Below, in pieces: positions 1 through 64,000 of a stretch of 64,000 nt of DNA. Made by a program: the position numbers and the translations under genes. The notes under the pieces were generated by a model that saw only the letters and a program-made list of their open reading frames with translations, did no database searches and was not told where the DNA came from. The DNA is from Aureococcus anophagefferens (taxonomy: Eukaryota; Sar; Pelagophyceae; Pelagomonadales; Pelagomonadaceae), in the NCBI RefSeq assembly GCF_000186865.1, contig NW_008705563.1:2011141-2075140 (forward strand). The letters run 5' to 3'. Numbering within the stretch: position 1 is the first letter of the stretch; every line of letters starts with the position of its first letter.

Positions 1-257
1 GCCGGGGGTATTTATTTGGGGGCGGGTGGCGAGGCGTTCAATGTTGACAAAATTAATTGCTGCCGTCGGGGGAAAATGTGCCTTGGCGGATCCGGAAGCC
101 ATGAGCGGAGGGGTGCTGAATACGGACGCGCTGTAAGACAGCACCGAGAGCGAGCACCCCGATGCCACCCCCTCAGGCTGTCGAGTCTCTGTGCTAGCCC
201 CCTGCGGCGGCCGTGTCGTCAAAAGCGACGACGACAAGGAAGGCACTACGTCAGTTC

Positions 258-2801
258 TTACACCTCCCGCACCACCACCGTCGCCGTCACGGGCTGCTTG
301 CAGACGGGGCACTTGCGGAGCATGCCCTTGGCGTGGAGCTGCGCCGCGTCCGTCGGGCAGAGGCACATGTGGCCGCACGGCGCCAGCGCCACGCGCGACT
401 CCGCCTCCGCGCACACCACACACGTAGAAGCCTGCTTCTTGCGCTCCTCCTCCAAGGCGTCGGCGGCCGCCCGCGCCGCCGTCAGCGCCCGGTTCTTCGC
501 CAGGGCCTCCACGAGCGCCTCGTGGACCTTCGAAAGGTCCGCGGCGTCCATCGCGTCGTCGCCGCCGGACACCGCGCGGACGGCCGACGCCGATTCCTGC
601 GCGTGCGCCGCCAGCCGCGCCTCGTAGTCCGCGCGCTGCGCGTTCCAGGCCTTGCGCAGCTTCTTTTCTTCTCCGAACCTTCGGTCCGCGCGCCGCAGGT
701 CCTCCTCGTGCGCCGCGGTCCGCTCGGCGAGCGCGTCGCGCAACGACCGCACCTCGGACCGCAACGACGCCGGCGCCGCCTGCTTCGTCTTCTTCTTCGC
801 CGGCGGGCCGTCCGCGGCCGCCGGCTTCTCCGCGGGCGCCTCGATCAACTGCACGTCGTCGTCCTCGGGCTTCCGCTTCCGCTCGGCCTCGCGGTACGAC
901 GGCCGCAGCGCGTCGCGCGCCGACTCCTCCCAGTGCGTCGCGCAGTCGCCGCAGGCCCAGCACCGGCCCCCGCTCCGCACCTTGGCCGGGTCGCAGACGC
1001 CGACGTCGTCCGAGACGACCAAGTCGCCGTCGCCGACCCTTAAATCGTTCGCGTCGAAGGACGCCAGCCGCCCGACCTTCAACACGCCCGCGTCGCGGGT
1101 CGCGTCGAAGACGGCGAGCACGACGGCCACGTCCGAGAACTTCTTCCGGTCCGTGAGCACCGAGTCCGCGAGCAAGGGCCGCTCGCCCGACGTCACGTGC
1201 GCGACGGACGCCCGCAGCGAGATGCCGTCGCCCTGGGGCGTGAGCCAGGGCACGAGCGTCGCCGCGCCGTCGTCGTTGCGCAGTAAAGCCACGTGGCCGT
1301 CGTCGAGGTGCACGGCCGCGACGCGCGCGCCGTCGCACGCGTGCACGTGCGACACGCTCCGGAGCCGCGACCGCGACGTCTCCCCCGACGCCTTCGCCGG
1401 CAGGGGCAGCACCTCGGCGAGGAGGGGCTTCGCGCCCTTGGGCGGCGGCGCCTTGGGCGCCAAATCGCGGAGATACGCGCACCGCAGCTCGCCGCAGCCC
1501 GCGCCGAGGAGCGCGACGGCGCCGCGCTTCGTCGTCCGCGGCGGCGGCGCGGCGCTCCCCTCGTCGTCGTCGTCGTCGACGATGTCCTCCCAGCGGCTCC
1601 CCGGCACGAGCGCGCCCCGCTCGCCCTTGGTGTCGGGGATCGTGTGGTGCGGCGTCGGCCGCTCCCAGGGCCGGTCGAGCCGCCAGACGCGCAGCGGCCT
1701 ACGGTGGAGTTCCCGTGTGAAAAGTCTCTCTCAAAGATATCTCGGGACGCCGGCGGCGCGCTTCTCCGCGACGCGCGTCAGCGCGCGGCAGCCGTCGGCC
1801 GCGAGCACGCCGCCGAGGAGCGCGGGCCCGCCCGCGGACTCGTGGAAGACGCAGGACCACGTCGCCTCGCCGCCCGACCCGTGCTCGGGCAGCACGACGT
1901 CCCAGACGCTCATGGACCCGTAGCCCACGCCCGAGAGCAGGCGGTAGCTCCGGAAGCGGTCCTCGCTCGCCATCGTCGCCACGGAGCACAGCCCCCGGAG
2001 CCGCGGGTCCGCCTCCCGGTGCGTCGCCACGAGCGTCGACGACGCGAAGCCGCGCGTCTCCCGGAGCTTGCGGAACGACTCCAGGTCCCAGCAGGACACG
2101 CCCTTGCCGCCCGCGCGCGCGCCCGCGAAGCCGAATTTCCCGTCGCTCGACACCTCGACGTGCACGAGCACCGCCGCGCCGTCGCGGACCCCCAAATGCC
2201 CGAGCGCGCAGCCCCAGCGGTCCTCCGGGTGCGCGTTCGCCGACGCCGCGAGGTCGAAGAGCCGCACGACGCCGGACCCGAAACCGCAGAGCACGCACGA
2301 CCCGTCCGGCGCGACGGACGCGGAGACGACGGGCTCCTCCAAACCGAAGCACATCTCCTCGACGTTGCCCGACGACGTGTCGCCGCGCCAGCCGCCGCCC
2401 GCCGCGAGCCGCACGGGGCCCCGGCTCCGGACCACGGGGTCCGCGAGCGGGAACGGCGCGACGGGCGCCGGCGGCGGCCGCTCGGGCCGCGCGTCGCGGA
2501 CGACGACCGGCGGCGGCGCCGGCGGGAGCGCGCGCGGCGGCGCCAGCAGCGGCGCGCGCGGCGCCAGGAGCGGCGCGCGCGGCGCGAGCGGCGCCGCGGG
2601 CTCGTGCGCCGGCGACGTCCGCAGGCGCTCGAGCCGCTCCTCGCGGCGCGCGCGCGCGTCCTTGACGGCCGGCCGCCGCGGCTGGTCCCGCGCGCGCCGG
2701 TCCCAGCCGTCGTCGTCGCTCGGCTGCCGCGCGTTCTCCGCGAGCGGCGGCGGCTTGGCCTTGGCCGCCTCGAGCAGCTTGGCGCCGCGCGAGCGGTGCA
2801 T
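258..2801 (-). CDS. WD40-repeat protein with C-terminal RING finger
   Basis: This is a probable ubiquitin E3 ligase, with a beta-propeller for substrate binding and a C-terminal C3HC4 RING. Exon 1 runs from 2801 to about 1762. Its ATG (MHRSRGAK) opens a basic, proline-rich region, followed from about residue 137 by WD40-like blades (CVLCGFGSGVVRLFD, SMSVWDVVLPE). Exon 2 starts near 1698 and restores the last blade (LRVWRLD). It then has an acidic linker, a Lys-rich stretch, a coiled coil at about residues 656-713, and a RING (CVVC, CGHMCLC, CPVC) at about 773-818. The joined protein is about 826 aa. The frame needs an intron at 1699-1761 whose donor reads GCGCGC and whose acceptor is TAG, since no GT donor in the right phase is visible. 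A GTG at 1607 is only an internal codon. No specific orthologue is recognised. Confidence 0.75.
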
Positions 2802-3669
2802 GCTTTGCGGTGCTGTCTTTGGTGCGTCGCGTGGGGTGCGGCGAGGCGCTGCTGGACTGCGGCGCGGTCGCTCTGGCCGCGTCGACGCGCAGGGTGCCTC
2901 CGGTCGGTTGGAGGAGGTCGCAAAGCTTGGTGTTTTGAAACTGCGAGATCGTCGGTCGTCGCCATTGGCTCGCGTGATCGGCGGCGCCGCGCGCGTGCCC
3001 GCCCGCCGTAGCGCGCGGGATCCTCGTAAAACTCCGCCGGCTATCACGCGCGTCCAGGAAAGCCACCTCCACTTTTCGCGCTCGTCCTTCCAGATCCACG
3101 CCGGGTGCGAGGCTCGCTGGTCGACGACGCCGAACTCGATGCCCGGGCGCGTGACCGCGGGGATGCGGGAGGCGATCTTCTGGAGGAAGATCGCGCCGAG
3201 GGGCCCGACCTTCACCGTCTTTCGTGAGGATGATCGCGACGGGCTCCAGCGACATCGTCGCCTTGTCGTCGCCCGCCGCGGCCGTAGCTCCATCGCACTC
3301 CTCGACTGCATCGACAAGTGCGAGGTGGAGTTCGAGGCGAAGCGCGAGGCGTGCCGGATCGAGTGCAACGCCGTCGCCAACGCCGGCATGGCCGGCTTCT
3401 TCTCGCTCGTCTTGCCCTCTCGCGTGCGCCGCGCGGATCTCCGCCGCGTCCGCCAGCCCCGCGCGCTTATTCTAACCCGAATCCCGGTCGCCGTGACTTC
3501 GCGCAGGGCGGAGCTTTCGCGGCGGTCTCGGAGGATCCCGTGGCACGGCTGTGCTCGTTCACATAGGTCAGCACGGCGCCCGCACCCCCGGCAACGCGCC
3601 ACGAAGCTTCTCCGCTCTTGTGTGTCCTGTCCACAAACAAGAGGTGGGGTGGAGGAGCTGCCACTTCAG
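2802..3669. other. Region without a complete gene; two opposing coding-like fragments
   Basis: No full gene is resolved between the WD40/RING start and the TPR gene. On the minus strand, about 3255-3040 has near-uniform G/C third positions and reads MSLEPVAIILTK, then GPLGAIFLQKIASRIP and IEFGVVDQRAS. The two parts join only if one A is dropped from the AAA at about 3231-3233. On the plus strand, about 3297-3420 also has almost all-G/C third positions and carries two CxxxC pairs (CIDKC and CRIEC, 10 residues apart) before a hydrophobic AGMAGFFSLVL. The paired CxxxC spacing recalls small TIM chaperones, but start, end and context do not support that name. Either could be an exon of a small gene or a decayed fragment. 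Confidence 0.35.
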
Positions 3670-4419
3670 CACGCTGGACTCGATCAAGGACAACGAGAGC
3701 TACGCGCTCGCGGCGGAGTACGAGCAGCTCCACGACGCGCACGACACCATAGGGAACCTCTGCGCGACCCCGATGCTGGACGACGGCGACGCCGCCGACG
3801 CCAAAACGGAGGAGCAGAAAGAAGACGTCAAGATGGACGAGAAAGAGGTCGAGATCGCCGCCGGCGACGACGACTCGGAGGCGCTGCGCAACGCGGGGAA
3901 CGCGAAGCTCGACGCCGGCGACTCCGCGGGCGCGCTCGAGCTCTACGAGCAGGCCGTCGCCGCGGCCGCCGACGACGACGCGCGACGCAAGGCCTACCTC
4001 AACGCGTCCGCGGCCTGCGGCGCGCTCGGCGACCAGCTGCGCGCCGAGGAGTTCGCGACGCTCGCCCTCAAGATCGCCGCTACGGACCCGCGCGCGCTCT
4101 TCCGCCGCGCGGTCGCGCGGCGGCTGCTGTTGGACTGGGAGGGCGCGTACGACGATCTGGGCGCCGCCATGGAGCTCGACCCGGACGAGCCGTCCCTGCA
4201 GAAGCGAGATGCGGCGGCTCCACCGCGACGCGCGCGACCACGAGATGGCCACGGCGAAGCGGCGGAAGACGGAGGCGATCAATTCGCTAGCGGCGAAGCT
4301 CGGGCCCGACGACGCCGTCGGCGCCGCGAAGATGAGCGACGTCGTCGCGGCCATCCAGGACCCCTTCTACGCCGAGGACCCGGGCGAGGGCAGCGGCGCG
4401 CTGGAACTGCTGAAAGCAG
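3670..4419 (+). CDS. TPR-domain region, N-terminal part of a TPR/2OG-oxygenase gene
   Basis: A TPR array, probably binding a chaperone or partner C-terminus. An acidic leader (residues such as DDGDAADAKTEEQKEDVK) is followed by helices typical of three TPRs: ALRNAGNAKLDAGDSAGALE, AYLNASAACGALGDQLRAEE and ALFRRAVARRLLLDWEGAYD. After about 4203 the protein continues only in the next frame (MRRLHRDARDHEMATAKRRK). Removing one base near 4204 restores continuity, so a one-base insertion in the assembly is the simplest reading. A second such shift at about 4419-4420 leads into the downstream oxygenase frame. The start is unresolved: the first clear coding follows a CTTCAG acceptor at 3669, and no upstream ATG in frame is convincing, so an earlier exon is likely. 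Treat it with the next entry as probably one gene. Confidence 0.6.
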
Positions 4420-5877
4420 GCGCTGGCCTCGAACCCTCGAATCCAGAAACTCAAGGACGCGGGCTTCATTTTAGCGCTCACGTCCCCGAAGCCCTGCTCG
4501 TCGATCAACGACGCGTCGTCGCTCGCCGCGAAGCGCCGGGAGGGCGGCGGCGCGCCCTTTTTCGTCGACGCGGTCTGCCGGGGCGACGCGCCCTACGCCG
4601 ACGGCGTCGCGTTCCGTTTGGTATTCGGCAGCCGGTGGCCCCTGGCGCCGCCGCGCGTCCGCGTCGCGTCGCTCTCCGCTCTGTCGATCATCGACGACGA
4701 CAACGACAACCACCACGCGCGGCGCCTGGGGCTCCAGGGCTACGCGGCGATTTTGGACGCGCACGACGCGCCGGTGGCCACGTTCGACCTCGGCGCCGTC
4801 CTCTCGGCGTTCTGCGGGTCCCTCCGGGAGCCCGAGGACCCGGACGCCGCCGCGGCCTGGCGGCCCTTCGCGGCGCTCCAGATGAAGAAGCGCCGCGTCA
4901 TCGACGCGTACCGCCGCGACTTTTCGGGCCACGCGTTGCCCATCTTTTTGGACATGGAGGAGAAGGACGCGTACGCTTTGGCCTTCGCGTCCGACGGCGG
5001 GAGCCCCTTCGCGGCGCCGCTCCTCCCGAAGTCCGCCCTCGCGCCGCGCCTCGCGGCCGCGCTCGAGGAGGCGTCGACCTGCGCGACGCCCGCGGCGCGC
5101 GACGCCGCGCTGGCGGGCGCGGTCGACTTTGTGTGCGACGGCGTCTACGCCTTCGACTTGTTCGCGCCCGAGTTCGTGGCGGCATTGCTCGCCGAGGTCG
5201 ACGCCTTCTACGCGTCGAAGCTGCCGGCCGCGCGGCCCAACTCCATGAACAACTACGGCGTCATCGTCAACGACGTCGGCCTCGAGCCGTTCGTCAAGGC
5301 CCTCCAGGACAAGGTCTGCGGCCCGCTGGCCCAGGCGCTGTTCAAGGCGCACCCCCACGGCCACCCGGCGGCGGACTTCGACTCGACGCACTCTTTCATC
5401 GTCAAGTACCGGGGCGACGAGGACCCGCACCTCGACGTGCACACGGACGACTCCGACGTGACCTTCAACGTCTGCCTCGGCCGCGACTTCGAAGGCTGCG
5501 GCCTCGTCTTCTGCGGCATGATCGGCGCCAAGGACCACCGCCAGCACTGCAAGACCTACGAGCACCGCGTCGGCACGTGCGTCTGCCACCTCGGCTCGAA
5601 GCGCCACGGCGCGGACGACATCACGCGGGGCGAGCGCCTCAACCTCATCGTCTGGAACCACGGCCTGGCGTTCCGCGAGTCGCCGGGCGCGACGCAGCAC
5701 CAGAAGAACTTCGAGAAGGAGGAGGCCGCGCCGGACCCGCGCTGCGTGTCCTACACGCACGACCGCGACTACGGCAAGTTCAAGCCCTACCCGGCGGGCA
5801 AGGAGGGCTTTCAGCAGCGCGGCTGGTGCCCGCCCCGCGGGACCGAGTACCCGGGCTTCGAGCCCGACTCGTTTTAA
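4420..5877 (+). CDS. OGFOD2: OGFOD2-like 2-oxoglutarate/Fe(II) oxygenase (with STI1- and UBC-like N-terminal segments)
   Basis: The C-terminal 300 residues match the OGFOD2 family of non-haem iron, 2-oxoglutarate dioxygenases. Shared landmarks are RPNSMNNYGVIVND, FIVKYRGDEDPHLD, the iron motif HTD followed by VTFNVCLG, a distal His in RHGADDITRGER, and the Arg of GERLNLIVW that would bind 2-oxoglutarate. The physiological substrate of OGFOD2 is not known. Upstream and in frame are ASNPRIQKL, like an STI1 helix, and a stretch (VFGSRWPLAPPRVRV, then HHARR, then AILDAH) that resembles a ubiquitin-conjugating fold without its active-site Cys. There is no in-frame ATG before the oxygenase, and the TTG at 4618 is not a plausible start. 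The segment therefore probably continues the TPR gene through a one-base frame break at 4419-4420. Confidence 0.8.
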   Translation, partial: ALASNPRIQKLKDAGFILALTSPKPCSSINDASSLAAKRREGGGAPFFVDAVCRGDAPYADGVAFRLVFGSRWPLAPPRVRVASLSALSIIDDDNDNHHARRLGLQGYAAILDAHDAPVATFDLGAVLSAFCGSLREPEDPDAAAAWRPFAALQMKKRRVIDAYRRDFSGHALPIFLDMEEKDAYALAFASDGGSPFAAPLLPKSALAPRLAAALEEASTCATPAARDAALAGAVDFVCDGVYAFDLFAPEFVAALLAEVDAFYASKLPAARPNSMNNYGVIVNDVGLEPFVKALQDKVCGPLAQALFKAHPHGHPAADFDSTHSFIVKYRGDEDPHLDVHTDDSDVTFNVCLGRDFEGCGLVFCGMIGAKDHRQHCKTYEHRVGTCVCHLGSKRHGADDITRGERLNLIVWNHGLAFRESPGATQHQKNFEKEEAAPDPRCVSYTHDRDYGKFKPYPAGKEGFQQRGWCPPRGTEYPGFEPDSF

Positions 5878-6062
5878 TGGATGTGTTTGCGCCTTCGGGA
5901 TCTCGAAGACAGGTCTGAGCCACCTGGCTCGGCTCGCCAAGGTACCCCACGAACCCCCCTGGATAAGCGACACAGGTCTGAGTCGGCGATCGAGTCGCTT
6001 GTGGCATTAAACTTTGTTTGCGCGCCGTGGGCTTTGAAAAAGCACACGCCGACAGGGACAGG

Positions 6063-7020
6063 ATGGACGCGCCTGACGTTGCCGATGCGAAGCACCTCGG
6101 CCCGCGGGCGACCTCGGGTGCGAAGCGGGCCGTGGGCCTCGGTCACGGTCTCCCAGACGAGGTTCTCTTGGAAGTACTCAACTTTTCGGGCCTGCGTGAG
6201 TTTTCCGCGTGCGCCGCCGCAAGCAGTGAGATTCGGGGCGGTCTCGAGCGCCTATCGCCGGCCCTCAAACACCAGCTCGTCCTGCGCCGTTTCCCAATTC
6301 TCGCGCTGATGTTCGAGGGCGCGGAGACGACCGAATTGCCGCCGCCGCGCGAGCTCTTCGAGAGCCAGCTGCGCATGACAGTTTCACCGCCTACATATAA
6401 TGCACCAACCCGCGGCTTGGACGACTACACGTTCTTTCTCGAAGTCGAAGTGCGCGATTATATTGATGGGCGAATCACGAACGCAGAAACTCTCTGGGCG
6501 GGAAAGGGCTCACTCACAAGCGCTGGGGGCTCCCATTTTCCTACTTCTGGGCCAGGCGTCGAATTCAACCTGCCCGACGACGTATTTGAACGTTTTGATG
6601 ACGTGTGGTCCCATGGGAGGTTGAACCGGGGCCCAGTCCGCCGTCAGATTTGTGTGAATATCATGGCCGCGCGACGCTCGTCTGAAGGCATGCAACGAGC
6701 GCTGCTGGGTTGTGGTCCGCCAGATGATCGGGATCATGAACTGGATCGGGATTATGACGAAGCCAAGTCAGTTTATATGTTCTATGATATGACATATCAA
6801 TTGATTATACACCCGTGGGTGGCACGAGCACATGAGCGTACAAGCTGATCACTACTACCTCCCTGCTGTAAGAGGAGAGTTTTCCCGTGGTGAGTCCCAT
6901 GCTGATCTTGACCCACCTCGCTTCTACTTCAGCTTCGTGTGGTCTGATCCGAACGAAGACCAAGAGATGACCGTCGAAGACGCGTGCCTCGCGCTCGAGC
7001 ACTACTTCACCTGGGTGTGA
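6063..7020 (+). CDS. F-box-like protein
   Basis: The N-terminus, after ATG at 6063, contains an F-box-like helix pair (LPDEVLLEVLNFSGLREFSA), suggesting an SCF ubiquitin-ligase adaptor. The rest is a globular domain of unknown type (TFFLEVEVRDYIDG, VEFNLPDDVFERFDDVW). The uninterrupted frame stops at 6848. A better model has two small introns: 6819-6872 (GTGGCA...TAAG) and 6890-6932, which begins with the full GTGAGT donor and ends CTTCAG. These give a C-terminus of VWSDPNEDQEMTVED, then HYFTWV ending at 7020. The codons are noticeably less GC-biased than the flanking CDC48 and oxygenase genes, a trait shared with the MYND gene at 14488 and the Cys-rich gene at 38371. The exact splicing is inferred. 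Confidence 0.6.
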
Positions 7021-7098
7021 TACTCGAGCTCCCCACTCCGTGGCACTCGTCTTAGATGCTGAGTAGTAGCTCTTACGACGCGCGCGACACCCCCCTTC

Positions 7099-9604
7099 CT
7101 AGTCGTAGATGAGCTCGGCCTCCTCCTCCTCGGCGGCCTCCGCCGCGGCGATCTCCGCCGGGTCGTCGAAGGAGAACGCCTTGGGCGCCTCCGTGCTTCC
7201 CGGCGCCGCGTCCGCGGAGACCTTCTGCTTCGCGGCGAAGGCGTCGTACTTGGCGAGGTCCGCGTCGGACACGGACCGGCGCGCCGTCGCCATGGCGTCC
7301 TCGAAGTGCTTCGCGCCCACGGACGTCGGGCCCTCGGCGCCGTTCGCCGCCGCGTCGACGGCGTCGCGGATCGCGAGGCGCGCGGCGCGCTTGCAGACCT
7401 CCGTGCAGTCGGCCCCCGAGAAGCCCGGCGTCGCGCGGGCCAGCAGGTCCAAATCCACGGCGCCGTCGACGGGCGAGTTGCGCAGCGCGGCCGCGAAGAC
7501 CGCGCGGCGGCTCGCCTCGTCGGGCAAGGGGATGTAGACGAGCGTGTCGAGGCGGCCCGGCCGCGTGATGGCCGCGTCGAGGACCTCGGGCCGGTTCGTC
7601 GCGCCGATCACAAACACATCCTTGCGCGCGCCGACGCCGTCGATCTCCGTGAGGATCTGGTTGATGACGCGGTCGCCCGCCTCCGACGCGCCGCCCTGGC
7701 CCGAGCCGCGCGCCTTCGCGATGGCGTCGATCTCGTCGAAGAAGAGGATGCAGGGCGCGGACGCGCGCGCCTTCTCGAAGAGGTTGCGCACGTTCGCCTC
7801 GGACTCGCCGAACCACATCGTGAGGAGCTCGGGGCCCTTGATCGAGATGAAGTTCGCGCCGCACTCGTGGGCCACGGCCTGGGCCAGCAGCGTCTTGCCG
7901 CAGCCCGGCGGGCCGTAGAAGAGGACGCCCTTGGACGGCGGCAGCCCGAACTGGCGGAACTTGGCCGCGTGCTGCACGGGGTACTCCACCGTCTCCTTGA
8001 GCTCGCGCTTCACGTCCTCCAGACCGCCGACGTCGGCCCAGGACGCCTTGGGCACGGACGCCGCCGTCTCGCGGAGCGCCGACGGGTTCACGCGGTCCTT
8101 GGCCTTCTGGAAGTGCTCCATGGAGATGGACAGCTTCGCGTCCTCGCCGTAGCCCGCGAGGAGCGCGGACCGCTCGGGCGACCCCGCCGGGTAGGCCCCG
8201 CGGATGGCCTCGAAAGCCGCCTCGAGGCAGAGCTGGGCGATGTCCGCGCCGACGAAGCCGTGCGTGTCCCGCGCGAGCAACTCCAGGTCCACATCGTCCG
8301 CGAGGTTCACGTCGCGCGTCCGCACCCGCAAGACGTCGAGCCGCGCGTCCGCGTCGGGCACGCCCATGTCCACCTCCTTGTCCAAGCGGCCGTAGCGCCG
8401 CAGCAAGCCGTCGACGCCGTTGACGCGGTTCGTCGCCGCGAGGACGACGACGGCCGCGTTCGCGTGGTCGCGCTCGAGCTCGTCCATCAAATCGCAGAGC
8501 GCGCGGATCACGCGGCGCTCGTCGCCGCCGGCCTTCTTGCCGTCGCTCCGCGGCGCGATGGCGTCGACCTCGTCGAGGAAGATGAGCGACGGCGCGTGCT
8601 TGCGCGCCTCGTCGAAGGCCTTGCGCAGGTTCGCCTCCGCCTCGCCCGCCTGCTTCGAGAGGATCTCCGCGCCGTTGATGAGGAAGAAGTAGGCGCCCGT
8701 CTCCGCGGCGACGGCGCGGGCGATGGACGTCTTGCCGCAGCCCGGGGCGCCGTGGAGGAGCACGCCGCGCGGCGGCGCGACGCCGACCTTCTCGTAGAAC
8801 TCGGGCCGTTTGAGGGGCGTCTCGACCAATTCCCGGACCGTCGCCAGCGCCTTGGCGATGCCGCCGAGGTCGTCGTAGCTGACCTCGTCGTCGCGGTCGT
8901 CGTCGCTGCGCATGAGCGGCTCCGCGGCGACGGCGAACTCGCAGCCCGCCTCGGGCACGACGGCCGCCTCGGCCGTCGCTCTCGCAGAACGCGGAGTCGA
9001 CGTCGACGACGACGAACTCGACGGCGCGGTTGCCCGCGATGCCGTCCACCGTACACTCGATGTGGTCCCCGGGCACGACGGGCACGTTGCCGCTCGCGAA
9101 GTAGGGCTCGAGGCACCGCGCGGCGACGTCGGACCCGTCGACGCCGTCGCGCGGGAAGCCCGCGGCGCCGAGCGTGTCCGCGAAGGCCGCGACGTGGACC
9201 ACCGTCGCCGCCGCGACGCCCTCGTCGACGGCGCCGACGCTCACGTCCGAGCCCACGCGCGCGCGGCAGTTGCCGCGCGCGTTCCGCGACATGGCGCACC
9301 ACGCGCCGGCGAGGTCCTCGGCGCCCGCGGGCGTCGCGCCGCTCGCGGCGACGCAGAGCGTCTTGTGGGCCTTGCCCGACACGCAGACGACGTCGCCGTC
9401 GAAGATGCCGAGCTCGTCCATCTTCTCGTCGGACAAGGTGACGGCGTAGGGCGGGCTGACGTCGTCGCCCTCCTCCGGCGACGGGAAGACCTCGGCCTTG
9501 AGGGACTCGGCGCCGCCGCGCACGCCCAGCGGGCCGCGGGACCGCTGCGGGTGCAGGCGCGCCAGCGCCGGCGCGCAGAGGAGCAGCGCGATCATGGTCG
9601 CCAT
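7099..9604 (-). CDS. CDC48: CDC48/p97-type AAA+ ATPase with secretory signal, probably plastid-associated
   Basis: A p97-family unfoldase that extracts ubiquitylated proteins from membranes or complexes. The order is N-domain (about 45-210), D1 with Walker A GAPGCGKTS and Walker B LIFLDEVDAIAPR, then D2 with GPPGCGKTLLAQAVAHE, ILFFDEIDAIAK and the arginine-finger region. The C-terminus is acidic and ends LIYD, close to the usual DLYN tail. Unlike cytosolic CDC48, the protein opens with a hydrophobic signal (MIALLLCAPALA) and then a basic stretch (RLHPQRSRG). In algae with red secondary plastids a second, symbiont-derived CDC48 works with the ERAD-like import machinery (SELMA) between the plastid membranes. 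This copy fits that role, though that is inference. One extra base near 8980-8990 breaks the frame between the N-domain and D1 (DSAFCESD to AEAAVVPEAG). Confidence 0.88.
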
Positions 9605-9820
9605 GCTCGATGCGCGCGGCGGCGTCGTCGGGCGAGGCTACGCGTCTTGGCTGCGATGCGAGCTTCAACTGCGAGCTGCGCGAGGCTTGCGCGACTTCAT
9701 CTCGACGGCCCATCGAGTCGTGATCGACCATCGACGACGCTCCGCCGCACCACACCTCCACCCAAAAAAGAAACGTACCTTGGGACACTTAGGTAGGTTC
9801 GAATCGGAAACAACGGCGGC

Positions 9821-11553
9821 CTAGAAGCCGACGGTGGGGAAGCCCCCGCAAAAGGCCGCGACCTCGGCCTTGAGGTCCGCGATGGCCTTGGCGTTGTCGC
9901 CCTCGGTGATCTTGCGGCGGAAGTCCTTGAGCTTGCCGCCCTGGGACTTGACGTCGACGGCGATGGCGACGCCCTTGTCGAAGAGGTCGACGACGGTCTC
10001 GAAGTCCGCCTCCGCGAAGCCGCGGGACGTCAGCGCCGGCGCGCCCATGCGAACCTGGGCAGCACAAGGGTGATTCAACGTCGCTTCAACGTGAATGTTC
10101 CGCGCGCGCGCGTCACGAGAAAAACATCCACGCGTCGAGACCGTTCCGAGAGATGATCGCTCGTCCAAAAATTAGCCGAAACGAGTGGAAAACGGCCGAG
10201 ATGGGAGCCTTTGAAGTTGGGAATTTCGCTCTCTTGTGCTGCCCTGATGCGAACCCCCGACGGCGTGAGCGCGGACTTGTCGCCCGGCACCGTGTTCTTG
10301 TTGAGGGCGATGTTCGCGAGCTCGAGGACGGCCTCGACGCGGGCGCCGTCGATCTTGCGGCTCTTCTTGAGGTCCACGAGCACGAGGTGGTTGTCCGTGC
10401 CGCCGGACACGAGCGAGTAGCCGAGGTCGCCGAGCCGCTTCTCCATGGCCTTGGAGTTGGCCAGGACCTGCTCCTGGTAGGCCTTGTACTCCGGCGTCGT
10501 CGCCTGCTTGAGGGCCGTCGCCAGCGCCGCGATGGTGTGGTTGTGGGGGCCGCCCTGGAGGCCCGGGAAGACGGAGAAGTTGATCGCCTCCTCGAAGTCG
10601 TACTCCGTGCCGTCGGCCTTGGCGCCCCTGCGGTAGAAGATCATGGCGCCGCGGGGGCCGCGCAGGGACTTGTGCGTCGTCGTCGTCACGACGTCCGCCG
10701 TGTCGAAGGGCGACGGCACGACGCCCGACGCGACGAGCCCCGAGATGTGCGCCATGTCCGCGAGCAGGTACGCGCCGTTGTCGTCGCAGATCTTGCGCAT
10801 GGCGTCGTAGTCGATGAGGCGCGAGTAGGCCGACGCGCCGGCGATGATCATCTTCGGCCGGTAGAGCGCCGCGTTCGCCGCGAGCGCCTCGTAGTCGATG
10901 AGCCCCGTCGACTCGTCGAGCCGGTAGGGGAACGTCTCGAAGAAGACGGACGTCGCCGAGATCTTCTTCGTCGGCGTCTGGAAGCCGTGGGACAGGTGGC
11001 CGCCGTGGGGCAGGTCCAGGCCCATGACGCGCTCGTGGGGCTGGAGCAGCGCCGTGTAGACCTGGAAGTTCGCGGGCGACCCCGAGAGCGTCTGCACGTT
11101 CACGCCCCACTGCTCCGGGTCGAGGTTGAAGCACTCGAGAGCCCGGTTCTGGCACATGATCTCGACCTTGTCGATGTGCTCGTTGCCGCCGTAGTAGCGC
11201 GCGTTCGGGTAGCCCTCGCTGTACTTGTTCGACATGACGCTGCCGAGCGCGTCGAAGACGCTCTTCGACGTGAAGTTCTCGGACGCGATGAGCACGAGCG
11301 AGTCGCGCTGGCGCACCTTCTCCATCTCGATGATGTCGTAGAGCTCCTTGTCCGTCTCGACGAGGGGCTTGTTCAGCGCCGCGCCCTACGGAAAGCGAGT
11401 GTTTGTACCAGGCCACGTCGATTGCGCGCGGCGATGGGTTCGCGGGCTTTTCGCGGCGATGAGGGCGGCGCGCGACGGTGGACGCACCGAGATGGCGCGC
11501 GCCTCGCCGCGCAGCGCGCGGCCGGCGACTCGCTTGGCGGCGGTGGTGAGCAT
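9821..11553 (-). CDS. SHMT: Serine hydroxymethyltransferase, mitochondrial type
   Basis: A PLP enzyme interconverting serine plus tetrahydrofolate with glycine plus 5,10-methylene-THF; in mitochondria it serves photorespiratory and C1 metabolism. There are three exons. Exon 1 (11553-11488) encodes [20 protein letters not shown], a basic, amphipathic mitochondrial presequence. After a 102-nt intron (11386-11487, donor GTGCGT, acceptor CCGTAG), exon 2 encodes [20 protein letters not shown] and the catalytic core, including the PLP-lysine motif [13 protein letters not shown] and [11 protein letters not shown]. Exon 3 (10054-9821) gives [11 protein letters not shown] to the end. The mature length of about 476 aa fits the family. 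The second intron, 10055-10254, is an introner transposon plus one target-site copy (see that entry). Splicing it out restores the conserved joint [15 protein letters not shown]. Confidence 0.93.
10055..10246 (+). mobile_element. Introner element copy 1 (192-bp non-autonomous transposon forming an intron in SHMT)
   Basis: A 192-bp element flanked by a perfect 8-bp target-site duplication: ATGCGAAC on the plus strand at 10047-10054 and 10247-10254. Its ends are inverted repeats, CTGGGCAGCACAAG on the left and CTTGTGCTGCCCTG on the right. Read in the direction of the SHMT gene, the upstream target copy GTTCGCAT supplies the GT donor and the element end CCCAG supplies the acceptor, so a 200-nt intron results and the protein is unchanged. 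Copy 2 lies at 23488-23679, has the same length and is highly similar internally (for example TTTGAAGTTGGGAATTTCGC). Relative to their host genes the two copies are in opposite orientation. There is no coding capacity for a transposase. Confidence 0.93.
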
Positions 11554-11714
11554 GATCGCGGCGCCGTAGAAGCTGTCGAGCTGCGATTGCACCGAGTGGG
11601 CGTGAGATTGTTGCACTAAACGCAACGATGTTGCCGAACGGGCCCCTGCGCGACGGTCCGGCCCCGGGACGGGGGGCGGGGACGGCGGGCACGGGGGTTC
11701 CGGCACGGTAAATG

Positions 11715-11930
11715 CGCTCAGGGCACGCGGCCCGGCACGGGCCCGGCACGCGGCACGGCACTCGGCACGGGCCCCCGGGCACGGGCCGGGCACGGGCCAC
11801 GCGGCCCGGCACGGGCCCGGCACTCGGCACGGGCCCCGGGCACGGGCCGGGCACGGGCCGGGGAGGCCCGGCACGGGCCCGGCACGGGGCCCCGGGCACG
11901 GCCCGGGCACGGGCCGGGGACGTGGCCGGG
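11715..11930. repeat. GC minisatellite based on GGCACGGGCC
   Basis: About 215 bp made almost only of short imperfect units such as GGCACGGGCC, GGCACGCGGCC and GGCACTCGGCA. They encode meaningless Pro/Gly/Ala/Arg strings on both strands. It lies 160 bp upstream of the SHMT start codon. The remaining sequence between 11554 and 12282 shows no convincing gene. It is GC-rich with one AAAAAAAAGGGAAAAAG tract near 12189, and open frames crossing it lack any family signature. Confidence 0.8.
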
Positions 11931-12282
11931 GACCGCGGCACGCACCGTCGCGCAGGGGCCCCTTGCCGATCGGGCGCGGCGCGCAGCGATCGGACCGGCC
12001 CTTTTTTGGCGGCTGCCCCACGGAGCGTCGGGCAGGGTCGAGAATTCTACCCGAAAAGCCTTCGTACCAAGCCCTCCCCTTTGCCGCACTCCGCGCCCCG
12101 CGCGCCCGCGCTCCCGCGCTGCCGCACGAAGAACGGCTTCCACCGCAGCGACGCAGCGACCCTCGAGACAGACACGAAACCCCGAGCAGCAAAAAAAAGG
12201 GAAAAAGAGGCATGTGTAGACAGACAGGGGGAGCGGCGCGCCGCGGGCGTCCGCGGGCGGAGGGCGGTTTTCCCGGCTCCGT

Positions 12283-12507
12283 CTACTTCGTCGCTTCCGC
12301 CGGAGAGAAGGGGTTTGGGATGGAGTTGTAGACGTCGTAGGCGTAGGCCGTCGGCGAGAAGGCCTCCTCCTCCGCGACCTCGGCCTTGAGCGGCGTCGTC
12401 GGCTCCGAGGGCGGCGTCTCCGGGACGGCCTCGACGGCCTCGGCCGTGACGACCTTGATCGCCTCGGAGCGCTCCCCGCTGCCCGCGGCCGTACAGCACC
12501 CGAACAT
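12283..12507 (-). CDS. Small hypothetical protein, 74 aa
   Basis: A short ATG-initiated frame with G/C third positions throughout. It begins MFGCCTAAGSGERSE, a Cys pair that could be lipidated, continues with an acidic Thr/Pro/Glu-rich middle, and ends AYDVYNSIPNPFSPAEATK. It has no recognisable domain or membrane segment. It sits head to head with the MGDG synthase gene, 347 bp apart. Codon use supports coding, but the family is unknown. Confidence 0.4.
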   Translation of the reverse strand: MFGCCTAAGSGERSEAIKVVTAEAVEAVPETPPSEPTTPLKAEVAEEEAFSPTAYAYDVYNSIPNPFSPAEATK

Positions 12508-12854
12508 CCTGCGCGGCGCCTGCGCGCGGGGCCGCGGAGATTCGCCGAACGTTCGACGCGGCGTTAAGGGTGGGGCAGGGGAGTTCGGCGGCGATCCGGA
12601 GTCGACCCCCGGTTCCTGACGGCGGGTCCGGCGTCCTCCCGCCCCCCCGGCGCCGCGGCGTCCCCAGGGGGGTTCGGGACGCGGGTCGGGACGGCGGGAT
12701 ATTTATCGCAGCAGAGGTGGGCTGCTGGTGCTCGATGCGGTGGCCAAAAGGAAGACTTCGGCTTGTTGAACGCCAACGCGCGTCGTCGTCCTTGAGGCCA
12801 GTGCGCAATGAGATCGACGCATTATCGCACGTAGCCGCTGGCCGTCTCTCGAGC

Positions 12855-14261
12855 ATGCAGCTCCTCGTGTTCCTCTGCGCCGCCGCCGCCGTCGGCGCTC
12901 GGCCGCGGCTCGGGCCGACGCCGCTCCAGCCGCAGCGCGCGCCGCGGGATGCGTCGCCGAGCACTGCGGTCCTCGCCGTGCCGCGCGGCGGCGACGCGCA
13001 GGACTTCGCGCGCACGGCCACGCCCGTCGCGCGCGGGGGCGGCGCCTTCAGCTTCCGACCCGCGCGGAAGATCCAGCTCCTCATGCTCATGAGCGACACG
13101 GGCGGCGGCCACCGCGCTTCCGCGAACGCCTTGGCGCAGGCGCTGCACCGGCAGCACCCGGGCAAGTTCGAGGTCACGCTCATGGACATCTGGAGCGAGA
13201 GCGGCGTCTTCCCCTGGAACACGGCGCCGAGCGCCTACCGCTTCATGGGCAAGCGGCCCTGGCTCTGGCGCTTCCTCTGGTATTCCACGGCCGCGTACCC
13301 GCTCCGCGCGCCGGGCAGGCTCGTGCACGACTTCCAGCTGCGCAAGCGCTTCAAGTCGCTCCTCCTGGAGGCGGACCCGGACGTCATCGTGTCCGTGCAC
13401 CCCATGTGCCAGCACGTGCCGCTGTCCGCGCGCGACTGGCTCGCGGCCCGGAAGAACGAGAGCGTCGTCTTCGCGACGGTCGTCACGGACCTGGGCAGCG
13501 CGCACCCCATGTGGTTCGACTCGCGGGTCGACGCCTGCTTCGTGCCGACGCAGCGGCTCGTGAAGCTCGGCAAGTTCCACGGCGTGCCCGACGGCAAAAT
13601 CGTGAACCACGGCCTGCCGCTCCGCGCGGCGTTCTGCGGCCGGTCCAGCGCGAAGCAGGGGCCCCTGCGCAAGGCCCTGGCGCGGCGCAAGCTCGGCCTC
13701 GACTTCGCGCGGACCGTGCTCGTCACGGGCGGCGGCGACGGCTTCGGCGCGCTGCCGAAGATCGTCGACGCGACGGCGCGCGAACTGAGCCGCCTCGCGA
13801 TGACGACGGGCAAGCCGCTCCAGCTCGTGGTCATCTGCGGCCGCAACGAGCGCGTGCGCCGCGACTTCGCGAAGCGCGACTGGGCCGCCGAGTTCCCGGG
13901 CGTGTCCGTCGTCGTGAAAGGGTTCGTGAAGAACATGGAGACGTGGATGGCCGCGTCGGACGTGCTGTTGACCAAGGCCGGGCCGGGCACCATCGCCGAG
14001 GCCGCGGCGCTGGGGCTGCCCGTGCTCCTCACGGGCTTCCTGCCGGGCCAGGAGCGGGGCAACGTCCAGTGGGTCGTCGACAAAAAGTTCGGCGCGCTCC
14101 GCAAAAGGCCGCGCGCCGCCGCGCGGACGCTCGCGGGCTGGCTCCGCGACGGCCGCGCGCTCGACGCCATGTCGGCCAACGCCCTCGCGTCCGCCAAGCC
14201 CATGGCCACGGACCGCATCGCCGCCGACCTGTGGGACCTCCTCGCCCGCGCGCGGCGCTGA
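12855..14261 (+). CDS. MGD1: Monogalactosyldiacylglycerol synthase, plastid-targeted
   Basis: Transfers galactose from UDP-galactose to diacylglycerol, making MGDG, the main thylakoid lipid. It is a family 28 glycosyltransferase. The lipid-side motif MSDTGGGHRASANALAQAL lies at about residue 78. VSVHPMCQHVPLSARDW and TVVTDLGSAHPMWFDSRVD follow. The UDP-sugar side has VTGGGDGFGALPKI, VVICGRNERVRRDF, TKAGPGTIAEAAALGLP and GQERGNVQWVVD. All match plant MGD1. The start at 12855 gives MQLLVFLCAAAAVGA, a signal peptide, then an Arg/Pro/Ser-rich transit-like stretch, as expected for import across a secondary plastid's four membranes. The open frame extends upstream to 12570 without a better start. 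Single exon, 468 aa. Confidence 0.93.
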   Translation: MQLLVFLCAAAAVGARPRLGPTPLQPQRAPRDASPSTAVLAVPRGGDAQDFARTATPVARGGGAFSFRPARKIQLLMLMSDTGGGHRASANALAQALHRQHPGKFEVTLMDIWSESGVFPWNTAPSAYRFMGKRPWLWRFLWYSTAAYPLRAPGRLVHDFQLRKRFKSLLLEADPDVIVSVHPMCQHVPLSARDWLAARKNESVVFATVVTDLGSAHPMWFDSRVDACFVPTQRLVKLGKFHGVPDGKIVNHGLPLRAAFCGRSSAKQGPLRKALARRKLGLDFARTVLVTGGGDGFGALPKIVDATARELSRLAMTTGKPLQLVVICGRNERVRRDFAKRDWAAEFPGVSVVVKGFVKNMETWMAASDVLLTKAGPGTIAEAAALGLPVLLTGFLPGQERGNVQWVVDKKFGALRKRPRAAARTLAGWLRDGRALDAMSANALASAKPMATDRIAADLWDLLARARR

Positions 14262-14487
14262 GCGCCCGCCCGCCCGGGGGTCTCGTTCGCCGCCCCTCTC
14301 GTCGTAATCCCTAGTGATATCCTTTCGGCCTCGGCGTCGGGCGCCGGCGAGGGGGTGCTTGGGTTCTTGCTGCGTGCGACGTCTCGCGCGTCTCGCCGTG
14401 CACGCCGTGCTCGCGGTAGGTCATCGGGCGAATTTTGCAAAACTGAGGGTCGCATTAAATTTACCGCAAAACTGAGGGTGGTGAGCG

Positions 14488-15601
14488 ATGGCGCTTGACG
14501 CGGCCGTCAAATTTTTCGACGAGCCTCGGGTCTGCGGCGCCTGCGGCTCATCCAATTCGACGAAGGTCTGCGGGGGTTGCCGTGAGCAGGTCTACTGCTC
14601 TCTCGAATGTGCGCACCCCTACCCCCCGCGCGGCGCCGTCCGCCGCGCCGGCGCCGACCCCGCGCGCCCCCGACGCAGGCCAGCGCGATCACTGGCGCGA
14701 GCACCAGACGCAGTGCCGCAAGAAGTTCCCAGTAAGGAGATGGCCGGCCGCGTCGTTTGGCGAGGTCGGCGGCGCCGCGCCGGACGCGTCGAGCGGCGAC
14801 AAGAAGAAGAAGAAGACGGCCGCGGAGCCGACCGCGAAATTGAGTCTTGATTATAGCAAGTCGGAGGACCGCGAGCCTTCTTCCGAGGAAATTGACAGGG
14901 TCATTGGTGATATAATCGGTCTGAGTAAGGAAGAGCGCGATACAGTCGTCGACAAGCTCAACGCGGTCTGTCCGGAGGCCATCAAACGTCGTGACAAAAG
15001 CTTTCCTGAGATCGCCTACGATGCCATGGACAATCGCACTTTCCATGCCTTCAAAGCAGCAGTTGAAGATTACCTCCCGGTGGAGCTGCTGGAGCTCGAT
15101 TTGCCGCAAGGGGTCGACACTTACTCAGTGCAAATACTGCGAAATTGCTGCGTGTATTCCCACGGATTATTTATTGAGGCCGAGGTGCCGGAGCGCTTCG
15201 ATCATCTAGTCCATGGCGTGCGAGAGTACGCGAGGGGCTCTCTGAGCGCGGAGGATCTGAGCGCATGGCTTCAGGGCGTTTACGATTTCACGCGCGATGA
15301 CGTTCTGCTCAAAGACATCATCGATTGTATGCGACGGGCGTATCCCGACTCACAGCGCGCTGAATATTCGCGCGCGATCGCCGAGGCCAAGGTGCGCGTG
15401 GAGGCCGAGGTCAAGGCGCGCACGGAGGCCGAGGCCGGGCGGCCTCCGAAGCCGCTCACCGGCGCGGCCGCGCTTTTGCAGACGCTGGACGAGTTCAGGA
15501 TCAAAAACGGCGGCGTCGACGACCCATATTATGCGGCAATGCGCAGCGCGCTCGAGGAGCTGGACATCGAGGAGCGCGGGGCGTGCCCGGAGGACGCGTA
15601 A
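14488..15601 (+). CDS. MYND zinc-finger protein
   Basis: An N-terminal MYND finger, probably for protein-protein contact. The Zn ligands are CGAC, CGGC, YCSLEC and, after splicing, QRDHWREHQTQC. The finger is completed only by removing a 70-nt intron at 14609-14678 (donor GTGCGC, acceptor GACGCAG), which splits the Cys codon T/GC. A Lys-rich linker follows, then an alpha-helical region of unknown family (EEIDRVIGDIIGLSKEERD, LPVELLELDLPQGVDTYSV, DFTRDDVLLKDIIDCMRRAY). The total is 347 aa. Codon third positions include many A/T from 14840 on, unlike the neighbours but like the F-box-like gene at 6063 and the Cys-rich gene at 38371. The three may belong to expanded or differently evolving families. 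Confidence 0.8.
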
Positions 15602-15631
15602 TACCCCTTCTTTTTCTAAAAACACCACTTT

Positions 15632-18600
15632 TTACATGATCTCCTTGAACTGGGCCTCGGTGATGTAGGTGCCGATGAGCCGCGCGCGCTTGCCGCCGTG
15701 CTGGATGACGCCGTTGTGGGCGCAGGAGATGTAGCCGAGGAGGCTCTTGCAGAGCTTGTCGACCTTGTTCCCGAGCGGCCGCGTCTTCGGCGCGAGGAGG
15801 TCCGCGGACGGCCGGCGCTCGCTGAACTTCTCGCGCTCCTCGGGCAGCATCTTCTGGACCTTGAACTCGTAGTCGATCATGTTGATGGCGCCGCAGTCCG
15901 CCACCATCTCGTCCGTGGGGACGTTCGTCATGTCCGCGACGCGCGCCAACGCCTCGAGGAACTCGACCCACGACAGCGTCATGAACTTGTGGCGGCTCTT
16001 GACCTCGTCCGCGACGACCATGCGCGACCAGAAGAAGCAGAGCCGCGCCTCGCGCACCGTCAGTTCGTCGCCGATGAGCCGGCCGTCGTTCAGCACCGTG
16101 ACCCACTCCATGAGGCTGAAGCTCGGCCGGCCGCCGTCGGGCTTGAGCATCGCGTACTTGTCGTAGACGATGCGCAGGGGCTTCAGGTGCGGCTTGAAGC
16201 CGTCCTCGACCTCCTCGAAGTACAAGCGGTCCCGCCGGAAGTCGTCCGTGTCCAGGATCGACTCCGGCGTGACGTTGCGCAGGACGACGTCGTCGAAGAG
16301 CGCGTCGACGCACTCGGACACGTCGTCGATGTCCTTCTTGAAGCGCGCGTGGGCCATGCGCACGAGGCACTCGATGAACTCGTAGCGCATGAGCGCCTTG
16401 TCCTCGTTCATGTCGCTCTGCTCGCTCTTCTTGTCCGCCTCGAAGTTGCAGACGATGAAGACCTTCTTGCACTCGTCGAACGTGCACGCCGTCGTCTCGT
16501 CGGGGATGCCCGTCTCCTGGAGCATGAGGTTGTAGGAGTTCTGGGAGATGCTGAAGGCCGCCTTAGTGAGGATGGACGAGCAGGCGCAGTAGTAGTCGAA
16601 GAGGCGCAGCACCGTCGCGTAGCGCCCCGCGAAGGCCTTCCGGATGTCCTCGAGCTCGTCGTCGATGGACTCGCCGCCCTTGACGCCCTCGTCCATCTTG
16701 CGCACGAACTTGTGGAAGCGGTCCTCGGCGAGGACCATGCGCCAGTCGCAGGCGAGGGCCTTGGCCAGGACGTTCTCCGCGTCGAGGAACTGGCGGCTGT
16801 CCGCCTCTTTGAGGCGCGGCGCGAACATGGACGTCTCGAGCTTCCAGGCGGGCTTCTCCGGCTCGGGCTCGGGCGCCGCCTCGGGTTCCGGCTCGGGCTC
16901 GGGCGCCTTGGCGTGCTGCTTCACGTGGACGGTCATGGGCTCCGCGGGGATGCCGCCGTAGACGCCCGACGACGCGCACAACACGAGCGCGTGGCGCTTC
17001 ATCTCCGGCAGCGCGTCCATGAGCGGGTTGTGGGACCGCGGGTTCGAGTCGCCGTCGGGCACGGCCGGGGGCTGCGTCGGCGGCGCGGCCTGCCAGAGCT
17101 CGCCGAGCGCGCCCGGCGCGCGCGGCGGCACGGCCACGCCCGGATCCGACGCCTCGGCGACGACGTGGGACTGGTAGTAGAGGTAGCAGTGCTCGTAGGA
17201 CTCGCCCCCGTCGCCGAGCGTGAGGACGTCGGCGGTCTTTTCCCCGGGCGCGTGGGCGAAGGTGTACTCCTGGAAGAGGCCGCTGTAGACGCGCGCCCCG
17301 GGCGTGCGGTCGAACTTGCAGAGCCGCGGGCCCCTCGCCCCCGGCCCCCGGCCGGCCTTCTTGTTGAACTCCTCGAGCTTCGCCGTCGCGTCGTCGTCGC
17401 CGAGGTCGTCGTCGTGCGTGTAGTAGCCCTCCTCCGTGAGCTTCGCGGCCGTCATGCCCGCGATCGCGCCCTCGGCCTTGCGGTTCAGCTCTTCCGCCTT
17501 CTTCACGTTGCTGTAGAGCTTCTGGGGCGCCACGTCCGTCACGCCGACCTGGGCCGGCGGCACCTGGAGCTTCGGCGGCGGCGCGTGGAAGCGCACGCGG
17601 CACCGGTCCAAATGGACGACGCGCGGGCTGCTCACCATCGCCGCGGACCGGTCGACGTGCCCAAAGTCGCCGTCCTTGCGGAAGCGGAGCACCGTGGGCC
17701 CCCAGCGGTCGTCGCCCTGCATGTCGCGCCACGTGCCGTCGCCGGAGAGCGGGCCCGCGCGGTTGCTGGACCGGAGCGGACTCCGGGGCCGGAGCGCGAG
17801 CGCCTCCGCGACTGGCGACGACGGGCGCGCGTGGGCCGTCAGCGACGACAGGTCGGACGCGATGGACCGGCGGCCGTGGTCGTCGTCGTCGTCGCCGCGC
17901 ATGATCGACGACTTGGACGGGCGCCGCCGCCGGTCGTGCGCGGGCAGCACCGCGGCGCGCTCCGGCGGCGAGATGCCCGGCGACCGCCGGAGCGACTCCG
18001 CGGGCGCCGTGCCGGGCCGCGACGACGAGGCCACGGACCCGAAGGGCGCGCCGAAGTTCGGCGTGCCCCCGGGGTAGAGCTGCTTCGACTTGGGCGGCGA
18101 CAGGTCCACGCCGTGGACGACCTGGTGGTCGATGGGCGGCGCGTCCCACAGGCGGCTCACGGGCTGCTGGAAGCTCCGCTGGAGCTTGCGCAGGATGCGC
18201 GCGTCGGGCCGCGCGGACCCGAAGGGCTCGGACTTGACCGTGCGCCGCGCGGGGCCGTCGGACGTCCGCGGTCTTTCGGCGGACTTTTTCGCCGCGCGCG
18301 CCATGGCGGGGTTCCGCATGAAGTTCCTCAGGGACTCGGCGTCGGTGATGGACGCCGTCGTCCCGTCGCCAAAGTCCGGCGGCGCCGCCGACGGCTCCAG
18401 CGACCGCTTCTTGACCTTGTGCAGGGCCAGGGACCCGCGCGACAGCTGCAGCGCGAACATCATCGACCGGACCTCCGCGGTCTTGGAGAGGTTCGCCAGG
18501 ATCGACTGGGCGAACCGCGCCTCGACGTCGCGCTGCTTGACCTTGTCCTCCTCGTTCCACTGGCTCAAAAAGTCCTCGACGAAGGACATGTTCTGCGTCG

Positions 18601-21600
18601 AGTCGTCGTCGTCGCGCGCGGGGAACGTCGCCGCGTCCGGGCCGTCGTCCAGGTNNNNNNNNNNNNNNNNNNNNNNNNNNNNNNNNNNNNNNNNNNNNNN
18701 NNNNCTCCTGGAGCTCCGGCTCCGTGCTCAGGTTCAGCAGCGCGTGGAGCGCGTGGATCCGCAAACTCGGCGGGCTCTCGTGGTTCCGGATCGTCGCCGT
18801 CAGCAACAACACCGCGTTCGCGTCGTCGAGGTGGAGCCGCCGGTGCGTCGACGTCGCCGAGAGCTTCGCGGCGCGGAAGGCGCCGACGCCCCGCAGGATG
18901 TAGTGGCGCGGGTGGGCCAACAGCTCGCAGCAGAGCAGCTCGAGCGCCGCGTCGCCGTCGGGCGACGCCGCGATCGCCGCGCGGCCCTCGTCCGTGTCGT
19001 GGAGCAGGAACAGCAGATCCACGGCGCAGATCTGGAGCGCGAGCTCGCCGCGGGACGCGCGCCGCACCTTGTCGTCCGGGACGCCGTCGTCGACGCAGTC
19101 CGCGGGGAAGCCGCGCCGCATCGTCTCGTAGACGTCCTCCGCGCCGGGCAGGTCCGCCGCGCCGCTCTCCGGGTTCGGCTCGTGGGCCGCGGCTAATAAA
19201 CAGGCCACGAGCGGCTCGCCGTAGGCCGCGACCTGGTCGCAGAGGATGCCGTTCGCGCGCGCGACGAGGCACAGCGCGCCGCACGCGAGCGCGCGCGCGG
19301 GCGCGTGGCGCCGCCGGTCCGCGCGGTCCACGACCAGGCGCACGAGCGCGGGCACGGGCGACTTCTGCTCCTCGTAGTCCGCGCGGACCGCCGCGATGGA
19401 CTCGACGTTGCGGTCGATCTTCGCGTTGAGGTCGCTGAGCGTCTGCGCGACGCGCGTCGCCTCCTCCTGCTTCGCGCGGAGCGCGCGCGTCGCCTCGTCG
19501 AAGATGGCCTCGCTGACGTTGCGCTGGAAGGCCGGGTTCGTCACGCGCGTCTCCAGGGAGAGGACCTCGGCCTCGAGCTTCGCGGCGGCCGCGCTCAGCC
19601 GCGCGATCTCCTTCGTCGCCGCGCCGCCCGTGCGCGACTTGACGTCGTTGTTGATGGACACGCCCATGGTCGCCGCGCCGACGGCGTCGCCGGCGAGCTG
19701 CCAGAGGGCCGCGGCGGCGGCTTCTTTCGTGTAGAGGGGCACGTCGGAGTTTAAAACTTGGGCCAGCGTCGCGGGCGCGCCGAGGTAGTTGAGCACCTTG
19801 CGGTCGTGGTCGCCGCGCGCGAGAGCCCAGATGCCCAGGCAGTCCCGGCGCAGGCCGTGGGACCGCGTCGCCGCCGCCGCTTCTTCTTCCCGCCGCTTCT
19901 CGCGGTCCTCGTCCGTGTCGACGGGCCGCAGCTGCCTCGCGCCCTGGCGCGCGAGCGGGCTCGGCTTCGAGACGACGACGGTCTCCTCGCGCTCGCGCTC
20001 GAAGCCCTCGGGCCGGTTCGCGCGCACCTCGACGCTCTCGTCGAGGACCTTCGTGCGGTTCGCGACGAGCGCGACGTGCGCCGCGAGCACGTCCGAGCTC
20101 CGCGGCGACCCGACGGCCGCGTGGAGCGCGACGTTGAACAGCGCCGCGGAGATGGCGTCGTCCAAAGCCGCGGAGCCGATCTCGAGGCCCAGCACGGCGA
20201 CCAGACGCTTGTCGCCGTCGAGGGCCGACGACTGGAACGTCGCGAGCGATTGGGACGGCGCGGACGTCACGTGCGCGAGCGCCAAAGCGCACGCGGTCCG
20301 CACCTCCAGCGAGTAGGACGTCTCGACGCAGGCGCAGAGCTTGTCGACGGCGGCCCGCGGCGGCGCCGTCGCCGCGTCCAACGCCGGCCCCGCGCCGACC
20401 CAGGACGTCGCGACGGCGAGCGCGGCCGCGGCGCACTCCGCGGGGAACGACGCGTCGAGGTGGTCGAAGGTCGCCACGAGGAGCAGCGTCTCGGGCCACG
20501 TCGCGTCGATGGCGCCCCGGGCGTCGTCGACGCGCCCCGCCGCGGACGATCGCCGCCGCTGGCGCGGCCGCTCGCCGTCGGCGACGACCCAGGTCGCCAC
20601 GGGCGGCGCGTAGAGGGCCGCGAGCGCGTCGGGCCCCCGCTCGCGGAGCAACGCCGTCACGGCCCAGAGGCCGAACAAGACCTGCTGGAGCAAGGGGATG
20701 ACCGCGCGCGCGTCGAAGCTCCGCTCCTCGGCCTTTTCGGCCGCGTGCTCCCAGAGCTGCATCTGGCCGCCCCGCCGCGGCTTGAGCGCCGCGTCCGCCG
20801 GCGGGGCCTTCGTGGCGGCCGCGGCGACGGCCCGGGCCTCGCCGGCCTTCTTCAGCTCCGTCGCGCGGTGCGTCTTCGGCGTGATGACCGTGCCGCGCGC
20901 GCCGGGGTTCACGACGGAGTCGAGCGACTTCGAGTCGTCGTCGGCCTCCGAGTCGGAGCTGCCGCGCTCGCTGGGCTCCCGCGCCTGCTCCGCGCACCAC
21001 GCCGCGAGCTTCGCCAATTTCGCGAACGCGACGGCCGCGAGGCCCGGGGGCACGCGGCGCCGGTGCCGCCTCTCGCGGAGCAGCGTCGCGACGGCCCCCG
21101 CGCCGAGCATGTTCAGGCGCGTCGTCGACGAGTCGAGGAGCGCCAGCAGGTCCTCGAAGGACGCGTCGCGCTTCAACAGGCACTCGCGCGCCTTCGACGA
21201 CGACGCGAGCGCGACGTTCAGCACCGTCGCGGCCGTCGCGACGCGCTCCGTCGCGCCGTAGCCCGCGGACGCCGCGAGGAGCCAGGGCGTGCCGCTCTCG
21301 GCGACGACGCGCTTCGCCGCGTCGTCGCGCGCCGCCAGCGCGCCCAGCAACCCGACGACGTGGCGGCAGCCGCTCAGCGCGTGCTTCGTGCAGAAGAGCG
21401 CGGACTCGACGTCGAAGGCGGACGCGCGGCGGCCCTTCGTCGACGGCTCCTTGGCCACGTTCTCGAGCGTCTTCTGGCGCTGGACCTCGGACGAATAGAG
21501 CGATTCCACGAAGGCCTCGCGCTTCGCCGCGGTCCGCAGCGCGTTCGGCCGCTGTTTTTTCAAATCCTCGCGGCGGAGCGCCTCCTGCTGGAGCAGCGCG

Positions 21601-22301
21601 ACGCAGAGCGCCGGCGCGCGGCCCCGCAGGAGCTGGGAGCAGAGCTCCTTGGACCGGTCGGCCATCTTCCAGCCCGCGGCGGCCGCGGCCGACGCGACCT
21701 CGTCCGCGTAGTCGTGCGCCGCGAGGCCCCGGAGCACGGCCTGCACCGCGTCCGGCGTCGCGACGACGCCGCCGAGGTTCGCCCGCTGGTCCAGCAGCTC
21801 GTAGAGCTGCTCGAAGCCCGCGATGCGCTGCCGCGCGCGCGCGCCCTCGGACGCGGCTCCGGCCTTGGAGCCGCGGCCGTCGGCGAGCGTCGCGGCCCGC
21901 GTCGCGAGCTCGATGACCTTGGCCGTCCGCCGCGCGGCGGCGCCGGAGCGCCACTGCTTGAGGTGCGCCTGCCAGGCGTCCTCGTCCGTCACGGACGTGG
22001 CGCGGGCCTCGTCCGCGAAGACGTCGCACGCGCGCGCGAAGCCGAACGCCTCCGCGGCGATGTCCGTGACCGTCTCCACGACGACGTTCGGGGGCAGCGC
22101 GGCGCTGTGCGGCGTCGACAGGCCGCCGTCGTCGCCGTGGTTGACGATGAGGATCACCTGGCTGCCCGCGGCGGCGCCGGGGCTCACGTCCCAGAGCTTC
22201 TTCTTCTGCGACGCCGTGCCCTCGACGGCGTGGTCCCGCACGGCGGAGCGGATCTTCGCGAAGCGGCTCTTCGCCGTGCCTTTGCCCAGCAAGGCGTCCA
22301 T
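15632..22301 (-). CDS. Giant armadillo-like repeat protein (interrupted by an assembly gap)
   Basis: ATG at 22301 (MDALLGKGTAKSRFAKIRSA) starts a frame open for 1199 codons to the gap at 18704. It is rich in armadillo/HEAT-like helices, for example AAKRVVAESGTPWLLAASAG, VLNVALASSSKARECLL and ALHALLNLSTEPELQE just before the gap. It has a coiled coil near 19560-19400. Beyond the gap the frame is again open to 15632, with no stop before MSFVEDFLSQWNEED, so a single protein of about 2200 aa is likely. The C-terminal part has a disordered Ser/Arg/Pro region, a (PE)n run and a conserved-looking helical domain (LRLFDYYCACSSILTKAAF, DDFRRDRLYFEEVEDGF, FMTLSWVEFLEALARVAD). No named family is recognised. 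The 50-N gap does not keep the frame, so its true size differs. Confidence 0.7.
18655..18704. other. Assembly gap of 50 N
   Basis: An unsequenced run of 50 N lies inside the armadillo-like gene. Coding on the two sides is in frames that a 50-base spacer cannot join, so the number is a placeholder or an estimate. Confidence 0.98.
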
Positions 22302-22968
22302 CGTCGCCTGCCTTTGCTCCTGTCTTTGGCTACGGCCGCCGCCGCGGCGCACCAGACCTCTCAGGGAGAGCGCATGTTGCAAGGGGGCGCTAGCAAGAGG
22401 GCTGGTCGTGCCTTTGATACTGCTGCAACACCGGCTCGGCGCTCCGCTCCACCTGGCTCGAGCCGAAGCCAGTCGCATCGCGGTACTCGCCGGCAGTCAA
22501 TCAAAACCGTAGCGCCCTGCGTACCGAACCCACTTCACTACTACTCCGGGGCGGTGGCGCGACGGCGGGGCCCTCCCGCGCCTCGGCGGCGGTCCAGCCG
22601 GTCCGCGCGCCGAGTTTTTCGACGAGTTGCCTCATGATTTCGCCCCCTGAACGTTCTTGGCGCCGGCGGCCCCGCGGGCGCCGCTGCACGCCGGCCGACG
22701 ACGCGCCGCGGCCCCGGCGGTGCGCCCGCGCGCGGCGGCCCTCGCGCGCGCGCCCCCGCCCCCCCGCCCTCGCCCCGCGCGCGCGCGGCCGGCCCGCGCG
22801 GGCCGCCGCGCGCGTCTCTCCCGAATTCGGTGGCGCGCGGCTCGTTGCCCTGGGCGTGCTCCGCCGCCTAGCGTCGTGGGACACCGCATCATGGAAACGG
22901 CCGCCGCCGGCCCGGTATGTGACGCGCGGTTTGTTCGAGCGCGCGCGTTTTTCGCAGTTACGTTGACC
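22302..22968. other. Divergent intergenic region between the ARM-like gene and UAP56
   Basis: The two genes are transcribed away from each other, so this 667-bp stretch must hold both promoters. From 22650 to 22830 it is very rich in CGCGC and CCGCC tracts. Around 22380-22530 and 22920-22965 it is more AT-balanced (TTTTTCGCAGTTACGTTGACC directly precedes the UAP56 ATG). No gene, RNA or repeat with a clear signature is visible. Confidence 0.5.
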
Positions 22969-24531
22969 ATGGCCGACGAAGCGGACAAGGAGATCGCGGA
23001 CGACGACCTCGTCGACTACGACGACGACGACGTCGAGGAGCAGGGGGGCGACGAGGCCAAGGAGGCGAAGAAGGGCCACTACGTCGGCATCCACGCGTCG
23101 GGCTTCCGCGACTTCATCCTCAAGCCCGAGTGCCTCCGCGCGGTCGTCGACTGCGGCTTCGAGCACCCGTCCGAGGTGCAGCACGAGTGCATCCCCCAGG
23201 CCGTGCTCGGCATGGACATCATCTGCCAGGCCAAGAGCGGCATGGGCAAGACGGCCGTCTTCGTCCTCGCGACGCTCCACCAGCTCGAGCCCGTCGACGG
23301 CGAGATCTCCGTGCTCGCGCGTCCGCGGCGTTTGGACTGGGCGCGTCGCCGAAACCTCACGCTTGTCTCGTCCCTAGGTCATGTGCCACACGCGCGAGCT
23401 CGCGTTCCAGATCAAGAACGAGTACGCGCGGTTCTCGAAATACCTGCCGGCCGTCAAGGTCGAGGTCTTCTACGGCGGCGTGCCCATCAGGGCAGCACAA
23501 GAATGATTCAACGTCGCTTCAACGTGAGTGTTCCGCGCGCGCGCGTTTCGAAAACAGCACCCACGCTTCGAGAGCGCTCCGAGAGATGATCGCTCGTCCA
23601 AAAATCAGCCGAAACGAGCGGAAAACGACCGAGATAGGAGCCTTTGAAGTTGGGAATTTCGCACCCTTTTGCTGCCCAGGTGCCGATCACGCAGAACAAG
23701 GCGGCGCTCAAGGCGAACACGCCCCACATCGTCGTCGGCACGCCCGGCCGCATCCTGGGGCTCGTCAAGTCCAAGGATCTCGTGCTCGGCAAGCTCAAGC
23801 ACTTTGTGATGGACGAGTGCGACCGCATGCTCGAGGCGCTCGACATGCGCAAGGACATCCAGGAGATCTTCCGCACGACGCCCCACCAGAAGCAGGTCAT
23901 GATGTTCAGCGCGACGCTCTCCAAGGAGATCCGGCCCGTGTGCAAGAAGTTCTGCCAGGACCCCATGGAGATCTACGTCGACGACGACACGAAGCTCACG
24001 CTCCACGGCCTCCAGCAGTACTACGTCAAGCTCCAGGAGGCGGAGAAGAACCGCAAGCTCAACGACTTGTTGGATGCCCTCGACTTCAACCAGGTCGTCA
24101 TCTTCGTGTCCAAGGTCGCGCGCGCGACGGAGCTCGACCGCCTCCTCTGCGAGTGCAACTTCCCCTCCGTGTGCATCCACAGCGGCATGACCCAGGAGGA
24201 GCGCATCACGCGCTACAAGGACTTCAAGGACTTCAAGAAGCGCATCCTCGTGTCCACGGACCTCTTCGGCCGCGGCATCGACATCGAGCGCGTCAACATC
24301 GTCATCAACTACGACTTCCCCGAGGTCAAGGAGGGCGCCGCGCAGACGACGGCGAGCGACCAGTACCTCCACCGCGTCGGCCGCGCCGGCCGCTTCGGCA
24401 CCAAGGGCCTCTCCATCTCCTTCATCTCCTCCAAGGAGGACGCGGAGATCCTCGCGGCCGTCCAGAGCCGCTTCGAGGTCAACGTCTCCGAGCTGCCGGA
24501 CCAGATCGACATCTCCTCCTACATGTCCTAG
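22969..24531 (+). CDS. UAP56: DEAD-box RNA helicase UAP56/Sub2 (DDX39)
   Basis: A spliceosome-assembly and mRNA-export ATPase of the TREX complex. Motifs in order: Q-motif [14 protein letters not shown], motif [11 protein letters not shown], Ia region [18 protein letters not shown], motif II DECD, motif III SATL, then [11 protein letters not shown] and [13 protein letters not shown], ending with the diagnostic [13 protein letters not shown]. Three exons give about 433 aa: 22969-23316, 23378-23479 and 23680-24531. Intron 1 (23317-23377) leaves the invariant [10 protein letters not shown] intact only if its donor is GCGCGT rather than GT. Intron 2 (23480-23679) is an introner transposon plus one target-site copy. 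An acidic start ([17 protein letters not shown]) is usual for the family. Confidence 0.95.
23317..23377 (+). other. GC-AG intron in UAP56
   Basis: A 61-nt intron whose removal restores [10 protein letters not shown], invariant in the family. The donor reads CTC/GCGCGTCC and the acceptor CCCTAG. The only nearby GT donor (GTGCTC) would delete two conserved residues. Confidence 0.7.
23488..23679 (+). mobile_element. Introner element copy 2 (192-bp transposon forming an intron in UAP56)
   Basis: Same length (192 bp) and same plus-strand orientation as copy 1 at 10055, but relative to the host gene it is reversed. Flanking 8-bp target copies are GTGCCCAT (23480-23487) and GTGCCGAT (23680-23687), with one mismatch. 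The ends are CAGGGCAGCACAAG and CTTTTGCTGCCCAG; the right repeat has diverged slightly. The left target copy provides the GT donor and the element provides the CAG acceptor, giving a 200-nt intron at 23480-23679 in phase 0 between FYGG and VPITQNK. It is non-coding and non-autonomous. Confidence 0.93.
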
Positions 24532-24732
24532 GCCCGAACGCCCCCCCCGCCCAAGGCCCTCCCCCGGCGCGCCACCCCGCGCGCCCCGCTCTCCGCGTAA
24601 CACGACGGCTCCCTTCGAAGCTCCTTCGGCGCAGGCCGAGGCCTAGGGCGACGCTCGCCAGGAGCCTGTTCCTTGAAAGATCGAATCTTGAGGAGTGAAA
24701 ATCGAAAAACTGGGACGAAGCACGCTCGCTCG

Positions 24733-24835
24733 CCCCCGCGCGCCGCCCGCCTCGTGAAAGCGTCCGCGCGCCGCCCGCCTCGCTGCGTCCGGGCGCCGCC
24801 CGCCTCGTGAAAGCGTCCGGGCGACGCCCCTCCCC
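24733..24835. repeat. Short tandem GC repeat upstream of the polycystin-like gene
   Basis: About three and a half imperfect 25-28-bp units built on GCGCCGCCCGCCTCG followed by TGAAAGCGTCC. They lie in the 315-bp space between the UAP56 stop and the channel start codon at 24847. The rest of this space (24532-24732) shows nothing recognisable. Confidence 0.6.
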
Positions 24836-24846
24836 GTACGAGAAGC

Positions 24847-27800
24847 ATGTTTCCCCCCCTGATGGCGGCCCTCCATCATGCGGCGGAAAAAAACGAGGGC
24901 GACGGCGAGGGTAACCACGACGGCTCGTCGCCGCGAAACCACGACGTCAAGCACGAGGAGAGCGGCATCGGCATGACCGAGGACTTCGAAAGCATCTTCG
25001 GCGAAGCGACGGACGCCGAGGCCGGCCGGCACGCGCGCGCCCTCATGTGGTCCGTGCGCCGCCGCCTCCAGCGCGACGACGCCATGCTCCTCGGCTACCG
25101 CACCTTCGCGCGCTTCCTCGGCTACGTGGTCCTGTTCATCCTCGTCGTCTACTTCCAGCTCCAGAGCCTCCGGTCCGAGAACCGGGTCCAGTACGGCGCG
25201 GTGCGGTCCACGGTCTTCGGCCTCGACCTCAACGTCACCACGGACGGCTCCGTCGAGGTGTCTTCGCACCTCAAGTCCTACGACGTCCTCTCGGACTGGG
25301 TCGGGGAGTCCGTCATCCCGCGCGTCTGGACCCTGCCGTCGTGCGGCGACGCCCAGTGCACGGAGGAGCTCCCGGGCTTCGACGCCGGCGAGGGCACGCG
25401 CGCGACGTTCTTCCAGCCGCAGTGCCCGGCGGACTGCGGCGTCGTCGAGACCGCGCGCGCGTCCGTGTCGTTCTTCGACGTCGGCAAGCTCGCGCACGCG
25501 TTCGCCATGGTCGAGGACGTCGCGGGCGCGGCGCCCGTCGCGGGCTGGAACGTCTGCCACGCGAGCGACCGGGAGGCGGGCACGCCCGAGTTCGTCTGCG
25601 TCTTCGACGGCGACGCGTTCATCGAGGGCCGGCCCTACCGCACCGCGGAGCTCGACCCGCGCGACGCGCGCTTCGGCGGGACGAAGAACCTGACGCTCTA
25701 CGGCGGCGACTGGGAGCTCCGCTACGCCTTCGCCGGCTTCGACGCCGGCGGCGCCGACGCGACGGGCTTCCCGGCGATCCGCGGCGAGGTCTGCGTCGCG
25801 GACCCGGACGACAACGTCACCACCTGCGAGCGCTGGGACCCGTGCCCGGCCGCGGCCGAGTGCGTCTGCGAGTACGTCGACGAGGTCTACCGCTGCTTCG
25901 GCGACGACCACTGGGCGGGCTTCGACGCGCGGTCGATGACGCACGCCGACGACGCGCTCGACCCGTACCTCGCCGCGTTCCCGCGGTCCCTCGGGCTGGG
26001 CGCCGTCGCGGACTGGTGGCGCGTGCCCCGCGCGCCCGTCGACGGCGACGACGGCGTCTGGGGCGACCGCGGGCCGCCGGCGGGCTACGCCGTCGCCCAC
26101 GTCGAGGACTGGGACGCGCGCGCGTTCCCGCACGTCATCGTGCTGCTCTCGTCGCACTCGAGCAGGAAGTGGGAGTCGACGACGCTCGAGATCCGGGACG
26201 CCGCGGGCCGCGTCGTGTGGACGTCCGCGGACGTCGGCGCCGCGGCCGCGCGCGACGCGGCCGCCGCGGCCGAGGCGGCGTCGCGGACCGAGCACGCGGC
26301 GGCGCTCAACGCCGCGACGGCGGCCCAGGCCACGGACTGGTGCCAGTCCTACGTCGCCATGCTGCCGCGCGGCGAGCCCCTCGAGGTCGCGCTCTCGCGG
26401 TCCGACGGCGGCGCCGGCGCCGTCGACGCCTGGGTCTCCTGGGAGCTCTGGGTCGGCGGCCCGGGATCCCGCTGGGACTCCGCGCTCCTCGCGCGCGGCG
26501 CCGGCGGCGCCGGCGCGTGCGCCGTCTCGGAGGCCGACGTCTGCGAGGCGCCCGCCGCGGACGGCGACGTCGCCCTCGCCCGCTGCACGGCGACGACGGA
26601 CGGCACGTGCCCCGACGCCGATGCGGCCTGTACCGTCTGCACGAACGAGGGCGGCACGACGTGCAGGGACTGCCAGATCGATCGCGGCGACGTGTTCCCC
26701 GTCGAGGACGTCTACGCCTGCGCGGCGACGGCGTCCGCGCCGCCGTCGGCCGCGGCCTCCGCGGCGCCGCCGCCCGCGCGCCGCCGCGCCGAGGCGCGCC
26801 TCGCGGAGGGCTTCGCCGCGCCGCCGCCCGCGCGCCGCCGCGCGAGCCGGGGGACGTCCGGCGGCCCCCCCGGGGCCGCCGCGTCCGCGGCCTCGCGGCG
26901 CCTCGCGGACGGCTTCGCCTCGGCCGTCCGCTGCGACTTCGACGAGGACCTCTGCGGCTGGGAGGCGACGGAGCCCCCGGACCACGAGGGCGAGACAGCG
27001 AAAGGCGCGTGGTACCGCTACGTCGGGCCGACGGCGACGACGCAGACGGGCCCCAAGGAGGCCGACGACGCGTCCGACGCGGCCGACCCCTACGCCTACA
27101 TCCACCCGGGGAGCCCGGCCCCGTACACGGCCTTCCTCACGTCGCCGGCCTTCGAGCCCGCCGACGGAGGGGAAGAGCTCGCGTTCGCGTACCACGCGTA
27201 CGGCGACCGCATCGGGTCCCTCGACGTCGAGGCGCTCGTCGGCGGCACCTGGGTCTCGACGTGGCGCGTCGAGCACGACCAGGGCGGCTCGTGGCACGAC
27301 GCGGCGGTGCCGGTGCCCGCGGGCGCGACGCGCGTCCGCTTCGTCGGGTTCACGAACAGCGCGTTGGGCGACATCGCCGTCGACGCGGTGCGCGCGGCCG
27401 GCGAGACCGGCGGCGTCGCGCCGGGCGGCGGCGGCGGCATGCGCTGCTACGGGGGCTGGAAGATGGCCGTGCCGGGGGGCGCGAGCCCGGGCGCCGCGAC
27501 GGTCGACCCGTGGCTCCGCGACGCCGGCGACCGCGAGGTCGTCGAGTGCGACGCCGGCGAGACGCACTGCGTCGCCTTCGAGTACATCTGGCCCTGGCGC
27601 GGCGGATTCTACGGCGCCGCGGACGTCCCCGCGGTCGCCTCCGCGCAGCCCTACTTCGAGATAGGGGCTCTCGAGAGCGCCGTCGGCGCGTTCAAGGTCA
27701 CGCCGGCGGCGGCCGACGGCGGCATGCCCGCGCTGCACTACGTCGGCCGCGGCGGCTGCTGGAGCGGCTTCGCGGAGGCGTTCAAAGTCGAGATCCAGCC

Positions 27801-30800
27801 CTACGAGGCCCACCCGAATCTGTGGCCGGACGGGAACGCGTCCGCGCCGCAGCCCGACGCCGTGCCGGGCCCGCTGTCGCCGCGGACCTGCGGGATGCTC
27901 AAGATGTCGACCCTCCCGACCTTCACGCAGCTGTCCGAATGCTTCGCCTGCGAGGGCGACCTCTGCAACGCGCGCGGCGCCGGCGACCCGGCCTGGTACG
28001 AGAACGCGTTCGGCGTCTCGGCCCACGCGCTCCTCGACTCCATGGACTTTGTCTACGAGGACGAGCGGGAAGTGGAGGGGGAGACGATTTCCATGATCTT
28101 CAAGCCCGTCCGGCGCCGGAGCGCGACGGCCCTCGCCTGCGGAGCGCGCCCGCAGCGCGCCGACGGCGTGTGCGACCTGGACCGGCACACGCTGGGGTGC
28201 GGGTACGACTACGACTGCTGCGACTCCCGATACGCAGCCTGCGAGATGCCCTGGTACCTGCTCGACGCCGCGGCGGCGGCCGCCGCCGCGGGCGACGCCG
28301 CGCCGGCGAAGGCCGCGGCGGCGAGCTGGAGGTACGCCGCGCTCGGCACCTACGCGACGGTGCCCTTCGCGCTCTACGAAGCCGTGCGCGACCGGCTCTT
28401 CGTCGAGTGGGCCGCCGCGTCGGCGGAGCCCGACGCGCTCCTCCTCCAGGGGAATCTCGACGGCGCCGCGGGGTCGCCGCTCGCGGACCTCGACGAGGCG
28501 ACGCTGCGGCGCGGCTTCGACGCCGTCGCCGGCGGCCTCGTGCCGTCGCTCGCGTGCCCCGAGTGCGCGAGCTACGACGGGCGGTACCGCGCCGTGCCCT
28601 TCGCCGTGAACGTCACGGCGTCGAACCGCGCGTCGCCCGACGCCGACAAGGACGAGACCTACATGTTCGCCGACGTCCACCCGGACGAGGGCGAGCCGCG
28701 GCGGTTCCTCTCGCCGCCGAACCTCGTCCTCTACGGCCTCCTCGTGACGCAGCGGCGCTCGGACGGGATGACGTGCCGCCGCGAGGGCCCCTACGCCAAG
28801 AAGCGGCACCCGGTGTATAGCCCGGAGCCGGACCCGAAGTTCTGCTCGACGAAGGACGGGAAGCACAACGGGAAGAGCCGCGCGTCCTTCGGCGTCGACG
28901 TCTGCTTCGTCGCGGGCACGCCCGAGTACCGCGACTGGTACGTCGCCTCGGACTACTACGGCCCGGAGGACCTCGACGAGGAGGGCGTGCCGTGGGCGTT
29001 CTCGTACGACATGGGCGAGTCGGGCGTCGAGGACTTCGCCGTACTCATCCCCACGACGGCGAACCAGAGCCGCGCGCTCGACCTCTGGGAGCGCCTCGCC
29101 TACGGCGACTACTTGGACCACCGCACGGACAAGGTCAAGATCTCCTTCATGACCGTGAACCTCGAGACGGGCCTCATGACGCTCGTGGAGATCGAGGCGT
29201 CGACGGATCGCGAGGGCGGCGTCGCCCTCGCGGACAGCGTGACCCTCGTCAACCCCACGCCCTACGACTGGGCCTCGCCGTTCACCGTGTTCCGCCTCCT
29301 GCTCGAGGCGCTGTTCCTCGCGTACCTCGCCGGGCTCATCGTCGTCGAGGCCTGGGAGTGCCTCGACGTCTACCGGCGCACGGGCTCCGTGGCCGGCTAC
29401 TTCTTCGACGTCTTCAATGTCCTCGACCTCGTCGGCTACGGCACCGTGCTCACGAACGTCAAGCAGCACGTGGACTACGTTTTCGCGTGCACGGCGTTCG
29501 CGCCCGAGATGGCCTACGCGACGGCGGCGGACCCGGAGGCGGTCGTGGCCAGCCTCCGGGCGGGGCCGGGCCTCGCGGAGGCCCAGCGCCAGTTCGCCCG
29601 CGTCAGGAATCTCGCGACGATGAAGTCCGACTTCGTCACGCTCGTCTGCTGCACGCTCATCATCATGTCGTTGCAGCTCATCAAGACGCTCGACTTCCAC
29701 CCGCGCGTCGGCATCATCTCGCGGACGCTGATCCGGAGCCGCTGGGACCTGCTCTACTTCATCCTCATCTTCTCCCTCCTCCTCTTCCTCTACGCCTTCA
29801 TCGGCTTCTTCCTCCACAGCGACAACGACGAGAACTTCGCGAACGTCCCCACCGCGGCCATCATGCTGCTCAAGATGACCGCGGGCCTCTACGACGACGA
29901 GAGCGAGCGGTCGGTGCAGAACGTGCTCTACTACTGGGTCTGGATGATCATCTCCTTCTTCCTCATGCTCAACTTCCTCCTCGCCATCATCGTCGACAAC
30001 TACAACGTCGTCGCCGACGTCGCGACCGAGGACAAGAACGACCCGCTCTTCTTCACGCTCCGGGTCGCGCGGCGGCGGTGCGCCGCGCGGCTTCGGCGGC
30101 TCCGCGGCGAGCCGCCGCCGCCGGGCGACTGCGTCGTCCCCGTGGGCGCGCTCGTCCGCGTCGTCGGCGCCTTCCTCGAGGGCACGGAGTGCACCGACGA
30201 AGTCGACGAGGCGTTCTCGCTGATCTTCGCGGCCAGCGACGATTTCGACGCGATGCGGCTCAAGACGGAGCGGAGGGACGACGCGGTGTTCCGCCGCCTC
30301 CCAGCCGCGACGACGGACATGCAGACCGAGCTCAAGCGGCTCGAGGACTGCTGCGTCGCCGGCGCGACCGTCGCGTCCGCCCGCAGCGGCGGGATCTACG
30401 GCTACCTCGACCGGGCCGTCTCCGAGGACGGCCGCTGGCTCGCGTTCGACCAGAGCCTGCTCGAGTGCGTCGTCCGCGTCTGCGAGCGCGACGCCCTGGC
30501 CAGCGACTCGAGGACGCAGCACGCGGCGCCGCCCCGCGCTGTTTCCCGGGACTCGTTGTGGTCCAGTCCGAGCGGGCGACGCCTCGGGACCCGGTCGAGC
30601 CTGGGGCGGCCCTCGCTGTGGACCCGGCCGACGGGGCCGGCGCGCAAGCTCGAGCTCCGGAGGCTGGCGGCGGCGGTCGCCTACAACGTCCTCGAGCGCT
30701 ACGGCACGGGCGCGGACCTCTCCGGCGACGGCGTCTGCACCAAGAAGGAGGAGTCCGCGATCCTGCGGCTCATCCGGCTCTCCGAGGCGTTCCCCGACGG

Positions 30801-31062
30801 GCAGGGCGCGGCCGGCGACCGGATCGGCCTCGTCGCCGCGTGGCACTACTTCACGGGCGACTCCGACGCCCTCCCCGACAAGGCCCTCGAGCTCCTCGAG
30901 CGGTGCGCGACGACCGGCGTCGGCGTCCCCGAGACGGCGACGGCCGCGGAGCTCGGCCTCGTGTCGGCACTCGTGCCGCGGCTAGTGCCGCGGCCGCCGT
31001 CGTCCCGCGAGCTCGACGGCCTCGCCGACGAAGACGACGGCGCGGACGACGGGGAGGCGTAG
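24847..31062 (+). CDS. PKD2: Polycystin/PKD2-like cation channel with extracellular MAM domain
   Basis: A 2071-aa single-exon TRP-type channel. A cytosolic N-terminus leads to the first membrane helix (GYVVLFILVVYFQLQ, about 91-105). A very large extracellular loop follows. It contains a MAM-type domain (CDFDEDLCGW start at about 698, ending GDIAVDAVRAAGE) and several Cys-rich segments. From about 1475 come the remaining helices, including LLLEALFLAYLAGLIVVEAW, FVTLVCCTLIIMSLQLIKTL, LLYFILIFSLLLFLYAFIGF and the last helix, ISFFLMLNFLLAIIVDNYN. The pore region is ANVPTAAIMLLKMTAGLYDD. This order is that of polycystin-2. The C-terminus has an EF-hand-like loop (DLSGDGVCTKKE), as in PKD2. A role in Ca2+ entry or mechanosensing is inferred from the family. 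Confidence 0.85.
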   Translation: MFPPLMAALHHAAEKNEGDGEGNHDGSSPRNHDVKHEESGIGMTEDFESIFGEATDAEAGRHARALMWSVRRRLQRDDAMLLGYRTFARFLGYVVLFILVVYFQLQSLRSENRVQYGAVRSTVFGLDLNVTTDGSVEVSSHLKSYDVLSDWVGESVIPRVWTLPSCGDAQCTEELPGFDAGEGTRATFFQPQCPADCGVVETARASVSFFDVGKLAHAFAMVEDVAGAAPVAGWNVCHASDREAGTPEFVCVFDGDAFIEGRPYRTAELDPRDARFGGTKNLTLYGGDWELRYAFAGFDAGGADATGFPAIRGEVCVADPDDNVTTCERWDPCPAAAECVCEYVDEVYRCFGDDHWAGFDARSMTHADDALDPYLAAFPRSLGLGAVADWWRVPRAPVDGDDGVWGDRGPPAGYAVAHVEDWDARAFPHVIVLLSSHSSRKWESTTLEIRDAAGRVVWTSADVGAAAARDAAAAAEAASRTEHAAALNAATAAQATDWCQSYVAMLPRGEPLEVALSRSDGGAGAVDAWVSWELWVGGPGSRWDSALLARGAGGAGACAVSEADVCEAPAADGDVALARCTATTDGTCPDADAACTVCTNEGGTTCRDCQIDRGDVFPVEDVYACAATASAPPSAAASAAPPPARRRAEARLAEGFAAPPPARRRASRGTSGGPPGAAASAASRRLADGFASAVRCDFDEDLCGWEATEPPDHEGETAKGAWYRYVGPTATTQTGPKEADDASDAADPYAYIHPGSPAPYTAFLTSPAFEPADGGEELAFAYHAYGDRIGSLDVEALVGGTWVSTWRVEHDQGGSWHDAAVPVPAGATRVRFVGFTNSALGDIAVDAVRAAGETGGVAPGGGGGMRCYGGWKMAVPGGASPGAATVDPWLRDAGDREVVECDAGETHCVAFEYIWPWRGGFYGAADVPAVASAQPYFEIGALESAVGAFKVTPAAADGGMPALHYVGRGGCWSGFAEAFKVEIQPYEAHPNLWPDGNASAPQPDAVPGPLSPRTCGMLKMSTLPTFTQLSECFACEGDLCNARGAGDPAWYENAFGVSAHALLDSMDFVYEDEREVEGETISMIFKPVRRRSATALACGARPQRADGVCDLDRHTLGCGYDYDCCDSRYAACEMPWYLLDAAAAAAAAGDAAPAKAAAASWRYAALGTYATVPFALYEAVRDRLFVEWAAASAEPDALLLQGNLDGAAGSPLADLDEATLRRGFDAVAGGLVPSLACPECASYDGRYRAVPFAVNVTASNRASPDADKDETYMFADVHPDEGEPRRFLSPPNLVLYGLLVTQRRSDGMTCRREGPYAKKRHPVYSPEPDPKFCSTKDGKHNGKSRASFGVDVCFVAGTPEYRDWYVASDYYGPEDLDEEGVPWAFSYDMGESGVEDFAVLIPTTANQSRALDLWERLAYGDYLDHRTDKVKISFMTVNLETGLMTLVEIEASTDREGGVALADSVTLVNPTPYDWASPFTVFRLLLEALFLAYLAGLIVVEAWECLDVYRRTGSVAGYFFDVFNVLDLVGYGTVLTNVKQHVDYVFACTAFAPEMAYATAADPEAVVASLRAGPGLAEAQRQFARVRNLATMKSDFVTLVCCTLIIMSLQLIKTLDFHPRVGIISRTLIRSRWDLLYFILIFSLLLFLYAFIGFFLHSDNDENFANVPTAAIMLLKMTAGLYDDESERSVQNVLYYWVWMIISFFLMLNFLLAIIVDNYNVVADVATEDKNDPLFFTLRVARRRCAARLRRLRGEPPPPGDCVVPVGALVRVVGAFLEGTECTDEVDEAFSLIFAASDDFDAMRLKTERRDDAVFRRLPAATTDMQTELKRLEDCCVAGATVASARSGGIYGYLDRAVSEDGRWLAFDQSLLECVVRVCERDALASDSRTQHAAPPRAVSRDSLWSSPSGRRLGTRSSLGRPSLWTRPTGPARKLELRRLAAAVAYNVLERYGTGADLSGDGVCTKKEESAILRLIRLSEAFPDGQGAAGDRIGLVAAWHYFTGDSDALPDKALELLERCATTGVGVPETATAAELGLVSALVPRLVPRPPSSRELDGLADEDDGADDGEA

Positions 31063-31155
31063 CTCCGATCCAAGATTAAGGAGACCGACGGCCTCGCCGA
31101 CGAAGACGACGGCGCGGACGACGGGGAGGCGTAGCTCCTATCCAAGACTAACGAC
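31015..31155. repeat. 72-bp tandem duplication of the 3' end of the polycystin-like gene
   Basis: The last 16 codons plus stop of the channel gene (31015-31062) and the following bases recur with a 72-bp offset at 31087-31155, differing at only a few positions (for example CTCCGATCC against CTCCTATCC). The second copy lies entirely beyond the stop codon and repeats the stop. Confidence 0.9.
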
Positions 31156-31374
31156 CGCGTAAAGGCAAAAAAAACAACGGCAACGACTTTGCGTGAAGTT
31201 CGCAGCTCCAACCGTTCATGCCAACAAATCGTGCGCAAGGACCTGGGTCTGAGTGCTCCGCGGGAGCACACGCGCGCGGGACCGCCGGGAGCGCAGCCGA
31301 CAGCGCGCGCGCGCCCACCGGGAGCACACCGCGACGCCGCCACACACGCCAAAACCCAAAACCTTCGAGAGACC

Positions 31375-32936
31375 ATGAGCTACAGCGACGACGAAGAGGA
31401 CGTCTACGAATATTCCGAGGACGAGGAGGACGCCGACGACGGTGCGCCCCCCGCCCTTCTTTGACCCGCCCGCCTCACCCCCGCCCGCGCGCAGGCATCG
31501 TCGAGGAGCCCGCGCGGACCCGCGCGCGGTCCGAGAGCTTCGCGTCCGGCGGCCGCGGCCGGGCGAACTCGCAGCGGCTCGGCGACGGCGTCTACTCGCT
31601 CGTCGAGGGCTCCGAGGTCGCGGGCATGCTCGACGTCAAGGCCGCGGAGGCGGCGGAGCTCCTGGGCGTGCCCGTGGCCCAGGCCGAGGCGCTGCTCCGG
31701 CACGCGGGGTGGAACTCGGAGCGGCTCATGGAGGGCTTCTGGGGAGACGGCGAGCGGCTGAGCCGCGCGGCGGGCGTCGAGGCCTGGGGGAGCGAGGCGG
31801 CGCCCGTCGGCCGCGGCGAGATCACGTGCCGCATCTGCTTCGCCGACTGCGCCCCCGGGGAGACGCTCGCGGCGCCGTGCGGCCACCGGTTCTGCGGCGA
31901 CTGCTACGGCGGCTACGCGTGCAACAAGGTCGACGAGGGCCCGGGCTGCGTGGGCATGGCCTGCCCCGAGGCCGGGTGCGCCTGCGTCGTGCCCCCGGAC
32001 GTCCTCGACACATGCCTCGACGCGCCGCGGCGCGCCAAGCTCGCGCGGTTCCGCGTCGAGAACTACGTGTCGTTCACCAAGGAGCTCCGGTGGTGCCCCG
32101 GCGCGGGCTGCACCAAGGTCGCCCGCGCGGGCCCCTGCGTCGGCGCCGTCAAGTGCGCGCCCAACGGCTGCGGCGCGAACTTCTGCTTCCGCTGCGGCGA
32201 GGAGGCGCACGCGCCGTGCGACTGCGCGCTCGTCGCGCGGTGGGTCGAGAAGTGCCAGAACGAGTCCGAGACCGCGAACTGGATCCTGGCCAACACGAAG
32301 CGCTGCCCCAAGTGCCAGACGCGCATCGAGAAGAACCAGGGCTGCAACCACATGAACTGCTCCCAGTGCAAGTACGAGTTCTGCTGGATGTGCATGGGCG
32401 ACTGGTCCGACCACGGCGCGACGACGGGCGGCTACTACAAGTGCAACAAGTACGACCCGGCCAAGGCCGACGCCGACGACGGCGACGACCAGGCGCGCGC
32501 GAAGCGCGAGCTCGACCGCTACCTCCACTACTACAAACGCTACCACGGCCACGACCAGGCCATGGCCTTCGCGACGAAGCAGCTCGAGGCCACCGAGCGC
32601 CGCATGGTCGAGCTCCAGGAGTCGACCCAGGGCTCCTGGATCGACGTCCAGTTCCTCAAGGCCGCCAACGAGATGGTCATCGAGTGCCGCCGCGTGCTCA
32701 AGAACACGTACGTCTTCGGCTACTACCTCCCGACGGACGCCGCGAAGCAGCGCGAGCTCTTCGAGAACCTCCAGGAGCACCTCGAGAAGTTCACCGAGAC
32801 GCTCTCCGAGATGACCGAGCTCCCCATCGACCAGATGGACCGCACGGAGATCGTCAACGTCACGCGCGTCACCGAGTCCTTCCTCGCGAACCTCATCCAG
32901 GGCGCCGAGGCCGGCCTCGACATGTCCGCCGCGTGA
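31375..32936 (+). CDS. ARI: Ariadne-type RBR E3 ubiquitin ligase
   Basis: A RING-between-RING ligase that passes ubiquitin through a Cys on RING2. Exon 1 (31375-31441) encodes an acidic start, MSYSDDEEDVYEYSEDEED. A 53-nt intron (31442-31494; donor GTGCGC, acceptor GCGCAG) follows. Exon 2 has a UBA-like segment (AEAALLGVPVAQAEALLRHAGW-like helices, about 70-100), RING1 (CRICFADC, PCGHRFCGDC), an IBR, and RING2 (CPKCQTRIEKNQ, then GCNHMNC, where the last Cys is the expected catalytic residue, and CWMC). The C-terminal Ariadne helices (LKAANEMVIECRRVLKNTY, QEHLEKFTETLSEM) autoinhibit the ligase in known members. Predicted length is about 502 aa. Confidence 0.93.
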
Positions 32937-33136
32937 GCGCGGGCCCCTTGTCCACAGCGCGCGCGCCCGACCGGCCGCGCCGCCCCGCCACTCCCCCCGT
33001 GTAGCATAGACAAATTCTTCACCATCGGCCCTCTTGCAGTTACGGCTGGCTGAGTCATCTCGATTCAGGGGCTGCCTCAGAGCGCATGGCGGCCCGACTG
33101 CTGCGACGTCTCGATTCACATCGAGGGCCTCGGAGC

Positions 33137-34909
33137 ATGGCCCGACTGCTGAATGCGTTGCTGCTGCTGGCGTCCGCAAATGGCGCGCCGCACCGGGTGC
33201 GTCGCGAGCTCCCGCCGTCGGGCGGTCCGACGCCGCGGCCGCCGACGCCGCGGCCGACGCCGCGGCCGACGCCGCGCCCCGTCGCCGCGCCGGACCCGAC
33301 GGCGGCGCCGACCAAGGCCTTCGTGGAGTTGGACTGGGTCGACCAGTGGTCGTCGGACGACAAGGCGGCCTTTTACGATCCCGCGCTGGCGGTCAAGGTC
33401 GTCTGGAGCGGGACGCACAACGTCCACGAGCTGGCCTCCGCCGAAGCGTGGGACGAGTGCGACTTCACCGGAGCCGCGGAGCTCGGCGGCAGCTCCGGCG
33501 TGGAACTCACGGGCAGCGAGGGCGACGTCAAGTACTACGCCTGCGCCGTCGGCAGCCACTGCGCCACCGGCCAGAAGATCGCCATCACCTGGAGCGAGCA
33601 CGGCTTCCTCCCGTCGTACGCGCCGACGTCGGAGCCGACGCCGGAGCCGACGCCGACGCCGACCCTCGAGCCGACAAAACGGCCCGCGCCGTCGCCGTCG
33701 TCTCGCCCGAGCGCCTTCCCGGGCGATCCGACGGCCGCGCCGGCGCCTTCGCCGACGCCGCGGCCCGCGCCGCGGCCGACGGCGCCGTCGCCGTCGTCGC
33801 GGCCGAGCGCCTTCCCGGGCGATCCGACGGCCGCGCCGGTCCGCCCGCCCACGCCGCGGCCGTACCCCCGGCCGACGGCGCCGGCGCCGACCGCGGGCCC
33901 GACGCCGGCCTGCGAGCGCATCGTCGAAACCGCCACCGCGGACCTGCTCAAGGCCGAGTACGAGTCCGTCGAGGACGCCTACGACAAGGACGCGCACGGC
34001 CACGCCACCTACGACTGCGCCGCGGAGCTCGTCGACGTGCACGCGCAGTACGACAAGGCCGAGCCCTACTTGTGGTGCGTCGTCGCCCACTGCGAGGAGT
34101 GCGACGGAACTGCGGGCGCGGCCTGCCCGACGGCGTCCGTGGGGCTATACGAGCGCGACGAGTGCGAGTCCGCCGTGTTCAACTACCTCGGCTTCGCGAG
34201 CCGGAAGAAGGACGAGCCCGACTTCGAGAGCGCCGAGGAGTAGTACCGCGAGGCGCTCGAGCTGTGGCCGGAGAATTGCGACGACCAGCGTCCTGCGGCC
34301 GCGACGATTTTCGAGAGCTTTCGACCACACAAGAAACATCGTCGCCGACGCCGCTCGCAGGCGGCGCGCTCTCGTACTTGACGGAGCTCTACGCGACGAC
34401 GGGCGACGACGAGGCGACGCAGGCCGCCTACGCGTCGCTCTGCGAGACCTGCGGGGAGGGCCACGACGCGACGCTCTACCACTACGACCGGCTCGGCTCC
34501 TGCGCCGCGGGCTCCGAGTGCGCGGACTCGACGAGCTGGTGAGGTCCGGCGAAGTTTTACGTTGTTTTCATGCGTTTCTTTAGGCACTACAAGAAGAGCA
34601 AGAACACCTGCGAGAAGTACGCGTCGAAGAAGGCGCGGAACTGCAAGAAGAAGGACGAATTCGGGGTCAAGGGAAAGCACGCGCGCGTTCTCGGCGTCCG
34701 CGCCGCCGTCGGCCCCGACGCGCGCGCGCAGGTGCCCCGCGACGTGCGGCGAGTGCGCCGTCTGCGAGGACTCCGCGAGTTGGTTCTTCAAGAAGAGCAA
34801 GAACACGTGCGAGGCCTACGTGTCCAAGAAGAGCAAGAACTGCAAGAAGAGGGACGCGTCGGGCGCGAAGGCGAAGAACGCCTGTCCGATGACCTGCGGC
34901 GCGTGCTAA
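33137..34909 (+). CDS. Secreted cupredoxin/ShKT-domain protein, frame interrupted by TAG
   Basis: A signal peptide (MARLLNALLLLASANGA) precedes Pro/Thr-rich linkers and a phytocyanin-like copper domain. The likely type-1 Cu ligands are the His of HNVHEL, the Cys of YYAC, the His of SHC and the Gln of TGQK. After a second PTPRP linker comes a Cys-containing TPR-like segment. The frame then meets TAG at 34241-34243, although EYREALELWPENC continues in frame. Three further introns fit: 34290-34360 (GT-AG), 34539-34583 (GT-AG, turning an apparent TGGTGA stop into a donor) and 34683-34729 (GC donor GCGCGT). The end then holds two ShKT-like modules, the second ending ACPMTCGAC. ShKT is a common extracellular Cys module in algae, and toxin function is not implied. 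It may be a pseudogene or carry an assembly error. A start at 33086 is possible but gives a poorer signal peptide. Confidence 0.6.
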
Positions 34910-34915
34910 TGCTTG

Positions 34916-37129
34916 TTACTTTGGCGAGTGGAGCGTCGCGGCCTGGTCCGGCGCGGCCCAGCCCGACTGCTGGTAGGCCGCGTCCGCGGGCACCGTGGGC
35001 TTCTGGAGCGCGAGCTCCGCGGCCGTGGTGATGCGCTGGACGAAGGACTCGGCCGCGGACACGGTCGGCGCCTCGAAGCGGAAGGCGACCTTGCCGCTCG
35101 GCGCCGTGACGTCGGCGATCTCGAGCTCGAAGCGGTGCGGCGTCTCCGCGAGGGGCTTCGCGGAGAGGAGCCGGCCGAGCGCCAGCGGGCTCTTGACCAT
35201 GGACAGGTTCGGCCGCGAGTAGCTGTAGAGGCGGAGCTCGTCGCGCTCGATGGCGCCGTAGCAGTGGGCCCACTTGCCCGCGAAGGTCTCGCCGCCCTGC
35301 TTGACGATCATGCAGAACCGCAGGTCCCCGAGGAGGATGAGCACGTCGTCGCGCGACGCCCGCAGCTCGAGCGCGAGCGCCGGGAAGCGCTTCGACGTGT
35401 CCGCGTCGGCGAGGTCCGCGACGAGGGTGTGCCAGAGGTGGGCGTCGCGCTCGGGCTCGACGCTCAAAGGCGGCTTCGTCGTGTCCTCGAAGAGGAGCTC
35501 GAGCGCCGCCGGGTTCGACCGCAGCGAGGGCCGCGCGCCGTCGAGCTCGACGCGCCCCGCCGGCGCGGCCTCGTCGCCCTCCGGCTCCTCGTCGAAGTAG
35601 TAGAGCCGGCGCCGGCCCTCGGCGAGCACGCCGAAGACGCGGCGCCCGCCGAGCGCGACCCAGCCGCGCGTCGTCTCGTCGCGCGGCAGCCGCGCGGGCC
35701 GCCGCGGCACCCGCGGCGGCTCGCCCGCGCCGCCCGCGCCCGGCGGCGGCGGCGGCTCGTCGTGGGGCGCCAGCGCGTCCGCGCCGCCGCCGTCGTCGCC
35801 GCCGACCATGGGGCCGTAGGGGCTCGTCGCCTCGAGGGTCTCGGCGCGCGGCGCGTCGCGGACGCCGATGGGCGTCGGCGCGCGCGCGGCGGAGATGGCC
35901 TCGGTCCAGGCGTCGCGGTCCCCGGCCGACGCGAGCCGCAGCGCGACGACGTCGTTGGGGTCGCCGTTGAGCTCCACGAGCACCTCCCACGTGCCCTCGT
36001 CGTCGTCAGACCGCGTCACGAGCGTCGACACCGCGGCCAGGTTGATCGCGCGGTCCTGCCGCGGCGCCAGGCGCCGGCCCGGCGCGGGCCGCGTCGCGAC
36101 GAGCTCCGCCCGCGTCAGCTCCGCGTAGCGGTAGCGGCCGTCCACGAAGGCCCAGCCCTCGCAGATCACGTGCGACTTGCCGACGTCGCGGAGCAGGCGC
36201 AGCGTGCAGGGGAACGCCGCCGCCGCCAGCGCCTCGAGCGCCGCGTCGTAACCTTCAAAACACTCGTCGTTGACGCCCACGAGCACGTCGCCCGCGCGGA
36301 CGCCGCCGCGCCGGTTCTCGGCCGCGCCGGCGCACTCGAGCACGACGGCGAAGCCGTGCTCCCAGCCGTTCTCCTCCGCGCCGACGGCCCGCGCGAGCCG
36401 CAGCGACAGATCGCAGGGCCGCTCGTAGCGGTCGTCCAGCGGCTTCCAGCAGGCGACGTGCTGGTTCGACGCCAGCGCGTCCGCGGTCTCGAGCTCCGCG
36501 ATGCGGCTGCAGATCGCGAGCGCCCACCTCGCGAGCTCCGCGCGCGTGTCCGCGCCGACGGTGAAGACGCGGTCCGCCGCTACTAAGTCCAGGGCGTGGC
36601 TCGGCGCGTCCTCGACGCGGCTCAGGCGCACGTCCTCGACATCCCTCAAATTCACGGCGCCGAGGCGCGCCTTGTCCGTGAGGCCCCGGTAGTAGGACAG
36701 CTCGTTCTTTTCGAGCCGGAAGTAGCGCCGGTGGAAGCCGCCGCGGCTCGCCATGCCGATGACGGACGCGAGCACGCCGGCGTTGGACGCCTGCTCCTTG
36801 GAGCCGCGGCGCTGGCTGCCGACGACCGCGTCGTCGCGTTCGTAGTGGCTCCGGCTCTGCTCGTGGCGCTTGAAGTCGGGCTTGACGAGGAAGCCGTGGG
36901 GCTCGCGGAGCCAGGGGTCCTCGGGCGGCAGGCCGCACTCGCGCATGAGCGTGTCCAGGCCCCCGCCCCTAGTCCGGCTCATCGTACTCCGCCCGCCGCC
37001 CACGGGCGGGCTCTCGCCCGTGACAGGCAGCGACTCCTCGAGGAGGCCCGCCGACGAGCCGCGCTGCCGCGCGTCGTGGTGCCCGTCGTAGGGGTCCCGG
37101 AACGTCTGGTCCTGGTCCGGCGGCAGCAT
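34916..37129 (-). CDS. Multi-PH-domain protein with a PDZ-like module
   Basis: A 737-aa single-exon protein, probably a phosphoinositide-binding adaptor. The first PH domain is at about 125-210 (GFHRRYFRLEKNELSYYRG, ending ELARWALAICSRI). A PDZ-like segment follows at about 240-310 (HGFAVVLECAGAAENRRGGV, AGDVLVGVNDECFEGY). Then come at least two further PH-like stretches, around 330-400 (DDEGTWEVLVELNGDPND) and 480-580 (RGWVALGGRRVFGVL, LYYFDEEPEG). A C-terminal one has FAGKWAHCYGAIERDELRLY. A Pro/Gly-rich linker separates the halves. It is convergent with the cupredoxin gene (6 bp between stops) and divergent from the gene at 37359 with 229 bp between starts. Confidence 0.75.
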   Translation of the reverse strand: MLPPDQDQTFRDPYDGHHDARQRGSSAGLLEESLPVTGESPPVGGGRSTMSRTRGGGLDTLMRECGLPPEDPWLREPHGFLVKPDFKRHEQSRSHYERDDAVVGSQRRGSKEQASNAGVLASVIGMASRGGFHRRYFRLEKNELSYYRGLTDKARLGAVNLRDVEDVRLSRVEDAPSHALDLVAADRVFTVGADTRAELARWALAICSRIAELETADALASNQHVACWKPLDDRYERPCDLSLRLARAVGAEENGWEHGFAVVLECAGAAENRRGGVRAGDVLVGVNDECFEGYDAALEALAAAAFPCTLRLLRDVGKSHVICEGWAFVDGRYRYAELTRAELVATRPAPGRRLAPRQDRAINLAAVSTLVTRSDDDEGTWEVLVELNGDPNDVVALRLASAGDRDAWTEAISAARAPTPIGVRDAPRAETLEATSPYGPMVGGDDGGGADALAPHDEPPPPPGAGGAGEPPRVPRRPARLPRDETTRGWVALGGRRVFGVLAEGRRRLYYFDEEPEGDEAAPAGRVELDGARPSLRSNPAALELLFEDTTKPPLSVEPERDAHLWHTLVADLADADTSKRFPALALELRASRDDVLILLGDLRFCMIVKQGGETFAGKWAHCYGAIERDELRLYSYSRPNLSMVKSPLALGRLLSAKPLAETPHRFELEIADVTAPSGKVAFRFEAPTVSAAESFVQRITTAAELALQKPTVPADAAYQQSGWAAPDQAATLHSPK

Positions 37130-37358
37130 GGCGCGCGCGCGTCGGCGGCCGCCCGCGCGGCAGCCCCAGTCGCTTCCTCTGTGCGAGGACTGCTCCTCAT
37201 CTGCTACTTGGGTTCAACTTTGCCCTGGACCGCCTGAGACGAGGTGGAGCAGGTTCCTGCTCGTGCTTCGTCGTGTTGTACGCCCCAGAGCACGTCGTTG
37301 TGACCCAACGCGCACGCGCTCAAAGTTGTCGCCATCGACGCCAAGCGCCCTACAAACG

Positions 37359-38288
37359 ATGCCTTCGAAACAAGACTTGCGCACGTGGTGCCGGTTGAAG
37401 TATGGTAATGACTGGCACGCGACGAATAAGGCTGAGCGTTTAGCTGAGGCGCGCGCGAAGCTGTCGGAGCCGGGCCCCGAGGAACGAGACGCTGAGGCGT
37501 CTACACCCGTCGAGGCCGCTCCGCCGCCCGCCGAGGTCGCCGCTCCGCCGCCCGCCGAGGCCGCCGCGCCCGCGCCCGCCGCGCCCGCCGAACCCGTCAA
37601 GGCCGCCGCCGCGAAGCCGTCCGCGTCCGTGTCCGCTCAGGAGGCGCGCACGTGGTGCCGGCAGAAGTACGGCAAGACCTGGTTCGAGACGGAGAAGACG
37701 GCCCGGCTGCAGGAAGCGCGCGCCGCGCTCGCCGGCGACGCCGTCGAGGCTTCGAAGCCCAAGTCGAAGAAGCGGCCGCCGCCGGAGGCGCCGGAGTCCG
37801 ACGACGGCGCGGCGGAGGACGATGCGTCCGAGGCGGAGGCGCCGGCGCGGTCCCGCCCGCGCGTCGAGTCGGACGACGAGGACGACGGCGCCGCCGCCGC
37901 GGAGCCGACGCGCGCGCTCGCGGACCTGCTCGAGGAGCCGGGCAACGCGACGGCGTACCTCGCGATGAACAAGGTCGTCAACGCCTGGAACCTGCTCGAC
38001 TTCACCGACGAGATGACGGGCGACGGGACGACCATGAAGCCCGTCTACCGCGACGACGCGGAGCGCTTTCGCATGCTCGCGCTCATGAGGGACGCGATCG
38101 GCGGCGCGGCCTTCGACAACGTCCACGGCTCCGACATGGAGGCGCTCCTCGAGGCCTTCGCGGAGCTGTCCCCGGACCGCCAGCGCCTCGTCCGCGCGCG
38201 CGCGAAGCGGTGCGTGAAGAAGGGCGCCGCGCTCGGCGAGGTCGACGTCCGCGCGGTCCTCGAGGCCGGGCTCACTGTGAAGCTCTGA
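37359..38288 (+). CDS. Hypothetical acidic protein with duplicated WCRxKYG motif
   Basis: A 309-aa single-exon protein of unknown function. Two copies of an approximately 28-residue motif stand at about residues 8-35 (RTWCRLKYGNDWHATNKAER) and 95-122 (RTWCRQKYGKTWFETEKTAR), joined by an Ala/Pro linker. An acidic, Lys-containing disordered stretch follows (KPKSKKRPPPEAPESDD). The C-terminal 110 residues are helical (NATAYLAMNKVVNAWNLLDF, LLEAFAELSPDRQRLVRARA). The repeat's Trp-Cys-Arg and Tyr-Gly-x-x-Trp spacing looks like a small folded or peptide-binding unit. I do not recognise it. Confidence 0.65.
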   Translation: MPSKQDLRTWCRLKYGNDWHATNKAERLAEARAKLSEPGPEERDAEASTPVEAAPPPAEVAAPPPAEAAAPAPAAPAEPVKAAAAKPSASVSAQEARTWCRQKYGKTWFETEKTARLQEARAALAGDAVEASKPKSKKRPPPEAPESDDGAAEDDASEAEAPARSRPRVESDDEDDGAAAAEPTRALADLLEEPGNATAYLAMNKVVNAWNLLDFTDEMTGDGTTMKPVYRDDAERFRMLALMRDAIGGAAFDNVHGSDMEALLEAFAELSPDRQRLVRARAKRCVKKGAALGEVDVRAVLEAGLTVKL

Positions 38289-38370
38289 GGAGCGACTAAG
38301 ATGCTCCTACGTCCCTGAGCCTGCTGTGTGACGAGGCTCAAGTTTCATACTTGACGTGTAAGTGCTGGGA

Positions 38371-39201
38371 ATGTGCTGTCGCGAACGATCTGCCGCGCGC
38401 GCAATGGCTTTGCCTCGGAGCTTGCAGACGCGATTCTCGGAGTCTGTGATCACGGGGCGCTGTGTCATGAACCAGTATATGCTCAAGAATGTGCTGAGCT
38501 TCGTCGACGAGGAGACGGAGCCGCGCGCGGCTTGTGCGAGTCGATGGTTTGCACTCCAATGCTCAAAAAACGCTGAAGCGCGAATGGACATGCCTTGCGC
38601 GCGACCGCAAGGCCCGTGGACCGTAGACCTGGCAAATGGCTCAGATTATAGCGATGGTTCATCAGAACACCCGTTTCGCACGGTCCGCCGCGCCGTCTGC
38701 TGTGCAGCAAAGTGCACAGCCGACGGCCGTCGCGGAATTCTACCATGGGTGAAACTCAAGGTCCGCTGCGCACCAACGTGCAACCTACTCGCGTGTTCCA
38801 CGGCCCAGTGTGGCGGACGCATATGTGCGAAACACGGCGACGGCGAGGGAGTGTGGAATGATGATTATGGCAAGTACGAATATGAAAGCTACGAGTGCGC
38901 GCATACCGGTTGTGATCACATTTTCTGTCTTCGTTGTGCCCCCCGCGAGCTTCATGCGTGCGAGTTTTGCAGTGATTGCTGGAACTTCCAAGTGAGCGAA
39001 TGTGGAATTGAGCCTGAGTTCTGTTCGTCGGCCGAGCATTACCGCTACTGCGACTCCCACATTACACCCCGCTGGGCGTACAGCTACTTTGGCGAGTCTG
39101 AGGAATTTCTCATGTGCCGGGAATGCGAACGGAAGTGTGAAGAACTGGATGCGTTTGACGAAGAATCTGAGGCCTTAGAGCAGACGATGGACACCTGGTA
39201 G
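38371..39201 (+). CDS. Cys/His-rich F-box-like protein
   Basis: The N-terminus contains a degenerate F-box-like helix (MLKNVLSFVDEETEPRAACA, then SRWFALQ). The rest is Cys-rich with many CxxC pairs (CAAKC, CAPTCNLLAC, CGGRICAKH, CDHIFCLRC, CEFCSDCW, CRECERKC), consistent with several zinc sites. Codons include many A/T third positions, unlike most genes here. The start could be 38371 or the next ATG at 38404. It is probably a ubiquitin-pathway adaptor or zinc-ribbon protein, but no family can be named. Confidence 0.6.
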   Translation: MCCRERSAARAMALPRSLQTRFSESVITGRCVMNQYMLKNVLSFVDEETEPRAACASRWFALQCSKNAEARMDMPCARPQGPWTVDLANGSDYSDGSSEHPFRTVRRAVCCAAKCTADGRRGILPWVKLKVRCAPTCNLLACSTAQCGGRICAKHGDGEGVWNDDYGKYEYESYECAHTGCDHIFCLRCAPRELHACEFCSDCWNFQVSECGIEPEFCSSAEHYRYCDSHITPRWAYSYFGESEEFLMCRECERKCEELDAFDEESEALEQTMDTW

Positions 39202-39256
39202 TTCGCAGGCCTGCCTGTGCATGTGTAAGATCATCCCCGAACGCACTCTTAAGATG

Positions 39257-41389
39257 CTACGAAGACGCCTCCGCGGCGACCGCGGACGGCCGCTTGCTGC
39301 CGTTGGCGACGTGGTTGTAGAGGTAGACGAGCGACGCGGGCGTGACGCCCGAGATCCGGGCCGCCTCCGCGAACGTGTGCGGCCGCGCGGCCCCGAGCTT
39401 CTCGCGCTCCTCGGCGGACAGCGCCGGCAGGTTCGCCGCCGAGTAGTCCAGGTCCGGCGGGATCTTCGTCGCGTCGTTGCGCTTGTAGGCCGCGACGTCG
39501 CGGTCCATGCGGTCGAGGTACGCGGCGTACTTGCATAAAGCCGCGACGGTGTCGCGCGCGTCCGCCTCGATGAGCAACTCCTCGCCCTGGGCCGCCGCGA
39601 GCGCGAGCACGCCCTCCAGCGTCGCGTGGGGCATGGCCAGCAGCTGCGACGCCGACTTGTGGCTCCGCTTCGAGTGGTCGTCGCGGTTCGTCTCGTCGGC
39701 CGAGAGGAACGCGGGCGCCCAGGCCTCGGGCGCGAACCGGAGCGCGTCGCAGCGCGCCTTCGCGTCGGCGACGTGGCGCGCCCGCGCCTCGCAGGCGGCC
39801 AACCTGTCGGGCTCGACGAGGCCCGGCACGCGCGCCGCGCCCAGCCGCGTCAGCCGCAGGTCCGCGTTGTCGGCCCGCAACGCCAAACGATACTCCGCGC
39901 GCGACGTGAACATGCGGTAGGGCTCCATGGTGCCCCGCGTCACGAGGTCGTCGACCAGCACGCCGATGTAGCCCTCGTCGCGGCCGACGACGAAGCGCCG
40001 CCGCGCGGACGCCGCCGCGTCGCGGTCGCCCGCGGCCAACGCCGCGTTCGCGCCCGCGACGAGCCCGAGCGCCGCGGCCTCCTCGTAGCCCGTCGTGCCG
40101 CAGATCTGGCCCGCGAGGAAGAGGCCCCGGGCTTTTTTGACGCCTAAACCGTGGTCGAGGGACCGGGGGTCGACGAAGTCGTACTCGACGTCGTACCCCG
40201 GCTGGACGATGACCGCGTTTTCGAGGCCCGCGATGCTCCGGACGATGCGCTCCTGCACGTCGAGCGGGAAGGCGCCGCTCAGGCCGTTGGGGTAGACCAG
40301 GTCCGTGTTTAAACCTTCCGGCTCGAGCCAGACGACGTGGGAGCTCCGGTCGCCGAAGCGCTCGACCTTCTTGTAGAGCGACGGGCAGTAGCGCGGCCCG
40401 GTGCCGGACACGGACGGCGGCGCGAGCGTGTGCGCCTCCGCCCGGACGATGTCGTGCGTGCGCTCGTTCGTCGCCGTCCTCGCGCAGGCCACCGTGCCCC
40501 GGGGCGAGGCCTCGGCGTTCCCGTAGGAGAACGCGAACGGCGGATCCTCGGACGGCTGCGCGACGCACTTGCTCCAGTCGATGGTCCGGCCGTCGAGCCG
40601 CGGCGGCGTGCCCGTCTTCAGGCGCCCCAGCGGCAGCCCGAGGTCCAGTTCCAGCGTCTTCGCGAGGCCCGTCGACGGCGGCTCGACGTCGCCGGACAGG
40701 TCGCCCGAGCCGCCCGTGCCGTCGTCGCGGACGAAGCGCCCCGCGGGCCGCGACTCCTGGCCGAGCCAGATCGTGCCCCGGAGGAACGTGCCCGTCGTGA
40801 TGACGCAGGCCGACGTCGCCACCTCCACGGGTTCCTCGTCGATGGTCACGGCGACGGCGCGGACGCGCCGCTCGCCGCCGCGGTCCTCGAAGAGCACGTC
40901 CTCGGCCGACGCCTCCAACACGTCCAAATTCTCGTACGCGCCCGACGCGATCTCGCCGCGCATGAAGGCGCGGTAGAGGTCCCGGTCCGCCTGGGCCCGC
41001 GGGCCCCAGACCGCCGGGCCCTTGCGCCGGTTCAGCATGCGGAAGTGGATGCCCGCCGCGTCGATCGCGCGGCCCATGACGCCGCCGAGCGCGTCGACCT
41101 CGCGCACGAGGTGGCCCTTGCCGATGCCGCCGATGCTCGGGTTGCAGCTCATCTCGCCCACGGTGTCCACGCGCTGCGTGACGAGCGCCGTCCGCGCGCC
41201 GCCCCGCGCCGCGGCGGCGGCGGCCTCGCAGCCCGCGTGGCCGCCGCCGATGACCACGACGTCGTAGTCGTAGCTGCGCGCCGCGGCGAAGCAGCGGGCG
41301 AGGGGCCGCGTCCGGCGCGCCGGCGCGGTGAAGGCGAAAACGCCGCGGACGAACAACATCGATGCGAAGAAGGCGCTCAATCGACTCAT
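39257..41389 (-). CDS. mnmG: tRNA uridine-34 5-carboxymethylaminomethyl modification enzyme MnmG/GidA, plastid-targeted
   Basis: An FAD enzyme that, with MnmE, modifies U34 of bacterial-type tRNAs. Landmarks are the FAD loop VVIGGGHAGCEAA, MSCNPSIGGIGKGHL, RRKGPAVWGPRAQADRDLYR, TGTFLRGTIWLGQE, GRLKTGTPPRLDG, DEGYIGVLVDDLVTRGT and TSRAEYRLALRADNADLRL, all diagnostic. The 710-aa length includes an N-terminal extension (SAFFASMLFVRGVFA, then FTAPARRTRPLAR). That is a signal peptide whose predicted cleavage leaves Phe at +1, the ASAFAP-type signal for stromal import in algae with red secondary plastids. Mitochondrial copies (MTO1) normally lack such a signal. Single exon. It is divergent from the gene at 41548 with 158 bp between. 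Confidence 0.93.
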   Translation of the reverse strand: MSRLSAFFASMLFVRGVFAFTAPARRTRPLARCFAAARSYDYDVVVIGGGHAGCEAAAAAARGGARTALVTQRVDTVGEMSCNPSIGGIGKGHLVREVDALGGVMGRAIDAAGIHFRMLNRRKGPAVWGPRAQADRDLYRAFMRGEIASGAYENLDVLEASAEDVLFEDRGGERRVRAVAVTIDEEPVEVATSACVITTGTFLRGTIWLGQESRPAGRFVRDDGTGGSGDLSGDVEPPSTGLAKTLELDLGLPLGRLKTGTPPRLDGRTIDWSKCVAQPSEDPPFAFSYGNAEASPRGTVACARTATNERTHDIVRAEAHTLAPPSVSGTGPRYCPSLYKKVERFGDRSSHVVWLEPEGLNTDLVYPNGLSGAFPLDVQERIVRSIAGLENAVIVQPGYDVEYDFVDPRSLDHGLGVKKARGLFLAGQICGTTGYEEAAALGLVAGANAALAAGDRDAAASARRRFVVGRDEGYIGVLVDDLVTRGTMEPYRMFTSRAEYRLALRADNADLRLTRLGAARVPGLVEPDRLAACEARARHVADAKARCDALRFAPEAWAPAFLSADETNRDDHSKRSHKSASQLLAMPHATLEGVLALAAAQGEELLIEADARDTVAALCKYAAYLDRMDRDVAAYKRNDATKIPPDLDYSAANLPALSAEEREKLGAARPHTFAEAARISGVTPASLVYLYNHVANGSKRPSAVAAEASS

Positions 41390-41547
41390 TGTTCAGCCAT
41401 GTCGCCGAGACAACTTCAAGCGCCACTGCAAGTTGAACCTCAATAAGGAGTTTCAGGGCGCCTTGGGCAGCTCCGCGCCGTCTTCTGCGGAGGCGTGGGA
41501 CGCCGCGCGGCTCGCGAGGTGGCGCCGGGGTCGGTCGCGCGCGCGCC

Positions 41548-42138
41548 ATGTCGTCGACGCTGGCGCCGACGCTCCGGCCCGTCGACGCGGCGCATCCCTC
41601 CATCGAGTTCTTCTTCTACGCCTGGCCACTTCTCGCCGGCGCCGCCCTGCTCTGCCTCTGCCTCGACTTCGCCTGCCGGCGGCGCCCCTGCCGAACGAAG
41701 GAGCCGCCCGCGGAGGAGCCACCGGAGATGGTGAGCTACCTGGACAGCGACGAGCCGCCGCCGCCGCTGCCGCCCGTCGACGACGACGAGGCGCCGACCG
41801 GCAAGGTCTGGGTCTTCGACGGCGGCGGCGCGTCGTTCCTCGACCAGATGGCGCCGTCGCAGGAGGAGACCAAGGAGGACCCGGCGTCCACGGCCCTCGT
41901 CCCCCGCCCGCCGCCGGTCGTCGCGCGCCGGACGCCGCTCGCCGTGCCGCGCGCGCCGACAATGGCGGCGCTCCTCGCGGACGCGTTCCGCGAACACGCG
42001 GCGGACGAGCACGGCTCGCGCCTCGCGCTCCACGACAGACCACGGGGCGGCGAGGTCGCCCTCGTGCCCCGCGGCGTGGAGCTCGACGACGGGCCGCCGC
42101 CGCCCGACGAAGAGGGCGACGCGGAGCGTAACGGCTAG
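41548..42138 (+). CDS. Small single-pass membrane protein, hypothetical
   Basis: A 196-aa protein. One hydrophobic segment (EFFFYAWPLLAGAALLCLC, about residues 24-42) is followed by Cys/Arg (RRRPCR) and a long acidic, Pro-rich tail (SDEPPPPLPPVDDDEAPTG). It has no domain. It converges on the COG1-like gene with 12 bp between stops. Confidence 0.5.
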   Translation: MSSTLAPTLRPVDAAHPSIEFFFYAWPLLAGAALLCLCLDFACRRRPCRTKEPPAEEPPEMVSYLDSDEPPPPLPPVDDDEAPTGKVWVFDGGGASFLDQMAPSQEETKEDPASTALVPRPPPVVARRTPLAVPRAPTMAALLADAFREHAADEHGSRLALHDRPRGGEVALVPRGVELDDGPPPPDEEGDAERNG

Positions 42139-42150
42139 GGGTGTTACGAC

Positions 42151-45100
42151 CTAGAAGGGCACGGGGATGTCGTGGTCGGCGAAGTACTTCCGCGGGTCGA
42201 AGTCGCCGGGCCCGTCGTCGTCGTCGCCGCCCGCGCGCTCCGGCAGCGGCGGGAAGCGCGGGCAGACGGGCGCCATCTCGAGGAGCGTCGTCGGCCGGTC
42301 GAGGAAGTCGTCGGGCGGCGCGTCGTCGTCCTCGGCCCAGTTCGGCGCGTCGGCGTCGAGCGCCGCGCCCGCGTCGACGTCGTCGTCGCCGCCGGTGAGG
42401 ACGTCGAGGTAGAGCTTGCTCCGCCCGTAGAAGCGCGTCGCGTCGTGCTTGACGAAGGGCGCGTAGAGCTCGAGGTCGATGGGGTCGACGCGGCCCGCCG
42501 CGGCCTCGAAGGCCGCGCGGCCCGCGGCGGCCGCGGCGGCCGCCGCGTCGCCGTCGAGCGTCCGCGCGACGCGGTGCGCGAGCGCGTAGCGCAGAAGGTA
42601 GGCGTCCACGAGGAGCGCCACGGGCGCCAAGTCCGACGTCGCGTCCGCGAGCGCCGCCTCGTACGCGGACGCGAGCGCGGGCCCCGCGACGGCCCAGAGC
42701 GCGGCCCGCGCGGCGCGCAGCGCCAGGGGCGCGCCGTCCCGCGTCGCCAGCGCGTCGCCGGGGCATAGCGTGCGGGTGACGGCGCCCCAGAGCGCGAAGA
42801 GCGCGACCTGGAGCGCCGTCGACGGCTCGCAGGGCAGGCGCACGGTCTCGAAGGCCTGGCCGCCGTCGTCGGCCTCGACGTCTAATTTCCGCTCGCGCCA
42901 GCGGTGGCCGGCCTTGAGGCGCTCGAGGCGCGCCTCGCGCAACGAGCGCTGCGTCGCCACGGGCAGCGGCCGGCCGTCGCTGCCCCGGGAAGGGTCCAAA
43001 TTCCCGTCCTTCGCGTCGCCCCACGCGTGCGCGAAGGAGCCCAGGTCCTCGGCGAAGGCGTCCACGATCGGGCTCGCGACGCCAAAGGCCCAGCCCTCCA
43101 ACGCGACGCGCCGCGCGGACGCCAGCGCGCCGTCCAGCGCGCGCGGCGCGACCCGGAGCCGGCTCGCGGAGTCCAGCGCGCGCGCGGAGAGCAGCGCGAG
43201 CTCGTCCAGCGACAGGTCCGGGCAGGCGACCTCCAGATCGTTCCGCAACGGCCCGCGGCCGCCGGCCCGCGCCGCGACGGCGCCGACCATGATCGCGCCC
43301 GCGGCCTCGGCGCACTCGCGCCAGTCCGCGACGCCGTCGCCGTCCGTGTCGGAGATCTCGAAGGCCGCGGCCAGCTGGTCGAAGTCGACGACGCGGTCCG
43401 ACGTGCCCGGCGGCTCCGGCGACCCGTCGCCGCCGCAGAGCGTCGCCGCCGCGAGCGGGCCCACGGACGCGTACTGGAGCGCCCAGCACGCGCGCGCGAC
43501 GACCAGAAGTAAAGCGCCGTCGGCGCGCGCGGCCCGCACCGCGCGGACGTGGTCGTCGCCGGTCCGGCCCGTCTTCCGCAGGTTCCCCGCGCGGCGGAAG
43601 CGGCGGCCGGGGCAGTCCTTGAGGATCGAGCTCGGGTCCCAGTCCTGGTTCAGCGGATCCTCGAGCCTGTGCTTGAGGTCGCGGCGCTCGTAGGCGACGC
43701 GGTCCCTCAGCCGGGCACTTCCGGCCGCGGCCGCGCGCCGGAGCGCGCCGCAGAGCAGGCCCAACGTCTCGGCGAAGCGCGGCGCCAGCGCGGCGAGCAC
43801 CGCCGCGGCGCCCGCGTCGTCGTAGGCGCCGAGCAGCGCCGCGTCGCGCGCCAAATCCTTGAACTTCGCGTCGACGAACGCCGCGAGCCGCGACCCCAGG
43901 AAGCTCAGCTCCGCCGCCGTCGCGTCGTGGACGTGGCCCCCGCCCTGGAACTGCCACGCGGCGACGTCGAGCGCGTCGGTCTCCTCGTTCGGCGCCATTC
44001 CGGCGAGCCGCGCCTCGAGCGCCGTCGGCGCGCCGTCGAGCGCGGCCCGCGCCGCCTCGAGGAGCCGCGCCGCGTCGGCGTTGACGGCGTCGAGGCCCCG
44101 GCAGAGCCGCGCGTCCACCAAACGCGCGAACGTCGACGCGAGCGCGGACCGCCACGGCGAGCACAGGCGGTCGACGTCGCGCGCGAGGTCGTCGCCCGCA
44201 ACCGCCGCGTCCGCGTCGTCCGCGACGAGCACGCGCCGCACGTCGGCGACGTGGTCGAGCTCGTCGTCGGGGAGGAAGACGTCCGCGGCGACGCGGAGCA
44301 CGCGCCGCGTGCCCGCGTCTGAGACATGTAACGGGTTCGCGTCGGCGACGTCGCCGAAGAGGCGGCCGCAGGCGCCGCGCCACGACGGCGACCGGCCGTC
44401 GCAGGACGCGCGCAGGGCGTCCCGCAGCGCCGCGAGCTGGGCCGCCCCCGCGCCGCCGCGGCCCTCGGCCACGAGCAAATTCGCGCCGAGGTCGCGCGTC
44501 GCCTTCAACGCCTTTTTCGTCCAGTCGCGCGACGCCTCGCGCAGGAGCCCCCGGTCCGCGACGAGGCCGTCGGCCAACGCGGCGAAGGCCTCGGCGTCCA
44601 TGGCCTCGGCGGCCACGCGCAGCAGCTGGCCGTCGCCGAAGATGCGGTCGGCGTCGACGACGGTCCGCCGCAGCGCGACGGCCGCGCGCCGCAGCGCGAC
44701 CTCGACCTCTACGACGCGCTCCGCCCTCACTTCAGACTCGATCCACGCGGACCGGCTCGCCCAGAACGCCTCGAGCAGCGCGGGCGCGCCGCGATAGCCG
44801 CCGTGGATCGCGAGCGCGGCGAGCGCGTCCGCGTAGCGCCGCGTCGCGGCGACGTCGTCGTCCTCGCAGCCGTCGGCCGGGGGGCGCTTCAGGAAGGCCT
44901 CGGCGCCGGCGACGACGCGCGCGCGGAGGTGGGACGCGTAGGGCGCGAGCGACGCGCGCGCGGCGCCGCCGCCGAGGCCGCCGCACCACGCCCTACACCG
45001 CGCGAGCAGGCCGCCCGCGGCGCCGAGGTCGTCGCCGTCGAGCGCGCGCCAGACGAGGGGCGCCGTCGCGACGACGCGCGCCGCGAGGTCGTCGTTGGTG

Positions 45101-45378
45101 TCGGCGGGCTCCCGCGGCGCCTCCGGCGCGGCGGCCGCCGCGGCGCCCGGCGCCTCGACGGCGGACGCGCGGTCCTCGACGCGGGCGACGAAGCCCTGCG
45201 CGCGCGATGCCGACGACGCGAGCTCGCGCACGGCGTCGGCGGACTCGACGAGCTGGTGGTACCGCTCGCCGAGCCACCGGTGGACCTCCTTCCCCTTGTC
45301 CTGGGCGCCGGACCGCGCGCGCTCGCGCGCCGCGCGCGCCTCGGCGACGGAGAGCAGCGGCCCGTTAGGTGCGACCAT
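42151..45378 (-). CDS. COG1: COG complex subunit 1-like protein with an embedded EF-hand
   Basis: The N-terminus carries the COG1/Vps51-type helix KEVHRWLGERYHQLVESADA, expected of a subunit of the conserved oligomeric Golgi tether used in retrograde transport. The 1075-aa, largely helical length fits. The central part has long helices and hydrophobic stretches without other named domains. At about residues 655-690 is a canonical EF-hand loop, DTDGDGVADWRE, flanked by helices (FDQLAAAFEIS, CAEAAGAIMVG), which ordinary COG1 lacks. The C-terminus ends PRKYFADHDIPVPF. Single exon. Identity as COG1 rests mainly on the N-terminal motif. Confidence 0.65.
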   Translation of the reverse strand: MVAPNGPLLSVAEARAARERARSGAQDKGKEVHRWLGERYHQLVESADAVRELASSASRAQGFVARVEDRASAVEAPGAAAAAAPEAPREPADTNDDLAARVVATAPLVWRALDGDDLGAAGGLLARCRAWCGGLGGGAARASLAPYASHLRARVVAGAEAFLKRPPADGCEDDDVAATRRYADALAALAIHGGYRGAPALLEAFWASRSAWIESEVRAERVVEVEVALRRAAVALRRTVVDADRIFGDGQLLRVAAEAMDAEAFAALADGLVADRGLLREASRDWTKKALKATRDLGANLLVAEGRGGAGAAQLAALRDALRASCDGRSPSWRGACGRLFGDVADANPLHVSDAGTRRVLRVAADVFLPDDELDHVADVRRVLVADDADAAVAGDDLARDVDRLCSPWRSALASTFARLVDARLCRGLDAVNADAARLLEAARAALDGAPTALEARLAGMAPNEETDALDVAAWQFQGGGHVHDATAAELSFLGSRLAAFVDAKFKDLARDAALLGAYDDAGAAAVLAALAPRFAETLGLLCGALRRAAAAGSARLRDRVAYERRDLKHRLEDPLNQDWDPSSILKDCPGRRFRRAGNLRKTGRTGDDHVRAVRAARADGALLLVVARACWALQYASVGPLAAATLCGGDGSPEPPGTSDRVVDFDQLAAAFEISDTDGDGVADWRECAEAAGAIMVGAVAARAGGRGPLRNDLEVACPDLSLDELALLSARALDSASRLRVAPRALDGALASARRVALEGWAFGVASPIVDAFAEDLGSFAHAWGDAKDGNLDPSRGSDGRPLPVATQRSLREARLERLKAGHRWRERKLDVEADDGGQAFETVRLPCEPSTALQVALFALWGAVTRTLCPGDALATRDGAPLALRAARAALWAVAGPALASAYEAALADATSDLAPVALLVDAYLLRYALAHRVARTLDGDAAAAAAAAGRAAFEAAAGRVDPIDLELYAPFVKHDATRFYGRSKLYLDVLTGGDDDVDAGAALDADAPNWAEDDDAPPDDFLDRPTTLLEMAPVCPRFPPLPERAGGDDDDGPGDFDPRKYFADHDIPVPF

Positions 45379-45636
45379 GGTGGTGCGAGCTGTGTTTTGT
45401 GGGCTGCGGCCGATCTAGTTGCGCGCTCGAGGCGCGCGACGACGACCTCGGCGGCGCCGCGATGCTCGATGTCCACGCCTCGACACTGTGGACGCGGGCC
45501 GGGCCGGCGCCGGCGAGTGCCTGCGCCGGCGCCCTCGCCGCCGACTCCGGCGGACGCCTGCCGGGCGCCGCAGGCACGCGCGCGCGTGAACGCCGGCGTG
45601 AGGCCTCGCGCGCGCCCCCGACGCCGCGCCGACGAG

Positions 45637-46632
45637 CTATCCATGCGCGTTGCGCGTCGCGACGATGTCCCGGGCGATGTGGGCGGCCCAGGCCTCGTAG
45701 CCCGACTCGTTCGGGTGGACGCGGTCCGCGGCGGTGAGGTCGCCGCGCGCGGACTCGAAGACGGAGACGAAGTCGACGTTCGCGCCGCCGGCGAGGAGCG
45801 CCTTCTGGCGGTCCCACTGGCTCGCGACGAAGACGACGTAGCTCCGGAGCGGCTCTGGGAACGACGCGATGGCGACGGGTAGCGCGGGCAGGACGATGCG
45901 GCAGTCGTCGCCCACGGCCGCGCGCACGTCGCCCACGAGCAGCTCGAGCTCCGCGGCGAAGGCCCAGGGCGTGCGCAGCTCGCCGCGCGCGATGTGCTTG
46001 AAGTCGTTGAGGCCGCACATGACCACCGCGACGTCGTAGCCGTCGCCCGCGATCGCGGGCACGAGGCGCCGCCGCATGCCCGCGACGTCGCAGCCCGTCT
46101 CGCCCAGCGCGCGCCAGGCGACCTCGACGCCCAGGCCGTCGGCGAGCTCGCGGCAGACGCGCCGCGGCAGCGGCGGGCCGTCGTCGCCCGCGCGGTTCGC
46201 CGCGCCGCCGACGCCCGTGACGAGCGAGTCGCCGATGAAGAGCACGCGGAACCGCGGCGCCGGCTTCGCTACGCGCGCGGCGTCCGCCGCGCCCGGCGGC
46301 GCGGCGGCGGCGCCGCGCCACCAGCGCCGCGCCGCGCGGGCGACGGCGCCGTCCTCGGCCGCGAGCCGCCGCGCGAGCGCGTCGCGCGTCGCCCGCAGCG
46401 CCTCCGCGCGCTCGAGGAGCCGGCGCTCCAGCGCCGCCTTCTTCTCGCGCGCGAGCGTCGGCAGCTCCGTGCCGACGCGCGCCGCCACGAGCTCCGGCAG
46501 CGGCTCGTAGGTGCGGTCGTGGTGCACGGCCTGGAACAGGGCCACGGCCGTCGTGGCGCCGAAGACGCCCGTCGTCCGCCAGATGCCCTTCTCGGCGATG
46601 CGACCCGCGGCGGCGCGGAAGCGGGAGGCCAT
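45637..46632 (-). CDS. SGNH/GDSL-family hydrolase
   Basis: An esterase/lipase-type fold. Block I FIGDSLVTGVGG contains the nucleophilic Ser, a Gly sits in ALGETGCDVAGM, block III is GLNDFKH, and block V DRVHPNESGYEAW contains the catalytic Asp and His. The N-terminal 110 residues form a possible membrane or mitochondrial anchor (IWRTTGVFGATTAVALFQAV) and a coiled coil (LAREKKAALERRLLERAEAL). Substrate unknown. Its start lies 153 bp from that of the divergent glutamate-receptor gene. Confidence 0.82.
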   Translation of the reverse strand: MASRFRAAAGRIAEKGIWRTTGVFGATTAVALFQAVHHDRTYEPLPELVAARVGTELPTLAREKKAALERRLLERAEALRATRDALARRLAAEDGAVARAARRWWRGAAAAPPGAADAARVAKPAPRFRVLFIGDSLVTGVGGAANRAGDDGPPLPRRVCRELADGLGVEVAWRALGETGCDVAGMRRRLVPAIAGDGYDVAVVMCGLNDFKHIARGELRTPWAFAAELELLVGDVRAAVGDDCRIVLPALPVAIASFPEPLRSYVVFVASQWDRQKALLAGGANVDFVSVFESARGDLTAADRVHPNESGYEAWAAHIARDIVATRNAHG

Positions 46633-46785
46633 CGAGGTATTCAGATGCCGGCAACGAGCCCGAACCTACCTGCGCGTCATCGGCTGTTTGTGAATCTCCG
46701 CAAGCGGTGCGACACTGTGCAACTCCGGCTCAGTGACCTCGACTTGAGGCTCAATGTTTTTGCCGGCTGCCCAATCTCGGCTGCC

Positions 46786-48372
46786 ATGGGATCGTTCTGC
46801 TGCAGCATGGGGCTGCCGGTGGCTGTAGCCCTCGCGGGATCTGCCCGCGCCCTGCTGAGTCCGGGCCCCACGCACGGCTGCTGCCGGTACCCGCTGCGGG
46901 TGGGCCGCCTGTCCGACGACGCGCCGCCGTGGGTGTACGTCGGTGAGGAGGGCGTCTGTTGCGCCACGGGCTTCATCCCGGAAGCGGAGACCATGATCTT
47001 GAACGAGATGCAGGTGAGCGAGACGTTCGTGTCCGTCGGATCGACGGCGAAATACCAGCAGAAGATGTACGATGCGCTCGACGACGGCAGCATCGACGTC
47101 ATGTTCCAGGGGCCGATCTACGAGCCGTGGAAGGGCTACAAGCTCTCCATGCCCTTCTACGACGCCAACAACGGGGTCGTCGTGCGCAAGACGCAGAAGG
47201 CGCGCGGCCCCTGGGGCGTGCTGCAGCCCTTCGAGGCCGAGCTCTGGTTCGCGCTCATCCTCGCCGTCGTCGCCGGCGGCGTCGTCGTCGCCGGGCTCGA
47301 GCCGCCGAAGGCGCTGCGGGGCCAGTCGCGCGGCGGCTGCGCGGACACGTTGTTGCAGGGGCAGTACCGCGGGTGGGTCATCCTCCTCGGCGGCGACGCG
47401 CGCGACTGGCGCACGTGGCCCCAGCGTCTCTTCCGCGTCGGCTTCCTGTTGCTCGCGCTCGTCGTCGGCGCGACGTACGCCGCGAATTTCGCCGCGTTCC
47501 TGTCCAACGCCGAGTACGAGTACTCGGGCCCCGCGGACGTGGACGAGATGCAGCAGTACTCCCACTGCATCCTCTACGAGGCGTGGCTCGACGACTACTA
47601 CGAGGACTACGTCGACGCGGCCGAGGCGCGGTACCCGGAGCGGGACCCGGGCTTCGACTCGGTCTCGGCGACCTACGACGTGCGCCTCACCTGGTGCCTG
47701 GACAAGCTCCACGACGAGTCCGTCGACGCGCTGCTCGTCTCCAAGGCGAGCGCGTGGCGCCTCGTCTTGGACGACTGCGACAACTTGGCCATGGTGCCGA
47801 CCATCGACATGCCGGGGCAGGCGCTCCTCGGCGTCTTCCCCAAGGACGCGGACGACGACCTCGTCCACAACGTGACCGTCACGATCCGCCACATGCTGCA
47901 GTCGCCCGCGTACGTCGACATGCGCGACCGCGTCTTCCAGTACGGCAAGACCTGCCCCGCGGGATCGGACCTCGCGCGCATCTCCCTCGGGTCCATGATC
48001 TCGCTCTTCGTCGTCTACGCGGCGGCCGGGGCGCTCGCGCTGCTCTTCCACGCGGCGACCAATCGCTCCGAATGCGAGCGCGCGGTGTCCCGCCGGATGG
48101 CGCCGTCGACGCCCGACGTCGACGAGATCTACGAGGCCTCGCCCGTGGAGGCCGTCGTCGACGTGGCGGACGCGGACGTCGCCGATGAGGCGCCGGCCGC
48201 CGACGTCTCCGGCGAAAAGAAGCCGCGGAAGCGGAAATATCGGAAGCGGCGGGCGCCGCCGCCGGCGTCCGACGACGCGTTCTCGTCGGCGCCGCTCTCC
48301 GACGACGAGCTCGCGGCCGAGCCCCGAAACACCGACGAGGATAGCAGCTGCGCGTGCGGCGTGGGCTACTAA
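46786..48372 (+). CDS. Ionotropic glutamate receptor-like channel
   Basis: A 528-aa protein. A short signal-like start (GLPVAVALAGSARALL) precedes a periplasmic-binding-protein-like ligand domain (FVSVGSTAKYQQKMYDAL, IDVMFQGPIYEPWKGYKLS, MPFYDANNGVVVRK). M1 is PFEAELWFALILAVVAGGVV. M3 is FLLLALVVGATYAANFAAFL, in which TYAANFAAF corresponds to the SYTANLAAF gate of iGluRs. The second ligand lobe includes DVRLTWCLDKLHDESVDALL. M4 is SMISLFVVYAAAGALALLF. The tail is basic, with Lys/Arg clusters (KKPRKRKYRKRR). There is no large N-terminal LIVBP domain, so it is a minimal receptor, close in layout to prokaryotic and simple eukaryotic forms. Confidence 0.83.
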   Translation: MGSFCCSMGLPVAVALAGSARALLSPGPTHGCCRYPLRVGRLSDDAPPWVYVGEEGVCCATGFIPEAETMILNEMQVSETFVSVGSTAKYQQKMYDALDDGSIDVMFQGPIYEPWKGYKLSMPFYDANNGVVVRKTQKARGPWGVLQPFEAELWFALILAVVAGGVVVAGLEPPKALRGQSRGGCADTLLQGQYRGWVILLGGDARDWRTWPQRLFRVGFLLLALVVGATYAANFAAFLSNAEYEYSGPADVDEMQQYSHCILYEAWLDDYYEDYVDAAEARYPERDPGFDSVSATYDVRLTWCLDKLHDESVDALLVSKASAWRLVLDDCDNLAMVPTIDMPGQALLGVFPKDADDDLVHNVTVTIRHMLQSPAYVDMRDRVFQYGKTCPAGSDLARISLGSMISLFVVYAAAGALALLFHAATNRSECERAVSRRMAPSTPDVDEIYEASPVEAVVDVADADVADEAPAADVSGEKKPRKRKYRKRRAPPPASDDAFSSAPLSDDELAAEPRNTDEDSSCACGVGY

Positions 48373-48384
48373 AGCAGTCGGGCG

Positions 48385-48506
48385 ACACACACCGCGCTTA
48401 CGGTCAGTATCCCCCGTTGGACGTCGGGCGCCGCGAGCACTATACTGCTGGGGGAGCGCAACACACACCGCGCTTACGAGGTCAATACCCCTCGTTGGAC
48501 GTCGTC
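48385..48506. repeat. Duplicated 3' end of the phosphohistidine phosphatase gene
   Basis: The last codons, stop and adjacent 3' bases of the PHPT1-like gene (48461-48504, containing ACACACACCGCGCTTAC and GTTGGACGTCG) have a degenerate second copy downstream at 48385-48426, offset by 76-78 bp. Confidence 0.75.
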
Positions 48507-48985
48507 ACCTCGGCGTCCGGGTAGGCCTCCGCGACGACGGCCGCGGACAGGTCGTGGCGGAACTCGCCCTGCCAGGGAAAACCGATGCTATGCCCGTAGA
48601 TGGCGATCTTCTTGTTCGCGAGGTCCGCCTGGATGCGGCCGCCGCCGAGCACCTCGTGCGCGACGCCCATCGCCGTGAGCTCGTCGACGAGCGGGCGCGC
48701 CGCGTCCTTGTGGTACGCCGCGCGCGTGTTGCCGCGCACGAAGTAGCGGTCGCCGGCCTGGACCAGCACGTACTTCTGGATGCCCTGGCCGATGGCGCAG
48801 GACGCGACGGTCGGCGCGACGGTCGACGCGCCCGCGGTCTTGCGCATGGCGGCCGCCTCGGCGCGCTCCTCGGGCGTCGTCGTGAAGTCGCCCATGGCGC
48901 GCGAGATCACGGTGAACTTGGCCGTGCGCGAGATTACCAAGGCGCGTGCCGAGGTTGCCAGCAGGGCCAGGGTCGCCACGCGCAT
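48482..48985 (-). CDS. PHPT1: 14-kDa phosphohistidine phosphatase (Janus family) with signal peptide
   Basis: Removes phosphate from phosphohistidine. It matches PHPT1 at KYVLVQAGDRYFVRGNTRAA, the catalytic His in AYHKDAARPLVDEL, HEVLGGGRI, KKIAIYGHSIGF and the end EVTTSNEGY. Its 167 aa exceed the usual 125 because of an N-terminal extension that begins with a signal peptide (MRVATLALLATSARA). It is therefore secretory or, in this kind of alga, plastid-directed, unlike the cytosolic animal enzyme. It is divergent from the AlkB fusion gene with 183 bp between starts. Confidence 0.87.
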   Translation of the reverse strand: MRVATLALLATSARALVISRTAKFTVISRAMGDFTTTPEERAEAAAMRKTAGASTVAPTVASCAIGQGIQKYVLVQAGDRYFVRGNTRAAYHKDAARPLVDELTAMGVAHEVLGGGRIQADLANKKIAIYGHSIGFPWQGEFRHDLSAAVVAEAYPDAEVTTSNEGY

Positions 48986-49168
48986 GCACCGACTCGATGC
49001 TCTGCCGCAGCTGCGAGGGCGTCGGCGCGGCCTGCTCCTTGCCGGGAAACTTGGACTTGGCGAGCTGTGGCATCTGTGGCAGCTCTTGTGGTAATGGACT
49101 CCAGGTCCATCTCTGGCTTGGCCGCAAGCGCGATGAAATAATCGTGTAGCGCACGGTAGCGCACGAAT

Positions 49169-50848
49169 ATGACCTCCGAGCTCGAGCGCGCGGCGCAGCG
49201 CTGCGGCGTCTGCGGCGCCGAGCCGTACCTGGACGCGGCGAAGAACGAGATGCTCTGCGCCGCCTGCGAGTGCCGCGGCGCGACGGTCGGCGGCCTCGGC
49301 TTCCTCGCGCTCGACGACCGGGGCTCGCGCGTCAAGCTCTACGGCGCGGACTGGTCGGAAGACGCGGCGGCGCTCGGCGCGGACCTCGAGAGGGGCGTCG
49401 CGTGGAGCGTGCTCGAGGACGTCGTCGACGGCGCGACGCTCGCGCAGCCGCGCGAGGTCGGCTACGAGGCGTCGGGCGCCGCGCTCGGCGTGACCTACGA
49501 CTACGAGCACCTGAAGGCGCCGCTCGTGCCGCGGCCCTTCTCGCGCGGCGTCGAGCGGCTCCGCGCGGCCGTCGAGGTCGCCGTCTTCGGCGCCGACGAC
49601 GGCGTCTTCAACGCGGCCTTCTGCAACCGCTACGCCGACGGCGGCAGCCACGTGTCCTGGCACAGCGACGAGGACGCGCCGCTCTACGGCGACGCGCCCG
49701 TCATCGCGTCCGTGAGCTTCGGCGCCGCGCGGCCCTTCGTGCTGCGCGCGCGCGACGACGCGGCGCGCATGGTCCGCTACGACCTCGGCGGCGGCGCGCT
49801 CCTCGTCATGGCCGGCGCGACGCAGACGCACTGGGAGCACGCCGTGCTCAAGGAGGGCGGCGCCCGGGGGAAACGCGTCAACGTGACCTTCCGCCGCGTG
49901 CTCGTCGATCCGGAGGAGCCGGCGGCGGATATGACCGCGTCGCTGCTTACTGGCCCTGCGGGGACCAAGTGGCCGCTCCTGCGCGACGCGGCGCTCACCG
50001 CGACGCTCCTCGCGGCGCTTCCTTTGGATCTGTTGACGCTCGGCGGACTCCGGCGGCGGCTCGAGAGCGCGGGCTACTGGCCCGGCGCGCCGACGTACGC
50101 CGTCGAGGAATCGGACGACGGGTCCGCGGTTCTGCGGTCGACGGGCGGCCGGGTCCTAGGCGACGACGCCTGGCGCGCCGGCTCCGTGGTCTGCTGCGCG
50201 CTCCGCTGCGCCGCGCCGGCGCGGACCGTGCTCTTCTGCTCCGGCAACGCGGGCGACATCGGCGGCGCCGTCGCCTTCGGACGGACGCTCTTCCGGGCCC
50301 TCCCGCGCACCGACGTCGTCTGCTTCGACTACTCGGGCTTCGGCCGCTCGCCGGGCGCGCCGAGCGAGGCGCAGACCTACCGCGACGTCGCCGCGGTCGT
50401 CGACTCGCTCCGGACCCGCTCGTCGGCGCCGCTCGTGCTCTTCGGCCACAGCATGGGCGCGTCCGTCGCGCTCCACCACGCGGTCCACGCGAGCGGCGGC
50501 GTCGCCGCGCTCGTCCTCGACTCGCCGCCCGCGTCCATCCTGCACGCGGTCTCGTCGGGCACGCTCGCGTCGCCCGCGGTCGTCTTCTCGCCGCTGGACC
50601 CGTACCCGAACGCGAGCTCGATCGCGCGCCTCGGCGCGCCCGTGTTCTTCGTCGCCGGCGACGCGGACCCCATCTGCCCGCCGGCGAACGCGCTGCGGTT
50701 GCACGCCGCCGCGCCGCGGGCCGCGTCGCGCCTCGAGCCGCCCTTCGTCGTGCGCGGCGGCTCGCACGGCGACGCGTTCCGCGTCGCGCCGCGCGAGATG
50801 GCGACGCGCCTGCGCCGGTTTCTCGCGCTCGCGCTGTCGCCGTGCTAG
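49169..50848 (+). CDS. AlkB-type dioxygenase fused to an alpha/beta hydrolase
   Basis: Residues about 1-260 are an ALKBH2/3-like Fe(II)/2-oxoglutarate nucleic-acid demethylase. NAAFCNRYADGGSHVSWHSD holds the HxD iron motif, followed by IASVSFGAARPFVLR, the distal His in QTHWEHAV and Arg in RVNVTFRRV. A short Cys-rich N-terminus (CGVCGAEP, CAACEC) may bind zinc. Residues about 300-559 are an ABHD13/17-like serine hydrolase. The oxyanion region is VLFCSGNAGDIGG, DYSGFGRSPG follows, the nucleophile is in LFGHSMGAS, the Asp in VAGDADPICP and the His in GGSHGDAF. The frame is uninterrupted and contains no stop or obvious intron between the halves. MTASLLTG at about 49931 could instead start a separate gene, but there is no intergenic space. 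Confidence 0.82.
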   Translation: MTSELERAAQRCGVCGAEPYLDAAKNEMLCAACECRGATVGGLGFLALDDRGSRVKLYGADWSEDAAALGADLERGVAWSVLEDVVDGATLAQPREVGYEASGAALGVTYDYEHLKAPLVPRPFSRGVERLRAAVEVAVFGADDGVFNAAFCNRYADGGSHVSWHSDEDAPLYGDAPVIASVSFGAARPFVLRARDDAARMVRYDLGGGALLVMAGATQTHWEHAVLKEGGARGKRVNVTFRRVLVDPEEPAADMTASLLTGPAGTKWPLLRDAALTATLLAALPLDLLTLGGLRRRLESAGYWPGAPTYAVEESDDGSAVLRSTGGRVLGDDAWRAGSVVCCALRCAAPARTVLFCSGNAGDIGGAVAFGRTLFRALPRTDVVCFDYSGFGRSPGAPSEAQTYRDVAAVVDSLRTRSSAPLVLFGHSMGASVALHHAVHASGGVAALVLDSPPASILHAVSSGTLASPAVVFSPLDPYPNASSIARLGAPVFFVAGDADPICPPANALRLHAAAPRAASRLEPPFVVRGGSHGDAFRVAPREMATRLRRFLALALSPC

Positions 50849-50864
50849 AATTTTGTCGCTTTTT

Positions 50865-51026
50865 TTATCCTCCCCTAGGCCGTCCTTTATCTGTTGGTTT
50901 TTTTATCCGCGCCGTCCTTTGCCTGCCTGCACGTGAAGGGCAAGCGCATCTCAAGCGCCCAGCGCCCGGCAATGGTGTGCGGCGAAGAAGCCTAGCCTTT
51001 GTGAAGCCTAGCCGCGTGAAGCCTAG
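50865..51026. repeat. Short tandem repeats between the AlkB fusion and the MFS gene
   Basis: Two imperfect copies of TTTTTTTATCC followed by GCCGTCCTTT lie at 50865-50925. Three copies of GTGAAGCCTAG or a close variant lie at 50988-51024, immediately before the MFS start codon. Function unknown. Confidence 0.6.
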
Positions 51027-52433
51027 ATGAATACGGCGCCGAGCGATGCGCCCATGCCGCCAAACATGAGCGCCGCGAGCGGGATGAGCGGCGCGCCGCG
51101 GGACGCGTCGCGGTCGTCGAGCGCGGCGCTCCGGCACAGGTTCCTGCCGCGGCGCGTTGTCTGCATGACGGCCCTGCGCATGTTCCTGGTGGCCATGAGC
51201 CTCCTCGCCTACAAGACGCTCCTCCCTTTGCGGGTCCTCGCGCTCGTCGGCGGCGACGCGAAGGCCGCGAGCGCGTGGCTCGAGCGCGTCGTGGCCGCGG
51301 CGTCCGCGTGCACGCTCGCGACGACGTGCTGGATCTGCGCCGCGTCGGACGAGCGCGGCCGGCGCCGGGGCCTCGTGATCGTGTGCCTCGGCGCCGTCGC
51401 CGACGGCGTCGGCTGCGCGCTCGCGCCGACGGTCCGGTGGCTTCGGGTGGTCCACTCGGCGGCGTACGCGTTCGGGAGCGCGTGGGCGCTTTTAGCGCTC
51501 TCGTTCGCGTCCGTCGGCGACGTGCTCCGCGGCTCCGGCGGGTCGCCGCGCGAGGTCGCCGTGGATTTCGCGTTCGTGGAATCGTCGATCTACGCGGCGG
51601 TCCTGATCGCGCCGGCGCTGAGCGGCCTGGCGGCGCAGCGCCTGGGCATCCCCGCGGCGTTTCTTCTCGCCGCGGGCTTCGCGGTCGTCGCGCTCGTCGT
51701 CTGCGCGTCCATGGAGGAGACGCTGGCGCCGAAGCCGCCGCCGGCGCCCTGGTCCGCGGCGCTCGTCCTGCGGCGGTCGCCGCTCGGCGCCGTCCTCCAC
51801 TTCGCGGAGACGCGCGACCGCCGCGTCGTCGGCCTCGCGTGCTTCCTCCACTGGCTGGCGATGCGGGGCTTCGAGTTCCTGCTGCCGCTCGTGCTCAAGG
51901 GGCTGTTCCACTTCTCCTCCGCGCAACAAGGTTTCGTCGGCTCCTTCGCGGGCGCGGGCGCCGTCGCGAGCTCCGTGGTCCTCGTCCGGGCCATCACGGG
52001 CGACGACGTCTCCCTCTTCAAGAAGTTCGCGGCCATCGGCGCGGCGGGCCTGCTCCTCGTCGCCGCGTCGGGGGCCCTCGCGCCCCGGCGCGTCGTCGTC
52101 TTCGTCGCCGGCGCGGCGCTCTACGCCATGGAGGCGCCGGCGAACCCGGCGCTGCGGGCGATGGTCGTCGACCTCCGCGGCGACGACGACGGGCTCGGCT
52201 TCGTCCTGGGGGCCGCCGCGGTCCTCGAGACGGCCAGCCAGTTCGTCGCCGCCGTCGTCTTCGGCAAGGTCTACGCGGCGATGCCGGGCACGACGGGCTT
52301 CGCCTGCGCGGCCGCCGCCATGGCCGCGTCCGTCGTCCTCGTCGCCTTGGCCTTTTGGAACCGGCCGAAGCCGCCGCCGGCGGCGGACTACCGCCTCCTC
52401 GAGGACCCCATCAACGGCGAAGTCGTCATTTAA
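51027..52433 (+). CDS. Major facilitator superfamily-like transporter
   Basis: A 468-aa membrane protein with about 11-12 hydrophobic helices, including MTALRMFLVAMSLLAYKTLL, LVIVCLGAVADGVGCALAP, IPAAFLLAAGFAVVALVVCA and TGFACAAAAMAASVVLVALA. A charged loop with DERGRRRG after the second or third helix corresponds to the MFS loop 2-3 signature. The Ser/Ala-rich N-terminus and acidic C-terminus (YRLLEDPINGEVVI) are cytosolic. Substrate cannot be told. Several Met codons near the start make 51027 only the most 5' choice. Confidence 0.7.
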   Translation: MNTAPSDAPMPPNMSAASGMSGAPRDASRSSSAALRHRFLPRRVVCMTALRMFLVAMSLLAYKTLLPLRVLALVGGDAKAASAWLERVVAAASACTLATTCWICAASDERGRRRGLVIVCLGAVADGVGCALAPTVRWLRVVHSAAYAFGSAWALLALSFASVGDVLRGSGGSPREVAVDFAFVESSIYAAVLIAPALSGLAAQRLGIPAAFLLAAGFAVVALVVCASMEETLAPKPPPAPWSAALVLRRSPLGAVLHFAETRDRRVVGLACFLHWLAMRGFEFLLPLVLKGLFHFSSAQQGFVGSFAGAGAVASSVVLVRAITGDDVSLFKKFAAIGAAGLLLVAASGALAPRRVVVFVAGAALYAMEAPANPALRAMVVDLRGDDDGLGFVLGAAAVLETASQFVAAVVFGKVYAAMPGTTGFACAAAAMAASVVLVALAFWNRPKPPPAADYRLLEDPINGEVVI

Positions 52434-52472
52434 GTTGTATGGGAGGACCCCACGAACGGCGACGTCGTCATT
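52401..52472. repeat. Duplicated 3' end of the MFS-like gene
   Basis: The last ten codons before the stop (52401-52430) recur 42 bp downstream, beyond the stop, at 52443-52472 with three substitutions, so the second copy would read EDPTNGDVVI. Confidence 0.88.
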
Positions 52473-52481
52473 GTAGTTTTC

Positions 52482-52989
52482 TTATGGTCGCTTCTTCCGG
52501 CGCGGCGGTAGCGGTTCCCAGGAGGACGCGACCTTCGCGGTGTCGCGGAAGCGGGCGAGCCAGTCCGCCGAACCCGACGCCGACGGCGGATCGTTCGGCG
52601 GCGCCGCGGCCTCCGCCGGCGCGTCGACGCGTCGCGGTGGCCTCGCCGGAGCCGCCGCGGCGCGCCGCTGCTCCACCTTGGCCTCGAAGGCGAGCCGCTG
52701 CTCCTTCTTCGACGGGAGATCTTGCGCGCCGCGGCTCCGCTTGATGCCCGAGAGGCTAACGAGCCGGCCCGACTGCTGTGCCGGCTTCGTCCGCGCCGGC
52801 GGCGGCGGCGCTGGCCGCGGCTGCGGCTGTGGCGGCTCGACGGCGCGCTGCCGCTTTCGAGGAGGCGCTGCCGACTCGTATTGCGCGAGCGCCGCGGCCT
52901 GCGACGCCGTCAGCGATCCGCCGTCGCGTCGCTTGAGCAAGAAGCGGTACGCGTGCTCTTCCACGGGCGAGAGGCTGCGTTTCGCCATC
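52482..52989 (-). CDS. Basic, disordered hypothetical protein
   Basis: 168 aa starting MAKRSLSPVEEHAYRFLLKR, a helical segment, followed by Pro/Gln-rich and Lys/Arg-rich disorder (PPRKRQRAVEPPQPQPRP) and a tail with SADWLARFRDTAKVASSWEP. The nuclear-localisation-like clusters suggest a nucleus or RNA-linked role, but no family is evident. Its start is 106 bp from that of divergent MsrB. Confidence 0.5.
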
Positions 52990-53095
52990 GTGCGCTGCTG
53001 CCCCGGCAAGCAAGATGCAGGATGGGTGAAACTCCGACCTTCTCAGAAACAGCCGAGCTATCGAGCCGAGCTGCTCGTGTGCTGGTGCCAGCAGC

Positions 53096-53629
53096 ATGCG
53101 CGCCGTCGCGATCATCGCATTGCTCGCGCCCGCGGCAGCGCTGCAGGTACGTTCGCGACCACCGGCCCTCCGGCGCGGCGCCGTCGCGCTCGCCGCCGGC
53201 GCGGACGACGACGCCACCCTGAGCCCCAAGAGCCCGATGGCGGGCATGGTGCTCCTGGGCGGCACGGAGCCCGCGTTCTGGTCGGACCTCAACGAGGAGA
53301 CCCGCGAGGGCACGTTCGTCTGCGCGAAGGACGGCTGCAACGCGCCGCTCTTCCCGAGCGAGACGAAGTACGACTCCGGCACGGGCTGGCCGAGCTTCTG
53401 GGCCGCGGGCAAGGACGCGATCACCGTCGACGACGGCGGCTTCCTCTCGGCCATGTTCGGCCGCGAGGTCAAGTGCGCGAGCTGCGCCGGCCACCTCGGC
53501 CACCGCTTCGACGACGGCCCGATCAACACGACGGGCAAGCGGTTCTGCATCAACGGCGCCGCGCTCCGCTTCCGCGAGGGCCTCGGGGATCGCGCGCTGC
53601 CCTGCGAGGACGCCGCGCCGAGTAGTTAA
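53096..53629 (+). CDS. MSRB: Peptide methionine-R-sulfoxide reductase (MsrB) with plastid-type presequence
   Basis: Repairs oxidised methionine. Structural zinc is bound by CAKDGC and CASC. SGTGWPSFW and GHLGHRFDDGP are family hallmarks. The catalytic residue is the Cys of RFCINGAALRF; it is TGC here, not a selenocysteine TGA. The start MRAVAIIALLAPAAALQ is a signal peptide followed by a basic Arg/Pro stretch (VRSRPPALRRGA), suggesting plastid targeting. 177 aa, single exon. Confidence 0.92.
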   Translation: MRAVAIIALLAPAAALQVRSRPPALRRGAVALAAGADDDATLSPKSPMAGMVLLGGTEPAFWSDLNEETREGTFVCAKDGCNAPLFPSETKYDSGTGWPSFWAAGKDAITVDDGGFLSAMFGREVKCASCAGHLGHRFDDGPINTTGKRFCINGAALRFREGLGDRALPCEDAAPSS

Positions 53630-53918
53630 AAGCGCCACGCCGTGTCATGCTCGTCGCCGCGCCTCTACGCCGCGCCGAGTAGTGAGAACCGCTTCTAAAC
53701 GCCCGCGTCGCCCGAGCAGAATCTTCCGACGCGGCGACGGAGGTCCGCGGGTCGGACGGACGTCGCGAGGGTTCCGAGGGCCGCGGAGACGGGGACATCG
53801 CGTAGACGAGGGCCGCGCATATTGCGACGGCCGCGCCGCCGACCTTCGCGCCCGTCGACAGGCCGCCCTTCTTGCTCGAGCTCAACGCCTTCGCCCTCTT
53901 CTCCTTCTTCGTCGGCAT
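53550..53918 (-). CDS. Small single-pass membrane protein, hypothetical
   Basis: From ATG at 53918 the first 45 residues look real: a Lys/Ser-rich start (MPTKKEKRAKALSSSKK) and one membrane helix (VGGAAVAICAALVYAM). The later part is Arg/Ser/Pro-rich and overlaps the end of MsrB, so the true 3' end may differ. It is divergent from the gene at 54140. Confidence 0.35.
   Translation of the reverse strand: MPTKKEKRAKALSSSKKGGLSTGAKVGGAAVAICAALVYAMSPSPRPSEPSRRPSDPRTSVAASEDSARATRAFRSGSHYSARRRGAATSMTRRGAFNYSARRPRRAARDPRGPRGSGARRR
53611..53683. repeat. Duplicated 3' end of MsrB
   Basis: The 16 bases that close the coding region (CGCCGCGCCGAGTAGT, 53611-53626) recur exactly 57 bp downstream at 53668-53683, outside the gene. 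Confidence 0.7.
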
Positions 53919-54139
53919 GGCAGTTGTCGTCGGCGGTGGCTCGATGCGGCGCTTGCGCGTCGGGCGTCGATGGGAGGCGGGCCAGACGCGTCGAGCGGCG
54001 CGACGAGTCGCCAAGCAGTGCCACCTATAGCTAAACGTCCACAACTCGGCACAGTGCAGTTCATCAAAAGCTCAGTGTGTTCCAAGCGAGTTCGTCGCAT
54101 CCAGAGAGAGGCTGCCCAAATGCATTCCCGAAGCACACG

Positions 54140-54598
54140 ATGCCGGCTACCGTGGACGCGAAGATGAGCGTCTCCAAGTCGAAAACGACCAAGAGGGCCG
54201 TCGTCAACAGCGACACGGGCCCGACGCCTCCGGGCTACAATAAGAACCAGCGTGTGAAGGCGCGGCTCGCGCTCGCGGCGTCGAGCTGCGCGCTGCTGCT
54301 CAGCTGGCCCACGTTTGCCCTGTTTTGCGGCATCGCGGCGGCCTGGCTGCTCCACCAGGGCACCGCCTTCTCCGTCAAAAACTTCAAGTGGCGCGCGCTG
54401 TCGTGGCTTACGGTGCCCGCGTGCCTCGCCGCGCTCGCCGCGCGGAACGCGGCGCTCCAGATCGACCAGGACAAAGCCTACACGGTCTACTTGCTGGTGA
54501 GCCTCTTCGGCCGCGGCGTCGAGTTCACGACGGGCGCCTTCGTCGCCGTCGTCATCGCGTTCGCGTGGACCTCGCCCGAGCAGACCAAGGCCGAGTAG
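54140..54598 (+). CDS. Small multi-pass membrane protein, hypothetical
   Basis: 152 aa with a basic Ser/Thr-rich N-terminus and three or four hydrophobic helices (RLALAASSCALLLSWPTFAL, FCGIAAAWLLH, ALSWLTVPACLAALAARNAA, FTTGAFVAVVIAFAWT). It has a short acidic end. No family is recognised. Confidence 0.55.
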   Translation: MPATVDAKMSVSKSKTTKRAVVNSDTGPTPPGYNKNQRVKARLALAASSCALLLSWPTFALFCGIAAAWLLHQGTAFSVKNFKWRALSWLTVPACLAALAARNAALQIDQDKAYTVYLLVSLFGRGVEFTTGAFVAVVIAFAWTSPEQTKAE

Positions 54599-54777
54599 GA
54601 CGGCCTGGCTTGGCGTAAATCCACCCTACAATCCACCCGGGCAAATGACATCGCAGGACGTGCGACGGGGAGGGCCGGGGCCCGCTTGAGGAATAACTTC
54701 AACACACATTGCAAGAAGCCCTTCAACTTCCCGTGATAGCTAAAAAACAGCCTCGTTTGGAGGCTGCCCGTCCCGTC

Positions 54778-57700
54778 ATGCGGGGGGCGGCCCTCCTGCT
54801 GGTCGCGGCGGCGGTCGCCGCCGTCGAGGAGCCGTCCCGCGGCCTGCAGGCCTTGGACGGTTCCGAGAAGACGAGCGACTACGGGAGCCGCCAGGAGCGC
54901 ATCCGGCATACCGTCGACGAGCTTACGGATCTGCTGGACACGCCCTGGACGCCCATCAGCATGGTCACGGAGGCGTTCAAGACGGGCCTCATCCTCGACA
55001 TCGAGAACGACGTCGAGCTCGCGTCGCTGCTGCTCTTCACGGTCATCCGCGCGCTCCGCGCGAAGGCCTTCGACATGATCTACGTCGGCACGGGCAGTGA
55101 CGGCGCGTTCATCGGCTACTACAACGAGGGCGCCTACGCCGGGTCCGACGGCTTCGTCTACACGCTGCTGAACGGCTGGGACTGCCCCTGGAACTACACG
55201 AAGGCCTGCGGCGCGGCGGACGAGCCCTGCCGCGCCGGCTACGTCGGCGCGAACCCGGCGTGCCGCGTGTTCTTCGACGTCGACGACGCCAACGGCGCGC
55301 CGACCTGCACCGCCAACAGCACGGGCAACTGGGGGCGCATGAGCCCGCCCGCGCGGCGACTGCAGAAGGGGTCCGGCGGCAACGGCACGCGGAGCGGCAA
55401 CGGCACGTTCGACGGGCCGCGGCGGAACGGCAGCTTCGCGGCGTCCCAGCCCCTCGCGCCGTCGGCGTCCGCGGCGCGCGAGGCGGAGCTCTCGGACGCC
55501 TGCGACGGCAAGTGGCTCGACCTCACGGTCTACGACCCGCGCATGCGGCCCTGGTTCAACGAGATGGTCTCCGCCCGCCGCGAGACGATGTGGAGCAGCT
55601 TCTACCCCTACGCGAGCGGGGACCGCGTCGGCATCAGCGCCATGAAGAAGTTCGAGATGGGCGGCCAGCGCGAGAGGGAGCAGGCCGTCGTCGCCATCGA
55701 CTTCCAGCTCGAGACGCTCGACGCCGTCCTCGTCGGCAACTACCCGAACCGGCAGCTCGGCCTGGCCTACCTGACGGACGCGCGCGGCGGCTCCCTCGTC
55801 GCCACGTCCGTCGGCGTCCCGTCGGCGGCGACGGGCGACGAGGTCCTCGCCGTCGACTCGGAGCACGCGCTCATCGCGAAGACCGCGGAGCACCATCAAA
55901 CGCATACCGGCGCCGAGACGCTCGTCGAGGTGACCCACGGCGGCGTCAAGAAGCTGGTCCTCGTCGGATCGTCGCCCCTCGCCAACGCCTACGGCCTCGA
56001 GTGGAATTTGACGGTGGTCTCGACCGTCGTCTGCGGCTCCGGCGAGGGCTTCTCGCGCGACGCGTTCGAGTGCGAGGCGTGCGTCGCGCCGACGACGTCG
56101 TCGCCCGGGAGCTACATCTGCGACGAGTGCGTCGAGGGCTACTACCTCGGCGGCGGCGCCTGCCGCCACTGCCCGGACGGCGGCGCCTGCCCCGGCGGCC
56201 GCGCGCAGCCCCACCCGAAGCGCGGCTTCTGGGGCGACCACGACCACCCGACGGAGTTCTGGGAGTGCGAGCAGGGGGCCTGCGAGGGCGGCGAGGACTT
56301 TTCGTGCAACGCGGGCTACCACGGCCGCGTCTGCAACCGCATGGACGACGACCGCTACCGCGTCGCGGAGATCCAGCTCGCGTGCCCGGACGGCGCGGCC
56401 GCGCGCTGGGCGCTCATGGGCGCGTGCTGCCTCGTCGTCTTCCTCCTCTGGTACTTCATCAACAACTTCATCTGCGAGAAGTACGACGCCATGGACATGC
56501 TGCTGCTGACGCTCCAGCAGTGCGCGATCATCTACGAGTTCGACGTGCCCTGGGCCGCGCAGCTCTCGTACCTCAAGGTCGTGCTCGAGATCGCGCTCTT
56601 CGACGTCGACCTCGTGCAGCCCAACTGCGTCTTCCGGGGCTGGGGCTTCTCCTACTCGTTCTACCTCCAGTGCGCCCTGCCGGGCGTCTTCGCCGTCGTC
56701 TTCTTCGTGCCCATCGGCGTCCGCGCGCTGCGCCGCGTCGCCGACGGCACGGTCCGGACGCGGCGCGACTTCGCGCGGCTCTTCGACCACTACGACGGCG
56801 ACCTCGGCGCGGCGACGTCCCACGCCATCAAGACCTTCTTCATCACCCTCGACGTCTGCCACACGACGATCACCTTCAAGAGCCTCCAGGTCTGGCGCTG
56901 CGACGAGTACGCGAACGGCGAGTCGTTCCTCCGCGACTCGCCGGACGTGCGCTGCCACACGCGCGCGCACTTCGCCATGCGCGTGCTCGCCGCCGTGTGC
57001 ATCGCGGGCGTCGTCGTCGGCTGGCCCCTCTTCTCCGGCTTCATTTTACGATATTACAAGCGCACCTACGACGGGCTCCACGTGCCGCACGTGCTCGAGC
57101 GCTACGGGTTCCTCTACGACCGCTACGCGACGCACTATTTATGGGACGCCTGGCTCTGCCTGCGGGTCGTGCTCCTCGCGCTCGTCGCCGTCTTCGTGGA
57201 CTCGGGGCCGCTCCAGCTCGCCTTCGCCGTGCTGCTGCTGGCGCTGTGCATCGGCATCCAGGAGTACTTCCGGCCGTTCGTCTACGCGTTCGTCAACAAC
57301 ATGGAGACGGGCTTCCTGGGCCTCACGCTGTGCTTCACGGTCTTCGGGATCCTATTCTCGACGATGGGCGGCTCGCACCGCCACACGCTCGCGCCGTTCC
57401 TCGTCGCGCTCTTCGTCGTCGCGTTCGCCGTGTCCATCTACTGCAACTACGTCGAGGTCCGCGCGCGCCTCGACGGCATCGAGGCCGCGATCCTGATCCA
57501 CCGCAAGCTCCTCGCCATCGAGGGCGGCTCCGAGTCGAACTTCCTCCTCCACGCCCTCGGCGACGGCGTCCAGGTCATCAAGGGCGCCGCGGGCGCGGTC
57601 AAGGGCGCGACGGGCAAGGGCGTGAGCGCGTTCAAGACCGTGGGCGAGGCGACGGCGCGGGGCGCGCGCGTGGGCCTGAGCCGCATGGGGTCCATCCAGG

Positions 57701-58276
57701 GGGCGCGGGGCTTCCGGACGCAGTCGCCCAAGGCCGCGCCGGGCTCCGCGCCGCCGCCGCCGCCCGCGGAGCCGCTCGAACCGGCGGCGGCGCCGCCGCC
57801 GGACGCGCCGACGCACGACGCCGCGACGGAGCGCACGTCCATCGTCGTCGCCGACCTGAGCGACGACGACGCGCCGCCGGGCGCCGTCGTCACGAAGCGC
57901 ACGTCCATCGTCGTCGCCGACCTGAGCGACGACGACGCGCCGCCGGGCGCCGTCGTCACGAAGCGCACGTCCGTCGTGATCACGGATCTCGACGACGACG
58001 ACGACGCGAGCGACGACGGCGGCGTCGTCACGAAGCGCCTCTCCATCGTCGTCGACGACGGCGGGCCGGGCGTCACGCGGCGCACGTCCATCGTCGTCGA
58101 CGACGGCGGCGACGACGCCGTCGTTCCCGCGTGCCTGGACCTCGGCTGCCCCGGCGCCGACCCGCCGGCCGCCGTCGCCGACGACGAAAGCGACGAGGGG
58201 GAGACCTACGCGGCGGCGTCGCGCCTCGACACGCACGACACGCCCACGACCATGGAGCCCGAGCGCCGCGAGGCCG

Positions 58277-58308
<32 letters not shown>

Positions 58309-59097
58309 GTCCCGGACACGCCGAGCGAGCGGCACCGGCGCCACCTCCAGCGCCAGCGGCGCGCGAGCCTCGACGCGCACAGCGCCGTGCAGTCGTCGGT
58401 CCCCATCCCCGCCCACGACCGCAAGGCGGCGCTCCAGGAGGCGTCGCGGACCTTCGAGGGCACGCTCTGGCTCGAGTGGGCGCGGCACGCGTCCGACGAC
58501 GACCTGGTCCGCTGCGGCCGGCTCGTCACGAAGCTGGACCCCTACGTCTGCGACGCCGCGCCGACGTCCGTCTTCGCCGGCGACGACCGGTCCAACTTCT
58601 GGCGCGACATGGTCGAGCACTACCCGCCGATCATCGACTTCTCGCGCCACCTGGACCACGCGGCGCGCCTCGAGTTCTTCTCCCACCTCGTGACCTTCCA
58701 GCGCTTCATGTCGAACTCGACGTCGAAGCGCTACGCGTCCATCGTCGACCAGGACCGGAGCTCGATCCTCTACTTCATCCTGACGGAGTCGGAGGCGAAC
58801 GTCGACAGCCTCGTGGCCCTGCTCGACGGCCTCGAGCACCACCGCTCGCGCCTCGCGCGCGGCGCGCAGCCGCCGGACGAGCCGGCGAACCTGCGGGCCG
58901 CGCGGTCCATCAAGCGCCTCGCCCAGGACAAGTCCGCGCGGCGCCTCGCGGACTCGAAGCACGACCCGCGCGTCGCGCTCACGGGCCGCTTCAACGACCT
59001 CGAGGACGCGGTGCTGCGCGTCGAGAAGGTCCGCCGCGAGAGCTTCGCCTTCGACGCGGGCACGTTCCTCGCGGCGCCGGACGACGACCCACATTAG
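54778..59097 (+). CDS. Large sensor/receptor protein: extracellular Cache-like domain, Cys-rich segment, multi-pass membrane region
   Basis: A 1439-aa single exon. A signal peptide (MRGAALLLVAAAVAA) precedes an extracellular region with Cache-like features (FDMIYVGTGSDGAFIGYYN, YDPRMRPWFNEMVSAR, ISAMKKFEMGG). A growth-factor-receptor-like Cys segment follows (CEACVAPTTSS, YICDECVEGYYLGGGACRHC). The membrane region has about eight helices (ALMGACCLVVFLLWYFINNF, LLALVAVFVDSGPLQLAFAV, LAPFLVALFVVAFAVSIYC). The cytosolic tail contains a repeat built on RTSIVVADLSDDD, a polyproline run and a helical domain (TLWLEWARHASDDDLVRCGR, FRDMVEHYPPIIDF-like, FFSHLVTFQRFMSNSTSKRY). It belongs to the large receptor-like families seen in stramenopile algae. 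The ligand is unknown. Confidence 0.7.
57830..58115. repeat. Internal coding repeat RTSIVV-DL/DD in the receptor tail
   Basis: Two near-identical 63-bp units (ERTSIVVADLSDDDAPPGAV and KRTSIVVADLSDDDAPPGAV) are followed by diverging copies (KRTSVVITDLDDDDD, KRLSIVVDDGG, RRTSIVVDDGG). Each unit presents R-x-S/T-S followed by acidic residues, a possible phosphorylation cassette. Confidence 0.8.
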
Positions 59098-59176
59098 GCC
59101 TCGATAACTAGTAGCACCCGTCGCTTGTGTCGTGCGCGGTTGAAGCTGACCTTGGAGGCTTCTTGCACATGCTTCT

Positions 59177-59389
59177 CGGCCATTCACGATGGCAGCCTGA
59201 GTCCTTCTGGTCGCGGCGTCGCTGGCGCGGGTGGCGCGGGCGCAGTCTCGGCCATTCGCGATGGCAGCCCGAGTCCTTCTGGTCGCGGCGTCGCTGGCGC
59301 TGGTGGCGCGGGCGCAGTCTCGGCCATTCACGATGGCAGCCCGAGTCCTTCTGGTCGCGGCGCCGCTGGCGCGGGTGGCGCGGGCGCAG
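59177..59389 (+). repeat. Three tandem 72-bp copies of a signal-peptide-coding cassette
   Basis: Units begin at 59177, 59249 and 59321 and are more than 90% alike. Each encodes MAARVLLVAA-LA-VARAQ, an archetypal signal peptide with an ARAQ cleavage site, then SRPFT leading into the next unit. In copy 1 the Arg codon has become TGA. Only copy 3 continues into downstream sequence (TAEQLVAEFGVAGLLELVPT). Confidence 0.92.
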
Positions 59390-59500
59390 ACGGCCGAGCA
59401 GCTCGTCGCGGAGTTCGGCGTCGCCGGCCTCCTGGAACTCGTGCCGACGGGCCCGCCGGACCGGGGCGCCCTACAGCGTGACCCACAAATCCAATTTTAA
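59330..59500 (+). CDS. Small secreted protein, possibly truncated
   Basis: ATG at 59330 gives a clean signal peptide (MAARVLLVAAPLARVARAQ) and only 36 further residues, ending DRGALQRDPQIQF. A one-base shift near 59470 would instead read on to a stop at 59519 (YSVTHKSNFKQPPWY), so a frame break or small intron is possible. An upstream start in the preceding tandem copy (ATG at 59258, in frame) is equally available. It is likely a remnant or a very short secreted peptide. Confidence 0.4.
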   Translation, partial: TMAARVLLVAAPLARVARAQTAEQLVAEFGVAGLLELVPTGPPDRGALQRDPQIQF

Positions 59501-59515
59501 ACAGCCTCCGTGGTA

Positions 59516-60985
59516 CTAAGCTAAGTACTTTTCGACGCCCTCTTCGCTCAGGAAGTACAGCGTCGAATTTTTCTGGACGTTGTAATCGCTGAGCGTCCGG
59601 AGACTTGCCATCGGCTTTGGTAGGATTTTTCCGAGGCGCGATTGATAGAGCTCGTGATGACGCGGATACCCATAGCCTCCCAGTTGCCAAGCTTTCCGAA
59701 TCTTCTGCTCCAGGACGCCGACCGCGTCCGAGAGCTCGACGTCAAGCTCGAATGTCCGGCCATTCGAGCACCGGACGAAAATCTTCATCTGACCCCGCGG
59801 CGCGGCGTCGGCCTGCTTCGTCTCCTCCTCCTCCTCCTCCTCCGCGTCGTCGGCCTCCGATTTCTTCTCCTCGGCGGAAGCGGACGCGCCGAGTCTCGGC
59901 CCGAGAGCGCCCTTGGCCATGTTCAGCAGCCGCGACGCGAAGCCCTGCTGCGGTCCCAGCGCCTCCTTGTGCTCCGCGAGAATGGCGTCGAACTCCGAGT
60001 TCGCCTCGGCCTGCGCTCCGTCGGTCCGCTTCATGATCTTCTTCTCGCGCCCGGTCAGCCGCTCGCCGCGCGCCGCCTTGGCCTTGATCGACTCGTACTC
60101 CTTGGCCTCCCGCGCGAGCTTCTCGGCGTTGACCTGACGGCCCCGCTGGCGCTCGGCGTCGCGCGCGCCGTCGCGCTTCGCCTTCCGCCGCTGCGCGTCC
60201 TCGACGACGAGCTCCTGCTGGCGCTCGCGCGCGTCGCGGAGCCCGAGGCACTTGCACAAAGCGCCGCACTTGTGCGTCGCGAAGAAGTCGACGATGCCCA
60301 CGACGCCGCGGTCCGTGCGCCCGAGGCCGGACGCCTCGCGGCCGACCTTTGAGAGCACGCAGGGGTCCGTCAGTCGAAAGCGGCGGCCCGCGGCGTCGAA
60401 GACGCCCTGGAGGTCGCAGACCATGAACTCGCCATCCGACGCCTCGTAGCTATAGTGCGTGAAGGCGCCGGGAACCATGCCCGCCGTCAGCCGCTCCGGC
60501 TCGTCGTCGTCCTCCTCCTCGTCCTCGTCCTCGTCCTCCTCGACGATCGATCCGAGACCCGCGAGGCTCGCGGCCGCGCGGCGCTTCACCTCCCGCACCG
60601 GCCCGCAATCCAAATCCGAGCTCGCAAAGTCCGCCATCCGCCCAGCGTTGTTGTTGAACTTGTGGTAGTCGTCGCCGAGATCGGGCTCGCCCAAGACGCG
60701 CGTCGTCTCAGAGACCTGCCCCGCCCCCTCGTTGTAGCGGAACTCGTAGACCTGCGGTTCGACGAACTCGACGCACGGAACCAAAGGCCAGCGCGCCACC
60801 GCCGCGTTGAACGTAGAAGCGAAGTGGGCCGAGCGCGCCTGCGACCGGCAGAAGGCCACGTGGAACCCCATGTGCTCCATCGCCGCCTCGTCGGCCTTCT
60901 TCCGCTCCGCTTCGGCCTTCTGCTTAAATTGTCGCAGCGCCTTTGCCTTCGCGGCGCCCCGCAAACCCGCGATGACCGAAAAGAG

Positions 60986-61017
<32 letters not shown>

Positions 61018-63765
61018 TCGCCGCGCCTCCGCGCACGACAACGACGTGCTCCTCCTCGAAGAGCGACTCCTTGAAGACGAGCTTCTCGAGGATGCGCCCG
61101 TCGTCGCCGTCCCAGACCCCGACGTCGCCGCTTCCCGCCGCCGGGTCGATGACGCAGCCGCGGTACGCGAGGCGCTCGGCGCCCTTGCTAAAGTACGCGC
61201 GGCGCATCGCGAGGCACACCGGCGACGCCAGGTCCCGGCGGACGAGCGCGTCGCGGCGCAGGTCCCAGGCGAATCGTTCGCCGACCGGCGCGGACACGCG
61301 CCACCCGTCCTGCTGGTCCAGGAACTCCTCGATCTCCTCCTCCGCCGGCGCGTCGCCCGCGTCGGCCACATCGTCGCCGGCGTCGCCGGCCGCGCTCGGG
61401 CCCCGGAAGCGCAGCCGGAACGCCCGGATGGCCTGGGGGTCCCCGAGGAGCACGTCCGCGAGCTCCTCGTCGTCGAGCAGGTCGAAGCACTCCTCCGTGA
61501 TCTGCTCGTCCTCGAAGCGCTTCCGCTGCTCGGGGCTCAGGAACGGGAGCGAGAGGTCGAGCCGCCCGCCCGCGCCCGGCGACGCGACGCGCCGCGCCGC
61601 GCGCGAGCGGTAGCCCGCGCCGGGCGCCTCGCGCGCGACGTCGCGGAGCGTCCGCTTCGCGCGGTCCGCGGCGGTCGACGTCTCGAGCACGGAGCTCATC
61701 ATCGTCGTCGCCATGCTGCTCAGGCTCGCCGAGAGGCTCGACGAGTCGAGCGCCGACCGGTCCGCCGTCGCGCGCTTGAGGCTCGCGCTGACCTGCTCGA
61801 GCACCTCGAACTCGCCCGCGGCGCCGCCGATGCCCAGGAAGTTCGACGCGAAGCGCGGGATGCGCTCGTCGACGGCCTGCTCGAGGGCCCGCAGCTTCCA
61901 CGAGAGGAGCGCGGCGATGCGGTCGGCGCCGGTGAGCGCGTCCGTGCGGAAGAGCGCGTCCGTGACCGTGTCCGACGGCTTCCCGTCGGACACGACGACG
62001 AGGCCGAGCGCGTGCGAGCCCGCCGCGTCCTCCGCCGCGCGGAAGAGCCGCTCCGCCGCGTCGATCGCGGGCAGGTAGTTGCCGTGGCCGCCCGCGACGG
62101 CGACGGCGGCGTGGCGCCGGATGAGCTTCGCGGCGACCGCGAGCGGCGCGCGCTGGAAGACGACCTCGGCGGCCGTCGACATCGTCACGAGCGACACGTC
62201 GATGCGCTTCCCCGGCGGCGCGGCCCGCTCGGTCGGCGCGATGAAGTCGGAGAGGAGCGTGTCGTAGGCCGCGGCGAGGCGCGTGACCTTGAGGCCGTAC
62301 GCGTCGACGCAGTCCTTGGTCGCCATCGAGCCGCTCTGGTCGACGAGACGGCGTAATGCGCCGCCGGCGCCGGCCGCGGGGGCGCCGCGGGAGCGTAGCG
62401 TGCGACCGCGTCGGCGNNNNNNNNNNNNNNNNNNNNNNNNNNNNNNNNNNNNNNNNNNNNNNNNNNNNNNNNNNNNNNNNNNNNNNNNNNNNNNNNNNNN
62501 NNNNNNNNNNNNNNNNNNNNNNNNNNNNNNNNNNNNNNNNNNNNNNNNNNNNNNNNNNNNNNNNNNNNNNNNNNNNNNNNNNNNNNNNNNNNNNNNNNNN
62601 NNNNNNNNNNNNNNNNNNNNNNGCGGCACGGGGCCGGCGCGGGCCGCGCGGGCGGCGGCGGCGGCCGCGCGGGAGCCGGGGACGGCCGCGCGGGAGCCGC
62701 CGCCGGCGCTGGCCGCGCGGGGGCCGCCGGCCGCGGGGGCGCCGCGGGCCGCGCGGGCGCCGTCGCGGGCACGGCGGGCGCGCGCGCGGGCACGGCGGGC
62801 GCGCGCGCGGGCACGGCGGGCGCGCGCGCGGCGGGCGCCGCAGGACGCACGGGCGCCGGCCCCGGAAGCGGCGGCGGCGGCGCGGCGGCGTCCGCGGGGG
62901 CTCCGGCCTTGACGACGTCGACGCACTTGTCGCGGCCCCGGAAGCGGGCGATCTCGAAGAGCACGCGGTCGCCGGCGGCGATGGGCTCGCGGACGTCGCC
63001 GCCGTGGACGAAGAGGTCGTCGCCGCCGGCGTCGGGCTTGACGAAGCCCTGGAACTTCTTGTCGTTGAACCAGATGACGCGGCCGGACCGACCCGGGAGC
63101 GCCGCGCCGGCCGGACGCGGCGCCACGGGCGCGGCGGGCGCCGGCCGCGCGGGCGTCGGCGCCGGCGCGGCCGGGAGCGCCGGCCGCGCGGGCGTCGGCG
63201 CCGGCCACGCGGGCGTCGGCGCCGGCGCGGCTCCCGGGGGCTTGATGAAGGGCGTCGCCCGCGCGCCGTCCGCGCCCAGAATCGCGTAGAGGCCCTTGTA
63301 GGCGAGGAGCGTCGTGCCGTCGCGGAGCGCGGCGCGCGTCCCGCGGGAGAGCGCCCGGCGCTCCTCCTTCCCGGGCAGCGCGCGCACGTGCGACGCCAGG
63401 CGCTCGCGCGGGTGCGGCCGCTCCTTCCGGCCCGCGCCCGCGACGTAGGTGACGAGCGTCGCCGAGGCCGGAACCTCGACGGCGGCGCGCCCGTCGAAGT
63501 GGACGTTGCAGAGCGGGCACTTACGCTTCGCCGGCTCCAGGGCTTTCAGCATGTCGTAGCAACCCGGGCAGACGGCGAGATGGCCGCAGGTCTGGAAGCG
63601 CACGGACCGCGGCTCGTCGAGGCAGACCGTGCACTCGCGTCGCTCGTCGGACGTCGCGGCGGCGACGGCGCGGACCTTTTGCGCGAGCACCTCATGGCGC
63701 TGGTCCGTGGAGGCTTTTGCCTCGTTCAGCACGGCCATGACCTGCCCTGGATTCGCGAAGGGCAT
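59516..63765 (-). CDS. RING - cold-shock - vWA - alpha-kinase - ubiquitin-like multidomain protein
   Basis: From ATG at 63765 the order is as follows. A RING (CTVCLDEPRSVRFQTCGHLA, CPGC, CPLC) lies at about 45-86. A cold-shock domain (GRVIWFNDKKFQGFVKPDAG, DLFVHGGDV) lies at about 224-285, set in Ala/Pro/Arg-rich linkers. After the gap comes a von Willebrand A domain starting LVDQSGSMATKD, with LVVVSDGKPSDTV. Next is an atypical alpha-kinase: AYFSKGAERLAYRGCVID, Lys in LVFKES, YEFRYNEGAG, the metal site CDLQGV, LTDP and the zinc-binding end THKCGALCKCLG. A basic coiled coil and a C-terminal ubiquitin-like fold (MKIFVRCSNGRTFELDVELS, LSDYNVQKNSTLYFLSE) follow. Both flanks of the gap are open in one strand. 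The 206-N gap breaks frame by one base, so linkage is strongly suggested but not proven. vWA/alpha-kinase pairs (vWKA-type) are known; the added RING, CSD and UBL are unusual. Confidence 0.78.
62417..62622. other. Assembly gap of 206 N
   Basis: An unsequenced stretch inside the RING/alpha-kinase gene, in a very GC-rich repeat-like Ala/Pro/Arg linker that is prone to assembly failure. Flanking codons imply that the real length is not 206. Confidence 0.98.
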
Positions 63766-63831
63766 TTTTGAACTCAGCCGGGCTGATCTTGACGCCGGGG
63801 CCAGCAGACAGGACTGACGAGCGCACCAGAC

Positions 63832-64000
63832 TTACCGCTTCCCCTTGCCGCCCTTGCCCTTGCCGCCTCGGCCGCGGCCCTTGCCGCCGCCGCCGCGGCC
63901 GCCGCCGCGGCCGCCGCCGCGGCCCTTCTTCCGCATGCCGGCGAACTTGTGGCGCTTGCCGTCGGCGGCGCCGAAGTCGTCGTCGCGGTCGTCGTCGTCC
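63832..64000 (-). CDS. C-terminus of a Gly/Arg/Lys-rich protein (partial at window edge)
   Basis: The frame ends at TAA (63832-63834) after a tail of GKGRGRGGKGKGGKGKR preceded by GRGGGRGGG and GKRHKFAGMRKKG, with an acidic DDDDRDDDFG further upstream. The gene enters from beyond 64000. RGG-type and Lys-rich tails are common in nucleolar and RNA-binding proteins, so ribosome biogenesis is a guess only. Confidence 0.55.
   Translation of the reverse strand, partial: DDDDRDDDFGAADGKRHKFAGMRKKGRGGGRGGGRGGGGKGRGRGGKGKGGKGKR

Follow-up and report, generated by a model that had tools for sequence, protein, structure and literature searches.

The insertion in the gene for serine hydroxymethyltransferase (SHMT) of Aureococcus anophagefferens is almost certainly an introner, that is, a non-autonomous cut-and-paste DNA transposon (MITE) which, to judge from its sequence, would have become a spliceosomal intron on landing. 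As a kind, the introners of this alga are already known. What looks new is a detail of their architecture: the interior of the element is found in either orientation, whereas the position of its splicing signals does not change. No other mass source of new introns is as well documented as introners, and the SHMT copy provides a clean example, with every boundary readable, in the gene of a conserved enzyme.

Structure of the insertion and its host gene

The plus strand of the window, by which we mean the whole 64,000-nucleotide stretch analyzed, reads ATGCGAAC, a 192-bp element and a second ATGCGAAC, the two target copies being equal at 8/8 bases (Table 1). The element ends, CTGGGCAGCACAAG and CTTGTGCTGCCCTG, form a 14-bp inverted repeat in which 13 of the 14 bases pair. 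The sole mismatch is at position 2, and this difference in the second base is what makes the AG at the 3' side. In gene sense, the junctions are GTTCGCAT/CAGGGCAGC...GCTGCCCAG/GTTCGCAT, or, with the ends written at greater length, GTTCGCAT, CAGGGCAGCACAAG...CTTGTGCTGCCCAG, GTTCGCAT. The earlier note had described a 192-bp element with imperfect inverted ends of 14 bp between perfect 8-bp target copies, and this arrangement can be read directly at 10047-10254. It had also proposed that one target copy supplies GT and the element end AG. In agreement with this, excision of 200 nt, comprising the first target copy and the element, is predicted to join TCG GGG to GTT CGC ATG in phase 0, which would restore both the SHMT frame and the conserved junction.

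Table 1. Positions in the window of the two elements, the predicted SHMT intron and the flanking coding sequence.
Feature	Position	Strand	Basis or remark
Downstream SHMT exon, 77 codons and stop	9821..10054	-	Pfam SHMT, spliced translation
Target copy retained in the SHMT exon (GTTCGCAT in gene sense), where V-R-M begins	10047..10054	-	Read directly; encodes conserved SHMT residues
Introner element, 192 bp, body type A, gene-sense ends CA...AG	10055..10246	-	
Predicted phase-0 spliceosomal intron, 200 nt, GT...AG	10055..10254	-	Sequence-based prediction
Terminal inverted repeat, intron 3' end in gene sense, ends GCCCAG (predicted 3' splice site)	10055..10068	-	End pattern: 1,489 genome matches
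Terminal inverted repeat, 5' side in gene sense (CAGGGCAGCACAAG)	10233..10246	-	End pattern: 1,202 genome matches
Target-site copy becoming the predicted intron 5' end (GT donor)	10247..10254	-	
Upstream SHMT exon, 377 codons	10255..11385	-	Pfam, protein matches
TAG before the upstream SHMT exon	11386-11388	-	Another intron probably ends here
Target copy providing the 5' end (GT donor) of the second predicted intron, GTGCCCAT	23480..23487	+	
Second introner, 192 bp, body type B, splice-sense ends CA...AG	23488..23679	+	
Target-site copy kept in the exon, GTGCCGAT, 7/8 equal	23680..23687	+	
Part of DDX39B/Sub2-type (UAP56) helicase gene after the second introner	23680..24402	+	Pfam DEAD and Helicase_C

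Both the Pfam profile and protein relatives identify the minus-strand host gene as SHMT. The upstream exon covers positions 2-374 of the 399 positions of the Pfam SHMT profile (E 7e-186), and the downstream exon matches positions 375-397 with 23 residues (E 7e-4; 18.9 bits, which is below the family cut-off of 27). Seven SHMT relatives were compared, and all of them are continuous across the junction with small variations. The best named hit of the upstream exon, a glycine hydroxymethyltransferase protein model from A. anophagefferens (P0003), likewise spans the junction. Its identity is 90% over the exon by BLASTP and 100%, rounded, in the alignment, with one difference noticed; the BLASTP value is lower because this gene model is without two stretches inside the exon. 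A second public protein (P0001), from a contig of 2,659 bp, is a 99%-identical SHMT that begins at the first Met of the exon and continues through the junction. This is perhaps an allele without the introner; alternatively, its gene call may have been intron-aware. On the 5' side of the SHMT gene, at 11640-11960, the window contains a GC-rich array of GGCACGGGCCC-like repeats.

When the window was scanned for exact 8-bp duplications flanking elements of 60-1,500 bp with at least 10/12 inverted end bases, there were 12 hits including the SHMT introner, as compared to 0, 2, 1, 1 and 1 hits in five 3-mer-block shuffles. The remaining 11 hits are GC-rich, for which reason the scan is not decisive by itself and the decision lies with repetition across the genome. 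A search of the window against Rfam at gathering scores gave no matches.

The window contains a second introner, on the plus strand, whose body corresponds to the reverse complement of the SHMT copy's body at 169/188 bases. With this copy spliced out, the predicted helicase protein aligns to the best DDX39B-type chain (entry name p47) over 241/241 residues with no gap. That the element interrupts the gene for a splicing factor (DDX39B/Sub2-type, UAP56) is a curiosity to which we attach no further claim.

Copies across the genome

The search for further copies covered 49.05 Mb on 86 contigs. With the SHMT element as the query, 2,016 first-look candidates were obtained, and all of the 40 copies that were scored showed at least 93% identity. 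The end pattern bearing the AG (14 bases, two of them two-way positions) matched 759 + 730 = 1,489 times in the genome, as compared to 2 + 4 = 6 matches for the reversed pattern used as the control. The partner end pattern gave 596 + 606 = 1,202 matches, and its control 0 + 1. On contig C1, 58 pairs of exact ends were found 90-260 bp apart and all 58 were polar: 30 CA/AG, 28 CT/TG and none symmetric. Another 24 starts and 22 ends on this contig had no partner, as expected if the partner ends have mutated. These unpaired ends form five pairs at distances of 260-12,000 bp (479 bp and 2.1, 8.6, 10.4 and 10.8 kb). The 2.1-kb pair is not one long element; the ends belong to two introners (L070:248-2359) whose outer ends are 2.1 kb apart and which are spliceable in opposite directions.

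From the fetched loci we curated 132 copies, of which 126 were retained after dropping six with a weak duplication, an odd length or unclear polarity; one of the six (L024) has CA...AG ends and a duplication equal at 3/8 bases. The 8-bp duplication is perfect in 97 of the 126 copies, equal at 7/8 bases in 28 and at 6/8 in one. Further copies with flanking 8-bp duplications are thus present elsewhere in the genome, and it was their absence that the earlier note had said would speak against an introner. Its suggestion that the perfect duplication marks the SHMT insertion as recent did not hold: the same state is common to 97/126 sampled copies, the SHMT body is 97% identical to its closest relative among the sampled copies, and we reject the view that this copy is specially recent. 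With their terminal inverted repeats, identical between both ends over the inner 12 bases in 80/126 copies, and their target duplication of fixed length, the elements have the hallmarks of cut-and-paste MITEs.

The first duplicated base in splice sense is G in 126/126 copies, and the first two are GY in 125/126. The inferred donors are 69 GC, 56 GT and one GA, GC being more common than GT. Polarity was assigned from the terminal AG, so that in the curated copies the G serves as a test and the AG does not. Part of the sample came from a query containing the duplication of the SHMT copy itself; among the 60 of the 126 copies that had been selected otherwise, 20 for their body and 40 for a single end motif, G was found in 60/60 and GY in 59/60.

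Predicted intron behavior of the copies

The effect of removing the predicted intron was assessed from the coding frame, as read from third- versus second-position GC in the copies with at least 240 bases of flank on each side (n = 64). With the predicted intron removed, the frame agrees in 64/64 copies, including all 59 for which the coding signal was strong on both sides, and in 63/64 the coding sequence lies on the strand that the AG end predicts. The same test at random places in the window gave agreement of 72.7% with 0 bases removed, 16.5% with 200 and 64.2% with 201. The splice phases among the 64 copies are 31 in phase 0, eight in phase 1 and 25 in phase 2. Closely similar introns (at least 93% identity in 40/40) hence occur at unrelated genic positions, with coding periodicity on both sides in 64/64. 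Their boundaries appear to coincide with splice sites and the message length would be unchanged, as suggested by the 64 frames and by protein continuity at both window copies.

Coding periodicity around all of the 64 tested copies, 63 of them in the sense direction, is also what would be predicted if an ordinary intron had spread by reverse splicing of its RNA, with no transposase involved. Duplication of the target sequence is not expected from reverse splicing. Fixed 8-bp duplications, for the most part perfect (97/126), and inverted ends therefore speak against this route, as does a longer element with the same ends that has a perfect 8-bp duplication and AG at neither end. We regard reverse splicing as very unlikely. 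Less probable still is that the transposon is not removed and the SHMT allele is broken. What can be said for a broken allele is that removal is deduced from the DNA sequence. It is contradicted by the stop codon that the unspliced SHMT frame meets within the element, by the length of 200 nt, which is not a multiple of three, by the frame being kept on exact excision in 64/64 copies and by the continuity of named SHMT proteins across the junction.

The sequence shows insertion with duplication of 8 bp, an upstream target copy that starts with GY and could act as the 5' splice site, and a far element end, CCCAG, that could act as the 3' splice site. The coding frame is restored when 8 + 192 nt are taken out. 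Removal would be carried out by the spliceosome, and a transposase supplied in trans, recognizing GGGCAG-type ends, would move the element. The AG may go back to a T-to-A change at the last-but-one base in one of the two ends of a symmetric CAGGG...CCCTG element, and the body may be able to invert between the ends with no loss of the intron.

Orientation of the body relative to splice polarity

Whereas the terminal bases of the copies keep to the direction of the gene, the body is seen in both orientations, and this holds even for bodies that are identical over 160 bp. Of 16 copies sharing one such identical body, 14 have one polarity and two (L043 and L058) the other; in these two, the switch affects the two element ends and, along with them, the GY end of the duplication. 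No intermediates with CA...TG or CT...AG ends were found in the 132 copies. On a tree of the bodies of 123 copies, polarity needs three changes, as compared to a mean of 35.6 in 500 shuffles. This number is rough, since 0/102 inner branches were starred and the rows had been picked by similarity or end motif. Polarity is mostly inherited on the body tree, and we reject the idea that the ends are set anew at every jump, which is at odds with three changes against 35.6. The mean pairwise body identity is 0.979 in the derived polarity (53 copies) and 0.933 in the other set (62 copies). Such a difference would be given by a younger burst, and the sampling by similarity contributes to it.

The switched polarity is most simply explained by inversion between the inverted repeats; conversion by another copy would leave the same picture. 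Our tentative proposal, to which we would give rather less than an even chance, is that splice polarity is uncoupled from the body. Relative to the gene, the CA...AG ends would not move; recombination or template switching at the stem formed by the inverted repeats would turn over everything between them in one piece. A single flip would have founded a young, multiplying subfamily, flips back would have occurred, and the family would derive from a symmetric CAGGG...CCCTG element via the single T-to-A change making AG. A reading with close to an even chance is that subfamilies, having evolved by point mutation, differ in the end that bears the AG, and that the body was not inverted. Such subfamilies are suggested by the strong clustering of polarity on the body tree. 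What they do not readily explain is the split of 14 and two among the 16 identical bodies, with both ends switched together, and the lack of CA...TG or CT...AG ends in all 132 copies.

Variation within the ends was also analyzed. In the B-polarity set (52 copies), the end repeats vary at 0.055 and 0.080 per site, mostly at position 9, as compared to 0.016 in the body. Over the 126 copies, end positions 9 and 11 tend to match between the ends (Fisher p 1e-10 and 3e-13, values that include kinship). Correlated change of the inverted repeats along the tree was seen as three and four independent pairs on starred branches, which are too few, and position 9 was as often opposite as alike. If the body does flip between fixed ends, any splice information located elsewhere than in the ends has to work on both strands. 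Bodies in two orientations would then directly test whether an intron of 200 nt depends on internal signals in addition to its ends, and on which, the inversion having already taken place in nature.

Longer symmetric relatives and the search for a mobilizing element

Two longer elements are symmetric. The first, of 479 bp (C1:618576-619054; L069:1577-2055), has a perfect 21-bp inverted repeat, CAGGGCAGCAAAAGGGCGCGA (21/21), and neither a matching 8-bp duplication nor a gene was seen in it. The second, of 502 bp (C32:77547-78048; L073:1501-2002), pairs at 20/21 end bases and is flanked by a perfect 8-bp duplication, CGCGCGAC. The two elements are similar at both ends and different in the middle, and both have CAGGG...CCCTG ends. 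Within each of them, the two ends carry the same variant (CAGCAAAAG or CAGGAAAAG). The introner differs from them by A for T at the last-but-one base of one end, and a single base change may thus have made the 3' splice site from a symmetric CAGGG...CCCTG end. Judging by the symmetric relatives, a transposon may need to change only a little to become an intron. Because the end motif is shared, as is the duplication length in one case, the introner and the longer relatives are likely to have had a common transposase.

It is characteristic of hAT transposons that their ends begin with CAGRG and that their target duplications prefer nTnnnnAn. The introners share with hAT-type MITEs the 8-bp duplication and the CAGGG ends: the 5' side in splice sense begins with CA in 115/126 copies, and CAGGG is present at both ends of the two longer relatives. 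The target preference, in contrast, is absent from the 126 copies, with A at position 7 in 16/126 and T at position 2 in 56/126, the latter count being confounded by the splice donor. The CAGGG start and the 8-bp duplication suggest the hAT superfamily, but the duplications do not show its preference.

The Pfam hAT dimerization profile matched at four loci with 22-24 bits (cut-off 21.4). Judged from the translation, two of these look real and represent one duplicated gene (L036 and L037, on C1 and C13), a hAT-like transposase with an open frame of 344 codons, whose two copies lie within a 5.4-kb stretch that is itself 99.2% identical. On C1 this stretch starts and stops in tandem repeats, and on C13 it continues into N. 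Within 9.9 kb around each hAT-like locus, the end motif was matched singly with two mismatches and never as a pair. We rejected this gene as the partner of the introners, as the 5.4-kb stretch is without a pair of introner ends; no hAT transposase with these ends was found. A KDZ profile search gave no match and, with its control silent as well, is uninformative. The search for an autonomous partner, which took in the pairs of exact ends on C1 at distances of up to 2.1 kb and the surroundings of the hAT-like genes, found none.

Comparison with known introners

Huff et al. (Nature, 2016) reportedly described the introners of A. anophagefferens as non-autonomous DNA transposons that carry one splice site and co-opt the other. 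The earlier note had taken DNA-transposon introners to be established for Aureococcus, and they are indeed described in passages of PMC10228655, PMC7789003 and PMC9481584. Splice-site co-option and insertion in both orientations are credited to Huff et al. 2016 in a passage of PMC10228655. No statement on inversion of the body between fixed ends, or on symmetric longer relatives, was met in the passages of the literature searched, a scope outside which the primary 2016 paper lies.

PMC7789003 states that direct and inverted repeats of constant length are present in every case in the Aureococcus elements and that their splice motifs are canonical, and a passage of PMC9481584 gives a characteristic length of about 210 bp. 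The SHMT introner resembles these elements in its host alga, in its constant-length repeats and, with 200 as compared to about 210, approximately in its length. The canonical splice motifs of that description differ from the 69/126 GC donors in our sample.

Insertions in opposite orientation were allowed for, and mobilizing elements sought, by Gozashti et al. 2022 (PMC9860276). In family 1 of Symbiodinium, according to the legend of their Fig. 2B, the element brings the 3' splice site and the target copy the 5' one. This is the same splice-site logic as in the SHMT introner, but with 4-bp duplications instead of 8 bp. Their Fig. 2F presents family 4 of Aureococcus sp., which brings along both splice sites and lengthens the message by 12 bp, unlike the SHMT introner.
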